Below, piece after piece: positions 1 through 64,000 of a stretch of DNA of 64,000 nt (the stretch's first letter is position 1; the number at the start of each line of letters is the position of its first letter). The notes beneath the pieces are model-generated. The model made no database searches. It worked only from the letters and a program-made list of their open reading frames with translations, and was not told the DNA's origin. The DNA comes from Mycolicibacter minnesotensis (GTDB taxonomy: Bacteria > Actinomycetota > Actinomycetes > Mycobacteriales > Mycobacteriaceae): assembly GCF_010731755.1 (NCBI RefSeq), contig NZ_AP022589.1, positions 2,046,001-2,110,000 of the forward strand. The letters are read 5' to 3'. A program made the position numbers and the translations under genes.

Positions 1-897
1 GGTCAGCTGGCGGGCTGCGGTCAGCCGAGTGGCCATCTCAGCGAGGTAGTTGCCCACACTCTGGTGCTTCCAGATCGGCTGGCCGAAGCTCTCCCGCTGC
101 TGGGCGTAGGCCAGCGCGTCTTCCAGGGCGGCCGTCGCCACGCCCAGCGCCCGCGCCGCCACCTGAATACGTCCGGTCTCCAGGCCCTTCATCATCTGGG
201 CGAAACCGTCGCCGGGGCTACCCCCGAGCACCGCCGACGCCGGCACGTGGCACCCGTCGAAGCTCAGCTCGCAACTCTCCACTCCTTTGTAGCCCAGCTT
301 CGGCAGATCCCGGGAGATCCTCAGCCCGGCACAGGGGTTGTCCACCAGCAGCACCGAGATGCCACGGTGTCGCGGGGTGGCCTTCGGATCGGTCTTGGCC
401 AGCAGCGCAATAAGTCCGGAGTTGCGGGCGTTGGAGATCCAGGTCTTGGCGCCATTGATCACCAGGGTGTCGGGAGAGGTGGCAGGCGCGGCGAACGTCG
501 TCATGTTCTGCAGGTCGCTGCCGCCGCTCGGCTCGGTCAGGGCCATGGTGGCGCGCAGGGCTCCGGTGGCCATGGCCGGCAGATAACGCTGCTTCTGCTC
601 CGGGGTGCCGAACAGGGTCAGCAGCTTGGCGACGACGGTGTGCCCGCCCATCGCCCCGGCCAGGCTCATCCAGCCGCGTGCCAGTTCCTGCGTGACCAGC
701 ACGTAGCACGGCATCGAAACCGGCGTGCCGCCGTATTCCTCGGGAACGGCCAGACCGTAGATGCCGAGGTGCTTCATCTGGTCGATCCAGGCCTGCGGGT
801 AGGTGTTGGCGTGCTCGACTTCGCGGACCGTCGGCTTCACCTCACGGTCGATGAACTGGCGCACGGTTTCGACCAAGATCGATTCTTCGCGGTTCAC
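1..897 (-). CDS. Acyl-CoA dehydrogenase, 3' end outside window
   Basis: FAD-dependent acyl-CoA dehydrogenase that would oxidise acyl-CoA to 2-enoyl-CoA in beta-oxidation. The 299 visible residues cover the N-terminal helical domain (YGLAVPEEYGG near 47-57), the middle beta-domain with MALTEPSGGSD (118-128) and GYKGVESCELSF (202-213), and the start of the C-terminal helical domain. The stop and the catalytic-base region lie beyond position 1. The GTG at 897 is the only usual start codon between an upstream in-frame TAG and the conserved N-terminus. No clear ribosome binding site precedes it. The gene diverges from the MaoC gene with only 27 bp between starts. The family is clear, the substrate is not. 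Confidence 0.9.
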   Translation of the reverse strand, partial: MNREESILVETVRQFIDREVKPTVREVEHANTYPQAWIDQMKHLGIYGLAVPEEYGGTPVSMPCYVLVTQELARGWMSLAGAMGGHTVVAKLLTLFGTPEQKQRYLPAMATGALRATMALTEPSGGSDLQNMTTFAAPATSPDTLVINGAKTWISNARNSGLIALLAKTDPKATPRHRGISVLLVDNPCAGLRISRDLPKLGYKGVESCELSFDGCHVPASAVLGGSPGDGFAQMMKGLETGRIQVAARALGVATAALEDALAYAQQRESFGQPIWKHQSVGNYLAEMATRLTAARQLT

Positions 898-924
898 CAG
901 TTCACCGTATGCCAGGATTTTCCC

Positions 925-1902
925 ATGACCGACGGCCCCTACTTCGATGACCTCCGGGTCGGTCAGGTGTTCGACGCCGCTCCGGCGATGACCCTGACGG
1001 ACGGTGCGGCTGCACTGCACCAGGCGATCCTCGGAGACCGATTGCGCCTGCCGCTGGACGCTGAATTGTCCCGAGCGGTGATCGGCTCGACGACACCACT
1101 GGCACATCCAGGGCTGGTCTGCGATGTCGCGATCGGACAGTCCACCTGTGTCACACGCCGCGTGAAGGCCAATCTCTTCTACCGCGGGCTGGCCTTCTTT
1201 CGATACCCGGTGATCGGCGACACCCTGTTCACACGTACGGAAGTCGTTGGACTGAAGCAGAACTCAGTGAAGCCCGGGCGTGACTCCACCGGGCTGGTAG
1301 CGCTGCGAGTGACCACCCTCGACCAGGTAGATCGGCCGGTGCTCGACTTCTATCGCTGCGCGATGCTGCCGCTGAGTCCAGAGGGTTCAGACCGTGACGC
1401 CACCGGCCACCGCGACGACCTTTCCGCGATCGGTGCCGGGCTCGCCACACCGCCGGACGTGACCGCAGGCTGGGCCGCCGCGGAGTTTCGCCGCCGCGTG
1501 CCGGGGCCGCACTTCGACGCGGGCCTGGCCGGCGCCGTCCTGACGAGCACCGGCGATGTGGTGTCCTGCGCCCCCGAGCTTGCTCGATTGACGCTCAACA
1601 TCGCAGCCACGCATCATGACTCGCGGGTCGCTGGGACACGGCTGGTCTACGGCGGGCACACCATCGGCCTGGCGCTGGCGCAGGCATCCCGGCTGTTGCC
1701 GAATCTTGCGACGGTATTGAGCTGGCAGTCCTGCGATCACACCGCTCCGGTCCACGAAGGGGACACGCTCTACAGCGAGCTGCGGGTGGAATCCGCCCAC
1801 GACAACGTGCTCGAACTGCGGTCGCTGGTCTACGCCGTGGCAACCGCTGGTGAGCCGGATCGCCAGGTTTTGGACTGGCGCTTCACCGCGCTGCAGTTCT
1901 GA
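925..1902 (+). CDS. MaoC-like (double hot-dog) acyl-CoA hydratase
   Basis: A 325-residue protein of the MaoC/mesaconyl-CoA hydratase type, expected to add water to, or remove it from, acyl-CoA thioesters. The N-terminal half opens with FDDLRVGQVF and the C-terminal half carries a second hot-dog repeat ending in QVLDWRF; the length fits two fused hot-dog folds. The reading frame stays open upstream to 64, but that part lies opposite the acyl-CoA dehydrogenase gene and resembles no protein, so the ATG at 925 is taken as the start. It sits between acyl-CoA dehydrogenase genes, which fits consecutive steps (dehydrogenation, hydration) of one acyl-CoA degradation route. The substrate is unknown. 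Confidence 0.85.
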   Translation: MTDGPYFDDLRVGQVFDAAPAMTLTDGAAALHQAILGDRLRLPLDAELSRAVIGSTTPLAHPGLVCDVAIGQSTCVTRRVKANLFYRGLAFFRYPVIGDTLFTRTEVVGLKQNSVKPGRDSTGLVALRVTTLDQVDRPVLDFYRCAMLPLSPEGSDRDATGHRDDLSAIGAGLATPPDVTAGWAAAEFRRRVPGPHFDAGLAGAVLTSTGDVVSCAPELARLTLNIAATHHDSRVAGTRLVYGGHTIGLALAQASRLLPNLATVLSWQSCDHTAPVHEGDTLYSELRVESAHDNVLELRSLVYAVATAGEPDRQVLDWRFTALQF

Positions 1903-1909
1903 GCATCCG

Positions 1910-3070
1910 CTAGTGCGGCAGCTCCCGGAACGGGGCGTCACGATAGGGGTCCGGTTCCTTGGGCAGGCCCAACACCCGTTCGCCGATGATGTTGCGCTGA
2001 ATCTGGTCTGTGCCGCCACCGATCGAGGTGAAGTAGGCGTTGAGTGCGCGAAAGGTCACGGCGTCACCGACCGGATTCTCCGGACCGCTGAGCATCGACT
2101 CCGCACCGATTATCTCCGTCTGAACCCGGGCGGTCTCATGCAGTATCCGTGACATCGCGATCTTGCCGAGCGCCAGCAGGGTCGCCGACTCGGCGCGGTC
2201 GGTGCTGGTCTTGGCCCGCTGGTTGTTCCAACGGTTCACCGTCGACAGCGCTTGCGTACGGGCGATCTGCTGGCGGATATGTGCATCCCCGATGCAGCCG
2301 GTGTCGCGCGCCAATTCGACGAGCCCACTGGACTTCTCCTTGCGGCGGGCGGTCCGCGCGACATCGCCCATCAGGCGACGTTCGTAGCCCAGCGCGACCT
2401 GAAGCACTGACCAACCCTGGCCGGGCTCGCCGATTCGATTGGCGTCGGGAACCCGGGCGTCGGTCAGGAAAACCTCGTTGAACTCCGACTCGCCGGTGAT
2501 CTGGTGGATCGGCCGGACCTCCACGCCGGGCTGGCGCATCGGCAGCATGAAGAACGTGATGCCGTCGTGTTTCGGTACGTCCGGGTTGGTACGCGCCACT
2601 AGCATGCCGTAGTCAGCGGTGGTCGCGAACGATGTCCAGACCTTCTGCCCGTTGATGATCCACTCGTCACCGTCGCGTTCGGCCCGGGTGCGCAGACCGG
2701 CTAGATCCGATCCGGCGCCGGGCTCGCTGTAGAGCAGACATGACTTGGTCTCGCCGCGTAGCGCCGGAGGCAGCAGGCGGCGCTTCTGCTCCTCGGAACC
2801 GCGGTCGTGGATGGTGCAGGCGAAAAGATCGCCCCGGTCATGCCCGCATCCCGGTGCTCCCGCTGCAGCGAACTCCGCTGCCACTAAGCGTGATTGACGG
2901 TCAGTCAGCCCGCGGCCATAACACTCCGGTTCCCAACTCGGGACGGTCCACCCGGCGGCGAGCACCGCGGCGGCGAAAGTGGCCCGCTCGATCCCGGGTG
3001 ACCAGTTGGCGGCCAGCCATTCCCGCACCTCGTGACGAAGTGCGTCGTCGTCTGCGTCGGGCAGCGTCAT
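1910..3070 (-). CDS. Acyl-CoA dehydrogenase (possible alpha subunit of a pair)
   Basis: A 386-residue acyl-CoA dehydrogenase with the flavin-contact motif YSEPGAGSD, the middle-domain NGQKVWTS and a C-terminal GGGTDQIQRNIIGERVLG. The ATG at 3070 lies one base after the stop of the upstream dehydrogenase gene, so the two are translationally linked; an in-frame start at 3103 would extend into that gene and looks less likely. Adjacent, tightly coupled dehydrogenase genes in mycobacteria (for example FadE26-FadE27 and FadE28-FadE29) encode alpha2-beta2 heterotetramers, and the same is inferred here. The 3' end faces the MaoC gene with a 7-bp gap. Confidence 0.9.
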   Translation of the reverse strand: MTLPDADDDALRHEVREWLAANWSPGIERATFAAAVLAAGWTVPSWEPECYGRGLTDRQSRLVAAEFAAAGAPGCGHDRGDLFACTIHDRGSEEQKRRLLPPALRGETKSCLLYSEPGAGSDLAGLRTRAERDGDEWIINGQKVWTSFATTADYGMLVARTNPDVPKHDGITFFMLPMRQPGVEVRPIHQITGESEFNEVFLTDARVPDANRIGEPGQGWSVLQVALGYERRLMGDVARTARRKEKSSGLVELARDTGCIGDAHIRQQIARTQALSTVNRWNNQRAKTSTDRAESATLLALGKIAMSRILHETARVQTEIIGAESMLSGPENPVGDAVTFRALNAYFTSIGGGTDQIQRNIIGERVLGLPKEPDPYRDAPFRELPH

Positions 3071-3071
3071 C

Positions 3072-4133
3072 TCACGTTCCGATCTCTTGGAGGTAGCGCT
3101 CACGGTGCCAGGATGGGCTGCCGAAAAGGTGTGCGTCGCTGCGGGCCCGGCGCAGATACCGGTGGGCGGGATGTTCCCAGGTGAAGCCTATTCCGCCGTG
3201 CACCTGAATGTTGGTGGCTCCTACGAAGACGAATGCGTCCGAGCAATAGGCCTGGGCCAGTGCCAGATCTGCGGCCCAGCCGGCGGCATCGTCGGTGCCG
3301 GCCGCGGCCACATGGCGGGCCGCCGACACTGCTGACTCGGCCTCCAGCAGCATGTCGGCGCACATGTGCTTGACGGCTTGGAAGCTGCCGATAGCGCGGC
3401 CGAACTGGTAGCGGGTCTTGGCGTAGTCACGGGCCATCTCCATGGCAAAGCGCGCTGCGCCGGCCTGTTCGCCGAGCAGCGCGACCGCGGAACGGTCCAG
3501 CGCGTTGGTCAGCGCGGTGCCGCCGGCCGATCCCACCGGCGTTGCCGGGGCGTCGGACAGGCGCACGACACAGAGTCGGCGGGAGGTATCGATGCTGGTC
3601 AGAGGCTCAACTACCACCCCTGGGCCGGCCGGGTCGACGGCAAAGATCCCGGGTCCATCCTCGGCGTCGGCCAGCACATAGAGCAGGTCGGCGGTGTCTG
3701 CGTCGAGGACGAAGCGCTTCTCGCCGGAGATCAGTGGGGCCGCTGCGCCGCGGGCCGTGGTAGCCGGCGTCCCAGGTGGGCGGGTTGAAGTGCCCTCTGC
3801 GAAGGCGACCGCGACGCGGGTGCGTCCGGCAGCGATTGACGGCAGAACCGCCTCGCATTGCGCCGGATCAGCGGCCGCCAGAAGAAGATTGACAGCCAGC
3901 ACCGCCGTCGACAGATACGGTCCGGCGTACAGAACTCGGCCCAACTCTTCGGCCACGACGCCTACTTCGACCAATCCGGCACCTGCGCCGCCGTACTGCT
4001 CGGGCACCAACAGCCCGAGCAGGCCCATCGCCGCCAATTCCGACCAGACATCGTCGTCGGGTGAGCGTTTGGTCATCAACTCTGCGACCGCACCGCGCAG
4101 TGCGCGCAATTCCTCGGGGCTGGAGCCGGTCAC
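3072..4133 (-). CDS. Acyl-CoA dehydrogenase (possible beta subunit of a pair)
   Basis: A 353-residue, shorter acyl-CoA dehydrogenase. It shows LVPEQYGGAGAGLVEVG in the N-terminal domain and YQFGRAIGSFQAVKH then VHGGIGFTWEHPAHRYLRRA in the C-terminal domain. The GTG at 4133 begins four bases after the esterase stop, with residues VTGSSPEELRALR. A longer open frame to 4634 is the shadow of the esterase gene. Together with the next gene (one base apart) it probably forms a heteromeric FadE enzyme. Specificity is unknown, but paired mycobacterial FadE enzymes often act on bulky acyl-CoAs such as sterol side chains. Confidence 0.88.
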   Translation of the reverse strand: MTGSSPEELRALRGAVAELMTKRSPDDDVWSELAAMGLLGLLVPEQYGGAGAGLVEVGVVAEELGRVLYAGPYLSTAVLAVNLLLAAADPAQCEAVLPSIAAGRTRVAVAFAEGTSTRPPGTPATTARGAAAPLISGEKRFVLDADTADLLYVLADAEDGPGIFAVDPAGPGVVVEPLTSIDTSRRLCVVRLSDAPATPVGSAGGTALTNALDRSAVALLGEQAGAARFAMEMARDYAKTRYQFGRAIGSFQAVKHMCADMLLEAESAVSAARHVAAAGTDDAAGWAADLALAQAYCSDAFVFVGATNIQVHGGIGFTWEHPAHRYLRRARSDAHLFGSPSWHRERYLQEIGT

Positions 4134-4137
4134 CGGA

Positions 4138-5040
4138 TCAGCCTTCCCGTGCGAGCGAAAAGGCGCCCCGCAGGGTCGCGCATTGGCTGGCGAAGAACGC
4201 TTGTGAGACGACCGCTTTGGGCACCAATCGATCGAACCCGTGGAATGCCCCGGAAACGGTCTCGACCGTGCAGGGCACCCCGGCTTCACGCAGCCGAGCG
4301 GCGTAGTCCAGGTCCTCGTCATAGAACAAGTCCACTGTGCCCACTCCGATCCAGGCCGGTGCCAGACCGTTGAGGTCAGCGCGCCGGGCCGGCACCGCGA
4401 CCTGCGGATCGGCGCCACCGAGGTATGAAGTCCAACCAAACAGGTTGCTCCGCGGATTCCACAACCGGTAACTCCGATTGGCCGGCAGTGCCGCGCTGCG
4501 GTCATCGAGCATCGGGTACACCAGCAGTTGCAGCACGGGGGAGATCTGAGCGCGGTCGACGGCCAACTGCGCCAGCGCGGCGGCCAGCCCGCCGCCCGCA
4601 CTGGCACCGCCGATCGCGACCCGGGCCGCATCAACGCCGGGCAGCTCGGCCAGCAGGGTCAACGCTGCCCAGCAGTCCTCCAACGCAGCCGGATAGGGCT
4701 GTTGCGGCGCTAGCCGGTAGTCCACCGACACGACCGTGGCACCCAGTTCCGCGCTGAACCTGCGGCACAGCCGGTCGTCTTGGGCGGCCGTGCCGATGAT
4801 GTAGCCGCCCCCGTGGATCCACAACAGCGCCGGGGCGGCGCCGGTAGGCGGATTCGGCGGCCGAAAGATGCGGACGGTGGCTCCCGAGGGCAACCCCTGA
4901 ATCTCGACGTCGGCGGGGGTGCGTCGGCCCTGGATCCCGCCGAGAGCCTGCAGCACCGGCAGGAGTCGGGGTCCGACCCCGCCACGCGGAAGGAAGCGGG
5001 CTGTTCTGCGCAGATCTGGATGAAAACCGCTGCTCACCAT
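4138..5040 (-). CDS. Alpha/beta hydrolase, HSL-type esterase
   Basis: A 300-residue esterase of the hormone-sensitive lipase family. Visible are the oxyanion-hole HGGG (76-79), the nucleophile elbow GGASAGG with Ser147, an acid-site region around VDLFYDEDLD, and the C-terminal HGFD with the catalytic His. The open frame continues upstream to 5208, but the HSL fold begins soon after the ATG at 5040, so that start is chosen. It leads a tight three-gene operon with two acyl-CoA dehydrogenases (gaps of 4 and 1 bp), which suggests that it releases an acyl group feeding those enzymes. The substrate is not known. Confidence 0.88.
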   Translation of the reverse strand: MVSSGFHPDLRRTARFLPRGGVGPRLLPVLQALGGIQGRRTPADVEIQGLPSGATVRIFRPPNPPTGAAPALLWIHGGGYIIGTAAQDDRLCRRFSAELGATVVSVDYRLAPQQPYPAALEDCWAALTLLAELPGVDAARVAIGGASAGGGLAAALAQLAVDRAQISPVLQLLVYPMLDDRSAALPANRSYRLWNPRSNLFGWTSYLGGADPQVAVPARRADLNGLAPAWIGVGTVDLFYDEDLDYAARLREAGVPCTVETVSGAFHGFDRLVPKAVVSQAFFASQCATLRGAFSLAREG

Positions 5041-5128
5041 CGGGCCAGTATTACCGCCTCCGTAAACGTCGCGTTGCCAACCCACCGATCGCGGCCGGCA
5101 GGGCGCTCGCGCGCGGTACCCTGCCGCA

Positions 5129-6361
5129 ATGACCGGACGATCGCAGACCCCGGAGAGCGGACTCAACCTGGCCGCCCGGCTGCGTTGGCTCAAGCGGGCC
5201 CGCACCACCGACTACCTGCTGGCGATGAGCGTGGCTTCGGCCTCGCTGCCGCTGGTGGGCAAGCACCTGGAACCGCTGGGCGGAATGACCGCCATGAGCG
5301 TCTGGGGTACGCGCCACATGCCGGAGTTCTTCTCCAACGCCGCCAAGTCCTGGCTGGCACCGGGGGCGGCCACCGCCCGCAGGCAGGCGCGCGAGCAGAC
5401 CCACGCGGTCAGCGATGCCGCGCTGCGCGGCGTCGTCTCGGCGGCCGACCTCGACATCGAATGGCCGCAGCCCGAGCAGGTCCCGCCGGTGGCCAAGGCC
5501 CTGCAGCACCGGCGATACATCCATCGCTCCGGCGTGCGGTACGGCAATGACCCTGCCCAGGTATTGGATGTGTGGCGGCCGCGTGAGCTGCCCGACGGAC
5601 CTGCCCCGGTGCTGATCTACGTTCCCGGCGGGGCCTGGGTGCACGGCAACCGCGTGCTGCAGGGCTATGCGCTGCTGTCACATCTGGCCGAGCGCGGCTG
5701 GGTGTGCCTGTCGATCGACTACCGGGTGGCGCCGCACAATCGGTGGCCGAGCCACATCATCGACGTCAAGACCGCGATCGCCTGGGCGCACGCCAACGTC
5801 GACAAGTTCGGCGGCGACCGTAACTTCGTGGCCGTGGCGGGTGCTTCGGCCGGCGGGCACCTGGCTGCCCTGGCGGGGTTGACCGGCAGTGCCGTCGACG
5901 ATCGTGAATACGCCGACCAACTGCCCGCCGGAGGCGACACCTCGGTCGACGCGGTGGTCGGGATCTATGGCCGCTACGACTGGGAGGACCGCTCCACCCC
6001 CGAACGAGTCGCGTTCGTCGACTTCCTGGAGCGCGTGGTCGTCGGTCGGTCACTGCGTCGGCACCGCGACATCTACGAGCAGGCTTCCCCGATCGCCCGG
6101 GTGCATCCGGATGCGCCGCCGTTCCTGGTGGTGCATGGCAGCGCCGACACCGTGATCCCCGTGCAGCAGGCCCGCAGCTTTGCCGACCGGTTGCGGGCGG
6201 TTTCGCGGTCCAAGGTCGGGTACTTGGAACTGCCGGGGGCCGGACACGGGTTCGACATGACCGACGGCGCCCGGACCGGAGCGACGAGCACGGCAATCGG
6301 TTTGTTCCTCAACCAGATTCACCGCGACCGCGCGACGGTGGGCAACAAACAGATCATCTGA
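5129..6361 (+). CDS. LipO/LipQ-type esterase
   Basis: A 410-residue alpha/beta hydrolase with the BD-FAE-like PGGAWVHGN oxyanion motif (167-174), nucleophile elbow AGASAGGH (Ser240), SADTVIP for the acid residue and GAGHGFD for the catalytic His. An about 120-residue N-terminal extension precedes the hydrolase domain, as in the mycobacterial LipO and LipQ esterases. The neighbours (wax ester/DGAT enzyme, FadD12-type ligase, PlsC-like protein) match the M. tuberculosis Rv1425-Rv1428c group, which favours LipO, although the strand arrangement differs. The 88-bp gap to the divergent esterase should hold both promoters. A role in lipid or wax ester turnover is inferred. Confidence 0.85.
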   Translation: MTGRSQTPESGLNLAARLRWLKRARTTDYLLAMSVASASLPLVGKHLEPLGGMTAMSVWGTRHMPEFFSNAAKSWLAPGAATARRQAREQTHAVSDAALRGVVSAADLDIEWPQPEQVPPVAKALQHRRYIHRSGVRYGNDPAQVLDVWRPRELPDGPAPVLIYVPGGAWVHGNRVLQGYALLSHLAERGWVCLSIDYRVAPHNRWPSHIIDVKTAIAWAHANVDKFGGDRNFVAVAGASAGGHLAALAGLTGSAVDDREYADQLPAGGDTSVDAVVGIYGRYDWEDRSTPERVAFVDFLERVVVGRSLRRHRDIYEQASPIARVHPDAPPFLVVHGSADTVIPVQQARSFADRLRAVSRSKVGYLELPGAGHGFDMTDGARTGATSTAIGLFLNQIHRDRATVGNKQII

Positions 6362-6413
6362 ACCCGCGGGCCGTGGCGTCACGGTATGGTCCGTTCATGG
6401 AGAGGGATCTGGG

Positions 6414-7832
6414 GTGAAGCGGCTTTCCGGATGGGATGCCATGCTGTTGTACAGCGAGACGGCGAACGTGCATATGCACACCCTCAAGATCGCGGTGATC
6501 GAGCTGGACGCCAACCGGCAGGGGTTCGATGTCGAGGCCTTCCGTCGAGTGATCCATGGCAGGCTCTACAAGCTGGGCCCGTTCCGCTATCAGCTGGTTG
6601 ACATTCCCGGCAAGTTCCACCACCCGATGTGGCGGGAGAACTGCGAGCTTGATCTGGCGTACCACATCCGGCCGTGGTCACTGCCTGCTCCCGGTGGGCG
6701 TCGCGAACTCGACGAGGCCATCGGCGAGATCGGCAGCACCCCGCTGGATCGCAGCCGTCCGCTGTGGGAGATGTACTTCGTCGACGGCCTGGCCAACAAC
6801 CGGATCGCGGTGGTCGGCAAGATCCACCACGCCCTCGCCGACGGAATCGCCTCGGCCAATCTGATGGCGCGCGGGATGGATCTTCTGGCCGGTCCCCAGT
6901 TCGACCGGGATTCCTACGAGACCGACCCGGCGCCCACCGGCGGACAGTTGGTCCGCTCGGCGTTCAAAGACCACTTCCGGCAGATGGGCAAGATTCCGGC
7001 GACCATCCGCTACACGGCGGCGGGCATCGGACGGGTGCGGCGCAGTACCCGCAAACTCTCCGCAGACCTGACCCGCCCGTTCACCCCACCGCCCAGCTTC
7101 CTCAACCACATGCTGACTCCGGAGCGGCGGTTCGCCACGGCCACCTTGGCGCTGGCCGATATCAAGGAGACCAGTAAGCAGTTGGGGGTCACCATCAATG
7201 ACCTGGTGCTGGCCATATCTTCGGGGGCGTTGCGCACCCTACTGCTGCGCTACGACGGCAAAGCCGATCATCCCCTGCTGGCCTCGGTGCCGATGAGCTT
7301 TGACTTCTCCCCGGACCGGATCTCGGGAAATCGCTTCTCTGGCGTATTGGTCGCGCTGCCGGTTGACGTGGCCGATGTCCGAGAACGGGTCGTCCAGGCG
7401 CGGGAGGCGGCCAACCTGGCCAAGGAGGCCCATCACCTGGTGGGTCCGGAGCTGGTCAGCAGATGGTCGGCGTACTTCCCGCCCGCCCCGGCGGAGTCGC
7501 TGTTCCGGTGGCTGTCGGGCAAGGACGGTCAGAACAAGGTCCTCAACCTCAACATTTCCAATGTCCCGGGCCCGCGGGAGCGCGGCAGGGTCGGCGGTGC
7601 GCTGGTCACCGAGATCTACTCGGTGGGCCCGCTGACCGCAGGCAGCGGATTGAACATCACCGTGTGGAGCTACGTGGACCAGCTCAACATCTCCGTGCTG
7701 ACCGATGGCGCCACCTTCGAAGACCCGCACGAGGTGACCACAGCGCTGGTAGACGAGTTCGTCGAAATCCGCCGTGCAGCTGGACTTTCCGAGCAGTTGA
7801 CCACCGTCGAGACGGCGATGGCGCCGGCCTAG
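6414..7832 (+). CDS. Wax ester synthase/diacylglycerol acyltransferase
   Basis: A 472-residue WS/DGAT enzyme that would transfer an acyl group from acyl-CoA to diacylglycerol or an alcohol, making storage lipid. The catalytic HHALADG (138-144) is intact, and the family signatures LNISNVPGPR and the N-terminal SGWDAMLLYSE are present. The GTG at 6414 gives the usual N-terminus. It follows the esterase by 52 bp on the same strand, so synthesis and hydrolysis of neutral lipid may be encoded together. Its TAG stop overlaps that of the convergent fadD12 gene (CTAG at 7829-7832). It resembles Rv1425 of M. tuberculosis by context. Confidence 0.92.
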   Translation: MKRLSGWDAMLLYSETANVHMHTLKIAVIELDANRQGFDVEAFRRVIHGRLYKLGPFRYQLVDIPGKFHHPMWRENCELDLAYHIRPWSLPAPGGRRELDEAIGEIGSTPLDRSRPLWEMYFVDGLANNRIAVVGKIHHALADGIASANLMARGMDLLAGPQFDRDSYETDPAPTGGQLVRSAFKDHFRQMGKIPATIRYTAAGIGRVRRSTRKLSADLTRPFTPPPSFLNHMLTPERRFATATLALADIKETSKQLGVTINDLVLAISSGALRTLLLRYDGKADHPLLASVPMSFDFSPDRISGNRFSGVLVALPVDVADVRERVVQAREAANLAKEAHHLVGPELVSRWSAYFPPAPAESLFRWLSGKDGQNKVLNLNISNVPGPRERGRVGGALVTEIYSVGPLTAGSGLNITVWSYVDQLNISVLTDGATFEDPHEVTTALVDEFVEIRRAAGLSEQLTTVETAMAPA

Positions 7833-9469
7833 CCCTCGGTCGGCCCCGCCATCGCCTGAAGTTCACGGCGCAGTACTTTGCCGGTGTTGTTGCGCGGCAA
7901 TGCGTCCATGATGGTGATGTCGCGCGGCACTTTGTAGCTGGCCAGATTGTCCCGGACATGCTGCTTGAGCTCGTCCGGGGTGGCAGAGCTGCCCGTGGCC
8001 AACGCGACGAAGGCCACCAGGCGCTGTCCGTAGTCGGCGTCGTCGACCCCGATCACCGCAGCTTCGGCGACGGCGGGATGGGCGATCAGCGCCTTTTCGG
8101 TCTCGATCGGATAGACGTTCTCGCCCCCGGAGACGATCATCTCGTCGTCGCGTCCGACCACGAAAAGTCTTCCGGTGCTGTCGAAATAGCCTAAGTCGCC
8201 GGATGCCATGAAGCCGTCGTGGAACAGCTTCGAGTCGCCGCCGGTGTAACCGTCGAACTGTGAGGAATTGCGGACGAAGATCTGCCCGGTCGACCCGGCC
8301 GGAAGCTCTGCCAAATCAGAGTCCAGGATGCGGATCTCGGTGCCCGGTGCAGGCCGGCCTGCGGTGTCGGGGGAGTAGCGGAGGTCTTGTGGTGTCGCCA
8401 GCGCGATCATGCCGGCTTCGGTGGCGTTGTAGTTGTTGTAGACCACGTCACCGAAGTCGTCCATGAATGCCGTCACCACATCGGGATGCATCCGGGAGCC
8501 GGACGCGGTGGCGAAACGTAGTGATCGGCAGGGGTATTGGGCTCGAACGTCGTCAGGCAGTGCCATGATCCGGTCGAACATGACCGGAACCACACACAGT
8601 CCGGCCGCGCTGTTGTTCTCGACCAATGCCAGCGTGGCTTCGGCGTCGAACTTGCGCCGCGTGGCGATGGTGCAGGCCATGGTCAGCGCCAACGCCAGCT
8701 GGGAGAACCCCCAGGCGTGGAACATCGGTGCGGCGATGACCACGGTTTCTTCGGTGTGCCAGGGGATCCGGTCGAAGATTGCCTTCAGGTCGGCCACGCC
8801 GCCGCCACCACTGCCGGAGCGGCGCGCGCCCTTGGGGGTCCCAGTGGTTCCGGAGGTGAGCATGACCAGCTTGCCGCTGCGGGACGTTCGGTCCGGGCTG
8901 CGTCCGGCGTTGGCGTCGATCAACTCGTCTGCCGTCAGGCCGGGGACTTTGTTGTCGGTCCAACTCACTACGCGCGTGCAACCCGATTCTGCCGGCACGG
9001 CCAGATCGACTGCGGCGGTGAACTCTTCGTCGTAGAAGATCAGGTCGACGCCTTCGCGGGCAACCACTTCGGCCAGCGCCGGCCCGGCGAAGCTGGTGTT
9101 GAGCAGAAGTACGTCGGCGCCGATCCGGTTGGCCGCCGCGAGAGCCTCGATGAAGCCGCGATGATTGCGGCACATCAACGCGATCGCCCGTGGTGTCCGG
9201 CCCGGCAGACGTTGCAGACCGGCAGCCAGCGCGTCGCAGCGGCGGTGCAGCTCGGCGTAGGTGCAGGTGCCGCGCTCATCGATGATCGCCGCCCGGTCGC
9301 CGCACCGCTGCGCCGCAATGGCGATCCCGACAGTCGTGGTGCTGCCTTCAGCCGCGGCCGCGGCAATGATCCGGATGTAGCGGTCTGGTCGCAGTGGAGC
9401 CAGCAGCCCCACCCGGCTGAAAGTCGCCAGCATCGAGCCAACCCGGTTGATCGAGTCGAACAGTTCCAT
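7829..9469 (-). CDS. fadD12: Fatty acid-CoA ligase (FadD12-type)
   Basis: A 546-residue ANL-superfamily acyl-CoA synthetase that activates a fatty acid with ATP and CoA. Motifs run in the usual order: the P-loop LTSGTTGTPKGARR, NYNATEAGM, the hinge region SGDLGYFDSTGRLFVVGR with GGENVYPIE, and the C-terminal lysine motif in NNTGKVLRREL. It lies six bases downstream of the PlsC-like gene, in the order of M. tuberculosis Rv1428c-Rv1427c (fadD12). It should share that gene's promoter, which carries a KstR-like site. Substrate chain length cannot be read from the sequence. Confidence 0.88.
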   Translation of the reverse strand: MELFDSINRVGSMLATFSRVGLLAPLRPDRYIRIIAAAAAEGSTTTVGIAIAAQRCGDRAAIIDERGTCTYAELHRRCDALAAGLQRLPGRTPRAIALMCRNHRGFIEALAAANRIGADVLLLNTSFAGPALAEVVAREGVDLIFYDEEFTAAVDLAVPAESGCTRVVSWTDNKVPGLTADELIDANAGRSPDRTSRSGKLVMLTSGTTGTPKGARRSGSGGGGVADLKAIFDRIPWHTEETVVIAAPMFHAWGFSQLALALTMACTIATRRKFDAEATLALVENNSAAGLCVVPVMFDRIMALPDDVRAQYPCRSLRFATASGSRMHPDVVTAFMDDFGDVVYNNYNATEAGMIALATPQDLRYSPDTAGRPAPGTEIRILDSDLAELPAGSTGQIFVRNSSQFDGYTGGDSKLFHDGFMASGDLGYFDSTGRLFVVGRDDEMIVSGGENVYPIETEKALIAHPAVAEAAVIGVDDADYGQRLVAFVALATGSSATPDELKQHVRDNLASYKVPRDITIMDALPRNNTGKVLRRELQAMAGPTEG

Positions 9470-9474
9470 CCCGC

Positions 9475-10296
9475 TCAGCCCAGAATCGGGAGACGGCGCT
9501 CGCGGGCGAGCCGGTCCAGCGCCTCCTGCATGACGGCACGGACGTGGGCGTCGACGGCGTCGATGTCGGGGTCTTCACCGAACTCGGCGATGATGTCGAT
9601 CGGCTCGCAGACCTGCATCACGATCTTGGTGGGCAGCGGCAGGTTGACCGGTAACACCGCGGACAGCCCGAACGGGAAGCCGAACGAGATCGGCAGAATC
9701 TTGACCCGCATCAGCTTGTCCAGCCTCAGGGCCTTGGCCAGGCCGGTGCCGCGGGAGAGGTAGAACTGGCTCTCTTGGCCCCCGATGCCGACCGTCGGCA
9801 CCAGGGGAACGCCCGCGTTGATCGCGGCGCGGATGTAGCCCTTACGGCCCCCGAAGTCGATCGTGTTCTCTTCCAGGGTGGGCCGATAGACGTCGTAGTC
9901 GCCGCCGGGGAACACCACCACCACGCCACCGGAGCGCAGCGCCTCGTCGGCGTTGGCGTGGTTGGCCGGGATAAAGCCGGTCTTGCGGAAGAAGTCGGCG
10001 GTGAATCCGGTGAAGATCAGGTCGTGGCTCAGCGTGTAGACCGGACGGTCATAGCCGAAGGTGTCGTAGAAGCCGGTGGCGAACACCGGTACGTCCATGG
10101 CGAACAGGCCGCCGGAGTGATTCGACACCACCAGGGCGCCGCCGGCGGGGAACGTTTCCAGGCCCCGCACCTCGGAGCGGTGGTAGCCCTTGATGAACGG
10201 CCGCAGCAGTCCCATCACCCGCTCGGTCAGGCCCGGGTCCCACTTCGTGATGGGCCGGGGAAGGTCGTCCGACCAGTCGTTGTCCGGTGCGTCCAC
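9475..10296 (-). CDS. PlsC-like acyltransferase family protein (Rv1428c-type)
   Basis: A 273-residue protein of the lysophospholipid acyltransferase family. It has VVSNHSGG (a degenerate form of the catalytic HX4D motif), VVFPGGDYDVY and GVPLVPTVGIGG, as in the mycobacterial DGAT-like acyltransferases. The GTG at 10296 is preferred because TTGAGGGGG lies just upstream and the length then matches Rv1428c; an ATG at 10368 is an alternative. A KstR-like operator lies 16 bp upstream. Downstream, fadD12 follows after six bases. A role in acylating a glycerol lipid with the product of the ligase is inferred. Confidence 0.85.
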   Translation of the reverse strand: MDAPDNDWSDDLPRPITKWDPGLTERVMGLLRPFIKGYHRSEVRGLETFPAGGALVVSNHSGGLFAMDVPVFATGFYDTFGYDRPVYTLSHDLIFTGFTADFFRKTGFIPANHANADEALRSGGVVVVFPGGDYDVYRPTLEENTIDFGGRKGYIRAAINAGVPLVPTVGIGGQESQFYLSRGTGLAKALRLDKLMRVKILPISFGFPFGLSAVLPVNLPLPTKIVMQVCEPIDIIAEFGEDPDIDAVDAHVRAVMQEALDRLARERRLPILG

Positions 10297-10311
10297 CGCG
10301 GCCCCCTCAAG

Positions 10312-10325
10312 TGAAACGTGTTCTA
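10312..10325. promoter_or_regulatory. KstR-type operator
   Basis: TGAAACGTGTTCTA matches the mycobacterial KstR consensus TNNAACNNGTTNNA at every fixed position. It lies in the divergent gap between the PlsC-like/fadD12 operon and nat. In M. tuberculosis nat belongs to the KstR-controlled cholesterol ring-degradation operon, so a KstR site here makes biological sense. Binding is inferred, not shown. Confidence 0.7.
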
Positions 10326-10404
10326 GTTTTGCCCATGTTAGCGGCTCAGGCCCGGCGGTGGATACCATCAGCGCACTGTTCTCCAGAGCCGAGGGGAGTT
10401 CCGC

Positions 10405-11235
10405 ATCGACCTGCAGGCCTACTTCGACCGCATTGGCTATCACGGGGGTACTGAGCCGACGCATGACACGTTGGGCGCCCTGGTGGCCGCCCACGTCCGC
10501 CGCATCCCCTTCGAGAATCTCGATCCGCTGATGGGTGTGCCGGTGACCGACCTCAGCGCCGGGGCGCTGACTGCCAAGCTGGTCGCGCGCTCCCGCGGCG
10601 GCTACTGCTACGAGCACAACAACCTGATGCGCGAGGTGCTCTGCGCGCTCGGATTCGGTGCCGAGCGGCTGGCGGCCCGGGTGGTCTGGATGACCCCGCA
10701 AGGCGTGGACGGCCCGCCGAGTCCGCAGACCCACCAGGCCCTGGCGGTGACGATCCCGGGAGCCGATCAGCGCTATCTGGTCGACGTGGGCTTCGGTGGG
10801 CAGACGCCGCCGGCGCCCATCCCGATGATTTCCGAGCGTGTCCAGCAGACCTCGCACGAACCGTTTCGGCTGCGTCGGCTCGGCGACGACGCGGACGAGT
10901 GGGTGGTCGAGACGCTGATCGGTGAGCGCTGGCGGCCGCTGTACATCCTGGGTATGCAGCCACGGCCCCTGATCGACATGCAGGTGGGCAGTTGGTATGT
11001 GTCCACCCATCCCGAATCGAACTTCGTCGTCGGCCTCAGCGCCGCGCTGGTCATGGACGACGCCCGCTGGAATCTGCGCGGTCGGCACCTCACCGTCCAC
11101 GCCGGTGGCGGCACCGAGCGCGTGCGTTTCGACGATGCCGCACAGGTCTGTGCGGCGCTGACCGACCGATTCGGTATCGACCTGGCCGGCCTGGGCGATG
11201 TCGAGGCCAAAGTGGCCGCGGTTTTGGACACCTGA
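10405..11235 (+). CDS. nat: Arylamine N-acetyltransferase, apparently with an ATC start
   Basis: Transfers acetyl or propionyl groups from acyl-CoA to arylamines. In M. tuberculosis it is linked to cholesterol catabolism. Counting from 10405, the catalytic triad is Cys68 (RGGYCYEH), His110 (QTHQALAV) and Asp127 (LVDVGFGG), and VGSWYVSTHP is present. The conserved N-terminus (DLQAYFDRIG) begins at codon 2. No ATG, GTG or TTG exists between an upstream in-frame TAG and a TTG at 10471, which would delete about 22 conserved residues. GAGGGGAG lies six bases before the ATC at 10405, so ATC is proposed as the start, giving 276 residues, the family's usual size. The stop overlaps the next start (TGATG). 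Confidence 0.88.
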   Translation: MDLQAYFDRIGYHGGTEPTHDTLGALVAAHVRRIPFENLDPLMGVPVTDLSAGALTAKLVARSRGGYCYEHNNLMREVLCALGFGAERLAARVVWMTPQGVDGPPSPQTHQALAVTIPGADQRYLVDVGFGGQTPPAPIPMISERVQQTSHEPFRLRRLGDDADEWVVETLIGERWRPLYILGMQPRPLIDMQVGSWYVSTHPESNFVVGLSAALVMDDARWNLRGRHLTVHAGGGTERVRFDDAAQVCAALTDRFGIDLAGLGDVEAKVAAVLDT

Positions 11236-11861
11236 TGACCAGGGCAGCGTGGGCCGGACTGATAGCGGCCGCGGGACTGGCGTTCGCCGGCCCGGTAGCG
11301 GCCGCGCCGATGCCCGGGATCGAGGTGCTGGACGACAACAGCAGCTGTACGGCGGGATTCGTCACTGCGAACGACCACGGCGACTACTTCCTGCTGACCA
11401 GCGGACACTGCGATTCGCACGACGGCTCGGAATGGACCGATGTCTTCGAGACGCCGCTGGGCCGGATCACCGCAAGTGAGAACAACGGCGAGGACCGTGA
11501 CGCCGCCATCATCCGGCTCGATCCCGCCGCCGGCCAGCCCAACGGCAGGATCGCCGGCCGGTACCCGGTGGCCAATGTGTTGACCGCCGACCAGATTCAC
11601 GTCGGGATGACGATCTGCAAGATCGGTGCGCAGACCGGTGAGACCTGCGGTCCCGTCAGCGCCATCGTCGGCAATCTTGTGGAGACCGATGTGTACAGCA
11701 CGATCGGCGACAGCGGCAGTCCCGGCTACGTGGTCAACCCGGACGGCACCGTCAGTGCGGTCGGTCTGCTGATGGGCGGACCGGTCGACGATGACTACTC
11801 CACCGACTTCGTCCTGCTGGATCCGTTCCTGCGGCAGTGGGGTTTGCACGTGGTGCGTTAG
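11235..11861 (+). CDS. Secreted trypsin-like serine protease
   Basis: A 208-residue protein with a cleavable signal peptide (hydrophobic 6-19, AAAP near 22-25) followed by a small chymotrypsin-fold domain. The likely triad is His58 (LLTSGHCD), Asp87 or Asp89 (EDRDAAIIRL) and Ser160 (IGDSGSPGY). Cys38-Cys59 and Cys128-Cys138 could form disulfides. The size fits the secreted S1-like proteins of mycobacteria, and it should act outside the cell. The start ATG overlaps the nat stop by one base, so the two are co-transcribed, although no functional link is evident. Confidence 0.85.
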   Translation: MTRAAWAGLIAAAGLAFAGPVAAAPMPGIEVLDDNSSCTAGFVTANDHGDYFLLTSGHCDSHDGSEWTDVFETPLGRITASENNGEDRDAAIIRLDPAAGQPNGRIAGRYPVANVLTADQIHVGMTICKIGAQTGETCGPVSAIVGNLVETDVYSTIGDSGSPGYVVNPDGTVSAVGLLMGGPVDDDYSTDFVLLDPFLRQWGLHVVR

Positions 11862-11921
11862 GGTGCGCTGAAACGTCGCGATTCCGCCGACCTGCGCAGC
11901 GCCAAGGTGCATGCTGGACCC

Positions 11922-13757
11922 ATGGCTCATTACAAGAGCAATGTCCGCGATCTGGAATTCAATCTGTTCGAGCTGCTGGGCCTGGAGCAGTGCCTGGCTG
12001 ACGGCGCGTTCGGAGACCTCGATGGCGACACCGTGCGCCAGATGCTGGCCGAAGCCGCCCGGCTGGCCGAAGGGCCGGTCGCCGAGTCGTTCGCCGCTGG
12101 CGACCGCCATCCACCGGTGTTCGATCCGGCCACCCACCACGTGACACTGCCCGAACCGTTCAAGGACTCCCTGCGGGCCTGGCAGGCCGGCGAGTGGTTC
12201 CGGATCGGTCTGAGCGAGGAGGTCGGCGGCGTGCCGGCGCCGGCGATGGTGTCCTGGGCCATCAACGAACTGGCGTTGGGTGCCAACCCGGCGGTGTTCA
12301 TGTTCATGACCGGCCCGATCTTCGCCAACATTCTCTACGGCCTGGGCAACGAGCAGCAGCGACACTGGGCGGCCATGGCGATCGACCGGAACTGGGGCGC
12401 CACTATGGTGCTCACCGAGCCCGACGCGGGGTCGGATGTCGGGGCGGGCCGGACCAAGGCCGTCGAGCAGCCCGACGGCAGCTGGCACATCGACGGGGTC
12501 AAGCGTTTCATCACCAACGGTGACAGCGACGACCTCTTCGAGAACATCATGCACATGACCCTGGCCCGCCCCGAAGGCGCCGGGCCGGGAACCAAGGGGC
12601 TCAGCCTGTTTCTGGTCCCCAAGTTCCTGCCGGATCCCGAGACCGGGGAGCCCGGTGAGCGCAACGGGGTGTTCGTCACCGGACTGGAACACAAGATGGG
12701 GCTGAAGGTTTCGACCACCTGTGAACTGACCTTCGGCCAGCACGGTGTGCCGGCCAAGGGGTGGTTGGTCGGCGACACCCGCAACGGGATCGCGCAGATG
12801 TTCCACGTCATCGAATATGCGCGAATGCTGGTCGGTACCAAGGCGATCGCGACGTTGTCCACGGGCTACCTCAATGCGCTGGAGTATGCCAAGTCGCGCA
12901 TTCAGGGCGCCGACCTGACCCAGATGACCGACAAGTCTGCGCCGCGGGTGACAATCCTCCACCACCCGGATGTGCGGCGGGCCCTGATGATGCAGAAGGT
13001 CTACGCCGAAGGCATGCGTGCGCTGTACCTCTACACCGCAGCCCACCAGAACCCGCAGGTCGCCATGCACGTGTCCGGCGCCGACGCCGAGATGGCCGAA
13101 CGCGTCAATGACCTACTGCTCCCCATCGTCAAAGGGGTCGGTTCGGAACGGGCCTATCAGTACCTGACCGAGTCACTGCAGACGTTCGGTGGCTCGGGCT
13201 TCCTTCAGGACTATCCGATCGAGCAGTACATCCGGGACGCCAAGATCGACTCGCTCTACGAGGGCACCACCGCGATCCAGGCGCAGGACTTCTTCTTCCG
13301 CAAGATCGCCCGCGATCGTGGTGTGGCGCTGGCACATCTGGTCGGGGAGATCGAGGCGGTGCTGGACAGCGCCGACGGCCACCCGGAACTGGCGGACTCA
13401 CGCAAACTGCTGGCGACCGCGCTCGATGACGCGCGAGCCATGGTGGCAGCCATGACCGGATACATGCTCGGGTCGCAACAGGAGCCCCGTGAGCTCTATC
13501 GGGTTGGCTTGGGTTCGGTGCGGTTTCTGCTGGCGGTCGGTGACCTGGTGATCGGCTGGCTGCTACTGCGTCAGGCTGAGATCGCGATGACCGCACTAGA
13601 CCAAGGGGCATCCGGAGACGAACAGAACTTCTACCGCGGAAAGGTCGCCGCGGCACGGTTCTTCGCAGCCAACGTCCTACCCCGACTGGGATCGGATCGG
13701 CTCATCGTGGAAAGCGAGGACCTCGCGTTGATGGACCTACCCGAGGACGCCTTCTGA
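11922..13757 (+). CDS. FadE5-like acyl-CoA dehydrogenase
   Basis: A 611-residue acyl-CoA dehydrogenase of the large FadE5 class, the same length as the fadE5 product encoded at 47,041-48,876. It opens with [16 protein letters not shown] and carries [18 protein letters not shown], a substrate loop rich in [13 protein letters not shown], and [12 protein letters not shown], whose Glu is the catalytic base in this class. The ATG at 11922 aligns with the FadE5 start. It stands alone, 60 bp after the protease, and converges on the aldehyde dehydrogenase gene across a strong hairpin. A role in long-chain or unusual acyl-CoA oxidation is inferred. Confidence 0.93.
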
Positions 13758-13775
13758 GCATTGCTCAGCGGTGAA

Positions 13776-13810
13776 GCCGCCGGCGGGCGCGATCCCGCGC
13801 CGCCGGCGGC
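13776..13810. terminator. Bidirectional hairpin terminator
   Basis: A GC-rich inverted repeat (arms GCCGCCGGCG and CGCCGGCGGC, extended by GCGCG/CGCGC) lies between two convergent genes, 18 bp after one stop and 21 bp from the other. There is no T-run, as is common for mycobacterial hairpin terminators. Confidence 0.7.
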
Positions 13811-13831
13811 CTTGCCTCATAGTCGACGTGT

Positions 13832-15301
13832 TCAGCTCTGCAGGGTGTAGCCCATCGGCATCAGCACGCTCTTCTGCTGAGTGAAGTGCTCCACACCCTC
13901 TTTGCCGTTCTCTCGGCCGATGCCGGAGTTTTTGAAGCCGCCGAACGGGCAGCACGGGTCGAAGGCGTACCAGTTGATCCCGTAGGTGCCGGTCCGGATC
14001 TTGCTGGCGATCTCGATCCCGCGCGGCACATCGGCGGTCCAGACGCTGCCGGCCAAGCCGTACACCGAGTCATTGGCGATCGCGATCGCGTCGTCCTCGG
14101 TGTCGTAGGCGATGATCGACAACACCGGCCCGAAGATCTCCTCCTGGGCGATGGTCATGGAGTTGTCCACGTCGGCGAACACCGTCGGCTCGACGAAGAA
14201 GCCGGATTCCAGGCCTTCGGGGCGGCCACCACCGCAGACCAGCCGGGCGCCTTCCTCGATGCCCTTGGCGATGTAGCCCTCGACCCGCTCGCGCTGCTTG
14301 GCGCTGATCAGCGAACCGATCTGGGCGCCCGGGTCATCCGGCAGGCCGACCGGCAGCGCGGTGACGAAGTTCTTGACCGCCTCCACGACCTCCTCGTAGC
14401 GGGAGCGCGGCGCCAGGATGCGGGTCTGCGCCACGCAGGCCTGGCCGGTGTTCATGATGCCGGAGAACACCAGCATGGGGATGGCCGAAGCCAGGTCCAC
14501 GTCCTCGAGCACGATGGACGCCGACTTGCCGCCGAGCTCCAGCGTGCACGGCTTGAGTAGGTCCGCGGCGCGCTTGCCGATCTCCTTGCCGACGGCCGAG
14601 CTGCCGGTGAAGGAGAAGATGTCCACCCCGGGGTGGGAGGTCAGGGCCTGGCCGGTCTCGGCGCCACCGGGCACGATCGACAGCACACCCTCGGGCAGGC
14701 CCGCGTCGGCGAATGTCTGTGCCAGCAGGTTGGCACTGAAAGGGGTCTCCGCGGCCGGCTTGAGCACCACCGTGCAGCCGGCCAGCAGGGCCGGGCCGAG
14801 CTTGTTGACCGCCAGGAACAGGGGCACGTTCCAGGCCACGATTGCCCCGACCACGCCGATCGGCTCGCGGCTCACGATCGTCTGACCGTAGGCGCCGGTG
14901 CGCACTTCTTCCCAGCTGACCTCGTCGACGGCGGGGCCGGCGAAGAAGTTCAGGGCGCCCAGCGAGCTCATCCAGTGCATGGTCTCGACGCTCAGCGGGG
15001 GCTGACCCGTCTCGGCGCCCAGCAGTCCGGTGAACTGGTCCTTGCGCTCTTCCATCAGCTTGATGGCCGCGGCGATGACCTTGGCTCGCTCGGCCGGCGG
15101 GGTGGACGGCCACGGTCCGGAGTCGAAGGCGGCACGGGCGGCGTCCACCGCGGCGTCCACGTCGGCCTTGGTCGCCAGCGGCACCTTGCCGACGTACTTG
15201 CCGGTGGCCGGGCTGTGCACCTCAATGACCTGGTCGGTCGCCGGGGCGGTCCACTTACCGCCGATGAAGAGGGTGTCGTATTCGGTGATGCTGGAGTCCA
15301 T
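13832..15301 (-). CDS. NAD(P)-dependent aldehyde dehydrogenase (Rv0223c-type)
   Basis: A 489-residue aldehyde dehydrogenase that oxidises an aldehyde to the acid. Visible are the cofactor-fold motif FTGSSAVGKEIG, the general base Glu in TLELGGKSA, the nucleophile Cys in TGQACVAQ, and the C-terminal PFGGFKNSGIGRENG. The ATG at 15301 follows AGGTAGGG by eight bases and gives nearly the Rv0223c length (487); a GTG at 15310 is possible. A KstR-like site lies 31 bp upstream, which suggests induction during sterol growth. It is the first gene of the stretch that follows Rv0223c-Rv0228. Confidence 0.92.
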   Translation of the reverse strand: MDSSITEYDTLFIGGKWTAPATDQVIEVHSPATGKYVGKVPLATKADVDAAVDAARAAFDSGPWPSTPPAERAKVIAAAIKLMEERKDQFTGLLGAETGQPPLSVETMHWMSSLGALNFFAGPAVDEVSWEEVRTGAYGQTIVSREPIGVVGAIVAWNVPLFLAVNKLGPALLAGCTVVLKPAAETPFSANLLAQTFADAGLPEGVLSIVPGGAETGQALTSHPGVDIFSFTGSSAVGKEIGKRAADLLKPCTLELGGKSASIVLEDVDLASAIPMLVFSGIMNTGQACVAQTRILAPRSRYEEVVEAVKNFVTALPVGLPDDPGAQIGSLISAKQRERVEGYIAKGIEEGARLVCGGGRPEGLESGFFVEPTVFADVDNSMTIAQEEIFGPVLSIIAYDTEDDAIAIANDSVYGLAGSVWTADVPRGIEIASKIRTGTYGINWYAFDPCCPFGGFKNSGIGRENGKEGVEHFTQQKSVLMPMGYTLQS

Positions 15302-15332
15302 GGGCGTCACCCTACCTAGCTGACGGGCGGAT

Positions 15333-15346
15333 TAGAACACGTTGCA
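15333..15346. promoter_or_regulatory. KstR-type operator
   Basis: TAGAACACGTTGCA fits TNNAACNNGTTNNA at all fixed positions. It lies 31 bp upstream of the aldehyde dehydrogenase start and two bases beyond the stop of the methyltransferase gene, so the promoter of the dehydrogenase is probably here. Confidence 0.7.
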
Positions 15347-15347
15347 G

Positions 15348-16124
15348 TCAATGGGTTCGGTTGGGCTCTAGAACCAGCACGAGATTGCTCACGCCGAACT
15401 CGCGAATGCCCGGCGCGGAAGTGATCGACCACGCCCATCGCGGGTGATAGCGGGGGAAAGCCGCGACCAAGGCGCCGGTGTGGCGGGCCCAGTCCAGCCC
15501 CTCTGCGGCCGACACCGCGAACAACGACGAGCCGTAGTTGTTCTTCGGCGGGTGGCCATGCCGGCGGGTGTAGCGCCGCGCGGCGCGCCGTCCGCCCAGA
15601 TAGTGCGTCAGGCCCATCTCGTGCCCGCCGAACGGGCCCAGCCACACCGTGTACGACAGCACCACCAGCCCGCCCGGCCGGGTGACCCGAAGCATCTCGT
15701 CGCCGAGCTGCCAGGGCCGCGGCACATGTTCGGCGACGTTGGACGACAGGCAGATGTCGACACTGGCATCGGCGAACGGCAGCGCCATACCCGAGGCCCG
15801 GACGAAACTACCGGCGCCGGCGGCCGGTCGCGGTCCGGCTGCGTGCATCTCGTCCGCGTCGGGCTCCACACCGATGTAGCGCAGTCCCGTCTCGGCGAAT
15901 GCAGTGGCGAAGTAGCCGGGCCCGCCGCCGACGTCCAGTAGGGTCCGGCCGGCCGGCTCGTCGCCGCGCGTGCCCCGCCACAGGTCGGTGATCATGGTGG
16001 CCGTGTCGTCGGCCAGCGCGCCGTAGAACCGGGCCGGATCGCTCTGTTCGTAGCGGAACTGCGACAGCAGGCGCACCGACCGGGTCAGCGTCGCGCGTCG
16101 CGCGAACAGATCGGTGCCAGCCAC
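15348..16124 (-). CDS. SAM-dependent methyltransferase (Rv0224c-type)
   Basis: A 258-residue class I methyltransferase. Motif I is LLDVGGGPGYF (62-72), an acidic residue ends the second strand (GVEPD, 85-89), and SSNVAEHVPRP follows as the methyltransferase-11 signature. It has no membrane segment or signal peptide. The GTG at 16124 gives a length close to Rv0224c (254). It diverges from a glycosyltransferase gene with 43 bp between starts. A role in modifying an envelope glycan or lipid is suggested by this context only. Confidence 0.88.
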   Translation of the reverse strand: MAGTDLFARRATLTRSVRLLSQFRYEQSDPARFYGALADDTATMITDLWRGTRGDEPAGRTLLDVGGGPGYFATAFAETGLRYIGVEPDADEMHAAGPRPAAGAGSFVRASGMALPFADASVDICLSSNVAEHVPRPWQLGDEMLRVTRPGGLVVLSYTVWLGPFGGHEMGLTHYLGGRRAARRYTRRHGHPPKNNYGSSLFAVSAAEGLDWARHTGALVAAFPRYHPRWAWSITSAPGIREFGVSNLVLVLEPNRTH

Positions 16125-16167
16125 CGGGCAAGCCTAGGCCCCGAATCAGACGACTACCCTGGTCGGC

Positions 16168-17322
16168 GTGTCTGCTGTGCGTTCGGTCCTGCTGCTGTGC
16201 TGGCGTGACACCGGGCATCCGCAGGGCGGCGGCAGCGAGACTTATCTCCAGCGCATCGGTGCCGAGCTGGCCGCCGCCGGCGTTGCGGTCACCCTGCGCA
16301 CAGCCCGTTACCCGGGTGCGCCGAAACGTGAGGTCGTCGACGGGGTGCACATCAACCGCCGCGGCGGGCCGTACACCGTGTATCTGTGGGCGGGGGCCGC
16401 CATGGTCGCCGCGCGGTTCGGCCTTGGCCAGCTGCGGCGGGTGCGGCCCGACGCGGTGATCGACACCCAGAACGGGTTGCCGTTTCTGGCCCGGCTCGCC
16501 TACGGGCGGCGGGTCGCGGTGCTGGTGCACCACTGCCACCGTGAGCAGTGGCCCGTTGCCGGGCCAGTGCTCAGCCGGATCGGCTGGCTGGTGGAGTCGC
16601 GGCTATCGCCCCGGCTGAACCGGCGCAACCAGTACCTGACCGTCTCGCTGCCCTCGGTGCGCGACCTGATCGAGCTCGGGGTGGGCGCCGAACGCATCGC
16701 CGTGGTGCGCAACGGCCTGGATGAGGCGCCGCCGGACACCTTGGCACACCCCCGTTCGGCAACACCGCGGGTGGTGGTGCTGTCCCGGTTGGTGCCGCAC
16801 AAGCAGATCGAGGACGCCCTGGACGCCGTTGCCGCGCTGCGGGACCGGGTGCCGGGCCTGCATCTCGACGTGATCGGCGGCGGCTGGTGGGATGACCGGT
16901 TGGGGGAGCACGCCGCGGGACTCGGGATCACCGACGCGGTGACCTTTCACGGCCATGTGGACGAGGTCACCAAACATGAACTGGTGCAAAGGGCGTGGGT
17001 GCACGTGCTGCCCTCCCGTAAGGAGGGCTGGGGCTTGGCGGTCATCGAAGCGGGCCAGCACGGCGTCCCCACCATCGGCTACCGGGCCTCCGGTGGGTTG
17101 ACCGATTCGATCGTCGATGGCGTCACGGGGGTGTTGGTCGATGACCGCGACGAGCTGATCGAGCAACTGCATGGGCTGCTCACCGATCCGGTCCTGCGCG
17201 AGCAGCTCGGGGCCAAGGCGCAGGCCCGCAGCGCCGAATTCTCCTGGCGCCAGAGCGCCGAGGGCCTGCACACCGTGTTGGAGGCGGTCCGAGAACGCCG
17301 CTACGTCAGCGGTGTGATCTGA
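16168..17322 (+). CDS. GT4-family glycosyltransferase (Rv0225-type)
   Basis: A 384-residue GT-B glycosyltransferase of family 4. The N-terminal domain has GGGSETY (20-26) in the acceptor/nucleotide-sugar loop, and the C-terminal domain has VVVLSRLVPHK and the EX7E motif in SRKEGWGLAVIE. It should transfer a sugar from a nucleotide sugar and is probably cytosolic or membrane-peripheral. Length and position match Rv0225. The GTG at 16168 is the only start that keeps the first beta-strand. The acceptor is unknown; neighbouring membrane proteins suggest envelope polysaccharide assembly. Confidence 0.9.
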   Translation: MSAVRSVLLLCWRDTGHPQGGGSETYLQRIGAELAAAGVAVTLRTARYPGAPKREVVDGVHINRRGGPYTVYLWAGAAMVAARFGLGQLRRVRPDAVIDTQNGLPFLARLAYGRRVAVLVHHCHREQWPVAGPVLSRIGWLVESRLSPRLNRRNQYLTVSLPSVRDLIELGVGAERIAVVRNGLDEAPPDTLAHPRSATPRVVVLSRLVPHKQIEDALDAVAALRDRVPGLHLDVIGGGWWDDRLGEHAAGLGITDAVTFHGHVDEVTKHELVQRAWVHVLPSRKEGWGLAVIEAGQHGVPTIGYRASGGLTDSIVDGVTGVLVDDRDELIEQLHGLLTDPVLREQLGAKAQARSAEFSWRQSAEGLHTVLEAVRERRYVSGVI

Positions 17323-17356
17323 CGCGTGCGGCGCTCGCTACGCCGTGGATGTCTGC

Positions 17357-18688
17357 TCAGGGCGTGCGTCGCCACGGCTGGAGCTGCTCGAGCTGAGCGG
17401 CGAGGCCCAACAACGTCCGTTCTGATCCGGGTCTGCCGACCAACTGCACGCAGACCGGTTGGCCGTGGTTGTCGAGTCCCGCGGGCACGGTCATCGCGGG
17501 CCAGCCCACCATGTTCCACGGTGCGGCGAAGGGGGCGTATCGCGCATTGGCGAGCAGAGAGGTGAGCCAGCCGCGCTCGGACCAGCGACGCGACTTGATC
17601 GGAGGTTGAGCCAGCGCCGGCGTGATCAGGACATCGGTGTCGGTGAAGAAATCCAGCGCCCGGCGCCGCCAGACCTCGCGCCCCTTGGGGTGGGAAAGGC
17701 CGCGCCGGTAGACAACATCGCCGATCCGCACATGGACACGGTTACGCCGCTCCAATTGTGAGATATCGGTGCACGCATGTGCGTCGGCGGCAACACCCGC
17801 TGTCCACAACGCCAGGGCAGTAGTACTCATCAGCGTTGCCGGGTAGCGCGGGGTCGCCGACCGAACGACGTGAACGGCGCGAAGCAGGTCAGCGCTGCGA
17901 CGGGCCGCCTCGGCCCACGCATGCGCGACAGGCGTTGCGGGTCCGGGAGCCGACGTCGACACGGCGATCCGCAACGCGGACGGTTCGATCAGTTGCGCCG
18001 CGCCGGGGTTATCGGCCATCACCGAGAACATCAGCGCTGCATCGGCGACCGTGGTCGCGAGCGGTCCGTTCTCCGACATACCTCCCCACGAGGTCTGCGC
18101 CTCGCCAACCGGCACGACCCCGAGACCAGGCTTGAGTCCCACCAGACCGCAGCACGCCGCGGGGATCCGAATCGAGCCCATGCCGTCGTTTCCATGGGCG
18201 ATGGGCACCGCCCCGGACGAGACCGCGGCCGCGGAGCCTCCGGACGAGCCTCCGGGGGTGCGCTCGGGATTCCACGGATTGCGGGTCACGCCGAAGGCGG
18301 AATCGGTTGCGCCCCAAACACAGAGCTCGGGGACACGGGTGAGGCCGACAATTACCGCGCCGGCCGCGCGGAGACGGCGAACGATCTCGTGGTCGGAGCT
18401 CTGCGGCGTGGCGATCGTGGCCAGTGAGCCGTCGCGCATCGGTTCGCCGGCGACGGCGATGTTGTCCTTGATGGCGATCGGAACGCCCGCCAGCGGGAGC
18501 GAACCGCGGTCGGCGCGGGCATCGACGTCGTCCGCCTCGGCCAAAGCCGCGTCGTGGCGGATCACCTGCCACGCGTTGAACGCCGGCTGCGTCTGCTCGA
18601 TCCGGTGTAGTGCCTGCTCCGTAGCGGTTCGGGCCGTCAGCGTGCCGCGCTGAACCGCGGCCGCGATCTCGGTCGCCGTGTGCTCCAC
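17357..18688 (-). CDS. Amidase (amidase signature family)
   Basis: A 443-residue amidase with the Ser-cisSer-Lys triad readable as Lys74 (AIKDN), Ser148 in the GGSSGGSA loop, and Ser172 (GMGSIRIPAA). The spacing of about 74 and 24 residues is typical. It hydrolyses amides to acids and ammonia; the substrate is unknown. It has no signal peptide. It is not part of the M. tuberculosis gene order here and, with the next two genes, forms an insertion between the glycosyltransferase and the Rv0226c-type membrane protein. Confidence 0.9.
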   Translation of the reverse strand: MEHTATEIAAAVQRGTLTARTATEQALHRIEQTQPAFNAWQVIRHDAALAEADDVDARADRGSLPLAGVPIAIKDNIAVAGEPMRDGSLATIATPQSSDHEIVRRLRAAGAVIVGLTRVPELCVWGATDSAFGVTRNPWNPERTPGGSSGGSAAAVSSGAVPIAHGNDGMGSIRIPAACCGLVGLKPGLGVVPVGEAQTSWGGMSENGPLATTVADAALMFSVMADNPGAAQLIEPSALRIAVSTSAPGPATPVAHAWAEAARRSADLLRAVHVVRSATPRYPATLMSTTALALWTAGVAADAHACTDISQLERRNRVHVRIGDVVYRRGLSHPKGREVWRRRALDFFTDTDVLITPALAQPPIKSRRWSERGWLTSLLANARYAPFAAPWNMVGWPAMTVPAGLDNHGQPVCVQLVGRPGSERTLLGLAAQLEQLQPWRRTP

Positions 18689-18768
18689 GCCGTGACCCTA
18701 TCTCGGTGTCGGACGTCCTACCGGGGCATACTGGCCGTAGCAGTGTGCAGACAGCGGAAGGTGCGGCG

Positions 18769-19194
18769 ATGCCCGACGATCACGCTATGCCGGTGTTGCT
18801 CTACGACGGCGTCTGCGGAATCTGCAATCGATCGGTCCAGACGATCCTGCGGTTCGACCGGCGGGGCACGCTGCGATTTGCGGCACTAGACAGTGACTTC
18901 GCTCGCAGCGTCATCGAGCGCCATCCGGGTCTGCAGGATCTCGACTCGATGGTCTTCGTGCAGAACCCTGACCGGCCCGATGAGCGAATCGCTGTGCGGT
19001 CGGCTGCGGCTCTGCAGGTGCTGAGCTATCTCGGTGGCCCCTTTCGGCTGCTGCTGGCGGCGCGCCTGATTCCGGCAGGACTGCGTGATTGGCTCTACGA
19101 CCGCTTCGCCGCGATCCGCTACCGGCTCGGTGGCCGCCATGACACCTGTCCGGTGCCGTCTCCCGACGTGCGTTCCCGCTTTCTGGACGTCTAG
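18769..19194 (+). CDS. DUF393 thiol-disulfide oxidoreductase-like protein
   Basis: A 141-residue protein of the DCC/DUF393 family, recognised by LLYDGVCGICNRSV, where the Asp, Cys and Cys form the family's DxxCxxC signature. A later amphipathic part (LLLAARLIPAGLRDWLYDRFA) is also typical. The function of the family is not well established; a redox role is assumed from the CxxC. The ATG at 18769 follows GGAAGG by about seven bases and is chosen over a start at 18706. Its stop abuts the start of the PhzF-like gene. Confidence 0.82.
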   Translation: MPDDHAMPVLLYDGVCGICNRSVQTILRFDRRGTLRFAALDSDFARSVIERHPGLQDLDSMVFVQNPDRPDERIAVRSAAALQVLSYLGGPFRLLLAARLIPAGLRDWLYDRFAAIRYRLGGRHDTCPVPSPDVRSRFLDV

Positions 19195-19974
19195 GTGCCC
19201 GTAGCGGCATATGTAGTCGACACGTTTACGGCGGTCAGGTTCCGGGGGAACCCCACCGGTGTGGTGCTGCTGGATGGCCCGGCCGAGACCTCGTGGATGC
19301 AGGCGGTGGCGGCAGAGTTCAACCACCCGGCAACAGCTTTCATCGGACCAGCCGATGCTGGGTCCGGTCCACGAGCTCTGCGGTGGTTCAGCCCGGTGGC
19401 CGAATTGGCGTTGTGCGGCTCGGGAACCCTGGCCAGTGCGCATGTCCTGGGCGGGGAGCAGTCCTTCCAGGCGGGCTCCCGGTTGCTGTCGTGCACGACG
19501 GATGCCGATGGTGCGATCAGTATGGGATTTCCGGCGGATCCGGTGCGCGGCGAGTCGCCGACACCGGAGCTGGTGGCGGGCTTGCCCCAGGTGAGCATCC
19601 GGTCGGTGTGGCGGGGAAACCTGGATGTGGTTGTGGAGGCCGGATCGGCCGCCGAGGTCCGTGCGCTGCAACCGGACACGGCGTCGTTAGCGAAGGTTGA
19701 TGCCCGCGCGATCGTGGTGACGGCGGCCGGTGACGGCGGCGCCGACGTCGTGAGCCGGGTGTTCGCGCCCCGATTCGGAGTGCCCGAGGATCCGGTGACC
19801 GGATCAGCGCACTGCACTCTGGCCGCGCTGTGGGGACCGCGCCTGGGGGTGGAGGAGTTCTCGGCCGAGCAGGCCTCAGGGCGCGGCGGTGAACTGCGGG
19901 TTCGCTGTGACGGCGACCGGGTCATCTTGATCGGTCACGCCGTGACCGTCCTGCACGGCGAGCTTCGCCGTTAG
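19195..19974 (+). CDS. PhzF-family protein with altered active site
   Basis: A 259-residue protein of the PhzF isomerase/epimerase family. It starts with AAYVVDTFTAVRFRGNPTGVV and ends with PEDPVTGSAHCTLA, both family hallmarks. Two usual active-site motifs are changed: the Ser-Glu of the N-x-SETxF motif is Pro-Ala here (NHPATAF, 43-49), and the CGHAT motif is CGSGT (74-78). Catalysis by the classical Glu/His mechanism is therefore doubtful. The GTG at 19195 directly follows the DUF393 stop. The stop overlaps that of the convergent membrane protein gene. Confidence 0.85.
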   Translation: MPVAAYVVDTFTAVRFRGNPTGVVLLDGPAETSWMQAVAAEFNHPATAFIGPADAGSGPRALRWFSPVAELALCGSGTLASAHVLGGEQSFQAGSRLLSCTTDADGAISMGFPADPVRGESPTPELVAGLPQVSIRSVWRGNLDVVVEAGSAAEVRALQPDTASLAKVDARAIVVTAAGDGGADVVSRVFAPRFGVPEDPVTGSAHCTLAALWGPRLGVEEFSAEQASGRGGELRVRCDGDRVILIGHAVTVLHGELRR

Positions 19975-21662
19975 TCGCGCACGCGTCGCCGCATCGACGC
20001 CACCGCCAGCCCGCCCGCGCCCACCAGGAGCAGGGTCAGCCACACCAGATGCGCGACCATGGCGGCCCGGCGCTGGCCGGCCGCGACCTTGGGCGCGCGC
20101 CCACCGACCCGGTACAGGGTCAGGTCGGCGTCGCGGTAGGACACCGGCAGTCGAGTCAGGGTCTTGGCTGCCGCGCCGATCTCGCCGTCCACGGCTGTCT
20201 CGTTGACCACCCAGCCCACTCCCTGCACGCCCAGCGTGGTGGGCTCGGCCCCGGACAACAACGCCTCCTGCACCTCGCGGGCATGAGTGCCCTCGCCCGG
20301 CACCGTCTGGCCACCGACCGTCAGATCGCCGGTGGTGAGCACCTCGGCACGCACCCAGCGGGGCAACGGATCGAGTACCGGAGCCGAACCGGCCCAGGAG
20401 AAGTGGCGCATGGTGTCGGCCGGCAATACCGCTACCGGTCGCGGGTCGGCGTTGATCTTGGCCGCCACCGCTGCCCACCCCGGCGGATACTGCACCGGAG
20501 TCAGTTGACCGGCCACTCCCCAGGTCAAGTCAGGCAGAACGACCAGCAGAGCAAGGCAGCACGCCAGGGCCGCCCGCGCCGGCGGCAACCGATCCCGCAG
20601 GCCCAGGACCGCTCCGGCCCCGGCCAACAGGTAGCCCGGCACCGCCAGCGCCACCCACTTCTGGCCGTCGCGCAGCATGCCGAGCCCGGGCACGACATCG
20701 GTCGCCCAGCGCAGCGCGACCAGGCCTGGCCCGGTGGCCAACAGGGTGAAAACCAGCACCGTCGCGCCCGCCAGGATCAGCAGCGGCCGCACCGCAGGCA
20801 GGTCTCGGACCGAGGACCACCCCAGCGCCAGCACACCGACGAACACTGCGGTCGCCACCAGCGCGAAAGCCGTTCGGCGTGAGCCGGGAACCGCCTCGGC
20901 GTTCCAGATCCCGCCGAGCCCGGCAAGACTGCCCAGCGTGCCCAGCCCGGGCTCCGCACGCGCCGCGAACACCGCCGCTCCGAGCGCCTCGCCGCGCGCG
21001 GACCCCGAGCTCAGTGCCGACGCCATCAGCCAGGGCAGTGCGGCCGTTGCCGCGATCGCCATCGTGCTCACCGTGCACCACCAGCGTGGCGGTCCGACGC
21101 CGGGCCCCGCGACGCAGACCAGCGCCACCACCGCGGCCAGGATCAGCCCGGTCGGGGTCAACCCGGCCAATGCCAGGAAGAACGCCAACCCCCACAGCCC
21201 GGAGGCGCCGGAACGCAATCTCAGCATGGCCACCGCCACCCAGGGCAGACAGCCGTAGCCGACCAGCAGGCTCCAATGGCCCTGGAGCAGGCGCTCGGCC
21301 ACATAGGGATTCCAGAGCGCCACGGTGATCGCCACCAGCTGACCGGGCAGCCCGGCATCGGCAAGCGCCTCCGCCGCCAGGCGTGCGGCACCGCAGCCTG
21401 CCAGCCACAGACCCGCGAACAGCAGCGCCTTGACCACGTAGCCGCCGTCGAACATCCGCGATGCCAGCGCCACCGCGAAGTCCTGCGGCACCGCGCGCGG
21501 AGCCGCTTCGCCCAGCCCCAGAGCCGATCCGGTCAGGTACGACCTCGGTGTCGAGACGGCGTCGCGCATCAGGAAGTAACCCGGGCGCAGCAGGGGCGCC
21601 AGGATGAGCAGAGTCAGCCCGAGTGCATAGCACGGCGCAACCCAGCGCCCGGCTCGCACCAC
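19971..21662 (-). CDS. Multi-pass membrane protein (Rv0226c-type)
   Basis: A protein of about 563 residues with roughly ten hydrophobic segments across the first 400 residues, and an extracytoplasmic C-terminal part followed by a final membrane helix (LVWLTLLLVGAGGLAVASM). The first loop, with an acidic RD and a Pro/Arg-rich stretch, resembles GT-C glycosyltransferases, but no signature proves it. The GTG at 21662 lies seven bases after the stop of the upstream DUF3068 gene; the open frame to 21854 overlaps that gene and is not used. Length and position match Rv0226c. An envelope-glycan role is inferred from context. Confidence 0.8.
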   Translation of the reverse strand: MVRAGRWVAPCYALGLTLLILAPLLRPGYFLMRDAVSTPRSYLTGSALGLGEAAPRAVPQDFAVALASRMFDGGYVVKALLFAGLWLAGCGAARLAAEALADAGLPGQLVAITVALWNPYVAERLLQGHWSLLVGYGCLPWVAVAMLRLRSGASGLWGLAFFLALAGLTPTGLILAAVVALVCVAGPGVGPPRWWCTVSTMAIAATAALPWLMASALSSGSARGEALGAAVFAARAEPGLGTLGSLAGLGGIWNAEAVPGSRRTAFALVATAVFVGVLALGWSSVRDLPAVRPLLILAGATVLVFTLLATGPGLVALRWATDVVPGLGMLRDGQKWVALAVPGYLLAGAGAVLGLRDRLPPARAALACCLALLVVLPDLTWGVAGQLTPVQYPPGWAAVAAKINADPRPVAVLPADTMRHFSWAGSAPVLDPLPRWVRAEVLTTGDLTVGGQTVPGEGTHAREVQEALLSGAEPTTLGVQGVGWVVNETAVDGEIGAAAKTLTRLPVSYRDADLTLYRVGGRAPKVAAGQRRAAMVAHLVWLTLLLVGAGGLAVASMRRRVRD

Positions 21663-21669
21663 AGCGGAA

Positions 21670-22923
21670 CTACGGCTGGTCGGGAACCGAATCCGAGGGG
21701 CTCGATTCCGGTGGCCCCGCCGGGCGGTCCAGCTGGGGACGTTGCGTCGGCAGCTTCTCGGTCTCAGCCTCAGCTCCGGAAGGACGTTCTGCCATCGGTG
21801 CCTTGGGTGCGAATCCACCGAAGAACCCACCTTCGGAGCCATCGCGACCGGCACGGGCCAGAGCGGCCTCGGCCGGCAGGCTGAACCAGCCGATCAGCAC
21901 CCCTCCGATCAGGCAGATCAACCCCGCGGCGGCGAAGGTGATCGGCAGGATGCGGGACCACAGCGCGAACCGGTCGCGCTCGTTGCGGGCCGCGTTGACC
22001 TGCGCTTCGATGGTCTCCTCGGCGCTGGTGACCGTGTAGTCGGCCAGCGCGACCTCCGGCTGGAGCGGATCGCGGGCGTAGTAGTGGTTGGCGTGCACCT
22101 TCGACTTCACGATGGTGCCCGAGACCGGGTCCACCCACATCGTCCGCTGCGCGGCGTAGTACCGCGTCATCGTGACGTCCTCGTCGGGGTCGGCGCCCTC
22201 GATGTTCCAGATCCGGCCGGGGGCGGTGATCTCACCGTCTTCGTCGTGGCCGTACAGCGAGGGGTAACGGACCGGCTCGGCCAGCCTGCCGTCACTGTCG
22301 TAGCCGACGTTCTGCACAAACCGGTAGGTGGTCAGCCCGTTGACGTCGTCCTCGGCCTCGTAGTTGGCCTCATATGCCTTCTGCGCGATCGGGTCGAAGT
22401 ACTCGTAGGACTGCTTCTTGGTCTCGAACGGGAACCGGTACGTCAGTCCCTCGTGAGGCAGTGCGATGTTGGTGGGCGGAGCTTCGTCTTCGAAGTTGCG
22501 CGGCCGCTGCACCGAGCCACCCGGGTGAGTGTCATCGGAGATGGCCTGCGCGGTCGTACGGTTCAGGGTCACGGTGTCGACGATCGCGAGCAGCAGGCCG
22601 GCTTCCCTCTGCCGGTCAGCGCGCCGCAACGACGAGCCGACCTGCAGGGTCACCACGTCGGCATTGGCAGGCGACTCGACGGTGATCTGCTGCTGGGATA
22701 CCAGGGGGACGTCCTGATCGACGATGGCGTGTTCACCACCGAGGGACTCCGGGTCCAGTGCGGCGCCGCTGCCGTTGCCGATCAGGGTGACATCGATGTC
22801 CAGCGGGATCTTGGCGATCTTGCCCACCGTGTAGGTGGACAGCAACATTGCCGCGACCATCAGGGCGGCGCCGAGGCCCATGACTGCGCATGCCGCGATA
22901 CGCATCATGATTGCTCGGTTCAC
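21670..22923 (-). CDS. DUF3068 (PorA-family) membrane protein (Rv0227c-type)
   Basis: A 417-residue protein with one N-terminal membrane helix (IAACAVMGLGAALMVAAMLL), a large extracytoplasmic domain rich in charged and aromatic residues, a second helix near 335-360 (ILPITFAAAGLICLIGGVLIG) and a Pro/Ser-rich tail. This two-helix layout with the N-terminal TVGKIAKIPLD is typical of DUF3068. The GTG at 22923 has AGGAGGAAG nine bases upstream. Function is not established. It is coupled to the Rv0226c-type gene and diverges from the acyltransferase gene by 72 bp. Confidence 0.85.
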   Translation of the reverse strand: MNRAIMMRIAACAVMGLGAALMVAAMLLSTYTVGKIAKIPLDIDVTLIGNGSGAALDPESLGGEHAIVDQDVPLVSQQQITVESPANADVVTLQVGSSLRRADRQREAGLLLAIVDTVTLNRTTAQAISDDTHPGGSVQRPRNFEDEAPPTNIALPHEGLTYRFPFETKKQSYEYFDPIAQKAYEANYEAEDDVNGLTTYRFVQNVGYDSDGRLAEPVRYPSLYGHDEDGEITAPGRIWNIEGADPDEDVTMTRYYAAQRTMWVDPVSGTIVKSKVHANHYYARDPLQPEVALADYTVTSAEETIEAQVNAARNERDRFALWSRILPITFAAAGLICLIGGVLIGWFSLPAEAALARAGRDGSEGGFFGGFAPKAPMAERPSGAEAETEKLPTQRPQLDRPAGPPESSPSDSVPDQP

Positions 22924-22995
22924 GTCGCCGCTTCCTCCTTAAATCCGTACCTAAATCTGTTCGACCCTAACAGCACTAGATGAAACAGCTACTGT

Positions 22996-24216
22996 GTGTC
23001 CATCGATGCCCCGGTCGGAAATCAGATGAAACAGCAGGTGGGTGGCGCACGCAGCTTCCTGCCCGCTGTCGAGGGTATGCGCGCCTGCGCGGCAATCGGG
23101 GTGGTCATCACCCACGTCGCGTTTCAGACCGGACATTCGTCGGGCATCAGCGGCCGGTTGTGGGGCCGCTTCGACATGGCGGTGGCGGTGTTCTTCGCGC
23201 TGAGCGGATTCCTGCTGTGGCGGGGCCATGCGGCGGCTGCCCGTGGGCTGCGTCCCACGCCGCCCACCGGGCATTACCTGAGGTCGAGGGTGGTGAGGAT
23301 CCTGCCGGCCTACCTGGTGTCGGTGGTGGTGATACTGGCGCTGCTGCCCGATGCGGGCGGGGCCAGCTTGACCGTCTGGCTGGCGAATCTCACGCTGACG
23401 CAGATCTACATTCCGTTGACGCTGACGCCGGGACTGACCCAGATGTGGAGCCTGGCGGTCGAGGTCAGCTTCTATCTGATGCTGCCGTTCTTGGCCTGGG
23501 GGGCCCGCCGGCTACCGGTTCGTGCCCGGATCCCGGCGATCGCGGGATTGGCGCTGCTGAGCCTGGGGTGGGGTTTTCTGCGGATCCACACACCGGTCGG
23601 GGTGAACCCGCTGAACTGGGCGCCCGCCTACGGCTGCTGGTTCGGGGCGGGCATGTTGCTGGCCGAGTGGGTCTACACCCCGGTCGGCTGGGTGCACCGG
23701 CTGGCGCGTCGGCGGCTGCCGATGGCAGGCGTGACCCTGGTGGCGTTTCTGGTGGCGGCGTCACCGCTGGCAGGGCCGGAAGGGTTGACCTCGGCCACGG
23801 TCGGCCAGTTCATCGTGCGTACCGCCATGGGCGGTGTGCTGGCGTGGTCGCTGCTGGCCCCGCTGGTGCTGGATCGCCCCGACGTGCGGCACCGGTTCTT
23901 GGGCAGTGCGCCGATGGTGACGTTGGGTCGTTGGTCCTACGGAATCTTCATCTGGCACCTGGCGGCGCTGGACATGGTGTTCCCGGTGATCGGCCGTTTC
24001 GCGTTCACCGGGGTCATGGCGGTCGTGCTGGCGCTGACGATGGCCTTCACCGTCGCGATCGCCGCGGTCAGTTACGCCTTGGTGGAGCAGCCGTGCCGCG
24101 AGAAGCTACGCGGCTGGGAGACTCGGCACCCGACGGTACGTGGCGAGGGCGCTCAGGCGGCCCTGCCGGACGGGGTGTACTCGGCCGCGTCGCTGGTGAA
24201 TTCGGGCGTTCCGTAG
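22996..24216 (+). CDS. Acyltransferase 3 family membrane protein (Rv0228-type)
   Basis: A 406-residue integral membrane O-acyltransferase (OafA/YrhL class) with about ten membrane helices. The catalytic-type His appears in VVITHVAFQTGH, and VFFALSGFLLWR and QMWSLAVEVSFYLMLP are family signatures. It would transfer an acyl or acetyl group to an envelope carbohydrate. The GTG at 22996 gives the Rv0228 length. The last 64 bases run tail-to-tail over the 3' end of the convergent DUF2236 gene, so the final 20 or so residues are antisense to a coding region. Confidence 0.88.
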   Translation: MSIDAPVGNQMKQQVGGARSFLPAVEGMRACAAIGVVITHVAFQTGHSSGISGRLWGRFDMAVAVFFALSGFLLWRGHAAAARGLRPTPPTGHYLRSRVVRILPAYLVSVVVILALLPDAGGASLTVWLANLTLTQIYIPLTLTPGLTQMWSLAVEVSFYLMLPFLAWGARRLPVRARIPAIAGLALLSLGWGFLRIHTPVGVNPLNWAPAYGCWFGAGMLLAEWVYTPVGWVHRLARRRLPMAGVTLVAFLVAASPLAGPEGLTSATVGQFIVRTAMGGVLAWSLLAPLVLDRPDVRHRFLGSAPMVTLGRWSYGIFIWHLAALDMVFPVIGRFAFTGVMAVVLALTMAFTVAIAAVSYALVEQPCREKLRGWETRHPTVRGEGAQAALPDGVYSAASLVNSGVP

Positions 24217-25481
24217 GCCTTGAGCCGCTTCTTGAGCAGTCGGAGTACGTAGGCGTTGGTCGGGCCGCGCAGGCCGGGGATGCGTACGGCCTGTTGCACC
24301 AGCAGGAGGCGGCCGGTCACAAACGGTGCCGTCAGGGCGATCCGCAGATAGTCACCCGCACTGAGGGTGACACTCATCTTGGCGGCGACGTCGCGTTTTC
24401 CACCGCAGAACGTCTTGACGAAAAAGGCTTTGCTGTAGCTCTTTTCGACCGCGTCGGCGATACGCTCACTCAAGGTGTTCTCTTGCCGCAGGTAGGCGGC
24501 CATCGTCGAACGGACCAGCTCCCCGCAGGTGGAGTCGTCGAAGTCGTCGCGCAGCAGCGCAGCGCGGGCACTGAACACGCGGATGATCTCGTCGGGTGTG
24601 GTCGGCAGCATCTCCTCGGGCAGGCCCAGGAGAACGCAGCGGTAGCGGGTGAACTCGACCTGGGCGCGCTCGCTCGACGTGAACTCCGTACGTCCCTGGC
24701 GACGGGCGTCCATCGCCAGCACGAAGAGGTTGATCATCCCGGCCGGCATCTGGTCGATCTGCGGAATCGGCAGCCCGTAGATGCCGATGTCCCACTTCGG
24801 GGAGCGCTTGAGTGCGTTGAACCGGACCATCGAGTGCATCAGCCGCACCATGGCGGCCGCCTCAAAGCCCGGTCCGTACCGGTCCAGCGCGCCCGGCAGC
24901 GTGGTGACCGCGAAGAAACTGGTGGTCTCGTTGACCCGTCCGGCGGCACGCTTGCCCGACAGTGCGCCGGTCAGCGCCATCGGCAGCGCGGCGTAGGTGT
25001 TGAGGAAGGTCGCGATGAATGCGCCGCGGACCACGAACGGTGCCAGCAGAGCCATCGGGAGCCGGGAGTGCTCGGCGCCCTTGTGCACCAGGTCCATGTC
25101 CAGCCAGTCCGGTGTGGACTCCATGTCGGCGATGAACGCGGCCAACTCCGGCGGGGCGTCGGGCACCGTGTCGATACCTTGCCGGCAAGCCTGCTTGAGC
25201 ATGCCGATCAGGGTGCTGACGCTGTACTGGCCCATCAGTGCCGCGTAGGAGTCTGACACCACGTCGCCCAGCCAGGTGGCCGTGGTGATCAGCTCGACGG
25301 CGGCCTCGTCGGCCAGCAGCTTTGCTCGGGTTTCGGGCTTGCCCGGCAGCGACGCGACGTCGTTGGGGTCGGTCGTGGTGCGGTAGGGCTGCACATCGAA
25401 GTCCAGGCCACCGTAGAGCTCGGGCAGCAGCTCGGCCTGACGGCGGACGCGCTCGTGGAGCTCGGGGTAGTGCGTGGACAT
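24153..25481 (-). CDS. DUF2236 (MpaB/rubber-oxygenase-like) protein, copy 1
   Basis: A 442-residue DUF2236 protein, a family related to the haem-dependent latex-clearing oxygenases. Recognisable stretches are RGAFIATFLNTYAALPMALTG, NETTSFFAVTTLPGAL and MVRLMHSMVRFNAL, all shared with copy 2 (26,223-27,551), which has exactly the same length. Haem binding and oxygenase activity are inferred from the family. The ATG at 25481 follows CCGGAGGTC. It diverges from a TetR gene, with a palindrome between them that is likely to be that regulator's operator. There is no signal peptide. Confidence 0.85.
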   Translation of the reverse strand: MSTHYPELHERVRRQAELLPELYGGLDFDVQPYRTTTDPNDVASLPGKPETRAKLLADEAAVELITTATWLGDVVSDSYAALMGQYSVSTLIGMLKQACRQGIDTVPDAPPELAAFIADMESTPDWLDMDLVHKGAEHSRLPMALLAPFVVRGAFIATFLNTYAALPMALTGALSGKRAAGRVNETTSFFAVTTLPGALDRYGPGFEAAAMVRLMHSMVRFNALKRSPKWDIGIYGLPIPQIDQMPAGMINLFVLAMDARRQGRTEFTSSERAQVEFTRYRCVLLGLPEEMLPTTPDEIIRVFSARAALLRDDFDDSTCGELVRSTMAAYLRQENTLSERIADAVEKSYSKAFFVKTFCGGKRDVAAKMSVTLSAGDYLRIALTAPFVTGRLLLVQQAVRIPGLRGPTNAYVLRLLKKRLKAYGTPEFTSDAAEYTPSGRAA

Positions 25482-25520
25482 CCAAGACCTCCGGTTGCTA
25501 GCAGATCCTCTGCACAATGA

Positions 25521-25540
25521 CACAAATTCATGTATTTGTG
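25521..25540. promoter_or_regulatory. Palindromic operator between DUF2236 and TetR genes
   Basis: CACAAATTCATGTATTTGTG is a 20-bp palindrome with one mismatched pair. It lies 40 bp upstream of the DUF2236 start and 70 bp upstream of the TetR start. AT-rich sequence stands out here against the high-GC background. It is the probable binding site of the neighbouring TetR regulator. Confidence 0.6.
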
Positions 25541-25610
25541 CCACGATAACACGTGGGGGCGTCCCGACCGCGGTCTGCGCGCCGGTCCAGCTCACTCGCA
25601 ACATGACAGG

Positions 25611-26213
25611 ATGAACGAGATGGCCGGTCCGGCAGTAGTCAAGGTCGGCGAACCCGTGAGTGGCACGGCGGGCGCCATCCTCGACGCCGCCCGGGTGGAG
25701 TTCGCGCGGCATGCGTTTCGCCGAGCCAACATCGATTCGGTCGCCCAGCGTGCCGGCGTGAGCCGGCGAACGTTGTACCGGCACTTCCCCACCAAGGAAG
25801 CGCTCTTCGAACAGCTCGTGGAGACCGATACCCAGGCCCTCTTTGTCGAGCTGGGCCAGGCCGCCCGGGCGCAGGACGCCGCAGGTGCAATCGTGGAGTG
25901 CTTCACCCTGGCGATGCGCCGCATCACCGAAAGCCCGCTGGCCACCGCGATCATCGAGACCGAGCCGGAACTGCTCGTCGGCATCAACACGCCCAGCGGC
26001 GAAAAAGCGCTGCTGCGTGCCAGTCACCTGGTCGCTGCGACGCTGCGGCTGTGTGGCGTGACCATGCCCGACGACACGGTCCTGACCGCCGCGGAGATCT
26101 TGGTGCGCCTGGTGGGATCACTGCTCACCAACCGCGCGGGTGTGCTCGATATCAACGACACCGCCGCCGTCCGGGAATACGCGCAGACCTACCTGGCCCG
26201 CCTGGTCTGGTGA
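25611..26213 (+). CDS. TetR-family regulator, copy 1 of module
   Basis: A 200-residue TetR regulator. The N-terminal DNA-binding domain reads ILDAARVEFARHAFRRANI, then VAQRAGVSRRTLYRHFPTKEALF. The C-terminal ligand domain is not assigned. The ATG at 25611 is the first start after the divergent promoter that keeps a normal N-terminal arm; the open frame from 25530 overlaps the operator. It probably represses the divergent DUF2236 gene and itself through the palindrome at 25,521. Its stop is nine bases from the stop of DUF2236 copy 2. Confidence 0.88.
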   Translation: MNEMAGPAVVKVGEPVSGTAGAILDAARVEFARHAFRRANIDSVAQRAGVSRRTLYRHFPTKEALFEQLVETDTQALFVELGQAARAQDAAGAIVECFTLAMRRITESPLATAIIETEPELLVGINTPSGEKALLRASHLVAATLRLCGVTMPDDTVLTAAEILVRLVGSLLTNRAGVLDINDTAAVREYAQTYLARLVW

Positions 26214-26222
26214 CGGGGGACC

Positions 26223-27551
26223 TCAGGCCAGCTGCCCAGCGGGCGTGTAGTCGTCTGCGTCGCTGGTGAATTCGGGCTTGCCATAGGTATTCAGTCGGAG
26301 CTTGACGAGCCGCACCATGTAGTCGTCGGTCATCTGACGCAGCGCCGGGACCCGGTTGGCCCACCGCACTGCCATCAGACGCCCGATGATGAACGGTGCT
26401 GTCATCCCGACGCGCAGGTAGTCGCCCACACCTATGGAGACGCCCATGGTCTTGGCGACTGCGCGGTCGCCGTTGCAGAACGCCTTGGTGAATGCTGTTT
26501 TGCTGTAGCTCTTTTCGACCGCATCGGCGATACGTTCCCATCGAGTGTCGACCGGTCGCAGGTAGGCGGCCATGGTCGAGCGCACCATCTCCCCGCAGGT
26601 GGCGTCGTCGAAGTCGTCGCGCAGCAGCGCCGCGCGGGTATGAAAGAGGTGAATGATCTCGCCCGGGGTGGTCGGCAGCAGTTCCTCGGGCAGACCGAGA
26701 AGAAACGCCCGGTAGCGGGTGAATTCGACAACGGCGCGTTCGCTTTTGGTGAATTCGGTGCGCCCTGCGCGCTGGGCGTCCGTGGCCAGCAGGTAGAGAT
26801 TGATCATGCCGGCCGGCATCTGGTCGACCTGAGGCACCGGAATGCCGTAGACATCGGCGTCCCACTTCGCGGAACGTTTGAGCGCGTTGTAGCGAACCAT
26901 CGAGTGCATCAGGCGCACCATGGCCGCCGCCTCGAAGCCGCGACCATGGCGCTCCAAGGCCCCGGGCAGGGTGGTTACGGCGAAGAAGCTGGTGGTCTCG
27001 TTGACCCGACGCGCCGAACGGCGGCCGGACAAGGCGCCGGTCAGTGCCATCGGCAGCGCCGCGTAGGTGTTGACGAAGGTGGCGATGAAGGCGCCCCGGG
27101 TGACGAACGGCGCGAGCAAGGCCGCTGGGACTCGCGAGTACCGCGCGCCCTCACGCACCAGCTTCATGTCCAGCCACGGCGGTGTCGCTTCCATGTCGGC
27201 GATGAATGCCACCAACTCGGGCGGTGCGTCGGCGACCGCGTCGATGCCTTTCCGGCAGGCCAACTGAAGCATGCCGATCAGGGACGCGACGCTGTACTCG
27301 GACATCAGGCTCGCATAGGGGTCTGCCACCACGTCCCCGAGCAGGGTCGCGATGCAGATCAGCTCGACGGCTCGCTCGTCGGACAGGTAGGGAGCGCGGT
27401 CGGCGACCCACTCCGGTAGGGAGGATCGGTCAGCTGGATCGGTGGTGGTGCGGAAGGGCTGAGTGTCGAAGTCGATATCGCCGTAGAGGCCGGGCTGCAG
27501 CTCGCGCTGACTGCGCACACGTTGGGCCAGCTCGGGGTAGTACTTAGGCAT
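26223..27551 (-). CDS. DUF2236 (MpaB/rubber-oxygenase-like) protein, copy 2
   Basis: A 442-residue paralogue of the protein encoded at 24,153-25,481, with long identical stretches such as FIATF-NTYAALPMALTGALSG, NETTSFFAVTTLPGAL and ADAVEKSYSK. Some DNA runs (for example around 24,435 and 26,510) are nearly identical, which suggests a fairly recent duplication or gene conversion. Haem-dependent oxygenase chemistry is inferred from the family only. The ATG at 27551 matches the start of copy 1; an in-frame ATG at 27575 is less likely. It diverges from a second, different TetR gene. Confidence 0.85.
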   Translation of the reverse strand: MPKYYPELAQRVRSQRELQPGLYGDIDFDTQPFRTTTDPADRSSLPEWVADRAPYLSDERAVELICIATLLGDVVADPYASLMSEYSVASLIGMLQLACRKGIDAVADAPPELVAFIADMEATPPWLDMKLVREGARYSRVPAALLAPFVTRGAFIATFVNTYAALPMALTGALSGRRSARRVNETTSFFAVTTLPGALERHGRGFEAAAMVRLMHSMVRYNALKRSAKWDADVYGIPVPQVDQMPAGMINLYLLATDAQRAGRTEFTKSERAVVEFTRYRAFLLGLPEELLPTTPGEIIHLFHTRAALLRDDFDDATCGEMVRSTMAAYLRPVDTRWERIADAVEKSYSKTAFTKAFCNGDRAVAKTMGVSIGVGDYLRVGMTAPFIIGRLMAVRWANRVPALRQMTDDYMVRLVKLRLNTYGKPEFTSDADDYTPAGQLA

Positions 27552-27577
27552 GACGCGTCTCCAGGGAACTAACATAT

Positions 27578-27596
27578 TGTAAGTTACACAAGTAAC
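27578..27596. promoter_or_regulatory. Inverted repeats between DUF2236 copy 2 and TetR copy 2
   Basis: TGTAAGTTACA (27,578-27,588) and GTTAC-ACAA-GTAAC (27,583-27,596) overlap in the 69-bp divergent gap, flanked by CTAAC at 27,569 and GTTAG at 27,602. The region is unusually AT-rich. It is the likely operator of the second TetR regulator and differs from the operator of the first module. Confidence 0.55.
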
Positions 27597-27620
27597 AGAC
27601 TGTTAGTTAGGCTGTCAACC

Positions 27621-28238
27621 ATGACTTCGGGGCAGTCACGGCGGCGTTTGACCGCCGAGGCCCGGCGGCGTCAGATCCTCGACGTCACCCACGCGATCGT
27701 GGACGCAGAGGGTTTCCACGCCGCCACTCCGAATCGGATAGCGAGTGAGGCGGGCATCAACCGCTCCCTCATCTACCAGCAGTTCGGAGACCCGGCTGGC
27801 CTCTTCGTCGCCCTGATCGATCGCGAGGTCGCGCGGGCGGGCGCCCAGTTCGCCGAGGTGATCGCCGCAGGGGCGGATTCGGCGGGCGGCGACGGCGACC
27901 TGGTCGACAGATTCGACAGTGTGGTTCAAGCCGCCGATGCGCATCCTGCGACCTGGCGACTGTTCCTCTTCCCGCCGCAGGGCGCACCCCCGGAACTGCA
28001 CCAGCGTCTTGGGCAGGCGCAGGAAATCGTGCGCGCCTACCTAGCTGGGGAGTTGCTGCGCAGCTACCCCGACCTACCCGATCCCGACTACACCGCCCGG
28101 GTATTGCAGGCCGCGGCGCGCGAACTCCTGCAGCTGCGGCTCAGCGATCCTGCCGCCGCCACCCGCGAGCGGCTGCACGCACTGGCCAGGTCGCTGGCAT
28201 TGCCGCTCCCCGGTGCGGTGACGGCGAGGGGTCAGTAG
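27621..28238 (+). CDS. TetR-family regulator, copy 2 of module
   Basis: A 205-residue TetR regulator whose N-terminal domain reads RRRQILDVTHAIVDAEGFHA, then IASEAGINRSLIYQQFGDPAGLF. The rest is helical with no recognised ligand motif. It shares only the fold with the first module's TetR, so the two regulators are not recent copies of each other, unlike their target genes. The ATG at 27621 lies just after the inverted repeats. The 3' end overlaps the convergent php gene by seven bases. Confidence 0.88.
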   Translation: MTSGQSRRRLTAEARRRQILDVTHAIVDAEGFHAATPNRIASEAGINRSLIYQQFGDPAGLFVALIDREVARAGAQFAEVIAAGADSAGGDGDLVDRFDSVVQAADAHPATWRLFLFPPQGAPPELHQRLGQAQEIVRAYLAGELLRSYPDLPDPDYTARVLQAAARELLQLRLSDPAAATRERLHALARSLALPLPGAVTARGQ

Positions 28239-29209
28239 CCGCCGCTGTGCGCCAGTATTCTGCGCGGGTTGTCCACCAGCATGGTGTGCAGATGTTCATC
28301 GGTGACGCCACGCTGCCGCAGGGCCGGGATCACGTCGTTGTGGATGTGCAGGTAATGCCAGTTCGGGGCGGTCACCGAACTCAGTTCGCCGGGTAGCGCA
28401 TCGAAGTAACAGTTCGCGTCGTGGGAGAGCACCATCTTGTCGGCGTGGCCGCGCTCGCACAGCTGCGCCACCGTGTTGACCCGGTCCTCGAACGGCAGGA
28501 TCGCGTCGATGCCGAATCGGTCCATGCCCAGATACGAACCGGCCGCGATCAGCTCCTCCAGATAGCCCAGGTCCGTGCTGTCCCCGGAGTGCCCGATCAC
28601 CACCCGGGACAGGTCGACGCCTTCCTCTTCGAAGATGCGCTGTTGCTCGAGGCCGCGGCGCAAGCCGGCGTGGGTATGGGTGGAGATCGGTGCCCCGGTG
28701 CGGCGGTGGGCCTGCGCGACTGCGCGCAGGACCCGCTCCACCCCGGGGGTCACGCCGGGTTCGTCGGTGGCGCACTTGAGGATTCCCGCTTTGATCCCCG
28801 TATCGGCGATGCCGGACTCGATATCGCGGACGAACATGTCAGCCATGATCTCCGGGCCGTCCAGCAGGGTGCCGGGGCCGCGGTAGTGGTAGAAGAAGGG
28901 CACGTCGTTGTAGGTGTAGATGCCGGTGGCGACCACGATGTTGAGTTCGGTTCCGGCTGCCACCCGGGCGATCCGCGGGATGTAACGGCCCAGTCCGATC
29001 ACGGTCAGGTCGACGATGGTGTCAACGCCGGCGTCCTTCAACTGGTCCAGTCGGGTGATCGCATCGGCCACCCGGGTGTCCTCGTCGCCCCAGGCCTCCG
29101 GATAGTTCTGGGCGATCTCGGTGGTCATGATGAACACGTGTTCGTGCATCAAGGTGACGCCCAGATCTGCGGTGTCGATCGGCCCACGCGCCGTATGGCA
29201 TTGCGACAT
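28232..29209 (-). CDS. php: Phosphotriesterase-like lactonase
   Basis: A 325-residue amidohydrolase-fold enzyme of the phosphotriesterase-like lactonase group; the M. tuberculosis counterpart (Rv0230c) has 326 residues. Metal ligands are readable: His22 and His24 (MHEHVF), the carboxylated Lys in GILKCATDE, His in STHTHAG, His in VIGHSGD and Asp in LSHDANC. It should hydrolyse lactones, with weak phosphotriesterase activity. The ATG at 29209 is chosen; the open frame further upstream (to 29449) is not conserved. It converges on the second TetR gene and is next to a MarR gene on the same strand. Confidence 0.9.
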   Translation of the reverse strand: MSQCHTARGPIDTADLGVTLMHEHVFIMTTEIAQNYPEAWGDEDTRVADAITRLDQLKDAGVDTIVDLTVIGLGRYIPRIARVAAGTELNIVVATGIYTYNDVPFFYHYRGPGTLLDGPEIMADMFVRDIESGIADTGIKAGILKCATDEPGVTPGVERVLRAVAQAHRRTGAPISTHTHAGLRRGLEQQRIFEEEGVDLSRVVIGHSGDSTDLGYLEELIAAGSYLGMDRFGIDAILPFEDRVNTVAQLCERGHADKMVLSHDANCYFDALPGELSSVTAPNWHYLHIHNDVIPALRQRGVTDEHLHTMLVDNPRRILAHSGGY

Positions 29210-29262
29210 GGCCCGATCGTAGGGAGCTTCTCCGGCGGCCGGTTGTGTTCGCCGAGAATCTC

Positions 29263-29718
29263 CTAGCGCGACAGCAGGTTGTCGCGGATTCGCGCGTAGG
29301 AGTGGGTGTACAGCTCCACTTCGCGGGGACTCAGCGAGTCGAACAGGCCCGCGCGCACCGCGTGGACATGGCCGGGCGCGGCTGCCCGTAGCTTGTCGGC
29401 GCCCGATCCGGTGAGCTCGGCGAACAAGCCGCGTTTGTCCTCCTCGCACTTGACCTGCTGTACCCAGCCGGCGTCGGTCAGTCGCTTGACTGCGCGGGTG
29501 ACTCCGCTGCGCGTCGTCACGGTCATGTCGGCCAGCTCGTTCATTCGTAGTCGGTGCGCCGGAGCCTCCGACAGCAGCGCCAGGATCTCGAAGTCAGCCA
29601 GGCTGATGCCCGCGTCGGCGGTCAGCTGCCGGTCCAGACTCCGCAGTAACAGTCGCGTGCTGTCGAGGTAGCCGCGCCACATCCGCTGCTCCTCCTCGCT
29701 GAGCCATCGGGTCTCCAT
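29263..29718 (-). CDS. MarR-family regulator
   Basis: A 151-residue MarR regulator. The winged-helix part contains LADFEILALLSEAP, then RMNELADMTVTTRSGVTRAVKRLTDAGWV, and the wing holds CEEDKRGLFAELTGSG. It diverges from a three-gene flavin operon, and a perfect 9+9 inverted repeat lies in the gap, so it probably represses that operon and itself. MarR proteins in such settings often sense phenolic or electrophilic compounds; the ligand here is unknown. Cys149-equivalent sensing residues are not obvious. Confidence 0.9.
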   Translation of the reverse strand: METRWLSEEEQRMWRGYLDSTRLLLRSLDRQLTADAGISLADFEILALLSEAPAHRLRMNELADMTVTTRSGVTRAVKRLTDAGWVQQVKCEEDKRGLFAELTGSGADKLRAAAPGHVHAVRAGLFDSLSPREVELYTHSYARIRDNLLSR

Positions 29719-29802
29719 CCTCCAAATATAGTTGATTTCACGATGACCATCCAGGTCTGCTGGCCCGCTTTAGCTGCGGCACGGTCGGGAATGTCACAAA
29801 AA

Positions 29803-29822
29803 ATAGTTGCGTTCGCAACTAT
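29803..29822. promoter_or_regulatory. Perfect palindromic operator (MarR-type)
   Basis: ATAGTTGCGTTCGCAACTAT is a perfect inverted repeat with 9-bp arms and a 2-bp centre. It lies 40 bp upstream of the flavin-dependent oxidoreductase start. A related half-site, ATAGTTGAT, occurs at about 29,728, close to the MarR start. Both sites fit control by the divergent MarR regulator. Confidence 0.7.
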
Positions 29823-29861
29823 CAGCTAGAGTGATCAACAACGAGCCAAGGAGGCCCCGCC

Positions 29862-30974
29862 GTGACGAGCACCGGTATGCAGTTCGGCATCTTCACCGTC
29901 GGAGACGTCACCGTCGACCCGACTACCGGCCGCGCGCCGACCGAGGCAGAACGGATTAAGGCGACCGTCACGATCGCCAAGAAGGCCGAGGAGGTCGGCC
30001 TGGACGTGTTCGCCACCGGCGAGCACCACAACCCCCCGTTCGTGCCGTCGTCGCCGACGACGCTGCTGGGCTACATTGCGGCACAGACCGAGCGGATCGC
30101 GCTGACCACCTCCACCACGCTGATCACCACCAACGACCCGGTGAAGATCGCCGAGGACTACAGCGTGCTGCAGCATCTCGCCGACGGCCGGGTGGACCTG
30201 ATGCTGGGGCGGGGCAACACCGGCCCCGTCTATCCCTGGTTCGGCAAGGACATCCGCACCGCGCTGCCGCTGACCGTGGAGAACTACCAGTTGTTGCGCC
30301 GGTTGTGGCGCGACGACGTCGTGGACTGGAGCGGGGAGTACCGCACCCCGCTGCGCGGGTTCACCCTGGCGCCGCGCCCGCTAGACGGAGTTCCCCCATT
30401 CGTCTGGCACGGGTCGATCCGCAGCCCCGAAATCGCGGAACTAGCAGCGCATTACGGAGATGGGTTTTTCGCCAATCACATCTTCTGGCCGCCGTCACAC
30501 ACCAAGCGAATGGTGCAGTTGTACCGCCAGCGCTTCGAGCACTATGGCCACGGCGGCGCCGACCAGGCCATAGTCGGTCTGGGCGGCCAGGTGTTCCTGC
30601 GGCCCAACAGCCAAGACGCCGTGAACGAATTCCGGCCGTACTTCGACAACGCCCCGGTGTACGGGCATGGTCCGAGCCTGGAGGAGTTCAGTGCCCAGAC
30701 GCCGCTGACGGTCGGGTCGCCCCAGCAGGTGATCGACAAGACCTTGCGCTTCCGGGACTACGTCGGTGACTACCAGCGCCAGCTGTTCCTGGTGGACCAT
30801 GCGGGTCTGCCGCTGAAGACGGTTCTGGAGCAGCTTGATCTGCTGGGCGAGCATGTCATTCCGGTGCTGCGCAAGGAGTTCGCCGTAGGCCGGCCCGCGC
30901 ACGTTCCCGGTGCGCCGACGCATCAGTCCTTGCTCGCCGCGGCGCGGCAAACCCAGATTCAGGAGGCGTCATGA
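29862..30974 (+). CDS. Luciferase-like flavin-dependent oxidoreductase
   Basis: A 370-residue luciferase-like monooxygenase of the CE1758 type, with a TIM-barrel fold. The N-terminal MQFGIFTVGD, AEEVGLDVFATGEHHNPPF, VLQHLADGRVDLMLGRGN and PPFVWHGS are family landmarks. It uses reduced FMN (or possibly F420) to oxidise an unknown substrate. A GTG start at 29862 is preceded by AAGGAGG. Its stop overlaps the start of an FMN reductase (ATGA), which would supply reduced flavin. The operon is probably repressed by the MarR protein. Confidence 0.88.
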   Translation: MTSTGMQFGIFTVGDVTVDPTTGRAPTEAERIKATVTIAKKAEEVGLDVFATGEHHNPPFVPSSPTTLLGYIAAQTERIALTTSTTLITTNDPVKIAEDYSVLQHLADGRVDLMLGRGNTGPVYPWFGKDIRTALPLTVENYQLLRRLWRDDVVDWSGEYRTPLRGFTLAPRPLDGVPPFVWHGSIRSPEIAELAAHYGDGFFANHIFWPPSHTKRMVQLYRQRFEHYGHGGADQAIVGLGGQVFLRPNSQDAVNEFRPYFDNAPVYGHGPSLEEFSAQTPLTVGSPQQVIDKTLRFRDYVGDYQRQLFLVDHAGLPLKTVLEQLDLLGEHVIPVLRKEFAVGRPAHVPGAPTHQSLLAAARQTQIQEAS

Positions 30975-31570
30975 GAGTGGTTGCGATCAGCGGCGGCCTG
31001 CGTGAGCCGTCGACCACCCGCCTGTTGGTCGACCGGCTGGCTGCGGCGGTGGGCGACGAACTGGACCGGGCCGACATCGAGGTCATCGAGCTGCGCCGAC
31101 TGGCCCGTGCGATCACCGACGCCATGCTGACCGGGTTCGCCGCGCCGGAGCTGGCCGAGGTGTTCGACGCGATCGCCGGCAGTGATGGGGTGATCGCGGT
31201 GACACCGACGTTCAACGCCACGTTCAGTGGGTTGTTCAAGTCGTTCTTCGACGTGCTACCCGAGCGGACCCTGGACGGGCTGCCGATGTTGATTGCGGCC
31301 ACCGGGGGCACCGAGCGGCACTCGCTGGTGCTTGATCACGCGCTGCGCCCGATGTTCAGCTATCTGCATGCCCTGGTCTCGCCCACCGGGGTCTACGCCG
31401 CCACCGCGGACTTCGGAGCGGATCGGGCCGGCTCGGCCCTGTCCGTACGAATCGCCACCGCGGCCAGAGATTTCGCTCGCCTGGTGCGCGCGAGCGGCCC
31501 ACGGCCGCACCCGGAGAAGTTCACCGACGAACTGACCGAGATTCAGGGCCTGCTGACCGGCACGCGCTGA
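30971..31570 (+). CDS. NAD(P)H-dependent FMN reductase (CE1759-type)
   Basis: A 199-residue flavodoxin-like reductase. The N-terminus VVAISGGLREPSTTRLLVDRL binds FMN phosphate, and VIAVTPTFNATFSGLFKSFFD and MLIAATGG complete the flavin site. It should reduce FMN with NAD(P)H and hand it to the luciferase-like partner encoded just upstream, whose stop overlaps its ATG. A two-component monooxygenase is therefore likely. It is followed 34 bp later by a WrbA-like quinone reductase. Confidence 0.88.
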   Translation: MRVVAISGGLREPSTTRLLVDRLAAAVGDELDRADIEVIELRRLARAITDAMLTGFAAPELAEVFDAIAGSDGVIAVTPTFNATFSGLFKSFFDVLPERTLDGLPMLIAATGGTERHSLVLDHALRPMFSYLHALVSPTGVYAATADFGADRAGSALSVRIATAARDFARLVRASGPRPHPEKFTDELTEIQGLLTGTR

Positions 31571-31604
31571 CCAACCCGACACGACAGACAAGGGAGAGAT
31601 GGCA

Positions 31605-32207
31605 ATGACGAAATTGGCGGTTATCTACTACTCGGCCACCGGCCACGGCACCGCAATGGCGCAGCGGGTGGCTCAAGCCGGCGAGGCGGCCGGTGCGGAG
31701 GTCCGGGTCCGGCACGTCGCCGAGACCCGCGATCCGGAGACCTTCGCCGGCAACCCGGCGTGGACCGCCAACCACGCGGCCACCAAGGACCTGCCCGCAG
31801 CCACCGGCGACGACGTCGTCTGGGCCGACGCCGTGATCTTCGGCTCGCCCACCCGCTTTGGTTCCCCCGCGGCGCAGTTCCGCAACTTTCTCGATGGTTT
31901 GGGCGGGCTGTGGGCCAAAGGCGAACTCGCCGACAAGGTCTATGCCGGCTTCACCTCAAGTCAGACCGCACACGGTGGGCAGGAAGCCACGCTGTTGAAC
32001 CTCTACGTGTCCCTCATGCACTTCGGTGGCATCCTGGTGCCGCCGGGCTACACCGACCCGATCAAGTTCGCCGACGGCAACCCGTACGGCGTGGGGCACA
32101 TCACCGGGCCGGACAACCAGAATCCGCTGGACGAGGCCACCCTGGCGGCACTGGACCACCTGGCCACTCGGGTGGTGGGCGTCGCCGCCAAACTCGCAGC
32201 GGGCTGA
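31605..32207 (+). CDS. WrbA-like NAD(P)H:quinone oxidoreductase
   Basis: A 200-residue flavodoxin-fold quinone reductase. KLAVIYYSATGHGTAMA is the FMN-phosphate loop, IFGSPTRFGSPAAQFRNFLD is the WrbA signature, and PYGVGHITGPDNQNPLDE closes the active site. It reduces quinones by two electrons, protecting against redox cycling. Two ATGs are possible; the one at 31605 lies eight bases after AGGGAG and is preferred to 31599, which is too close to it. Placement in a MarR-controlled operon suggests a response to quinone or phenolic stress. Confidence 0.88.
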   Translation: MTKLAVIYYSATGHGTAMAQRVAQAGEAAGAEVRVRHVAETRDPETFAGNPAWTANHAATKDLPAATGDDVVWADAVIFGSPTRFGSPAAQFRNFLDGLGGLWAKGELADKVYAGFTSSQTAHGGQEATLLNLYVSLMHFGGILVPPGYTDPIKFADGNPYGVGHITGPDNQNPLDEATLAALDHLATRVVGVAAKLAAG

Positions 32208-32216
32208 TCGCCTTAC

Positions 32217-33599
32217 TCAGGCCACCCACACCGTCTTGAGGTTGCAGAACTCGCGGATGCCGTGCGCCGAGAGCTCTCGGCCGTATCCGGATCGCTTGAT
32301 GCCACCGAACGGCAACTCCGGATAGGACACCGTCATCCCATTGATGAAGACCTGACCGGCTTCGATCTCGTCGGAGAAACGGCTGATCTCGGCCTCGTCG
32401 CGGGTCCAGGCGTTGGACCCCAGCCCGAACGGGCTGTCATTGGCGATCGCAATGGCCTCGTCGATGTCGCGGGCTCGGTATACCGATGCCACCGGGCCGA
32501 AAACCTCTTCGGTGAAGATCGGCATGTCGCGGGTGATGTCGGTGATCACCGTGGGCGGATAGAACCAGCCGGGCCGGTTCAGTCGCTTGCCGCCGCAACG
32601 GATCACCGCGCCGCCGGCGGCGGCGGCATCAACCTGCTGGGCGACCTCGTCCCGGCCCCCTTCGGTGGCCAGCGGCCCGACATCGGTGTCCGGGTCGGTC
32701 GGATCGCCGACCCGAAGCGCGGACATCTGGGCGACGAACGCGGCGACGAAGTCGTCGTAGATATCGGTGTGGACGATGAATCGCTTCGCCGCGATACAAG
32801 ATTGGCCGTTGTTCTGCACCCGCCCCGTTACGGCGGTGCGTACCGCGGAGTCCACGTCGGCTGAGGGCATCACAATGAACGGATCGCTGCCGCCCAACTC
32901 CAGCACGGTGGGTTTGATCTCGTCACCGGCGATTGCGGCGACCGACCGTCCGGCAGGTTCACTGCCGGTCAGGGTCGCCGCCGCCACCCGGGGGTCGCGC
33001 AGGACGCGTTCGACGGCGCCCGAGGAGATCAGCAGGGTCTGGAAGCAGCCTTCGGGAAAACCGCCGCGGGCCAACAGGTCGGCCAGATAGAGCGCGGTCT
33101 GAGGCACGTTCGACGCGTGCTTGAGCAGTCCCACATTGCCGGCCATCAAAGCAGGGGCGGCGAACCGCACCGCCTGCCACAGCGGGAAGTTCCACGGCAT
33201 GACCGCCAGCACCACCCCGAGAGGTTGGTAGCGGGCGAATGCCCGAGACGCATTGACCTTCGATGCGTCGGCCACCTCGTCGGCGAGCAGCGTCGCAGTG
33301 TTGTCGGCGTAGTAGCGGAAGCCCTTGACGCACTTGAGGGCCTCGGCTTTGGCCGAGGTCAGGGTCTTGCCCATCTCCAGGGTCATCAGGGCGGCGACGT
33401 CATCGGCTTCGGACTCCAACAGATCGGCCGCGGCGTGCATCCACCGGGCGCGCTGCGCGAAATCGGTGCGACGGTATTCGATGAAGCGTTTCGCCGCGCG
33501 GGCGATGGCGGCGTCGACTTCCGCGTCGCTGGCGGCGGGGAAGGTCTTGACCGTCTCGCCGGTGGCCGGATTGGTGGTGGCGATGGGTGTGGCGGGCAC
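32217..33599 (-). CDS. gabD1: Succinate-semialdehyde dehydrogenase
   Basis: A 460-residue aldehyde dehydrogenase corresponding to Rv0234c (gabD1), which oxidises succinic semialdehyde to succinate with NADP. Visible are VMPWNFPLWQAVRFAAPA, the general base Glu in VLELGGSDPF, the catalytic Cys in NNGQSCIAAKRF, and the C-terminal PFGGIKRSGYGRELS. The GTG at 33599 follows TAGGAGG and is preferred to the upstream open frame (to 33653), as for the corrected M. tuberculosis start. It converges with the WrbA gene with a 9-bp gap. Confidence 0.9.
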   Translation of the reverse strand: MPATPIATTNPATGETVKTFPAASDAEVDAAIARAAKRFIEYRRTDFAQRARWMHAAADLLESEADDVAALMTLEMGKTLTSAKAEALKCVKGFRYYADNTATLLADEVADASKVNASRAFARYQPLGVVLAVMPWNFPLWQAVRFAAPALMAGNVGLLKHASNVPQTALYLADLLARGGFPEGCFQTLLISSGAVERVLRDPRVAAATLTGSEPAGRSVAAIAGDEIKPTVLELGGSDPFIVMPSADVDSAVRTAVTGRVQNNGQSCIAAKRFIVHTDIYDDFVAAFVAQMSALRVGDPTDPDTDVGPLATEGGRDEVAQQVDAAAAGGAVIRCGGKRLNRPGWFYPPTVITDITRDMPIFTEEVFGPVASVYRARDIDEAIAIANDSPFGLGSNAWTRDEAEISRFSDEIEAGQVFINGMTVSYPELPFGGIKRSGYGRELSAHGIREFCNLKTVWVA

Positions 33600-33714
33600 G
33601 CGGAACCTCCTACGGGGCGCTGCGAAAGGACGACTGCGTGTCCAGCCTGCCATCTTCTGACCGCGTAGGCTCGCGACGAGCCAGCGTCAGTACATCGATA
33701 ACGGGAGTTGCCTG

Positions 33715-34632
33715 ATGCGTTTCAACCCACCGCCCAACTGGCCGCCCGCCCCACCCGGCTGGGCGCCGGACGCCAACTGGGCGCCGGATCCGACGTGGCC
33801 GCCCCCGCCGCCCGGCTGGCAGTTGTGGGTGGAAGACGGTGCGGGCGTCCCACCGGGCGCATACCCGCCTTATGGCGCGCCGTGGCCGCCTCCCGAGCCC
33901 ACCTCACGCAAGGGCTTGTGGCTGTCGCTGGGGGCGGCCGCGGTGGCGCTCGCGGTGGTAGTGGGACTGGTTCTGAGTTTCGGCGGCCGGCTCACCGCGG
34001 AGGACAAGCCGTCCCGCAAGCCCGATATCACGACTCTGACCTCGGAGATGTTGGTGGAGCGGGCCGCGTTCCCGGACCCGACCGGCGGCAAGTGGATCAG
34101 CGGGGTGGACAGCGCCGGCGACGCGCCGTCGGACATGCCGAACCTGAACGTCGACCCGCCGGAATGCGCGGACTTCTACTCCAGCCCGTCGACCGCCACA
34201 CAGACGGCGACCGCGACCTTGGCGAAGCTGCAGCCCGGTGGCCTGCGCACCATGCGGGTGCGCCTGGCGCTCACGCCGGACCACCCGAATCTCAAGCAAT
34301 TGGTGGACAAGTGCAAGACGTTCACCCAGACCTTCGAACAGGGCGGGCGGTCGGTGACCACCGACATCCAACTGAATTCCCTCGATGCGGAGGGAGTGCC
34401 TCCGTGGGCGGTCGCGACAGTGATCACCAGCGCGAGCAAAGCCGCCAGCCGATTGCCGATCTCGATCACGGCCGCCACCATCTCGGGCTACTACCGTGGG
34501 GTGCTCGTCGTGGCGACCAGCAACAACGTCGGTCTGCGTATGGACAGCGACGATTCGGATGAGCCGGCGCAGGAAGAAGACCTGGTGAAGCTGTTCAACA
34601 CCCAGATCGAGAAGCTCGAGGCCGCGCAGTAG
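33715..34632 (+). CDS. Pro/Trp-rich single-pass membrane protein
   Basis: A 305-residue protein not identified by function. Residues 1-62 are a Pro/Trp-rich cytoplasmic segment with repeats of the type NWxPxPPGWxPDxxW and P/Y/G-rich runs. One membrane helix follows (LWLSLGAAAVALAVVVGLVLSF, about 69-90), then a 210-residue extracytoplasmic domain with two Cys (in PPECADF and DKCKTF) that may pair, resembling the secreted sensor or lipoprotein-type domains of mycobacteria. It takes the place of Rv0235c in the M. tuberculosis order and converges on aftD. Confidence 0.75.
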   Translation: MRFNPPPNWPPAPPGWAPDANWAPDPTWPPPPPGWQLWVEDGAGVPPGAYPPYGAPWPPPEPTSRKGLWLSLGAAAVALAVVVGLVLSFGGRLTAEDKPSRKPDITTLTSEMLVERAAFPDPTGGKWISGVDSAGDAPSDMPNLNVDPPECADFYSSPSTATQTATATLAKLQPGGLRTMRVRLALTPDHPNLKQLVDKCKTFTQTFEQGGRSVTTDIQLNSLDAEGVPPWAVATVITSASKAASRLPISITAATISGYYRGVLVVATSNNVGLRMDSDDSDEPAQEEDLVKLFNTQIEKLEAAQ

Positions 34633-34687
34633 CGGATCCCTGCGCCTGTGGGCGCTGGCCCGCGTCGTCCGACTCCGTCGGCTGGGC

Positions 34688-37600
34688 CTATTGCGGTGGC
34701 CCGCTGCCCTCGACTTCGTCGAGCTTGCGACCGCCGCGTGCAACCACCGCCGTGGCAGCCAGGACCGCCATGGAGACCAGGGCCGCAAGCTGTACCCCCG
34801 CGGAATGGCCGGCATAGCCTTCCACCGACCGCCAGGGATGCCGGCACAGCATCGCGCCCGCGAAAATCAGGCCACCGGAACTCAACCCGAGTCGTGCGGC
34901 ATCGAAGGCTCGCTGCCGATCTCGTAACGCCAGCAGCAAGACCAGCGCGGCCCCGAACACCGCCGCTCCGATGACCCCGGCGATCAGAAAGCCCACCGTC
35001 AGCGCCGCGGTAGCCGCCGCATTGCGACTCGGCTGCCAAGGCTGCACCGGCGGGCCTGGATCGGGTCGCCGACGAGCCGGCCACCAGGCCAGCAACGCCA
35101 GCAACGGCAACAGCGCCAGCCCGATGGCCATGCCCAGCCGGTACATCCGATTGGGCCCGAACGTCAGGGTGATCGTGCCGTCGGTGCCCGCAGGCAGTAC
35201 GAAACCCTGTTGCCAGCCGTTGGCCACCACCGGTGTCAGCCGGGCGCCGTCTGGTGCACGGGCCACCCATCCGTTGTTGATGCTCTCGGGGACCACCAGT
35301 ACCCGAGCGGCTGACGACCCGGGAACCTGCACCTCACGCCGTTCCGCTCCCCAGCTGCCGAGCATCGCGGGAGTGGTGGCGGCACCATGGGGGGCCACCG
35401 GCGGCCCGGACAGCAGCGCACTGTCGATGACAAAAGCCGGACCGGGGCTGACCATCAACTCCTGCGCGCCGGGGGGCAACGCGATCGGACGTTGATCGCA
35501 CGCCTGTGCCGGTATCGGCTTATCGTCGAGCAGCGCCCCCACTGTGGTGCTGATCGAGGTGTGCACGAAACGGCCCGCGATCGCGAGGATGGGCCCGTGA
35601 TCGCAGTCGACCCGGACCTCACGTGACCGGTTGCGGGCGGGATCGGCGGGAGCGACGGGCCGGCCATCGGGCCCGAGCACACTGACCTCGGACAACCCCG
35701 GCGGTTTGAGCTGATCGAAGCCGATCGCGGTGCGGTCGATCACGTCCTCCCATGCCAGCAGGCTGATGGCCACCGTGTCGGTCACCCGTGGCAGCAGCCT
35801 CACCTGCTCAGTGTCGGCGTCCGTCAGCTCCCGGACCTGCGGCCCCGAACCCAGGTCGATGGCCACCAGGGTGGGACGTGCCGGCAGGGGAGACTGGCTG
35901 GGCGTGAACCGCACCCCGGTCACCTTGACCGGCCGGGGCAAGGTGATGGTCAGCGTCGGCGGGGTGTGGTGCGCGACCACGCGTTGCGACGCCGTCCACG
36001 CGGTGCCGGGATCTCCGTCAGCAGCGGCATAGGCCGCCCCCAATGCGTCGAGAACATCGGCGTCACCGCGGGCCCGGAGGACGCCCGGCTCGGCGATCAG
36101 GTCGATCAGGTTCGGTCCCTGGCGGGGCCGCACCCAGACGGTCGGGGTCACCTGCATGGGGCGGGGGACGTTGAGGGTGCGGCTGAAGGAGGCGGGTTCC
36201 TCGGGCTCCAGCATCATCGACGCTGCACAGCGAACCGCGCCGGCGGCCGGCGCACAGCCGACCCGGCCCGGTAGCCCAGCGCCAAGGTCCCACTGCGTCA
36301 CCTGGGCACCGGCGGGTGGCGCTGGAACCACGGCTGTGTGGCGCAGGTCCACCGGGTGGGCGAAACCCGAAGCGTCGTATTGGGTCACGGCCAGATCGGT
36401 GATTCCGAACTGCACCCCCGGTGAGCCGTCGTCGGTGCCCGCTGCGGTGATCCGCACCCACGGTGTCTCGCCGTAGGGCAGGGCCGCGATGAGAGGCTCA
36501 CCGGCACGGTCGAACCGCAGCGTCGTGGTGCCATTGACCGTGGAGATCTGAATCCTGCGTACCTGCGCGCCAACGGCCGTCGCGCTGGGGGTCAAGGTGA
36601 TGGTGCCGTTGGTCAGTGGGTGATCGAAATCCACTTGCAGCCACTGGCCGACAGCCGTCTGCAGCGCATTGGACACCCACGCTGTTCCCGAGTCACTGTC
36701 GATGGCAGAGGCCGGTGAGGTCGACGGGGCCACATCGGGCAACGTGGTGGCGTCCGAGGACGAGCTGGACGCGGTGAGGCGGCCGCCCATCCACCCGCCG
36801 AACACGGTGCTGGCTCCAGGAGTCGGATAGTCCGGCACCCGGCTCAGCGTGTGCCGGGGGTCGCCGGCCGCCCGGATCGTCGACGCGTTGTCGTCGACCC
36901 GGCCGTAGTCGGTCTCGCGGGACAGCGGCGTGTCGGTGACGGTGACGACCGGTGTGCCCAGTTCTGCGCGCCGGGCATCGGCGGTCATCAGGACGGGTCC
37001 CAGCGGCGGCTCGCCTCGTAGGCGTTGGTGCTCGTCGAGTCGCAGCAGTACCTCGGGTCCGCCGTCGACCCGCGGCATCGCGTCGAGGTCGGTCAGATAT
37101 GGCGCGCCTGGGTTGGCGGCGGCCGGGTCCCCGACACGGTAGATCTCGATCGCTGGGTAAGCCGGCCGCAGTCCGCTGTCCGCGACGAAACCGGGGACCG
37201 TGCCCGTCCCGACCGGATCGCCGAACTGGGCCACCCGCCGCAGTCCGGGTGAGCCGTCGACGGCGCGATGCACCAACAGGGGCCGAGCCGAGCGTGAGGT
37301 GTCGGGGTCCAGATCGTTGCGCACCACCAGGTAGGAGATGCCCTGCCGGGCGAGGGTGTCGGCCAGGCCGGCGGACGGACGGCCGGCGGCGAACAGGCGT
37401 TGTACCGAGTCGAGCGCCCGGATGGTCTGCGGCGGGGTCAGCGGAATCGAGTCGCGCACCCCCCACGGGCCGACGTCGAGGACCTGCAGGGGCTCGTCAT
37501 GGCTGGTGCCCCAGGTCTGGGTGGCGAACGGGGCCCCCGGCGCCACCAGGACCCGGCCGGGTGTGGGACCACTACCGTTGTGTTCGGTAAGCCAATTGGC

Positions 37601-38947
37601 GGCATCACGCCAGTACTGCGGAAGCGCGCTGTAGGTCCCGTGCGGGGTCAGCCGGCCGGTCCAGGCCAGCGAGGTGGCGACCAGCAGGGCCGTGAGGACC
37701 ACCAGGCCGACTGCGGCGGGCTTGTGGTGTTCGGGGTGGATGAACGCGCGGCGCCACACCAGCGCGGGCGCGCTGCCGGGCAGCGGGATGCGGCCCAGCA
37801 GGTGGATGAGGCCCAGCACCACCGGAATCCGGATCACCGACTCGAGTTTGTGCAGGTTGCGCAGCGGGGCGCCGGTGCCGTCGAGGAAGTTCTGCACCGC
37901 GTGGGCCAGCGGCGAGCCCAGTCCACCCGCATAGCCGACGGCCAGCAGCGTCACCCCGATCAGCAGCATGGTGACCAGCCGACCGGCGCCGGGTGTCCGC
38001 CGTGACAGCAGGCCGGTCAGTCCGGCCAGACCTGCGGCTGCCACCAGGCAGGTGCCCAGGATCATCACCGGGCTGGTGACCAGCGGCGCCCCGGCCGTGG
38101 CGTTCGGCGCTACGAACGGCGTCCAACTGTGTGTACCCCGCAGCATCTCGGTCAGCGAAGTCCACCTGGTGGTGACACCGGCCGATTCGATGAAATCCAG
38201 GAACGGCGGGCTGACCCGGCCCAATAACACCAGCGCCACCAGCCACCACGTCACGGCCAGCATCAGGGCCGCCAGCCACCAGCCGGTGAAGCGCCACCAG
38301 CGTCGGCTCGGGCGATGACACAGCCACCAGATGATGGCCGGCAGGCAACCCGCCAACGTCGCGACCGCGTTCACGGCGCCCATCAGCGCAACCGCGACCC
38401 CAGCCTGGCCGGCGAGCATCCGGGCAGGCCGTTCCGGCGGGTCCGCCTCGGGATCGCCTGGCGCGCCCAAAGCCCGGATGACCGGTAGCAAAACCCACGG
38501 GGCCAGCGCCATCGGCAAGGTCTCCGAGGAGATCGACCCCAGAGTGGTCAACACTCGGGGTGACAGGGCGAACGCCGCGGCGCCGATCAACCGCGCCGTC
38601 GGTGTCCCGATCCGCAACGTCTCAGCCACCCGTAGGAGGCCCCAGAACGCCACCGTGAGAAGCACCGCCCACCAGAGCCGCTGAATGATCCAGCCGGGCA
38701 ACCCGATCAGGTCGCCGACCGCGAAAAAAGCGCCGTGCGGGAAGAGGTAGCCATAGGCCTGGTTCTGCACCTGGCCGAACGGCAACTCGCTGCTCCACAG
38801 GTTGATGGCGCGAGCCAGAAAGCGCAGCGGAGCCGCGGTGAGATCAAGCTTGGTGTCCGGAGAGATGCGGCCGGGTGCCTGCAGCAGGCTGCAGGCCAGT
38901 GCGACCGTGCCGACCAGCCACAACCAGCGGCGGCGCAGCGGTGTCAC
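34688..38947 (-). CDS. aftD: Arabinofuranosyltransferase AftD
   Basis: A 1419-residue membrane enzyme matching AftD (Rv0236c, about 1400 residues), which adds arabinofuranose to the arabinan of arabinogalactan and lipoarabinomannan from decaprenyl-phospho-arabinose. The N-terminal GT-C part has about a dozen helices and the catalytic-type Asp31 in SPDTKLDL in the first outer loop. A large extracytoplasmic part carries discoidin-like carbohydrate-binding modules (SDSGTAWVSNALQTAVGQW; GDPGTAWTASQRV). Four more helices end the chain. The GTG at 38947 is used. The 57-residue membrane protein gene lies 49 bp upstream, as in M. tuberculosis. Confidence 0.95.
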   Translation of the reverse strand: MTPLRRRWLWLVGTVALACSLLQAPGRISPDTKLDLTAAPLRFLARAINLWSSELPFGQVQNQAYGYLFPHGAFFAVGDLIGLPGWIIQRLWWAVLLTVAFWGLLRVAETLRIGTPTARLIGAAAFALSPRVLTTLGSISSETLPMALAPWVLLPVIRALGAPGDPEADPPERPARMLAGQAGVAVALMGAVNAVATLAGCLPAIIWWLCHRPSRRWWRFTGWWLAALMLAVTWWLVALVLLGRVSPPFLDFIESAGVTTRWTSLTEMLRGTHSWTPFVAPNATAGAPLVTSPVMILGTCLVAAAGLAGLTGLLSRRTPGAGRLVTMLLIGVTLLAVGYAGGLGSPLAHAVQNFLDGTGAPLRNLHKLESVIRIPVVLGLIHLLGRIPLPGSAPALVWRRAFIHPEHHKPAAVGLVVLTALLVATSLAWTGRLTPHGTYSALPQYWRDAANWLTEHNGSGPTPGRVLVAPGAPFATQTWGTSHDEPLQVLDVGPWGVRDSIPLTPPQTIRALDSVQRLFAAGRPSAGLADTLARQGISYLVVRNDLDPDTSRSARPLLVHRAVDGSPGLRRVAQFGDPVGTGTVPGFVADSGLRPAYPAIEIYRVGDPAAANPGAPYLTDLDAMPRVDGGPEVLLRLDEHQRLRGEPPLGPVLMTADARRAELGTPVVTVTDTPLSRETDYGRVDDNASTIRAAGDPRHTLSRVPDYPTPGASTVFGGWMGGRLTASSSSSDATTLPDVAPSTSPASAIDSDSGTAWVSNALQTAVGQWLQVDFDHPLTNGTITLTPSATAVGAQVRRIQISTVNGTTTLRFDRAGEPLIAALPYGETPWVRITAAGTDDGSPGVQFGITDLAVTQYDASGFAHPVDLRHTAVVPAPPAGAQVTQWDLGAGLPGRVGCAPAAGAVRCAASMMLEPEEPASFSRTLNVPRPMQVTPTVWVRPRQGPNLIDLIAEPGVLRARGDADVLDALGAAYAAADGDPGTAWTASQRVVAHHTPPTLTITLPRPVKVTGVRFTPSQSPLPARPTLVAIDLGSGPQVRELTDADTEQVRLLPRVTDTVAISLLAWEDVIDRTAIGFDQLKPPGLSEVSVLGPDGRPVAPADPARNRSREVRVDCDHGPILAIAGRFVHTSISTTVGALLDDKPIPAQACDQRPIALPPGAQELMVSPGPAFVIDSALLSGPPVAPHGAATTPAMLGSWGAERREVQVPGSSAARVLVVPESINNGWVARAPDGARLTPVVANGWQQGFVLPAGTDGTITLTFGPNRMYRLGMAIGLALLPLLALLAWWPARRRPDPGPPVQPWQPSRNAAATAALTVGFLIAGVIGAAVFGAALVLLLALRDRQRAFDAARLGLSSGGLIFAGAMLCRHPWRSVEGYAGHSAGVQLAALVSMAVLAATAVVARGGRKLDEVEGSGPPQ

Positions 38948-38996
38948 TGCCTGCGACGTCGTCGGCGGAGTATCGGATGTTGCCGGCGTGCGCAGG

Positions 38997-39170
38997 TCAG
39001 CCGCGGTTGCCGTATTCCACCCTGTTCAGTACCGAAGACTGCGGGTCGCCGCCGGCAATCTGGGGCTTGGTGTCTTGCTGCACCATCAGCGTGACCCCGA
39101 AGACGGCCGCCGCGCCCAGCAACACCCCCACGACGATGCTGATGGCGGCCGGTACCACGAACCGAGGCAT
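38997..39170 (-). CDS. Small DUF2613 membrane protein (Rv0236A-type)
   Basis: A 57-residue protein with one hydrophobic segment (AAISIVVGVLLGAAAVFGVTLMV) followed by a short polar tail ending in NRVEYGNRG, the same length as Rv0236A. The ATG at 39170 is preceded by AGGAGG at a normal distance; the longer open frame to 39224 is ignored. Its fixed place just upstream of aftD in mycobacteria suggests a partner or accessory role for the arabinosyltransferase, which is an inference only. Confidence 0.85.
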   Translation of the reverse strand: MPRFVVPAAISIVVGVLLGAAAVFGVTLMVQQDTKPQIAGGDPQSSVLNRVEYGNRG

Positions 39171-39274
39171 GGTCAGGCTCCTCCTGCAATTCTCGCGACG
39201 TAGATCTGGGGCACCGTCAAACACAGCCCCCGCTGGCCCCCGCCCGCCAAACTAGCACGTGGGCCTCTGGTGCT

Positions 39275-39397
39275 CGGCGGTTCAGTGGGGCTCGACCTAG
39301 GAGAGGCGAGGCTGGGGCCGCCGCATGAGCCCGGCGGTTCAGTGGGGCTCGACGTAGGAGAGGCGAGGCTGGGGCCGCCGCATGAGCCCGGCGGTTC
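39275..39397. repeat. 57-bp tandem repeat (2 copies plus 9-bp partial)
   Basis: Two directly adjacent 57-bp units (39,275-39,331 and 39,332-39,388) differ at one base, and a third starts with CGGCGGTTC at 39,389. Each unit contains GTGGGGCTCGAC and GGCCGCCGCATGAGCC. They fill the gap between the DUF2613 and lpqI genes and end 22 bp before the lpqI start. The unit is a multiple of three and stays open in some frames, but no protein is suggested. It looks like a VNTR/MIRU-type minisatellite. Confidence 0.9.
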
Positions 39398-39418
39398 CGG
39401 CCGTGACAGCATGGTGCG

Positions 39419-40603
39419 ATGCCTGGATCGCTGACTCGCCAACTGCCCGGTCTGCTGCTGAGCGCCGCGCTGCTGCCCGCCCTTGTCACGTCATGCTCGC
39501 ACGATCGTGAGAAGTCGGCGCCCACGTCTGAGGCATCCCCGGCAACACCGTCGACCGCCGCACCCGCGGACCCGGTTTGCGAGGGGGTGGCGGCACTGTC
39601 GGCCCGCGACAAGCTGGCCCAGCTGGTGATGGTGGGGGTCCGCGACGCGGCGGATGCACGTGCCGTGGTTGCCGATCACCACGTCGGCGGCATCTTCATC
39701 GGCAGTTGGACCGATCTGGCCTTGCTCACCGATGGGTCGTTGAAGGAGATCAAGGCAAGCCAAGCGCCATCCGGCCCGCTGCCGCTGGCCGTCAGCGTGG
39801 ACGAGGAGGGCGGCCGCGTGTCGCGGCTGTCGTCGCTGATCGGGACGTCGCCGTCGGCCAAGGAATTGGCGCAGACCCGCAGCGCCGAGAAGGTCCGTGA
39901 GCTGGCGGCCGAGCGGGGCCGCAAGATGGCCGACCTCGGTATCACTGTCGATTTCGCACCGGTCGTCGACGTGGTGGACTCCGACACCGATGACGACACG
40001 GTGATCGGTGATCGTTCGTTCGGCTCGGACCCGGCCAAGGTCACCGAGTACGCCGGAGCGTACGCGCAGGGGCTCCGTGACGCCGGGTTGTTGCCGGTAC
40101 TCAAGCACTTCCCCGGCCACGGCCACGGCTCCGGGGACTCGCACACCGCAGGAGCCGTGATCACCCCGCCGCTGACGCAGCTGCAGGACAACGACTTGGT
40201 GCCCTATCGCACCCTGGTCACCCAGGCCCCGGTGGCGGTGATGATGGGTCACCTCGAGGTGCCCGGGCTGACCGAAGATCCAGCCAGTCTGAGCCCTGCT
40301 GCGGTCGCGCTGCTGCGTACCGGCACCGACTACCACGGGCCGGCCTTCGACGGCCCGGTGTTCAGCGATGACCTGTCGTCGATGGCGGCGATCACCGAGC
40401 ACTACGGGGTCGCCGAAGCGGTGCTGCGCAGCTTGGCGGCCGGTGTCGACATTGCGCTGTGGGTCACCACCGACGAGGTGCCGGCGGTGCTGGACAGGTT
40501 GGAGCAGGCACTGTCCGCCGGCGAGCTGAAGCAAGAGGCCGTCGAGGCCTCGCTGGCGCGGGTGGCCGCGGCCAAGTTGCCCGGTACGCACTGCCACGGT
40601 TGA
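39419..40603 (+). CDS. lpqI: Lipoprotein beta-N-acetylglucosaminidase LpqI
   Basis: A 394-residue GH3 (NagZ-type) glycosidase that recycles peptidoglycan by removing N-acetylglucosamine from muropeptides. A signal peptide ends in a lipobox with the lipidated Cys26 (ALVTSC). Catalytic landmarks are VSVDEEGGRVSRL, LPVLKHFPGHGHGSGDSH with the His/Asp acid-base pair, and FSDDLSSMAAI with the nucleophile Asp. Length and position fit Rv0237 (388). The protein should sit on the outer face of the membrane. The TetR gene follows after 78 bp. Confidence 0.93.
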   Translation: MPGSLTRQLPGLLLSAALLPALVTSCSHDREKSAPTSEASPATPSTAAPADPVCEGVAALSARDKLAQLVMVGVRDAADARAVVADHHVGGIFIGSWTDLALLTDGSLKEIKASQAPSGPLPLAVSVDEEGGRVSRLSSLIGTSPSAKELAQTRSAEKVRELAAERGRKMADLGITVDFAPVVDVVDSDTDDDTVIGDRSFGSDPAKVTEYAGAYAQGLRDAGLLPVLKHFPGHGHGSGDSHTAGAVITPPLTQLQDNDLVPYRTLVTQAPVAVMMGHLEVPGLTEDPASLSPAAVALLRTGTDYHGPAFDGPVFSDDLSSMAAITEHYGVAEAVLRSLAAGVDIALWVTTDEVPAVLDRLEQALSAGELKQEAVEASLARVAAAKLPGTHCHG

Positions 40604-40629
40604 TTCCGGCGGCGCGGGCAGCAAACAAG

Positions 40630-40643
40630 TTACTCTTCGGTAA
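40630..40643. promoter_or_regulatory. TetR operator, fatty-acid regulon, site 1
   Basis: TTACTCTTCGGTAA is a near-palindrome matching the sites before fabG4/fadA2 and fadE5. It overlaps a plausible -10 (TAAGAT, 40,641-40,646) of the TetR gene, 39 bp before its ATG, so autorepression is likely. Confidence 0.65.
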
Positions 40644-40681
40644 GATCGTGCCGAGGGGGAGCGCGGAAGGACCTCGAGGCG

Positions 40682-41308
40682 ATGGCAGCTGGTAGCAAGC
40701 GATTACCGCGAGCCGTGCGCGAACAGCAGATGCTCGACGCCGCGGTGCAGATGTTTTCGATGAACGGCTACCACGAGACGTCGATGGATTCGATCGCCGC
40801 GGCCGCGCAGATCTCCAAGCCCATGCTCTACCTCTACTACGGCTCCAAAGAGGAATTGTTCGGGGCATGTCTGGATCGCGAACTGCGTCGCTTCGTCGAG
40901 TCGGTGCGTACTGATATCGATTTTCAACAGTCCCCGAAAGACATGCTGCGCAATACGATTCGGTCATTCTTGCGCTACATCGATGCCAACCGGGCGTCGT
41001 GGATCGTGATGTACACCCAGGCCACCAGTTCGCAGGCGTTCGCCCACACCGTGCGCGAAGGTCGGGAACGAATCATCGAGTTGGTGGGTCGGTTGCTGCG
41101 GGCAGGTACACGTAAGCCCGAACCGGGCCTCGACTTCGAGTTGATGGCAGTGGCGCTGGTGGGCGCTGGCGAAGCGATCGCCAGCCGGGTCAGCACCGGA
41201 GACACCGACGTCGAGGAAGCGGGCCAGTTGATGATCGACCTGTTCTGGCGAGGGCTCAAGGAGGCTCCGGGAGGCCGCGACGGCGGCGACACCGCCGCGG
41301 CCGGGTAA
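40682..41308 (+). CDS. TetR-family regulator (Rv0238-type)
   Basis: A 208-residue TetR regulator. The DNA-binding part reads MLDAAVQMFSMNGYHETSM, then IAAAAQISKPMLYLYYGSKEELF; the C-terminal part has the common mycobacterial ASWIVMYTQATSSQAFAHTVREGRERI ligand-domain pattern. It matches Rv0238 (204) in length and place. The palindrome over its own promoter recurs twice before fabG4/fadA2 and twice before fadE5, so it is proposed as the local repressor of those fatty-acid genes, perhaps sensing an acyl-CoA. M. tuberculosis carries a toxin-antitoxin pair after this gene that is missing here. Confidence 0.9.
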   Translation: MAAGSKRLPRAVREQQMLDAAVQMFSMNGYHETSMDSIAAAAQISKPMLYLYYGSKEELFGACLDRELRRFVESVRTDIDFQQSPKDMLRNTIRSFLRYIDANRASWIVMYTQATSSQAFAHTVREGRERIIELVGRLLRAGTRKPEPGLDFELMAVALVGAGEAIASRVSTGDTDVEEAGQLMIDLFWRGLKEAPGGRDGGDTAAAG

Positions 41309-41336
41309 CTCCGCCCGCGGCCTCAGGTCCAGCCGG

Positions 41337-42179
41337 CTACAGCGCCCGCACTGCCCCGGTCAGGTAGGGGTAGCCCTTGGAGACGTTGCGTAGTGAAAGA
41401 TCCCAGCCGCCCTCGACCTTGTCGACGTAGAGCCCTGGGCTGGCCGGAAGCAACATCGGTTTGCCGAACCGCACCGTGTAGTCCACCGCGTCCGGAAGCG
41501 CGCCTTCGATGTTGGCCAGAACCGTTGCTGCGGAGAACATCCCGTGCGCTATCGCGGTGGGAAACCCGAACAGCTTGGCGCCGATCGAGCTGGTGTGGAT
41601 CGGGTTGTGATCGCCGCCGGCCGACGCGTAGCGACGAATCTGTCCCGGCGTCACCCGCAGCACCGCGTTGGGCGGTCCCAGTTTGGGCTGCTTGGCCGGT
41701 GCGGGCTTCGGCTCGTCGGACAGGCTGGTGCGCTGCTGGTGCAAGAACGTCGTCACCTGATGCCAGGCCGGGTCGTTGCCGACGCTGATGTCGGTGACGA
41801 TGTCGACCAGCAGGCCCTTGCGATGCTCCCGCAGATTCTCTGCGTGCACCGTGACTGCGACGGTGTCGGTGACAGCGATCGGGCGATGGCGGGTGATCCG
41901 GTTCTCGGTGTGCACCGAGCCCATCGCCGCGAACGGGAAATCGAACCCGGTGGCCAACTCCATCACGGTCGGGAACGTCAACGCGAAGGGATAGGTAAGC
42001 GGTACCTGGTCGGCGAAACGCAGGCCGGTGACGGCCGCGTAGGCGGCGACGTGGTTGGGATCGATGGTCAGCGCGTCGACGCGCAGCGTCCGATTCGGCA
42101 GGGTTTGCGCGCGCGAAACAAAGGGCAGCGCGCCAGCGACCGCGCGCACCATGTTTCTCAGGCCACTTGGTTGGGACAT
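41337..42179 (-). CDS. htdX: (R)-3-hydroxyacyl-thioester dehydratase HtdX
   Basis: A 280-residue double hot-dog dehydratase, the exact length of Rv0241c (HtdX), removing water from 3-hydroxyacyl-thioesters. The hydratase-2 motif with catalytic Asp and His is YASAGGDHNPIHTS in the C-terminal half, followed by FPTAIAHGMFSAA. The ATG at 42179 gives MSQPSGLRNMVRA, as in HtdX; an in-frame GTG at 42188 is less likely. It lies six bases after the fabG4 gene, so reduction and dehydration steps are co-expressed, in fatty-acid elongation or oxidation. Confidence 0.94.
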   Translation of the reverse strand: MSQPSGLRNMVRAVAGALPFVSRAQTLPNRTLRVDALTIDPNHVAAYAAVTGLRFADQVPLTYPFALTFPTVMELATGFDFPFAAMGSVHTENRITRHRPIAVTDTVAVTVHAENLREHRKGLLVDIVTDISVGNDPAWHQVTTFLHQQRTSLSDEPKPAPAKQPKLGPPNAVLRVTPGQIRRYASAGGDHNPIHTSSIGAKLFGFPTAIAHGMFSAATVLANIEGALPDAVDYTVRFGKPMLLPASPGLYVDKVEGGWDLSLRNVSKGYPYLTGAVRAL

Positions 42180-42184
42180 CCGAC

Positions 42185-43558
42185 TCACGCCCCCAGCATG
42201 GCTTGGCCGCAGACCCGGATGGTGTTGCCGGTCACCGCGTTCGATGCCGGGCTGGCGAAGTAGCCGATCAACTCGGCGACATCGACGGGCTGACCACCCT
42301 GGAACAGCGAGTTGAGCCGACGGCCTACCTCGCGGGTGGCCAGCGGGATCGCTGCCGTCATCTCGGTCTCGATGAACCCCGGGGCGACGGCATTGATCGT
42401 GATGCCCTTCTTAGCCAGCGTCGGAGCCAGCGCTTCGGTTAGGCCGATCATGCCGGCCTTGGTGGCCGCGTAGTTGGTCTGGCCGCGGTTGCCGGCGATC
42501 CCGGCCATCGACGACAGGCCGATCACCCGGCCGCCCTCACCGATGCTGCCGCCTGCGACCAAGCCCTCGGTGAGACGCTGCGGCGCGAGCAGGTTGACGG
42601 CCAGGACCGCGTTCCACCGAGCGTCGTCCATGTTGGCCAGCAACTTGTCACGAGTGATGCCGGCGTTGTTGACCAGCACGTCGGCTTTGCCCCCGTGGTG
42701 CTCGGCGAGGTGTGCGGCGATCTGATCCACCGCGTCGTCGGCGGTGACATCCAGGGCCAGCGCGGTGCCGCCCACTCGGGAGGCCGTCTTCTCCAGTGCC
42801 TCGGCGGCCTGCGGCACGTCGATCGCCACCACCTTGGCGCCGTCACGGGCGAACACCTCGGCAATGGTGGCACCGATGCCGCGCGCCGCGCCGGTGATGA
42901 TCGCGACCTTGCCCTCCAGCGGCCGGTCCCAGTCGGCGGGGGCCGTCGAGTCGTCGGCGCCCACGTAGAACACCTGGCCGTCGACGTAGGCAGAGCGGGC
43001 CGAGAGGATGAATCGCAGCGTCGACTCCAGGCCGCTGGCTCCGGGCTTGGCGTCCGGCGACAGGTACACCAGCTGCACCGTGGCGCCGCGCTGCAGTTCC
43101 TTGCCCAACGAGCGGGTAAAGCCCTCCAGCGCGCGCTGGGCAATCTGCTCGTCGGCGCTACCGGTCTCCTTAGGGGTGGTGCCGATGACGACCAGCCGGC
43201 CGCAGCGGCCCACATTGCGCAGCAGCGGGGTGAAGAACTCATGCAGCGCGGTCAGCCCGGCGGGGGAGGTGATGCCGGTGGCGTCGAAGACCAGCCCGCC
43301 GAACGAGTCGGCCCAACGGCCGCCCAGGTTGTCGCCCACCAGCTCGTAGTCGTCGGCCAGTGCGGCGCGTAGTGGCTCGACCACCCGGCCTGACCCGCCG
43401 ATCAGCAGGGGTCCGGCCAGGGCCGGCTCGCCGACCCGGTAACGGCGCAGGGTCTCGGCCTGCGGAACGCCGAGCTGCTTGGACAGAAACGATCCGGGGG
43501 TCGAGCCCAGGATCTGGGACAACAGGTCCGAGGAGAGCTTGGGGGCCTTGGGGGGCAT
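42185..43558 (-). CDS. fabG4: 3-oxoacyl-thioester reductase FabG4
   Basis: A 457-residue high-molecular-weight FabG of the FabG4 type (Rv0242c, 454). The N-terminal half is a degenerate flavodoxin/Rossmann-like domain, and the C-terminal half is a full short-chain reductase with TGAARGIGA for [13 protein letters not shown], the catalytic Ser ([10 protein letters not shown]) and YAATKAG. It reduces 3-oxoacyl-CoA. The ATG at 43558 follows GGAAGG by seven bases and is chosen over the open frame from 43573. It is divergent from fadA2, and two operator copies lie in the 140-bp gap. Confidence 0.94.
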
Positions 43559-43615
43559 GGTGCTGCCTTCCATGTGGGGACGTGCCTGGTGCGGGCCACG
43601 GTGTCGACAACGAAC

Positions 43616-43629
43616 TTACTCCAGAGTAA
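43616..43629. promoter_or_regulatory. TetR operator, fatty-acid regulon, site 2
   Basis: TTACTCCAGAGTAA is flanked by C and G to give 7-bp perfect arms (CTTACTC/GAGTAAG). It lies between the divergent fabG4 and fadA2 genes and is the most symmetric member of the motif family. Confidence 0.7.
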
Positions 43630-43631
43630 GA

Positions 43632-43645
43632 ATACTGGGTAGTAT
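43632..43645. promoter_or_regulatory. TetR operator, fatty-acid regulon, site 3
   Basis: ATACTGGGTAGTAT repeats the TACT/AGTA core exactly 16 bp (centre to centre) from site 2. It overlaps a possible -10 (TAGTAT) for fadA2. Two adjacent sites suggest binding of two dimers. Confidence 0.5.
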
Positions 43646-43698
43646 CAGGCCGACCGTCCCCGGCAATGCGGGGGACCCACCATCAGAGACGAGAGATC

Positions 43699-45045
43699 GT
43701 GGCATCTGCATCTGCTGCTAAAACTGCCGAGGCAACCGCCGGCACGCGACGCCGTGTCGCCGTCCTCGGGGGCAATCGCATTCCGTTCGCGCGCTCCGAC
43801 GGCGCCTACGCGAACGCGTCCAACCAGGACATGTTCACCGCAGCGCTGGGCGGCCTCATCGATCGGTTCGGCCTGGCCGGCGAGAAGCTGGACGCGGTGA
43901 TCGGCGGGGCGGTGCTCAAGCACAGCCGCGACTTCAACCTGATCCGCGAATCGGTGCTCGGCTCTGCGCTGTCGCCCTACACGCAGGCGTTCGACCTGCA
44001 GCAGGCCTGCGGCACCGGGCTGCAGGCGGCGATCTGCGCCGCCGACGGAATCGTCGCCGGTCGCTATGAGGTGGCCGCCGCCGGCGGGGTGGACACCACC
44101 TCGGATGCGCCCCTGGCAATCGGCAATGAACTGCGCCGCACGCTGCTTGCACTGCGCCGGTCGAAGTCCAACGTGGCGCGCCTGAAGCTCGTCGGCAAGC
44201 TGCCCGCCGCGCTGGGGGTGGAGATTCCGGCCAACAAGGAGACTCGCACCGGCCTGTCGATGGGGGATCACCAGGCCATCACCACAAAGCAGATGGGCAT
44301 CAAGCGGGTCGACCAGGACGAACTGGCCGCAGCCAGCCACCGCAACATGGCCGCCGCCTATGACCGCGGCTTCTTCGATGACCTCGTGACGCCGTTCCAG
44401 GGGCTCTACCGCGACGACAACCTGCGGCCTCAATCCAGCCCGGAGAAGCTCGCCACGCTCAAGCCGGTGTTCGGCGCCAAGGCCGGTGACGCCACCATGA
44501 CCGCGGGCAACTCCACCCCGCTCACCGACGGTGCGTCGGTGGCGCTGCTGGCCAGCGAGGAGTGGGCCGCCGCGCGCAATCTGACTCCGCTGGCGTATTT
44601 CGTCGACGCCGAGACCGCCGCGGTGGACTACGTCAATGGCGCCGACGGCCTGCTGATGGCCCCGACCTACGCGGTGCCGCGACTACTCGCACGCAACGGT
44701 CTGACCCTGCAGGACTTCGACTTCTACGAGATCCACGAAGCGTTCGCCTCCACGGTGCTGTGCCACCTGCAGGCGTGGGAGTCCGACGAGTACTGCACCC
44801 AGCGGCTGGGACTGGATTCGGCGCTGGGTGCCATCGACCGCTCCAAGCTCAACGTCAACGGCTCATCCCTGGCGGCTGGGCACCCGTTCGCGGCCACCGG
44901 TGGTCGGATCGTGGCGCAGGCGGCCAAGCAGATCGCCGAGGCCAAGGCCGCCAAGAAGGGTGCCGCGAAGAACAAGCCGGTGCGCGCGCTGATCTCGATC
45001 TGCGCCGCCGGAGGACAGGGCGTCGCCGCCATCCTTGAGGGGTAG
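43699..45045 (+). CDS. fadA2: Acetyl-CoA acyltransferase (thiolase) FadA2
   Basis: A 448-residue thiolase matching FadA2 (Rv0243, 440), cleaving 3-oxoacyl-CoA in the last step of beta-oxidation. The acylated Cys lies in LQQACGTGLQAA, the catalytic His in YEIHEAFAST, the GHP loop in SLAAGHPFAATGGR, and the second Cys in SICAAGGQG. The GTG at 43699 follows GAGAG and is preferred to the open frame from 43666, which reaches back towards the operators. It is divergent from fabG4 and shares its regulatory region. Confidence 0.93.
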   Translation: MASASAAKTAEATAGTRRRVAVLGGNRIPFARSDGAYANASNQDMFTAALGGLIDRFGLAGEKLDAVIGGAVLKHSRDFNLIRESVLGSALSPYTQAFDLQQACGTGLQAAICAADGIVAGRYEVAAAGGVDTTSDAPLAIGNELRRTLLALRRSKSNVARLKLVGKLPAALGVEIPANKETRTGLSMGDHQAITTKQMGIKRVDQDELAAASHRNMAAAYDRGFFDDLVTPFQGLYRDDNLRPQSSPEKLATLKPVFGAKAGDATMTAGNSTPLTDGASVALLASEEWAAARNLTPLAYFVDAETAAVDYVNGADGLLMAPTYAVPRLLARNGLTLQDFDFYEIHEAFASTVLCHLQAWESDEYCTQRLGLDSALGAIDRSKLNVNGSSLAAGHPFAATGGRIVAQAAKQIAEAKAAKKGAAKNKPVRALISICAAGGQGVAAILEG

Positions 45046-45080
45046 CGCCCGGCTGTTCCCGATTGTGGTTTGACCGACGG

Positions 45081-45116
45081 CGAAGCCGGGTACTGCAGAG
45101 GCTGTGGTCGGCTTCG
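45081..45116. terminator. Hairpin between convergent genes
   Basis: CGAAGCCG and CGGCTTCG form an 8-bp perfect stem with a 20-base loop, 35 bp after the fadA2 stop and 68 bp from the stop of the convergent PfpI gene. A short perfect palindrome, GCACCGCGGTGC, follows at 45,138. A bidirectional terminator role is likely but there is no T-run. Confidence 0.5.
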
Positions 45117-45184
45117 TGAGGTCGTCTGCCCCCAGCGGCACCGCGGTGCAGCCCGCCGGTGGCTCGCCGTTGAACTGAGGGGAT

Positions 45185-45913
45185 TCAACGGCGGGTCATT
45201 TGGCCCCGTCGGCCGCGGGCGGCGCCGATGGCCCGGTCCCACAGCAGCAGTGCGCTCGCCTTCAACTGTGCCGGCTTCGCCACTTCCCTGACCATGAGTG
45301 CGGTGGCCGCCGCCTTGGTCTGCGCCGTGGCTTTGGACATGTGGCCGGAGTCGAACGGCGGCTGCGGGTCGTACTCCATCGACAGCTGGATCGCTTTGGC
45401 ACGGCCCTCACCACCGATCTGGCCGGCCAGCCACAACCCGAGGTCGATGCCGGCTGACACCCCGGCGCAGGTGACGATGTTCCCCTCGTGCACGATGCGC
45501 TCGTCTCCGACCGCGGTGGCGCCGAAGGCCTTCAGAGCCGGTAGCGCCATCCAATGCGAGGTTGCGCGCCTGCCAGTGAGCAACCCGGCAGCGCCCAGCA
45601 CGATCGAACCCGAGCAGACCGATGCCGTCCACGTCGCCGTCCGGTGGGCCGAGCGGACCCAGTCCAGCAGCTTCTCGTCGCGGGCATGCTCCATGGTCGT
45701 CATCCCGCCGGGAATCACGATCACGTCGGGGGCGGGAGTTTCGGCGAAGGAATGCGTCGCACCGACCACGAGGACTCCCGAGTCGGCGGTGATCGGGCCG
45801 GGCTGGTGCCACACGAAGTGCACCTCTGTGTCGGGGAGCCAGCGCAGGGCCTCGTAGGGGCCGATGAAGTCCAGCGCGGTGAAGCCGGGATAGAGCACGA
45901 CGGCGATCTGCAT
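45185..45913 (-). CDS. DJ-1/PfpI family protein (isonitrile hydratase-like)
   Basis: A 242-residue DJ-1/PfpI protein. PGFTALDFIGPYEAL at the N-terminus, DVIVIPGG and the nucleophile elbow ASVCSGSIVLGAAGLLTGR with its Cys match isonitrile (isocyanide) hydratases, which turn isonitriles into N-formamides. The ATG at 45913 follows AAAGGAA; the longer open frame (to 46606) overlaps the regulator gene. It lies 11 bp after the GlxA-type regulator gene and is co-transcribed with it. The actual substrate is unproven. Confidence 0.85.
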   Translation of the reverse strand: MQIAVVLYPGFTALDFIGPYEALRWLPDTEVHFVWHQPGPITADSGVLVVGATHSFAETPAPDVIVIPGGMTTMEHARDEKLLDWVRSAHRTATWTASVCSGSIVLGAAGLLTGRRATSHWMALPALKAFGATAVGDERIVHEGNIVTCAGVSAGIDLGLWLAGQIGGEGRAKAIQLSMEYDPQPPFDSGHMSKATAQTKAAATALMVREVAKPAQLKASALLLWDRAIGAARGRRGQMTRR

Positions 45914-45924
45914 GGGTGTTCCTT

Positions 45925-46893
45925 TCAGGCGAACGTCTTGCGGTAGTGGTCGGGTGAGACGCCGAGTCGGCGAATGAAAGTCCGTCGTAGGGTTTCTGCG
46001 GTGCCGAATCCGCAGCGTCCGGCGATCGCGACGACGGTGTCGTCGGTCTCCTCGAGCTGCCGGCGCGCGGCTTCGGTACGCACTCGCTCCACGTAGGCGC
46101 CCGGCGCCATACCTACCTCGTCGGTGAATACCCGGGTGAAGTGCCGGGGACTCATCGCGGCCCGGGCCGCGAGGTCGCTGATTCGGTGCGGGCCACCGGG
46201 TTCGGATTCGATCAGCTCCTGCACATCGCGGATCGGGGTGCGCCGGGAACGTGGCAGCCATCCCGGTGCCGCAAACTGGGACTGGCCGCCGGGGCGGCGT
46301 AGATACAACACCATCCAGCGCGCCGTGGTCTGTGCCACCTCGGTCCCGTGGTCTTCTTCGACCAGCGCCAGTGCCAGATCGATCCCCGCGGCGACGCCCG
46401 CCGCGGTCCACACCGACTCCGAACTCCGGACGAAAATGGGCTCGGGGTCGACGGTGACCGCCGGAAACTCGCGAGCCAGCGCGTCGGCGAACGCCCAGTG
46501 TGTGGTGGCCCGGCATCCGTCGAGCAGGCCCGCCTGCGCGGCCAGGAACGCCCCGGTACACACGCTGACCACGCGCCGGGTGTGCATCGAGGAGCGGCGG
46601 AGCCATGCCACGGTCTGTGCGTCCGCCTGCGCTGCTTGGACGCCGATGCCGCCGGGGAGCACCAGGGTGTCTATGGGCTCGCCGGGGGATGGCAGCGGCC
46701 CGGGAGAAAGGGTCAGTCCCCCGCTGGTGGCGATCGGCGCGCCGTCGACGCTGGCCACCGTGACCCCGTAGCCATCCTCGCCGCGGCCCTGACCGAAGAG
46801 TACGAGCGTCGCGGTGGCGAAGACCTCCGCGGGCCCGAAGACGTCGAGAGCCTGGATGCCGGGATAGCCGAGGATGACCACGGTGCGTGTCAT
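45925..46893 (-). CDS. GlxA-type AraC-family regulator with PfpI domain
   Basis: A 322-residue regulator. The N-terminal DJ-1/PfpI domain has IQALDVFGPAEVF, TLVLPGGIG and the elbow VSVCTGAFLAAQAGLLDG; the C-terminal AraC part has two helix-turn-helix units, the first in ISDLAARAAMSPRHFTRVF and the second in VVAIAGRCGFGTAETLRRTF. It probably senses a small molecule through the PfpI domain and activates the downstream PfpI enzyme gene. The ATG at 46893 is chosen by family length; an in-frame ATG at 46962 is possible. Confidence 0.87.
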   Translation of the reverse strand: MTRTVVILGYPGIQALDVFGPAEVFATATLVLFGQGRGEDGYGVTVASVDGAPIATSGGLTLSPGPLPSPGEPIDTLVLPGGIGVQAAQADAQTVAWLRRSSMHTRRVVSVCTGAFLAAQAGLLDGCRATTHWAFADALAREFPAVTVDPEPIFVRSSESVWTAAGVAAGIDLALALVEEDHGTEVAQTTARWMVLYLRRPGGQSQFAAPGWLPRSRRTPIRDVQELIESEPGGPHRISDLAARAAMSPRHFTRVFTDEVGMAPGAYVERVRTEAARRQLEETDDTVVAIAGRCGFGTAETLRRTFIRRLGVSPDHYRKTFA

Positions 46894-46988
46894 TGCACCA
46901 GTGTCGGCCCCGGGCGCGATGGCGTCTACGCCATACATCCCACAGATCAGGACAAGCCGCATCGACCGAGCCCCAGCCCGGAAATGCA

Positions 46989-47021
46989 GCAGGCCCCCAA
47001 GGGGTCTCCCCGGGGGCCTGC
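46989..47021. terminator. Hairpin terminator after fadE5
   Basis: GCAGGCCCCC and GGGGGCCTGC form a perfect 10-bp stem with a 13-base loop, starting 20 bases after the fadE5 stop on the minus strand. There is no T-run. It separates fadE5 from the downstream regulator gene. Confidence 0.75.
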
Positions 47022-47040
47022 GCGGTCTGTGCTCAGCGCT

Positions 47041-48876
47041 TTAGAACGCTGCTTCGTCGAGCTCCATGATGTCGTTGTCGATGTTCTCCAGCACCGTGCG
47101 GGTGCTGGTCAGCAGCGGCAGGAAGTTCTTGGTGAAGAACGACGCCACCGCGATCTTGCCCTCGTAGAAGGACCGGTCGGCGCCTTGGGCGCCGGCGTCG
47201 AGCTTCTCCACCGCCACCGCGGCCTGGCGGGTCAGCAGCCAGCCGATCATGAGGTCGCCCACGCTCATCAGGAAGCGGACCGAGCCCAGGCCGACCTTGT
47301 AGATGCTGGAGATGTCCTCCTGCGCGGCGATCAGGTAGCCGGTCAGCGTCGCCGCCATGCCCTGCACGTCGGCCAGCGCGGTCGCCAGCAGTTCGCGTTC
47401 GGCCTTCAGTCGACCGTTGCCCGTCTCATTGGAGATGAAGGCTTCGATCTCGCCTGCGACGTGGCCTAGTGCGGCGCCCTTGTCGCGGATGATCTTGCGG
47501 AAGAAGAAGTCCTGTGCCTGGATCGCTGTGGTGCCTTCATAGAGCGAGTCGATCTTGGCGTCACGGATGTACTGCTCGATCGGGTAGTCCTGCAGGAAGC
47601 CGGAGCCGCCCAGGGTTTGCAGGCTCTCGGTGAGCTTGGCGTAGGCCTGTTCGGACCCGACACCCTTGACGATCGGCAGCATCAGGTCGTTGATCTTTAC
47701 GGCCAGGTCGGAGTCCACCCCGTGCAGGATCTTGGCCACGTCGGAGTCCTGGAAGGTGGCGGTGAACATGTACAGCGCCCGCAGTCCTTCGGCGTAGGCC
47801 TTCTGAGTCATCAGCGACCGTCGGACGTCCGGGTGGTGGGTGATGGTCACCCGGGGCGCGGACTTGTCGGTCATCTGGGTCAGATCGGCGCCCTGGACCC
47901 GCTCCTTGGCGTACTCCAGTGCGTTGAGGTAGCCGGTGGACAGGGTGGCGATGGCTTTGGTGCCCACCATCATTCGGGCCTGCTCGATAACCTCGAACAT
48001 CTGCGCAATCCCGTTGTGCACGTCGCCCACCAGCCAGCCCTTGGCCGGCACGCCGTGCTGGCCGAAGGTCAGTTCACAGGTGGCCGAAACCTTCAGGCCC
48101 ATCTTGTGCTCGACGTTGGTGACGAAGGCCCCGTTGCGTTCCCCAAGCTCACCGGTTTCGAAGTCGAACAGGAATTTCGGTACGAAGAACAACGACAGTC
48201 CCTTGGTGCCGGGCTTGGCGCCCTCGGGACGCGCCAGCACCAGGTGGAAGATGTTCTCGAACAGGTCATCGGAATCGGCCGAGGTGATGAATCGCTTCAC
48301 ACCGTCGATGTGCCACGAGCCGTCTTCCTGCTGGACGGCTTTGGTGCGGCCGGCACCCACATCCGAACCGGCGTCCGGCTCGGTCAGCACCATGGTCGAG
48401 CCCCAGCTGCGTTCGGCGGCGAGGACGGCCCACTTCTTCTGTTCCTCGGTGGCGATGTTGTAGAAGATGTTGGCGAAGCCAGCGCCGCCGCCGTACATCC
48501 AGATCGCGGGGTTGGCGCCCAGGATGTGCTCCTGCAACGCCCACATCAGTGCCCTGGGCATCGGTACGCCGCCCAGTTCTTCAATGACACCGATCCGGTC
48601 CCAGCCGCCGTCGAGGTTGGCTCGCACGGACTTCTTGAAGGACTCCGGCAGTTTGACCGTGTGGGTCTCCGGGTCGAATACCGGCGGGTTGCGGTCACCG
48701 TCGACGAAGGACTCGGCGATCGGCCCCTCGGCCAGCCGGACCATCTCGTTGAGCATCTCCCGGGCGGTCTCGAGGTCCAGGTCACTGAAATTGCCCTGGC
48801 CGAATGCCTGGTCCAGGCCGAATACCTCGAACAGGTTGAAGACCTGGTCGCGGACATTGCTCTTGTAGTGGCTCAC
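47041..48876 (-). CDS. fadE5: Acyl-CoA dehydrogenase FadE5
   Basis: A 611-residue acyl-CoA dehydrogenase matching FadE5 (Rv0244c, same length), which oxidises medium- to long-chain acyl-CoAs. Motifs: [19 protein letters not shown] at the start, [26 protein letters not shown], and [12 protein letters not shown] with the catalytic Glu. The GTG at 48876 follows GAGGAGGAA by three or four bases. Two copies of the TTACTC-type operator lie upstream, linking it to the TetR, fabG4 and fadA2 genes. A terminator hairpin follows the stop. Confidence 0.95.
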
Positions 48877-48926
48877 TACTTCCTCCTCATGGAATGCCAC
48901 TTGATGGTTGGGTACTCGGGATTAAG

Positions 48927-48940
48927 TTACCCACCAGTAA
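48927..48940. promoter_or_regulatory. TetR operator, fatty-acid regulon, site 4
   Basis: TTACCCACCAGTAA lies 51 bp upstream of the fadE5 start and matches the sites at 40,630 and 43,616 at the TTAC and GTAA ends and the inner C. Confidence 0.6.
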
Positions 48941-48953
48941 CGTAACCTGAAAT

Positions 48954-48967
48954 ATACTCGCCAGTAG
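48954..48967. promoter_or_regulatory. TetR operator, fatty-acid regulon, site 5
   Basis: ATACTCGCCAGTAG has the TACTC/AGTA core of the family and lies 27 bp (centre to centre) from site 4. It overlaps a possible fadE5 -10 on the minus strand (TATATT, just downstream). Confidence 0.45.
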
Positions 48968-49009
48968 CCATAGTGCAAGCTGATGTGAGCTACGTCCTTC
49001 GATCGGGTA

Positions 49010-49637
<628 letters not shown>

Positions 49638-49697
49638 GCCCCCGTCGCGGCGCCGGCGAAGGTGCGGCGATCGCCACAGATGTGCTGCGATGGGCAG

Positions 49698-50558
49698 ATG
49701 GCTCCGCATAGCAGTGACCCGGTCGAGTTGAGGATCATCGCCGAAACATTGGTGACCGAGGCCGCGGAATTCGTACGGTGTCGGCGCGCCGAGGTGTTCG
49801 GCGCCCCGGGTGCCGAGAATTCGCCTGGGCTGGTCCAGACGAAGAGCACCCCGACTGACCCGGTGACCGTGGTCGACACCGAGACCGAGAGCTTCATTCG
49901 GGACCGGCTGTCCGTGCTGCGACCCGGCGATGCGGTGCTGGGCGAAGAGGGCGGCGGTTCCACCGGCCACGAGCCCGACCTTGTGACCTGGGTGGTCGAC
50001 CCGATCGACGGCACCGTCAATTTCATGTACGACGTCCCGGCATACGCGGTCTCGGTGGCGGCGCAGATCGGTGGGGTGTCAGTGGCCGGCGCGGTCGCCG
50101 ATGTGGTGGGTGGCCGGATCTACTCTGCCGCCGCCGGATTGGGTGCCCAGGTGCTCGATCGGAACGGCTCGGTTGGGCTGCGGTGCACCGATGTCAGTGA
50201 GCTGTCACTGGCGTTGCTGGGCACTGGCTTCGGCTATTCCCCCCGGCGCAGAGCCGCTCAGGCGGAGCTGCTCACCCGGCTGCTGCCGGTGGTCCGTGAC
50301 GTGCGCCGGATCGGATCGGCCGCACTGGACCTGTGCATGGTCGCCGCGGGGCGCCTCGATGCCTACTTCGAGCATGGGACCAAGCCCTGGGACTACGCCG
50401 CCGGCGCGCTGATCGCGGCCGAGGCGGGTGCGCGGGTGGTGCTGCCCAGCCCGGACGTCGACAGCGGGGAGGTACTGATTGCGGCGGCGCCCGGCGTCGC
50501 AGATGCCTTCATCGCACTGCTGCATCAGGCAGGCGGTTGGCCGCCGATGCCGGAGTAG
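49698..50558 (+). CDS. Inositol monophosphatase family protein (SuhB-like)
   Basis: A 286-residue Mg-dependent phosphatase resembling mycobacterial SuhB (290), which dephosphorylates inositol-1-phosphate for phosphatidylinositol synthesis. The metal-site motifs are GEEGGG, WVVDPIDGTVNF and, near the C-terminus, KPWDYAAGALIAAEAGA; VRRIGSAALDLCMVAAGRLDAYFE is also typical. The ATG at 49698 aligns with SuhB; the open frame from 49662 is a little longer. In M. tuberculosis suhB lies near sigA rather than here, so this may be a relocated suhB or an extra paralogue. It converges on sdhB. Confidence 0.88.
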   Translation: MAPHSSDPVELRIIAETLVTEAAEFVRCRRAEVFGAPGAENSPGLVQTKSTPTDPVTVVDTETESFIRDRLSVLRPGDAVLGEEGGGSTGHEPDLVTWVVDPIDGTVNFMYDVPAYAVSVAAQIGGVSVAGAVADVVGGRIYSAAAGLGAQVLDRNGSVGLRCTDVSELSLALLGTGFGYSPRRRAAQAELLTRLLPVVRDVRRIGSAALDLCMVAAGRLDAYFEHGTKPWDYAAGALIAAEAGARVVLPSPDVDSGEVLIAAAPGVADAFIALLHQAGGWPPMPE

Positions 50559-50596
50559 CCGCCACGCGCGAGCACGCCGGTTCCCGCCTTACCGAG

Positions 50597-51352
50597 TCAG
50601 TCTGCTTTGCGCCGGAAGATCTTTCGGCCTAGCCAGACGACCGGGTCATAGCGGTTTCCGGCCACCCGCTCCTTCATCGGAATGATGGCGTTGTCGGTGA
50701 TCGTGATGTGTTCCGGACAGACCTCGGTGCAGCATTTGGTGATGTTGCACAATCCGAGTCCGGCCTCGTCTTGGCCGAAGTCGCGCCGGTCGGCGGTGTC
50801 CAGTGGGTGCATATCCAACTCCGCCAGCCGGATGAACATGCGCGGTCCGGAGAACTGCTGCTTGTTCTCCTCATGGTCGCGGATGACGTGGCAGACGTTT
50901 TGGCACAGAAAGCATTCGATGCACTTACGGAACTCCTGCGAGCGCTCCACATCCACCTGCTGCATGCGGTACTCGCCGGGCTTGAGATCGGCCGGGGGCT
51001 TGAAAGCCGGCATCTCGCGGGCCTTCTGATAGTTGAACGAGACGTCGGTGACCAGGTCGCGAACCACCGGGAAGGTTCGGACCGGAGTCACCGTGATCGT
51101 CTGCTCCGGGTCGAACGTCGACATCCGTGTCATGCACATCAGCCGGGGAAGGCCGTTGATCTCGGCCGAACATGATCCGCATTTGCCGGCCTTGCAGTTC
51201 CAGCGCACCGCCAGGTCCGGTGTCTGGGTCGCCTGCAGCCGGTGGATGACGTCGAGCACCACCTCACCCTCGTTGACCTCGACCTCGAAATCCTGCAGTT
51301 CACCGCCGTCGACGTCACCGCGCCAGACTCGCAGCTGCGCGTTGTATGTCAT
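50597..51352 (-). CDS. sdhB: Succinate dehydrogenase 1 iron-sulfur subunit
   Basis: A 251-residue iron-sulfur subunit (Rv0247c, 248) carrying electrons from FAD to the membrane quinone site. The 2Fe-2S ligands are in NCKAGKCGSCSAEI plus a later Cys in LMCMTRM, and the C-terminal clusters use CIECFLCQNVC and CNITKCCTEVCPEH. Its ATG overlaps the sdhA stop by one base (TAATG). It is the last gene of the operon Rv0250c-type, sdhC, sdhA, sdhB. Confidence 0.94.
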   Translation of the reverse strand: MTYNAQLRVWRGDVDGGELQDFEVEVNEGEVVLDVIHRLQATQTPDLAVRWNCKAGKCGSCSAEINGLPRLMCMTRMSTFDPEQTITVTPVRTFPVVRDLVTDVSFNYQKAREMPAFKPPADLKPGEYRMQQVDVERSQEFRKCIECFLCQNVCHVIRDHEENKQQFSGPRMFIRLAELDMHPLDTADRRDFGQDEAGLGLCNITKCCTEVCPEHITITDNAIIPMKERVAGNRYDPVVWLGRKIFRRKAD

Positions 51353-53271
51353 TACGCTCTCCGTCCCGGATGTTGCGCCAGCTCTTGGTCGGTGTAGTAC
51401 TTCTCCAGCTCGGAGATCTCGAACAGCTCCAGCAGGTCCTCGCGCATCCCGGTCTGGGCCTCGGGTGTGACCGTGATGTCGGGTACGACGCGGTCGTCCG
51501 AAGCCCGGCAGACCAGCAGGGTCTTGCGCCAGCTGGAGTCCATGCCCGGGTGGTCGTCTCGGGTGTGCCCGCCGCGGCTCTCGGTGCGCTGCAGCGCGGC
51601 CTTAGCCACGCATTCGCTGACCAGCAGCATGTTGCGCAGGTCAATCGCCAGGTGCCAGCCCGGGTTGTAGTGGCGTCCGCCGTCGACCGCCACGGCGGCG
51701 AACCGGGCTTTGAACTCCTCGATGCGAACCAGCGCCTGCTCCAACTCGCCCGCGTTGCGGATGATGCCGACCAGATCGTTCATCGACTGTTGCAGGTCGG
51801 AATGCAGCGTGTAGGGATTCTCCGGGTTACCGCCGCCGGCCGGCCCGTCGAACGGTGCCAGCGCCAATTGGGCCGCGGCTTCCAATGCTGCCGGGGTCAC
51901 CGCCGGTCGAGCCGGTAGCGCCTGAACATACTGCGCCGCACCCAACCCCGCCCGGCGACCGAACACCAGCAGATCTGACAGGGAGTTGCCGCCCAACCGG
52001 TTGGATCCGTGCATTCCGCCGGAGCATTCGCCGGCGGCGAACAGCCCGGGTACCGCTGCGGCGCCCGTGTCCGGGTCGACCTCGATACCACCCATCACGT
52101 AGTGGCAGGTGGGCCCGACTTCCATCGCATCCTTGGTGATGTCGACTTCGGCGAGCTGCATGAACTGGTGGTACATCGAGGGCAGTCGCCGCTTGATCTC
52201 CTCAGCGGTCAGCCGCGAGGCGATGTCGAGGAACACCCCGCCGTGCGGCGAGCCGCGCCCGGCCTTGACTTCGGAGTTGATCGCGCGGGCCACCTCATCG
52301 CGCGGCAGCAGGTCTGGGGTCCGACGAGCCGAGTCGTTGTCTTTGAGCCACTGGTCGGCCTCTTGCTCGGTTTCGGCGTATTGGCCCTTAAACACCGGCG
52401 GGATGTAGTCGAACATGAACCGGGTGCCGTCGGAGTTCTTGAGCACGCCGCCGTCGCCACGTACGCCTTCGGTGACCAGAATTCCCTTCACGCTGGGTGG
52501 CCACACCATGCCGGTCGGGTGAAACTGAACGAACTCCATGTTGATCAGTGTTGCGCCGGCCCGCAGCGCCAACGCGTGTCCGTCTCCGGTGTACTCCCAG
52601 GAGTTCGACGTCACCTTGAAGGACTTGCCGATCCCGCCGGTGGCCAGCACGATCGCCGGTGCCTCGAACAACACGAAGTTGCCGCTTTCGCGCCAGTAGC
52701 CGAAGGCGCCCGAAACGGCGCCGGACGCTTCGTCCTTGAGCAGTTCGGTGATGGTGCATTCGTGGAAGATCTTGATCCGCGCTTCGTAGTCACCGAACTG
52801 GGCGTAGTCCTCCTGCTGCAGCGAGACCACTTTCTGCTGCATGGTGCGGATCAACTCCAGCCCGGTGCGGTCTCCGACGTGTGCCAGCCGTGGGTAGGTG
52901 TGGCCACCGAAGTTGCGCTGGCTGATCTTGCCGTCGGGAGTGCGGTCGAACAGGGCGCCGTAGGTCTCCAACTCCCAGACCCGCTCCGGTGCTTCCCGGG
53001 CGTGCAGTTCGGCCATCCGCCAGTTGTTCAGGAACTTCCCGCCGCGCATGGTGTCGCGGAAGTGCACCTGCCAGTTGTCCTTGGAGTTGACATTGCCCAT
53101 CGACGCTGCGCAGCCACCCTCGGCCATCACGGTGTGTGCCTTACCGAACAGCGACTTGCACACCACCGCGACGCTCAGGCCCTGCTCACGGGCTTCGATG
53201 ACCGCGCGCAGGCCAGCGCCGCCGGCACCGATCACGACTACGTCGTAGGAGTGCCGTTCGACTTCAACCAT
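51352..53271 (-). CDS. sdhA: Succinate dehydrogenase 1 flavoprotein subunit
   Basis: A 639-residue flavoprotein (Rv0248c, 646) oxidising succinate to fumarate. VVVIGAGGAGLRAVIEA is the FAD dinucleotide fold, AEGGCAASMGN and FGGHTYPR lie by the covalently bound flavin and substrate, MEFVQFHPTGM and the active-site Arg region LVTEGVRGDGG follow, and GGNSLSDLLVFGRRAG closes the FAD site. It is the Sdh1 type of mycobacteria. A 42-bp gap separates it from sdhC. Confidence 0.95.
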   Translation of the reverse strand: MVEVERHSYDVVVIGAGGAGLRAVIEAREQGLSVAVVCKSLFGKAHTVMAEGGCAASMGNVNSKDNWQVHFRDTMRGGKFLNNWRMAELHAREAPERVWELETYGALFDRTPDGKISQRNFGGHTYPRLAHVGDRTGLELIRTMQQKVVSLQQEDYAQFGDYEARIKIFHECTITELLKDEASGAVSGAFGYWRESGNFVLFEAPAIVLATGGIGKSFKVTSNSWEYTGDGHALALRAGATLINMEFVQFHPTGMVWPPSVKGILVTEGVRGDGGVLKNSDGTRFMFDYIPPVFKGQYAETEQEADQWLKDNDSARRTPDLLPRDEVARAINSEVKAGRGSPHGGVFLDIASRLTAEEIKRRLPSMYHQFMQLAEVDITKDAMEVGPTCHYVMGGIEVDPDTGAAAVPGLFAAGECSGGMHGSNRLGGNSLSDLLVFGRRAGLGAAQYVQALPARPAVTPAALEAAAQLALAPFDGPAGGGNPENPYTLHSDLQQSMNDLVGIIRNAGELEQALVRIEEFKARFAAVAVDGGRHYNPGWHLAIDLRNMLLVSECVAKAALQRTESRGGHTRDDHPGMDSSWRKTLLVCRASDDRVVPDITVTPEAQTGMREDLLELFEISELEKYYTDQELAQHPGRRA

Positions 53272-53313
53272 GAATCCTCACTCGTCTATGAGTTGACACT
53301 TCGAAAACGCTTG

Positions 53314-54144
53314 TCAGCCAATGAATCGCAGGTCGCTGATGGTGCCGCTGGCGACCAGCATGATGTAGAAGTCGGTCAGCATCAGGGTGCCCAGTGTGAT
53401 CCAGGCGAACTGCTTGTGATGCACGTTGATCTTGCTGATCTGTGACCACATCCAGTACCGCACTGGGTGTTTGGAGAAGTGCTTGAGGCGCCCGCCGAAC
53501 ACGTGCCGGCACGAATGGCAAGACAAGGTGTACGTCCACAGCATCGCGACGTTGCCCACCAGAATGAGATTGCCCAGTCCGAAGCCGAAGCCATGTGGGC
53601 CGGTGTCGGAGTGGAATGCCCCGATCGCATCGTTGGTGTTGATGACGGAGATGACGGCGGCGATGTAGAAGAAGTAGCGGTGGCTGTTCTGGATGATCAG
53701 CGGAAACCGGGTCTCCCCGGTGTAATGGGCGCGGGGCTCGGGGACGGCGCACGACGTGGGCGACTGCCAGACCGTCCGGTAGTAGGCACCGCGGTAGTAA
53801 TAGCAGGTCAGCCGGAAAAGCAACAGGAACGGCAACGACATCGCCGCGTAGGGAAGCCACCACACATCGGGCAGGAAGCGTGGCCAGAACTCGCTGGCCT
53901 CGGGGAGGCAGCCTTGGCTGACGCAGGGCGAATAGAACGGTGTCAGGTAGTGGTATTTCTCGACGAAGTAGTGGTTCTGCTGAAACCCGCGGGCCGTCGC
54001 ATAGATGAGGAAGGCGGCGAAGCCCAGGTCGATCCTCAGCGGGGAGAGCCACCAGCGGTCGGTCCGCAGCGTCCGATTGGCGATCCGTGCGCGCGTCGCC
54101 GAGAAGACGCCGGGGCCGGGACGATTCACGGCGGGTGCGCTCAT
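53314..54144 (-). CDS. sdhC: Succinate dehydrogenase 1 membrane anchor
   Basis: A 276-residue membrane anchor (Rv0249c, 273) with about five helices, including IDLGFAAFLIYATARG, AAMSLPFLLLFRLTCYYY, YFFYIAAVISVI, LILVGNVAMLWTYTLSCHSCRH and WITLGTLMLTDFYIMLVA. It is of the single large type found in Sdh1, where a second cluster or haem ligand role is suggested for the His/Cys residues. The ATG at 54144 has AGGGAA upstream; the open frame to 54204 is not needed. Confidence 0.88.
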   Translation of the reverse strand: MSAPAVNRPGPGVFSATRARIANRTLRTDRWWLSPLRIDLGFAAFLIYATARGFQQNHYFVEKYHYLTPFYSPCVSQGCLPEASEFWPRFLPDVWWLPYAAMSLPFLLLFRLTCYYYRGAYYRTVWQSPTSCAVPEPRAHYTGETRFPLIIQNSHRYFFYIAAVISVINTNDAIGAFHSDTGPHGFGFGLGNLILVGNVAMLWTYTLSCHSCRHVFGGRLKHFSKHPVRYWMWSQISKINVHHKQFAWITLGTLMLTDFYIMLVASGTISDLRFIG

Positions 54145-54213
54145 CTGGTGGGGTTCCCTTCGGCTGGAGTTCGTCGGAGGGCGCCCCTTATCGACAAGCA
54201 GCACCCGGTGGGT

Positions 54214-54510
54214 TCAGTACCTGCCTTGGCCGCCGACGCCCTCGTCGTCGACGTCGCGCCAGAATTCGCTGTCGTACTCGGTGTCGGGGATGGTGACCTT
54301 CTCGTGCGACCGCTCGGCCGCCCAGCGCTCCAAGTCCATCTCTCCGGCATCCGATTCGAGGAGCTGGACATCGGTGAGGATGCGTTCGGCGTCCAGTTCT
54401 ATGCGGCGCATTCCGGGAATGTCACCGACGCGGGTCTTCAGCCCCAGCACGCAGCGCCGCAGGTCACCAATCAGGGTGTGCAGTTCGGCGAGTTCGGTAG
54501 TGCTCGACAC
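54214..54510 (-). CDS. Conserved small protein at head of sdh1 operon (Rv0250c-type)
   Basis: A 98-residue, highly charged protein of unknown function, matching Rv0250c (97). It has an N-terminal helical stretch (ELAELHTLIGDLRRCVLGLKTRVGD) that may form a coiled coil and an acidic C-terminus (DSEFWRDVDDEG). No membrane segment or enzyme motif is visible. The GTG at 54510 follows AGGAGG; the open frame to 54537 is not used. Its constant place before sdhC suggests a role in Sdh1 assembly or control, an inference. A CRP-like palindrome lies 64 bp upstream. Confidence 0.8.
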   Translation of the reverse strand: MSSTTELAELHTLIGDLRRCVLGLKTRVGDIPGMRRIELDAERILTDVQLLESDAGEMDLERWAAERSHEKVTIPDTEYDSEFWRDVDDEGVGGQGRY

Positions 54511-54573
54511 CAGGCCTCCTCGGGTGGTACAGCTCACAGTACGTCCACCCGATGCTAGTCACATCTGGAACCG

Positions 54574-54593
54574 AACGTGAGACAGATCACGTT
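54574..54593. promoter_or_regulatory. CRP-type palindrome before sdh1 operon
   Basis: AACGTGA-GACAGA-TCACGTT is a perfect 7-bp inverted repeat with the GTGA-N6-TCAC core of CRP/FNR-family sites. It lies 64 bp upstream of the Rv0250c-type start, so it may control the sdh1 operon. Confidence 0.6.
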
Positions 54594-54615
54594 GTCCGCG
54601 GGACGTGTTGGGCGC

Positions 54616-54653
54616 CGAAAAGCCCCCGAACGCAGGTGTGTGCGGGGGCTTTC
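54616..54653. terminator. Intrinsic terminator after hsp
   Basis: CGAAAAGCCCCCG and CGGGGGCTTTCG form a stem of about 10 bp with a 14-base loop. Read on the minus strand it starts 23 bases after the hsp stop and runs into GGGGGCTTTTCGG, so a short T-run is present. It insulates the sdh1 promoter from hsp transcription. Confidence 0.8.
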
Positions 54654-54675
54654 GGGCCGGTGTGGCGGTGCCGGG

Positions 54676-55131
54676 CTACTTGGTGATGGTGATCCGCTGC
54701 GGCTGGCTGCCGGCGTACACGCCCGCTACCCGCACCGTCAGAACGCCGGCGTCATAGGACGCAGAGACGGCTTCGCCGGTGACGTTCGCGGGAACTGCGA
54801 ACGAGCGGCGGAACGCGCCGTAGCGCACCTCGCGAAGCGTGCGGTGGGTGTCGCCCTCGGTGTCGGCATGCTCGTCGCGGCGTTCGCCGTGGATCACCAG
54901 TCGACCACCGCCCAATTCGATCGTCACGTCCTTGTCGACGTCGATGCCGGGTAGCTCCAGCCGGACCACCGCGTCGTCGCCGTCCTTGATGATCTCGGCG
55001 GCCGGGTGTAGTCCGCTCGAAGCGGGCGATCGCCAGTCGTTGGCCGTGGCCGGGCCGAAGAAGTCTCGGACCCAACGGTCGGTGTCGGAGGCGGGCTTGA
55101 GTGGACGCTGCCAGAGTGTCAGAGTGCTCAT
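54676..55131 (-). CDS. hsp: Small heat-shock protein (Hsp20/Acr2-type)
   Basis: A 151-residue alpha-crystallin chaperone matching Rv0251c (159). The core domain includes AEIIKDGDDAVVRLELPGID, GGGRLVIHGERR, RYGAFRRSFAVP and GVLTVRVAG, followed by the short C-terminal extension QPQRITITK with an I-x-I-type motif. It holds unfolded proteins in a refoldable state during stress. The ATG at 55131 follows AAAGGAGAG. A HAIR-like HspR site lies 63 bp upstream and supports heat induction, as known for acr2. Confidence 0.92.
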   Translation of the reverse strand: MSTLTLWQRPLKPASDTDRWVRDFFGPATANDWRSPASSGLHPAAEIIKDGDDAVVRLELPGIDVDKDVTIELGGGRLVIHGERRDEHADTEGDTHRTLREVRYGAFRRSFAVPANVTGEAVSASYDAGVLTVRVAGVYAGSQPQRITITK

Positions 55132-55193
55132 GGGTCTCTCCTTTGAGGTGATTGCCGCGTGCCGGTCTGGTGCCGGTCCGTCACCGAGTAGAA

Positions 55194-55214
55194 CTTGAGT
55201 CGACCGCGCTAAAG
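55194..55214. promoter_or_regulatory. HAIR-like HspR site
   Basis: CTTGAGT-N7-GCTAAAG follows the HspR inverted repeat CTTGAGT-N7-ACTCAAG with one perfect arm and 5 of 7 matches in the other, at the exact 7-bp spacing. It lies 63 bp upstream of hsp, whose M. tuberculosis counterpart is HspR-controlled. Confidence 0.6.
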
Positions 55215-55258
55215 TTCCGCGTTCGCCATGGGTGAACACCAGCGCATATGCCCTTCGG

Positions 55259-55274
55259 TGTGACCTGGGTCACA
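55259..55274. promoter_or_regulatory. CRP-type site upstream of nirB
   Basis: TGTGACCTGGGTCACA fits TGTGA-N6-TCACA exactly and is a perfect palindrome outside the central TG. Its centre is about 85 bp upstream of the proposed nirB transcription start, and it lies 128 bp from the hsp start. A mycobacterial CRP (Rv3676-type) is the likely binder. Confidence 0.7.
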
Positions 55275-55338
55275 TTTGCGTGAGCACACCTTCACGCATT
55301 TGTAACGTAGAGCGATATACCAGCAATGATTGATTGCC

Positions 55339-55344
55339 TAATCT
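55339..55344 (+). promoter_or_regulatory. -10 element implying leaderless nirB mRNA
   Basis: TAATCT lies seven bases before the nirB ATG, the distance at which transcription would begin on the A of the start codon. There is no ribosome binding site before that ATG (a T-run instead), which supports a leaderless transcript. Confidence 0.5.
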
Positions 55345-55351
55345 TTTTTGT

Positions 55352-57919
55352 ATGACCACGATCGAAACGCCGCGCGCCGTCAGGGACCTTGTGGTGGTCG
55401 GCCACGGCATGGTGGGCCACCGCTTCGTGGAGGCGCTCCGTAGCAGGTCAGGCGACGAGAACTGGCGGGTCACGGTGCTTGCCGAGGAGGCCGATCCCGC
55501 CTACGACCGCGTCGGGCTGACCTCCTACACCGACGGCTGGGACAGGACGCGGCTGGCGCTGCCCGGCAACGACTACGCCGGCGACGAACAGGTGCGGCTG
55601 CTACTGAGCACCCGAGTCGCCCGCCTCGACCTCTCCGACAAGTCGGTGGTCGCCGCGGACGGTCGGCGCTACGGCTACGACACCCTGGTACTGGCGACGG
55701 GATCGCGTGCATTCGTACCGCCGGTCCCCGGCCACGATCTGCCCGGTTGCCACGTTTATCGAACCCTGGATGATCTGGACGGGATCCGGGCCGACATCGA
55801 ATGCATGCTCGAAGTCGGCAACAGTCGCGCCGGAGTGGTGATCGGCGGCGGACTGCTGGGTCTGGAAGCGGCGAACGCGTTGCGCGCCTCCGGGGTCGAA
55901 CCGCACATCGTCGAGATGGCACCGCGGCTGATGCCGCAGCAGCTCGACGATGCCGGTGGGGTGCTGCTGAGCCGGATGATCTCGGATCTGGGCATCGCGG
56001 TGCACGTCGGCGTCGGCACCGAGGCGATCGAGCAGCTCACCCACGAGCACGGGTCGCCGAGCCTGCGGGTGCGCCTGTCCGATGGCACCGCGATCGAGGC
56101 CGGTCTGGTGATCTTCGCCGCCGGTGTCCGCCCCCGTGACGAGCTGGCTCGTGAGGCCGGACTGGCAGTCGCCGATCGGGGCGGGGTCTTGACCGACCTC
56201 TCCTGTCGGACAAGCCAATCCGATGTCTACGCGATCGGCGAGGTCGCCGCCATCGAAGGCGTCTGCTACGGCTTGGTGGGACCTGGCTACACCAGCGCAG
56301 AGGTGGTCGCCGACCGGCTGCTCGACGGCTCGGCAGAATTCGGTGAGGCCGATATGTCGACCAAGCTCAAGTTGCTCGGCGTCGACGTCGCGAGCTTCGG
56401 GGACGCGATGGGAGCCACCGAGAATTCCCTGTCGGTGGTGATCAACGATCCGGTGAAGCGAACCTACGCCAAGCTGGTGCTGTCCGACGACGCGAAGACG
56501 CTGCTCGGCGGGATTCTGGTGGGCGACGCATCGTCTTACGGCGTCTTGCGTCCGATGGTCGGCGCCGAACTGCCCGGCGACCCGCTGGACCTGATCGCAC
56601 CGGCCGGCGCGGGTGAAGGCAAGACCACCTTGGGGATCAGCGCGCTGCCCGGTGCGGCGCAGATCTGCTCCTGCAACAACGTCACCAAAGAGCAGCTGTG
56701 CGAGGCGATCGGCGGCGGTTGCCACGATGTGCAGAGCCTCAAGGGCTGCACCAAGGCAGGGACCTCCTGCGGATCGTGCATCCCGCTGCTCAAAGAACTG
56801 CTGGTGGCCGAGGGGGTGGAGCAGTCCAAGGCGCTGTGCGAGCACTTCGCCCAGTCGCGCGCCGAGCTGTTCCAGATCGTGCAGGTCACCGGTATTCGTA
56901 CCTTCTCCGACCTGCTGGATCGGTTCGGCACCGGCCACGGCTGCGATATCTGCAAGCCCACCGTCGCCTCGATCTTGGCGTCCACCGGCTCCGAGCACAT
57001 CCTCGACGGTGAGCAGGCTGCCCTACAGGACACCAACGACCACTTCCTGGCCAACATTCAGCGCAACGGCAGCTACTCGGTCGTTCCGCGGGTTCCCGGG
57101 GGTGAGATCAAGCCCGAACACCTGATCCTGATAGGTCAGATCGCCCAGGAGTTCGGCCTATACACGAAGATCACCGGCGGACAGCGCATCGACATGTTCG
57201 GTGCCCGGGTGGACCAACTACCTCCCATCTGGCGCAAGTTGGTCGACGCCGGAATGGAATCTGGTCAGGCCTACGGCAAGTCGCTGCGGACGGTCAAAAG
57301 CTGCGTCGGTAGTGATTGGTGTCGCTATGGGCAGCAGGACTCCGTGAAGATGGCCATCGACTTGGAGCTGCGCTACCGCGGGCTGCGTGCGCCGCACAAG
57401 ATCAAGATGGGGGTGTCCGGCTGCGCTCGGGAGTGCGCCGAGGCGCGCGGCAAAGACGTCGGCGTGATCGCCACCGAAGTCGGCTGGAATCTCTATGTCG
57501 GAGGCAACGGGGGGATGTCGCCCAAGCACGCCCAGCTGCTCGCCAGCGACCTCGACACCGAGACGGTGTTTCGCTACGTCGACCGATTCCTGATGTTCTA
57601 CATCCGCACTGCCGACCGGTTGCAGCGCACCGCGCCGTGGATCGAGTCGATCGAAGGCGGCCTCGACCACGTCCGCGATGTCGTCTGCGACGACTCGTTG
57701 GGGCTGGCCGAGGAGTTCGAGTCCGAGATGGCCCGCCACGTCGACAACTACACCGACGAATGGAAGGGGGTTCTCGACGATCCGGAGAAGTTGTCGCGGT
57801 TCGTGTCGTTCGTCAACGCCCCCGACGCCGAGGACCCCACCGTCGCGTTCACGGTGCGCGACGGGCGCAAAGTCCCTTTACCCGTCCCAGTCCTGCGTTC
57901 ATCTAAGGAGGAATCATGA
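55352..57919 (+). CDS. nirB: Nitrite reductase (NADH) large subunit
   Basis: An 855-residue assimilatory nitrite reductase subunit (Rv0252, 853) reducing nitrite to ammonium. Domains in order: FAD/NADH reductase (VVVGHGMVGHRFVEAL; GVVIGGGLLGLEAA), two BFD-like 2Fe-2S regions (CSCNNVTKEQLC ending CGSC; GHGCDICKPTV), and the sulfite/nitrite reductase part with siroheme/4Fe-4S Cys in SCVGSDWCRYG and GVSGCARECAEARGKD. The ATG at 55352 gives the expected length. A CRP site and a -10 box lie upstream. Its stop overlaps the nirD ATG. Confidence 0.96.
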   Translation: MTTIETPRAVRDLVVVGHGMVGHRFVEALRSRSGDENWRVTVLAEEADPAYDRVGLTSYTDGWDRTRLALPGNDYAGDEQVRLLLSTRVARLDLSDKSVVAADGRRYGYDTLVLATGSRAFVPPVPGHDLPGCHVYRTLDDLDGIRADIECMLEVGNSRAGVVIGGGLLGLEAANALRASGVEPHIVEMAPRLMPQQLDDAGGVLLSRMISDLGIAVHVGVGTEAIEQLTHEHGSPSLRVRLSDGTAIEAGLVIFAAGVRPRDELAREAGLAVADRGGVLTDLSCRTSQSDVYAIGEVAAIEGVCYGLVGPGYTSAEVVADRLLDGSAEFGEADMSTKLKLLGVDVASFGDAMGATENSLSVVINDPVKRTYAKLVLSDDAKTLLGGILVGDASSYGVLRPMVGAELPGDPLDLIAPAGAGEGKTTLGISALPGAAQICSCNNVTKEQLCEAIGGGCHDVQSLKGCTKAGTSCGSCIPLLKELLVAEGVEQSKALCEHFAQSRAELFQIVQVTGIRTFSDLLDRFGTGHGCDICKPTVASILASTGSEHILDGEQAALQDTNDHFLANIQRNGSYSVVPRVPGGEIKPEHLILIGQIAQEFGLYTKITGGQRIDMFGARVDQLPPIWRKLVDAGMESGQAYGKSLRTVKSCVGSDWCRYGQQDSVKMAIDLELRYRGLRAPHKIKMGVSGCARECAEARGKDVGVIATEVGWNLYVGGNGGMSPKHAQLLASDLDTETVFRYVDRFLMFYIRTADRLQRTAPWIESIEGGLDHVRDVVCDDSLGLAEEFESEMARHVDNYTDEWKGVLDDPEKLSRFVSFVNAPDAEDPTVAFTVRDGRKVPLPVPVLRSSKEES

Positions 57920-58284
57920 ACAACAGCAACATCGAAACCTGGACCACCGCTTGCCATTACGACAGTCTGCTGCCCGGACTCGGTGTCGGTGTGTTGCTGG
58001 CCGACGGCAAGCAGGCCGCACTGTTTCGCTTGGACGACGGCTCGATCCGCGCGGTGTGCAACATCGATCCGTTCTTCCGGGCGGCGGTCATGTCCCGCGG
58101 GATCGTCGGCGACCGTGGCGGGCGGCTGTCGGTCATCTCGCCGTTGAAGAAGCAGGCGTTCGCCCTCGACGACGGCAGCTGCCTGGATGACCCCGAGGTG
58201 TCGGTGCGGGTGTACCCGACCCGGATCACCCCGGACGGCTATGTGCAGGTCGGCCAGGTCGGTCCCCAGAGGGCTGTCGCCTAG
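57916..58284 (+). CDS. nirD: Nitrite reductase (NADH) small subunit
   Basis: A 122-residue small subunit (Rv0253, 118) with a Rieske-like fold. It lacks the CxH and CxxH pairs that bind a Rieske cluster, as is normal for NirD, and serves in assembly or stability of NirB. The ATG overlaps the nirB stop (ATGA) and has AAGGAGGAA just upstream. Its TAG shares the CTAG at 58,281-58,284 with the stop of the convergent nnaR gene. Confidence 0.93.
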   Translation: MNNSNIETWTTACHYDSLLPGLGVGVLLADGKQAALFRLDDGSIRAVCNIDPFFRAAVMSRGIVGDRGGRLSVISPLKKQAFALDDGSCLDDPEVSVRVYPTRITPDGYVQVGQVGPQRAVA

Positions 58285-59432
58285 CCGGCCGCCTGGCCCA
58301 TGCTCAGATCCATGTCCGCCTGATCCACCGCCAAGCGGTATCCCCGTTTGACGACGGTGGCGATGATGTTCTTGTCGCCCAGGCTGGTGCGCAGCCGCAG
58401 CACAGCGGTCTCCACCGCGTGGGTGTTGGCCCCGTGGCCAGGCAGTGCCGCTAGAAGCGTCTCGCGTGAGACGACTCTGCCCGGCTGGTGCGCCAGTGCG
58501 CGCAGTGTGGCCATGCCCGCCGGCGAGACCGGCCTGGACACCCCGTCGACCGAGACTCCGCTGCCGCTGATCTCGATACGGTGACCGGCCGCGGAGATGA
58601 TGTGGGTGCGCAGTCGCGGCAACTCATCGGCGATGTGTCGGGCCAACGCCCCCAGCCGCATCCGCTTCGGCGCCGAGGTCGGAACACCCAACAGTTCCAG
58701 TGGCCGCGCCGTCAACGGCCCGATGCACATGGCCTGTACGTCGGATCGCAGTGCGCGCAACAAGGCGTCGGAGATACCCAGTTCGGCCGCACGAGTCAGC
58801 GTCGCCATGACAGCCGCCGCGGAGGTGAAGCTGACCGCGTCGAACTGCCGCTGCGAAATCTGGATCGCCAGCTTGTCGAACTCACCGCCGGGCCGGGCCG
58901 GCCGCCACCGGTAGACCGGGATGGGCAGCACCTCGGCTCCGGCTTTGCGGAACTGCTCTAGCAGCTCCGGTACCGGATCCCAGTCACCGGTGGTGCCGTG
59001 CAGCTGAACCGCGATGCGGGCACCGGCGATATCGGACTTGAGATAGTCGGCGATGGCCGCAGATGACTCGGAATCGGGGGACCACTCCTCGGGCAGGCTG
59101 ACGGTGCGCAACGCTTCCACCGCTTTGGGGCCGCGCGCCACGATCCGCGCGGTGGACAAGGCCGCGATCAGCTGCTCGGCCAGACCCCATCGGTGTGCGG
59201 CCCCGATCCAGCCGCGGAAGCCCATCGCGGTCGTCACCACGAGCACGTCGGGCGGCGCCTCGATCAAGGATTCGGTACGCCCGCGCAGCGCGACGTCGTC
59301 GGTCAGATCGATCATGGTGATGGCCGGGGACGCGCAGACCGTGGCGCCGTGGCGCCGAAGCAGGTTGGCGAGCTCGTCCGCGCGTCGCGCTGATGTCACC
59401 GCGACGCGGTAGCCGCAGAGAGAGCCGGCCAC
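58281..59432 (-). CDS. nnaR: HemD-like domain/winged-helix regulator NnaR
   Basis: A 383-residue protein (Rv0260c, 381). Residues 1-270 resemble uroporphyrinogen-III synthase (VAVTSARRADELANLL, VVTTAMGF, VSFTSAAAVMATL), and the last 100 residues form an OmpR-type winged helix (VSPAGMATLRALAHQPGRVVSRETLL, AVETAVLRLRTSLG, IIATVVKRGYRLAV). Orthologues act with GlnR as regulators of nitrate/nitrite assimilation, so it is called NnaR rather than HemD. The GTG at 59432 comes one base after the narK stop. The winged-helix part is duplicated as a free-standing gene at 61,707. Confidence 0.88.
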   Translation of the reverse strand: MAGSLCGYRVAVTSARRADELANLLRRHGATVCASPAITMIDLTDDVALRGRTESLIEAPPDVLVVTTAMGFRGWIGAAHRWGLAEQLIAALSTARIVARGPKAVEALRTVSLPEEWSPDSESSAAIADYLKSDIAGARIAVQLHGTTGDWDPVPELLEQFRKAGAEVLPIPVYRWRPARPGGEFDKLAIQISQRQFDAVSFTSAAAVMATLTRAAELGISDALLRALRSDVQAMCIGPLTARPLELLGVPTSAPKRMRLGALARHIADELPRLRTHIISAAGHRIEISGSGVSVDGVSRPVSPAGMATLRALAHQPGRVVSRETLLAALPGHGANTHAVETAVLRLRTSLGDKNIIATVVKRGYRLAVDQADMDLSMGQAAG

Positions 59433-59433
59433 G

Positions 59434-60834
59434 TTATGCCGTAGCCATCGCGGCCAGCGCGGGCTTCGCGGGCTGTACGACGTAGATCGGCCGACGCACA
59501 TATCGCAGCCACGTCAGCGCCCCGGCGACGACGTAACCCACCAGGAAGATGCAGAAAGCCGCAGTGGCCGAGCCGCTGGTCATGTACGACTGGCGCAGCG
59601 CCAGGTTGATCCCTACGCCGCCGAGGGCGCCGATGGCACCGGCGAATCCGATCAACGCCCCGGACATGGCGCGCGCCCATTGCCGTCGATCGGTTTCGCG
59701 CATGCCCAGGCGGTGACTGCGCGCCTCGAAGACCGAAGGGATCATCTTGTACACCGAGCCGTTGCCGATTCCGGAAACGATGAACAGCGCCACAAAGCCG
59801 ATCACGTAGCCGACCATGATCGCCCCGGATGTGGGGCCGCTGCGGTTGCCGTCGATGGTGCTCACGGCGACGAGAAGTCCTGAGGCCGCGAACAGGCCGC
59901 CGAAGGCCGCCAGCGTGACGCGACTGCCGTCGAGCCGATCCGCCAGGCGGCCGCCGACAATCCGGGACAGTGACCCCAGAAGCGGCCCCAAGAACGCAAT
60001 CTGGGCCGCGTGCAGGGAAGCCGACGCGGGGCTTTGGCCGCCCCCGACGAAGCTGATCTGCAGCACCTGACCAAACGCGAAGGAGAATCCGATGAACGAG
60101 CCGAACGTCCCGATGTAGAGCAGGGCGACGATCCAGGTGTCGAGTTCGGGAAGAATCGACCGCATCGCCGTCAGGTCGGCCTTCTGACCGTCGAGGTTGT
60201 CCATGAACAGCGCCGCGCCGATGGCAGCTACCGCGAGCACCACCAGGTAGATCGCACATACCCAGTACGGCTGTCGGTTACCGGCGGTGGCCAGCACCGC
60301 CAGGCCGACCAGCTGGATCAGGGGCACACCCAGGTTGCCGCCACCGGCGTTGACCGCCAGCGCCCAACCCTTGAGCCGGTGTGGGTAGAAGGCATTCACG
60401 TTGGTCATCGAGGCCGCGAAGTTGCCGCCGCCCAGACCGGTCAGGGCCGCGCACACCAGGTAGGGCCACAGGGGCAGGCCGGGATGCGCCAGCAGGCCCA
60501 TCATCCCGACGGTGGGAACCAACAGGACCAGCGCCGAGAAGATCGTCCAGTTCCGGCCGCCGAACGCGGCAGTGGCCAGCGAGTAGGGGATGCGCAGCAC
60601 GCCGCCGGCCAGGGTGGCGGTGGCCGCCAGCAGGAACTTGTCGCCGGCGGTGAAGCCGTAGACCGCTTCAGGCATGAACAGCACCATGACCGACCAGATC
60701 GACCAGATCGAGAAACCGGCGTGTTCGGCGATGGTCGACCAGATCAGATTCCGCCGAGCGATCTTGTCGTTACCGGCCGTCCAGGCCACGGTGTCTTCAG
60801 GATCCCACCTTGTGATTACGTGTGAACGCGCCAT
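59434..60834 (-). CDS. narK3: Nitrate/nitrite transporter, NarK family, copy 1
   Basis: A 466-residue major-facilitator transporter with about 12 helices, matching Rv0261c (NarK3, 469). RRNLIWSTIAEHAGFSIWSIWSVMVLFMPE near the N-terminus and the nitrate-signature stretches ALTGLGGGNFAASMTNVNAFYP and GIGNGSVYKMIPSVFE are readable. The ATG at 60834 aligns with NarK3 and with copy 2; an ATG at 60867 would add 11 residues. It is followed with one base between by nnaR, so uptake and control are co-transcribed. Confidence 0.92.
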   Translation of the reverse strand: MARSHVITRWDPEDTVAWTAGNDKIARRNLIWSTIAEHAGFSIWSIWSVMVLFMPEAVYGFTAGDKFLLAATATLAGGVLRIPYSLATAAFGGRNWTIFSALVLLVPTVGMMGLLAHPGLPLWPYLVCAALTGLGGGNFAASMTNVNAFYPHRLKGWALAVNAGGGNLGVPLIQLVGLAVLATAGNRQPYWVCAIYLVVLAVAAIGAALFMDNLDGQKADLTAMRSILPELDTWIVALLYIGTFGSFIGFSFAFGQVLQISFVGGGQSPASASLHAAQIAFLGPLLGSLSRIVGGRLADRLDGSRVTLAAFGGLFAASGLLVAVSTIDGNRSGPTSGAIMVGYVIGFVALFIVSGIGNGSVYKMIPSVFEARSHRLGMRETDRRQWARAMSGALIGFAGAIGALGGVGINLALRQSYMTSGSATAAFCIFLVGYVVAGALTWLRYVRRPIYVVQPAKPALAAMATA

Positions 60835-61017
60835 GAAGTCACGGTAGAAATCTTTCGTTACCGCCATGCTGCCCGAAATGACCCGCCCGTGAACTTCTCC
60901 TCACGGAGCTGACGTGCCGCAGTGGGGACGGCGTCTACTCACCACGCGTGGAAGGCGCCCCGGGGTAGCCGGTCCGACACGATGCCGGCGCTCCTGCCGG
61001 CGGTCGAGGGAGCAGGT

Positions 61018-61710
61018 TCAGCGCACCGAGACCCGTGGTTGAGCGGTGATGAACCGGTCGGCGACGATACGGGCGATCCCGGGATGGGTGCCCAGTGGCT
61101 TGGTCACCAGATCTGCGCCGGCGGCATACAGACGGCGCTGAAACAGGCCGTCGGCCAGTAGGTAAGACGCCACGGCGACACGGCCCGGGCGGCGGCTGCG
61201 CAGGCAGGCCACGGCCTCGGCGACGCTGGGTCCGCCGGTTGCTGCGAAAGCCAGTTCGACGGGCGCATCGATCAACGCAGACAGCAGCTCGGTGGCCCGG
61301 ATCAGGTCATTGCGCGCGGCGGGGTCCGACGATCCCGCTGCCGCGAGAATAACCGAATTACCTGCACGCCAGCCGGATTCAATCAGCCGAGCCGCGACCA
61401 CTGCGGCAACGCGCGGGTCGGGTCCGAGTGCCGGAGTGAGGGTGACGTCCGGGTGTCCGCTGGCCGCGACGTGAGTGGGTACGTCGACTCGGACGTGATA
61501 TCCACGTGCCAGAAAGGCGGGCACGAGTATCGCCGGGCGGCCGCTGTCGGCCTCCGCGGCAAGGACCTCCGCCGGACTGGGTCCCAGCACGTCGACGAAT
61601 GCCACCCTGACCGGCTGCGCCAGCAGCGAACCCACCCGTTCGGCCAGCTCTCCGATCATGACGACACCCTCGGGCGCCCGGGTGCCATGCGCGACCAGCA
61701 CCGGGGTCAT
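61018..61710 (-). CDS. Sirohydrochlorin ferrochelatase (CbiX/SirB-type)
   Basis: A 230-residue chelatase made of two similar halves, matching Rv0259c. The metal-site His residues are in VLVAHGTR near the N-terminus and in FLARGYHVRVD; AAAGSSDP lies in the second half. It should insert iron into sirohydrochlorin to make siroheme, the cofactor of NirB and sulfite reductase. Its ATG overlaps the stop of the free winged-helix gene (ATGA). It lies between two narK genes in the nitrite assimilation block, which supports the siroheme assignment. Confidence 0.88.
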   Translation of the reverse strand: MTPVLVAHGTRAPEGVVMIGELAERVGSLLAQPVRVAFVDVLGPSPAEVLAAEADSGRPAILVPAFLARGYHVRVDVPTHVAASGHPDVTLTPALGPDPRVAAVVAARLIESGWRAGNSVILAAAGSSDPAARNDLIRATELLSALIDAPVELAFAATGGPSVAEAVACLRSRRPGRVAVASYLLADGLFQRRLYAAGADLVTKPLGTHPGIARIVADRFITAQPRVSVR

Positions 61711-62015
61711 GCGACGCCCTGCTCACTGTCGACCGCCAACCGGTACCCGCGTTTGACCACAGTGGCGACGATCTGGCTGTCGCCGAGCGCAGTTCGTAAC
61801 CTCAGCACCGCGGATTCCACCGCGTGCGTGCTGGTGCTGCGGCCCGGGAGGGCCCGCAACAGCGTGTCGCGAGCAACCACGTGACCCGGACGCTGCGCGA
61901 GCACGCGCAGAGCGGCCAGGCCGGCGGGGGAGACCGGCATCACAATACCGTCGACGAGGACCCGGCTCTCCTCGATCTCGATCCGGTGACCGGCGGCGTT
62001 AACGGCGGTACTCAT
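61707..62015 (-). CDS. Free-standing winged-helix protein, copy of the NnaR DNA-binding domain
   Basis: A 102-residue protein consisting almost wholly of one OmpR-type winged helix. GHRIEIEESRVLVDGIVMPV, VSPAGLAALRVLAQRPGHVV, HAVESAVLRLRTALGD and IVATVVKRGYRLAVDSEQ align without gaps with the last 100 residues of NnaR, with roughly two thirds of positions the same by eye. The HemD-like sensor part is absent: only 90 bp separate the ATG at 62015 from the narK copy 2 stop. It overlaps the chelatase start by four bases. It could bind NnaR targets without ligand control. Confidence 0.82.
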   Translation of the reverse strand: MSTAVNAAGHRIEIEESRVLVDGIVMPVSPAGLAALRVLAQRPGHVVARDTLLRALPGRSTSTHAVESAVLRLRTALGDSQIVATVVKRGYRLAVDSEQGVA

Positions 62016-62104
62016 GTACAAGGTGTAGCCCCAGCCGATTTCATCGGTGTTACCGACCGATTTCCGAATAGTTGCTCCATCGGGTCGGTGGCGTCCATCA
62101 CGCA

Positions 62105-63508
62105 TCACGCCGACACCTTCTCGGGGTCCTGCGCACCAGCGGCCCGATGGGAGCCTCGTGCCAGCGGAGGCCGGCGGACGTACATCACCCATGTCAGTCC
62201 CGCAGCCGCGCAGTAGGACGCCAGGAACACCCAGAACGCCGGTGTCTCGCTTCCGAAGCTGGCGTATGCCTGCCGCAGAATCAGGTTGATGGCCACCCCG
62301 CCGAGTGCACCGACCGCGGTGGAGAACCCGATCAGTGCACCAGAATGCGAACGGGACCAATGGCGACGTTCCGCTTCAGTGGCAGCCAGTGAGCGGCTTC
62401 GGGCCTCGAAGATCGACGGAATCATCTTCAGCACGGACCCGTTTCCCATCCCGGCCAGAACGAACAGCACCATGAAAGCCGCGATGTAGAACACGATCGT
62501 CGAGGTAGCAGCGCGACTGTTGTGGTCATCGATGGTGCTGGTGACGACCAGCACCGCAGAGGCCACGATCATGCCGAGGAACACCACCAGGGTTACCCGC
62601 CCGCCACCACGGCGGTCGGCCACCCGACCACCGTAGATGCGGGATAGGGCGCCCAATAGGGGCCCCAGAAAAGCGATTCGGGCGGCGTAGAGCGCCGCCT
62701 CGGCGGGGCTGTGGCCGGCTTTCTCGAAGGTGGCGTGCAGTACCTGGGCGAAGGCGAAGGCGAATCCGATGAACGAGCCGAAAGCTGCGCAGTACAACGC
62801 CGAAACGATCCAGCTGTCGGGGACTGACAGAATCGATCGGATGCCGCCCACCTCTTGCCCGCCGTGGTCGAGGTTGTCCATCCACAGCGCAGAACAGACG
62901 CCGATCACGGCCAGCAGTACCAGGTAGATCGCGCACACCAGTTCGGGCTTGGTGTTGCCGACTGTGGCCAGTACCAACAGGCCGACCAGCTGGATGGCGG
63001 CGACCCCGAGGTTGCCTATGCCGCCGCACAGCCCGAGGGCGACGCCTTTGAGTCGTTGCGGGTAGAAGGCGTCGACGTTGGCCAGCGCCGCGGCGTAGTT
63101 GCCGCCGCCCAATCCGGTCAGCGCCGCGCACACCAGATACATCCAGAGCGGTTGACCGGGATTGATGAGCAACAGCAGCGTCCCCACGGTGGGAATCAGG
63201 AGAATCAGCGACGAGAACACCGCCCAGTCTCGGCCGCCGAACTTCGCGTTGGCCCGCACGTACGGAACGCGGGCGCATCCGCCGACCAGAGTGGCGACCG
63301 CCGCCAGCAGAAGTTTGTCACCGGCCTTGATGCCGTAGACGGATTCGGGCATGAACAGCACCACCACCGACCATAACGACCAGATGGAGAACGCGACATG
63401 CGTGCTGGCGGTGGACCAGATGAGGTTGCGTCGCGCGATCGCGGCATTGCCGGCCTCCCAGGCCGCGCAGTCCTCCGGATCGAAATTGCTGATGTGGCGC
63501 TTGGTCAT
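62105..63508 (-). CDS. Nitrate/nitrite transporter, NarK family, copy 2
   Basis: A 467-residue paralogue of copy 1 with the same helix pattern: RRNLIWSTASTHVAFSIWSLWSVVVLFMPE, ALTGLGGGNYAAALANVDAFYP and GMGNGSVLKMIPSIFEARSRSL. The two align along their whole length, so the gene arose by duplication. The ATG at 63508 has AGGAGA about seven bases upstream and gives MTKRHISNFDPED, matching copy 1; the open frame to 63559 is ignored. It precedes the free winged-helix gene by 89 bp, mirroring the narK-nnaR order. Confidence 0.92.
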   Translation of the reverse strand: MTKRHISNFDPEDCAAWEAGNAAIARRNLIWSTASTHVAFSIWSLWSVVVLFMPESVYGIKAGDKLLLAAVATLVGGCARVPYVRANAKFGGRDWAVFSSLILLIPTVGTLLLLINPGQPLWMYLVCAALTGLGGGNYAAALANVDAFYPQRLKGVALGLCGGIGNLGVAAIQLVGLLVLATVGNTKPELVCAIYLVLLAVIGVCSALWMDNLDHGGQEVGGIRSILSVPDSWIVSALYCAAFGSFIGFAFAFAQVLHATFEKAGHSPAEAALYAARIAFLGPLLGALSRIYGGRVADRRGGGRVTLVVFLGMIVASAVLVVTSTIDDHNSRAATSTIVFYIAAFMVLFVLAGMGNGSVLKMIPSIFEARSRSLAATEAERRHWSRSHSGALIGFSTAVGALGGVAINLILRQAYASFGSETPAFWVFLASYCAAAGLTWVMYVRRPPLARGSHRAAGAQDPEKVSA

Positions 63509-63633
63509 ACGGTCTCCTCGGGCTCCGGGACCACCGCTATACGAAGAATCTCGCATCACGATGGACGGAGTGCGAACCTACCGAGCCGATCTGGCAAGCA
63601 GCAGAGCAGAACCTGAAAATGAGATGGACCGCC

Positions 63634-63654
63634 GACGCCGGAGTGGCCGGCGTC
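63634..63654. terminator. Hairpin after the SbtA-like gene
   Basis: GACGCCGG and CCGGCGTC form a perfect 8-bp stem with a 5-base loop, 82 bp after the SbtA-like stop on the minus strand. No T-run follows. The rest of the gap 63,509-63,735 should contain the narK copy 2 promoter but no clear motif was seen. Confidence 0.5.
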
Positions 63655-63735
63655 ACGTATTTAGCCTAGGCGCAGCGCATTTCGCCTGGCTGAGCAGCTC
63701 AGCGACGAAGCGTTGCGTTCGGTTGGAAACATCTG

Positions 63736-64000
63736 TCAGCTGACTGGAAACCAGCCGTCGACTGCCTTCGCGAACTGGAGATACAGCGGAATTCCGATGG
63801 TCACGTTGTAGGAGAACGTGAGTCCCAGGGAGGCGGCCAGCGGCACCGTGGGACTGGCCTCGGGTATGGCCGCTCGCTGCACCGCGGGTACCGCGATGTA
63901 GGACGCCGCGCCACACAGCACCGCGAACAACACGTAGCTGCCGGTCTCGAAGTGGGTACCGGTAAGCAGGGCATAGATACGGATGATGATGATCCCGCTC
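63736..64000 (-). CDS. SbtA-like sodium-dependent bicarbonate transporter, 5' end outside window
   Basis: The last 87 residues of a membrane protein whose start lies beyond 64000. The visible part has two helices and ends with VLFAVLCGAASYIAVPAVQR, IPEASPTVPLAASLGLTFSYN and TIGIPLYLQFAKAVDGWFPVS, the C-terminal signature of the SbtA-like (DUF897) bicarbonate transporter family. It should import bicarbonate with sodium. No internal ATG in the visible region is a true start. Assignment rests on the C-terminus only. Confidence 0.75.
   Translation of the reverse strand, partial: SGIIIIRIYALLTGTHFETGSYVLFAVLCGAASYIAVPAVQRAAIPEASPTVPLAASLGLTFSYNVTIGIPLYLQFAKAVDGWFPVS

Follow-up and report, generated by a model that had tools for sequence, protein, structure and literature searches.

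A free-standing NnaR-type DNA-binding protein of the M. terrae complex, best read as an original nnaR that has lost its sensor

In this work, a free-standing winged-helix protein gene, here called Short, was analysed together with its neighbours in a window of 64 kb, by which we mean the whole stretch of DNA under study. The features of the locus are collected in Table 1. The Short frame lies on the minus strand, with its ATG at 62015 and its stop ending at 61707; the first-pass annotation had named no strand, and the plus-strand reading of the same interval contains a stop. Upstream lies narKb, whose ATG is at 63508 in an open frame extending to 63559, and the gap between narKb and Short is 89 bp. 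Short thus stands behind a second narK just as nnaR stands directly behind the first, narKa, as had been proposed. On the other side, the start of the chelatase gene overlaps the Short stop by 4 bp (ATGA), and such an overlap, ATGA or GTGA, was found in 21/21 genomes of the clade, which upholds the suggested tie to siroheme supply. Like nnaR, Short is flanked by narK and sirB and has nirBD close by. The nirB and nirD names follow protein family and the literature. The ATG of narKa at 60867 is not conserved in many relatives, and the stretch read as its first 12 codons may belong to the promoter instead of the gene. On inspection by eye, a minus-strand frame beside nirB (54676-55239) resembles an Hsp20-type small heat-shock protein.

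Table 1. Features of the window around Short, with positions in the 64-kb stretch
Feature	Position	Strand	Basis
nirB promoter elements: GTCAC-N6-GTGAG pair (55269-55284) and GlnR-type box TTCAC-n6-GTAAC	55269..55306	+	
Nitrite reductase genes nirB and nirD, convergent with nnaR	55334..58284	+	open frames, conserved order
Full-length nnaR, HEM4 and Trans_reg_C	58281..59501 (longest open frame)	-	Pfam, PRK07239
narKa, which precedes nnaR and encodes the second nitrate/nitrite transporter	59434..60867	-	Pfam MFS_1
Candidate NnaR-type operator before narKa, CCCAC-N17-GTGAG	60900..60926	-	one mismatch to CTCAC-N17-GTGAG
sirB/CbiX-type siroheme chelatase gene	61018..61710	-	Pfam CbiX PF01903
Short, free-standing NnaR-type winged-helix DNA-binding protein, 102 aa	61707..62015	-	open frame, translation, Pfam
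GlnR-type array GCAAC-n6-GAAAT-n6-GTAAC-n6-GAAAT, upstream of Short	62038..62075	-	motif score and homology
narKb, nitrate/nitrite transporter upstream of Short	62105..63508	-	Pfam MFS_1

A Pfam search of the 102 residues gave the single domain Trans_reg_C (PF00486, E 1.6e-11), with neither HEM4, the HemD-like sensor, nor the receiver domain of OmpR/PhoB response regulators. The missing HemD-like sensor had been claimed before and is borne out; the full-length NnaR of the window has HEM4 as well as Trans_reg_C. The domain is a complete winged helix of the OmpR/PhoB type, with the N-terminal sheet, three helices and the wing. By BLASTP it is identical to the C-terminus of the window NnaR at 65/92 positions (71%, E 1e-41), although the match spans residues 5-96 of 102, so the earlier statement of an alignment along the whole length holds nearly and not fully. 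The recognition helix and wing are nearly identical in the two proteins (H, AV, LRLR, LGD, ATV and KRGYRL are common). By contrast, two positions that are invariant in the NnaR of the clade, T at residue 63 and K at residue 80, have drifted in Short; the former lies where the recognition helix begins or just before it, the latter beyond it. Against NCBIfam PRK07239, Short scores 116.6 bits (cut-off 273) and covers profile positions 281-377 only, compared with 509.8 bits for the full-length NnaR of the window. Because the HEM4 domain is absent, Short is regarded as an nnaR derivative and not as a full member of the NnaR family. Four of the short-form rows listed (P0002, P0005, P0031 and P0033, 101-103 aa long) are annotated as 'bifunctional uroporphyrinogen-III synthetase/response regulator domain-containing protein'; since the window protein has no synthase part, this name is misleading.

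The distribution was examined in a sample of 396 broad-genus genomes, taken evenly from a larger group. Among the matches listed, a free-standing Short occurs in 21 genomes. A NarKb orthologue of at least 80% identity was found in the same 21 genomes only (next best 67% in the 396 genomes), and an independent marker, the 569-aa HemD, picks out the same 21 at 90-100% identity (next best 86%). As both proteins mark the same set, every one of the 21 genomes sampled from this clade (Mycolicibacter, M. terrae complex), a group of environmental mycobacteria, carries Short. Named NarKb matches of 78-94% identity, at 18 of 80 loci, are mostly from Mycolicibacter: arupensis, heraklionensis, nonchromogenicus, engbaekii, kumamotonensis, sinensis, senuensis, algericus, longobardus, icosiumassiliensis and unnamed strains. 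A protein search limited to 56-178 aa matched 119 proteins, and 43 of the best 44 are 101-110 aa long with 72-95% identity, the M. terrae protein MTER_38110 being among these short-form matches. Further free-standing domains of the NnaR type, 98-111 aa long (P0041, P0043, P0046, P0047, P0050, P0053 and P0058; one is from Mycobacterium sp. M1), do not fall clearly within Short in the tree, and the sensor may have been lost from NnaR more than once. Two related 108-aa proteins (P0117 and P0118, 50-51% identical) have their own N-terminus and a VVKRGYRLAV wing; they are possibly another free-standing form in other bacteria. A literature search, with subscription journals mostly outside its scope, found no description of a short NnaR in the titles and abstract starts listed, and one on stand-alone effector domains yielded nothing of use.

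Purifying selection on Short was looked for and is clear. The median dN/dS is 0.186 (210 pairs from 21 genomes, median dS 0.75), and 0.155 for the domain columns. The corresponding values are 0.143 for the NnaR domain and 0.181 for the HEM4 part (153 pairs each), and 0.198, 0.159 and 0.182 for the neighbouring chelatase, NarKa and NarKb. The constraint on the domain is uneven, the slackest pair being G372-G174 (0.378), with G016-G022 at 0.301. The frame is uninterrupted by stops in 21/21 genomes, and together with the low dN/dS this makes Short a working protein gene.

In relatives with the order narK-nnaR-sirB, Short has its counterpart in position in the full-length nnaR, the stop of which overlaps the sirB start (ATGA or GTGA) in 19/19 comparators with a full-length nnaR before sirB. 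GlnR boxes have been described with an a-b-a-b pattern and half-sites GTnAC/GnAAC, different from those of NnaR (PMC3662644, PMC10704036). In the gap before Short, four half-sites of this kind lie 11 bp apart, the fourth ending in AAAT and not AAAC in most genomes. Taking the best place in 150 bases, with shuffles (of single bases, not dinucleotides) scored likewise, the mean best score of the array before Short is 13.10 of 16 (21 genomes; shuffles 8.70). Before the full-length nnaR it is 13.11 outside the clade (shuffles 8.76) in 18 of the 19 comparators, G187 being left out as it is cut by a contig end, and 9.00 inside the clade (18 genomes; shuffles 8.34). Moreover, the 62 bases before the ATG of Short align with those before nnaR of six comparators (G343, G141, G403, G095, G215 and G118) at a mean score of 12.62 (shuffles: mean 1.98, largest 2.56), and the first GCAAC stands 60 bases before the ATG in 20/21 Short genomes and in these six comparators. 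A second comparator group of four aligned more weakly (3.68; shuffles at most 2.54). The stretch upstream of the full-length nnaR of the clade scored 2.53 against the nnaR promoters, no better than chance; to judge from this, the full-length nnaR of the clade is without the ancestral nnaR promoter.

The first-pass annotation had explained the locus by duplication of a narK-regulator block with loss of the sensor in the copy. A sensor-less derivative of nnaR is indeed present, but a fresh block duplication as the whole story was rejected, as a fork with support 98/93 separates NarKa from NarKb in an outgroup tree (29 of 55 NarK rows and 20 of 80 loci), where NarKb is on a long branch. Nor does loss in the copy fit the ancestral promoter and place of Short. 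In a midpoint-rooted tree of the 55 NarK rows, NarKa groups with the first NarK of genomes with the order narK-narK-nnaR-sirB (100/98), a grouping not recovered in the outgroup tree. NarKa and NarKb are not sisters, and Short has retained the position, the promoter and the chelatase overlap of the ancestral gene, so that the original nnaR seems to be the shortened copy. Short is thus best read as the original nnaR from which the sensor was removed in frame, with promoter, start and sirB overlap left in place, and the plainest reading is that this loss came after a second full-length nnaR copy lay behind narKa. In the domain tree, Short forms one group (99/98), which was no longer resolved after 16 proteins were added, and the domain trees leave undecided whether Short or the full-length nnaR is the older copy. 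A separate observation concerns G174, where a second fragment of the region (L069, 5794-7307) consists of the 206 terminal codons of nirB, 95% identical to those of the window, followed by nirD and by the C-terminal 171 residues of NnaR. The main copy is about 110 kb away; the fragment looks imported, since in the tree the NnaR domain that it encodes falls with those of G093 and G154 and not with the NnaR of G174 itself.

Full-length nnaR is absent from 3/21 genomes (G016, G316 and G375), each of which retains NirB, NirD, both NarKs, the chelatase and Short. The place of nnaR is taken by an insertion-like remnant in G016 (with a weak integrase match, E 0.0095, that fails the cut-off), by an MmyB-type HTH regulator in G316 and by a HAD-type hydrolase in G375. 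In the NarK tree, G316 and G375 are sisters and G016 branches separately, which implies at least two losses of nnaR. Between the two sisters, dN/dS of the Short domain is 0.035. In a search of 10 genomes, the sole HEM4 protein of each of these three was the ordinary, distant hemD; a separately encoded sensor was thus rejected for the three nnaR-less genomes, and none stands beside Short.

The NnaR motif of M. smegmatis has been reported as ctCAC[a/c]-16N-[t/g]GTGag (PMC6277429). Before narKa, CTCAC-N17-GTGAG occurs exactly and at a fixed distance in 14 of the 18 nnaR-bearing clade genomes; the window genome has one mismatch, and the operator was not seen in G102, G097 and G250. It is absent from all three nnaR-less genomes, which may be partly due to kinship and to their shorter sirB-narKa gap. 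Before nirB, the clade has a CTCAC-N6-GTGAG pair (exact in 11/21, with one mismatch in 4) followed by the GlnR-type box, compared with an exact N17 or N18 pair in 12 of the 19 comparators outside the clade. This difference corresponds to one helix turn; the closer spacing may be suited to a regulator that has no sensor part to dimerise through. The N6 pair is kept in nnaR-less G016 and missing in G316 and G375, which speaks against a need for it in the latter two genomes. Neither of them has a CTCAC/GTGAG pair at narKa or nirB at the spacings examined, and therefore Short may have other targets there. Upstream of narKb, no such pair was found within one mismatch in 21/21 genomes. A clade-wide conserved region at about 63520-63740, with a block around CCAAGGCATTTACAGGTTCT...CTTGCCAG, lies upstream of narKb and holds neither NnaR nor GlnR pairs. 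Scanning nine whole genomes for CTCAC-N17/18-GTGAG gave 2 to 7 sites in each (reversed control 0 to 3); apart from the one at narKa, several sites turn up in two to four of the genomes, but the scan yields no target list. The recurrent site that was inspected, in G316, is inside a frame that resembles murA by eye.

In M. smegmatis, GlnR is reported to bind and drive nnaR, with a strong GlnR peak at the nnaR promoter (PMC3662644), and loss of glnR strongly lowered nnaR transcripts (log2 -9.37 under limitation; PMC6277429). For nirB of the same species, co-activation by NnaR together with GlnR has been described (PMC10704036). We hypothesize, giving the proposal roughly even odds, that Short is a shortened original nnaR which is driven by GlnR, is blind to the signal and binds NnaR half-sites as a partner of GlnR. 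Under nitrogen limitation, GlnR would turn on Short and sirB jointly. The GlnR-type promoter, which the first-pass annotation had missed, would set the timing of Short production, although Short may also act constitutively, as suggested there. Judging from the recognition helix and wing, Short would bind the half-sites CTCAC/GTGAG irrespective of nitrate or nitrite; as the sensor is lost, it probably acts without sensing either. It would then serve as the GlnR partner at nirB and related promoters, and the full-length NnaR, behind narKa and with its own operator, would provide the nitrate/nitrite-dependent part. In three genomes, Short is the sole remaining NnaR-type protein. The isolated DevR effector domain is reported to give only feeble activation (PMC3029386), and the isolated KdpE DNA-binding domain to bind without activation (PMC3264566). 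Together with the drift at residues 63 and 80, this argues against strong activation by Short, and we lean towards mild activation or tuning over pure repression.

Competition with NnaR, another earlier suggestion, would mean that Short takes up the half-sites of NnaR, does not activate from them and weakens the NnaR response, in the manner of a dominant-negative isoform. The nearly identical recognition helix suits such a role, as does the drift at residue 63, just before that helix. Activators of the OmpR/PhoB fold contact RNA polymerase at this very place, just before the recognition helix. The behaviour of the isolated KdpE domain (PMC3264566) points the same way. However, competing with NnaR cannot be the only role of Short, since 3/21 genomes keep it without NnaR, two of them sisters with the low domain dN/dS given above, and we consider this explanation unlikely. 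It is more doubtful still that Short has kept the fold and changed its targets, regulating other genes, e.g., its own narKb-Short-sirB unit. The Short-specific residues, the disappearance of the known operators at narKa and nirB in G316 and G375, and the conserved upstream region of narKb would agree with this, but the recognition helix and wing are nearly unchanged and narKb is without the CTCAC/GTGAG pair throughout the clade. There is very little likelihood that the frame is mainly a leader coupling translation to sirB, with regulation incidental: the clade-wide 4-bp overlap would serve this purpose, but the constraint sits in the Short protein and equals that on the domain of NnaR, and coupling would not require a whole winged helix. 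Finally, a decaying remnant of a duplicated nnaR, to which the absent sensor, the long G016 branch in the domain tree (0.34) and the slack G372-G174 pair might point, is contradicted, as far as sequence tells, by the frame intact in 21/21 genomes, by the median dN/dS at the observed dS and by the kept promoter region, and can practically be discounted.

NnaR (SCO2958, MSMEG_0432, MAB_3520c) is a HemD-OmpR orphan regulator of nitrate/nitrite assimilation. Short resembles it in the DNA-binding domain, the promoter type, the place between narK and sirB and the sirB overlap, but differs in the missing HemD-like sensor and in length (102 aa compared with about 380-400). It also resembles the isolated effector domains of DevR and KdpE and that of PhoB in solved structures, in which the DNA-binding part stands apart from the control domain. 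These pieces are laboratory constructs, whereas Short is a natural, clade-wide gene of the OmpR type; DevR, moreover, is of the NarL/LuxR type. In GerE, also of the NarL/LuxR type, the DNA-binding part is likewise separated from the control domain. GlnR, which governs nitrogen metabolism globally in actinomycetes, differs from Short in its receiver-like N-terminal domain. More is learned from three facts: Short has inherited a GlnR-type promoter, is retained across the sampled clade and survives without NnaR.

In a 2024 M. abscessus paper, nitrate/nitrite sensing by NnaR and the role of the HemD-like domain are called unknown (PMC11162112). A natural, clade-wide NnaR without this domain, behind the same kind of promoter, lends itself directly to comparison: should Short prove to work without nitrate, the HemD-like part would be a sensor or a brake. 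The three genomes with Short only predict a shift from nitrate-dependent to purely nitrogen-limitation-dependent control. More broadly, and tentatively, with chances that we put somewhat below even, the NnaR switch may have been split in the M. terrae complex into two forms. One, without the sensor, would respond to nitrogen limitation alone and be coupled to the supply of siroheme; the other, with the sensor, would be tied to its own narK. The sensor-less form may then have taken over in at least two lineages, where nitrite assimilation would answer nitrogen starvation and not nitrate or nitrite.
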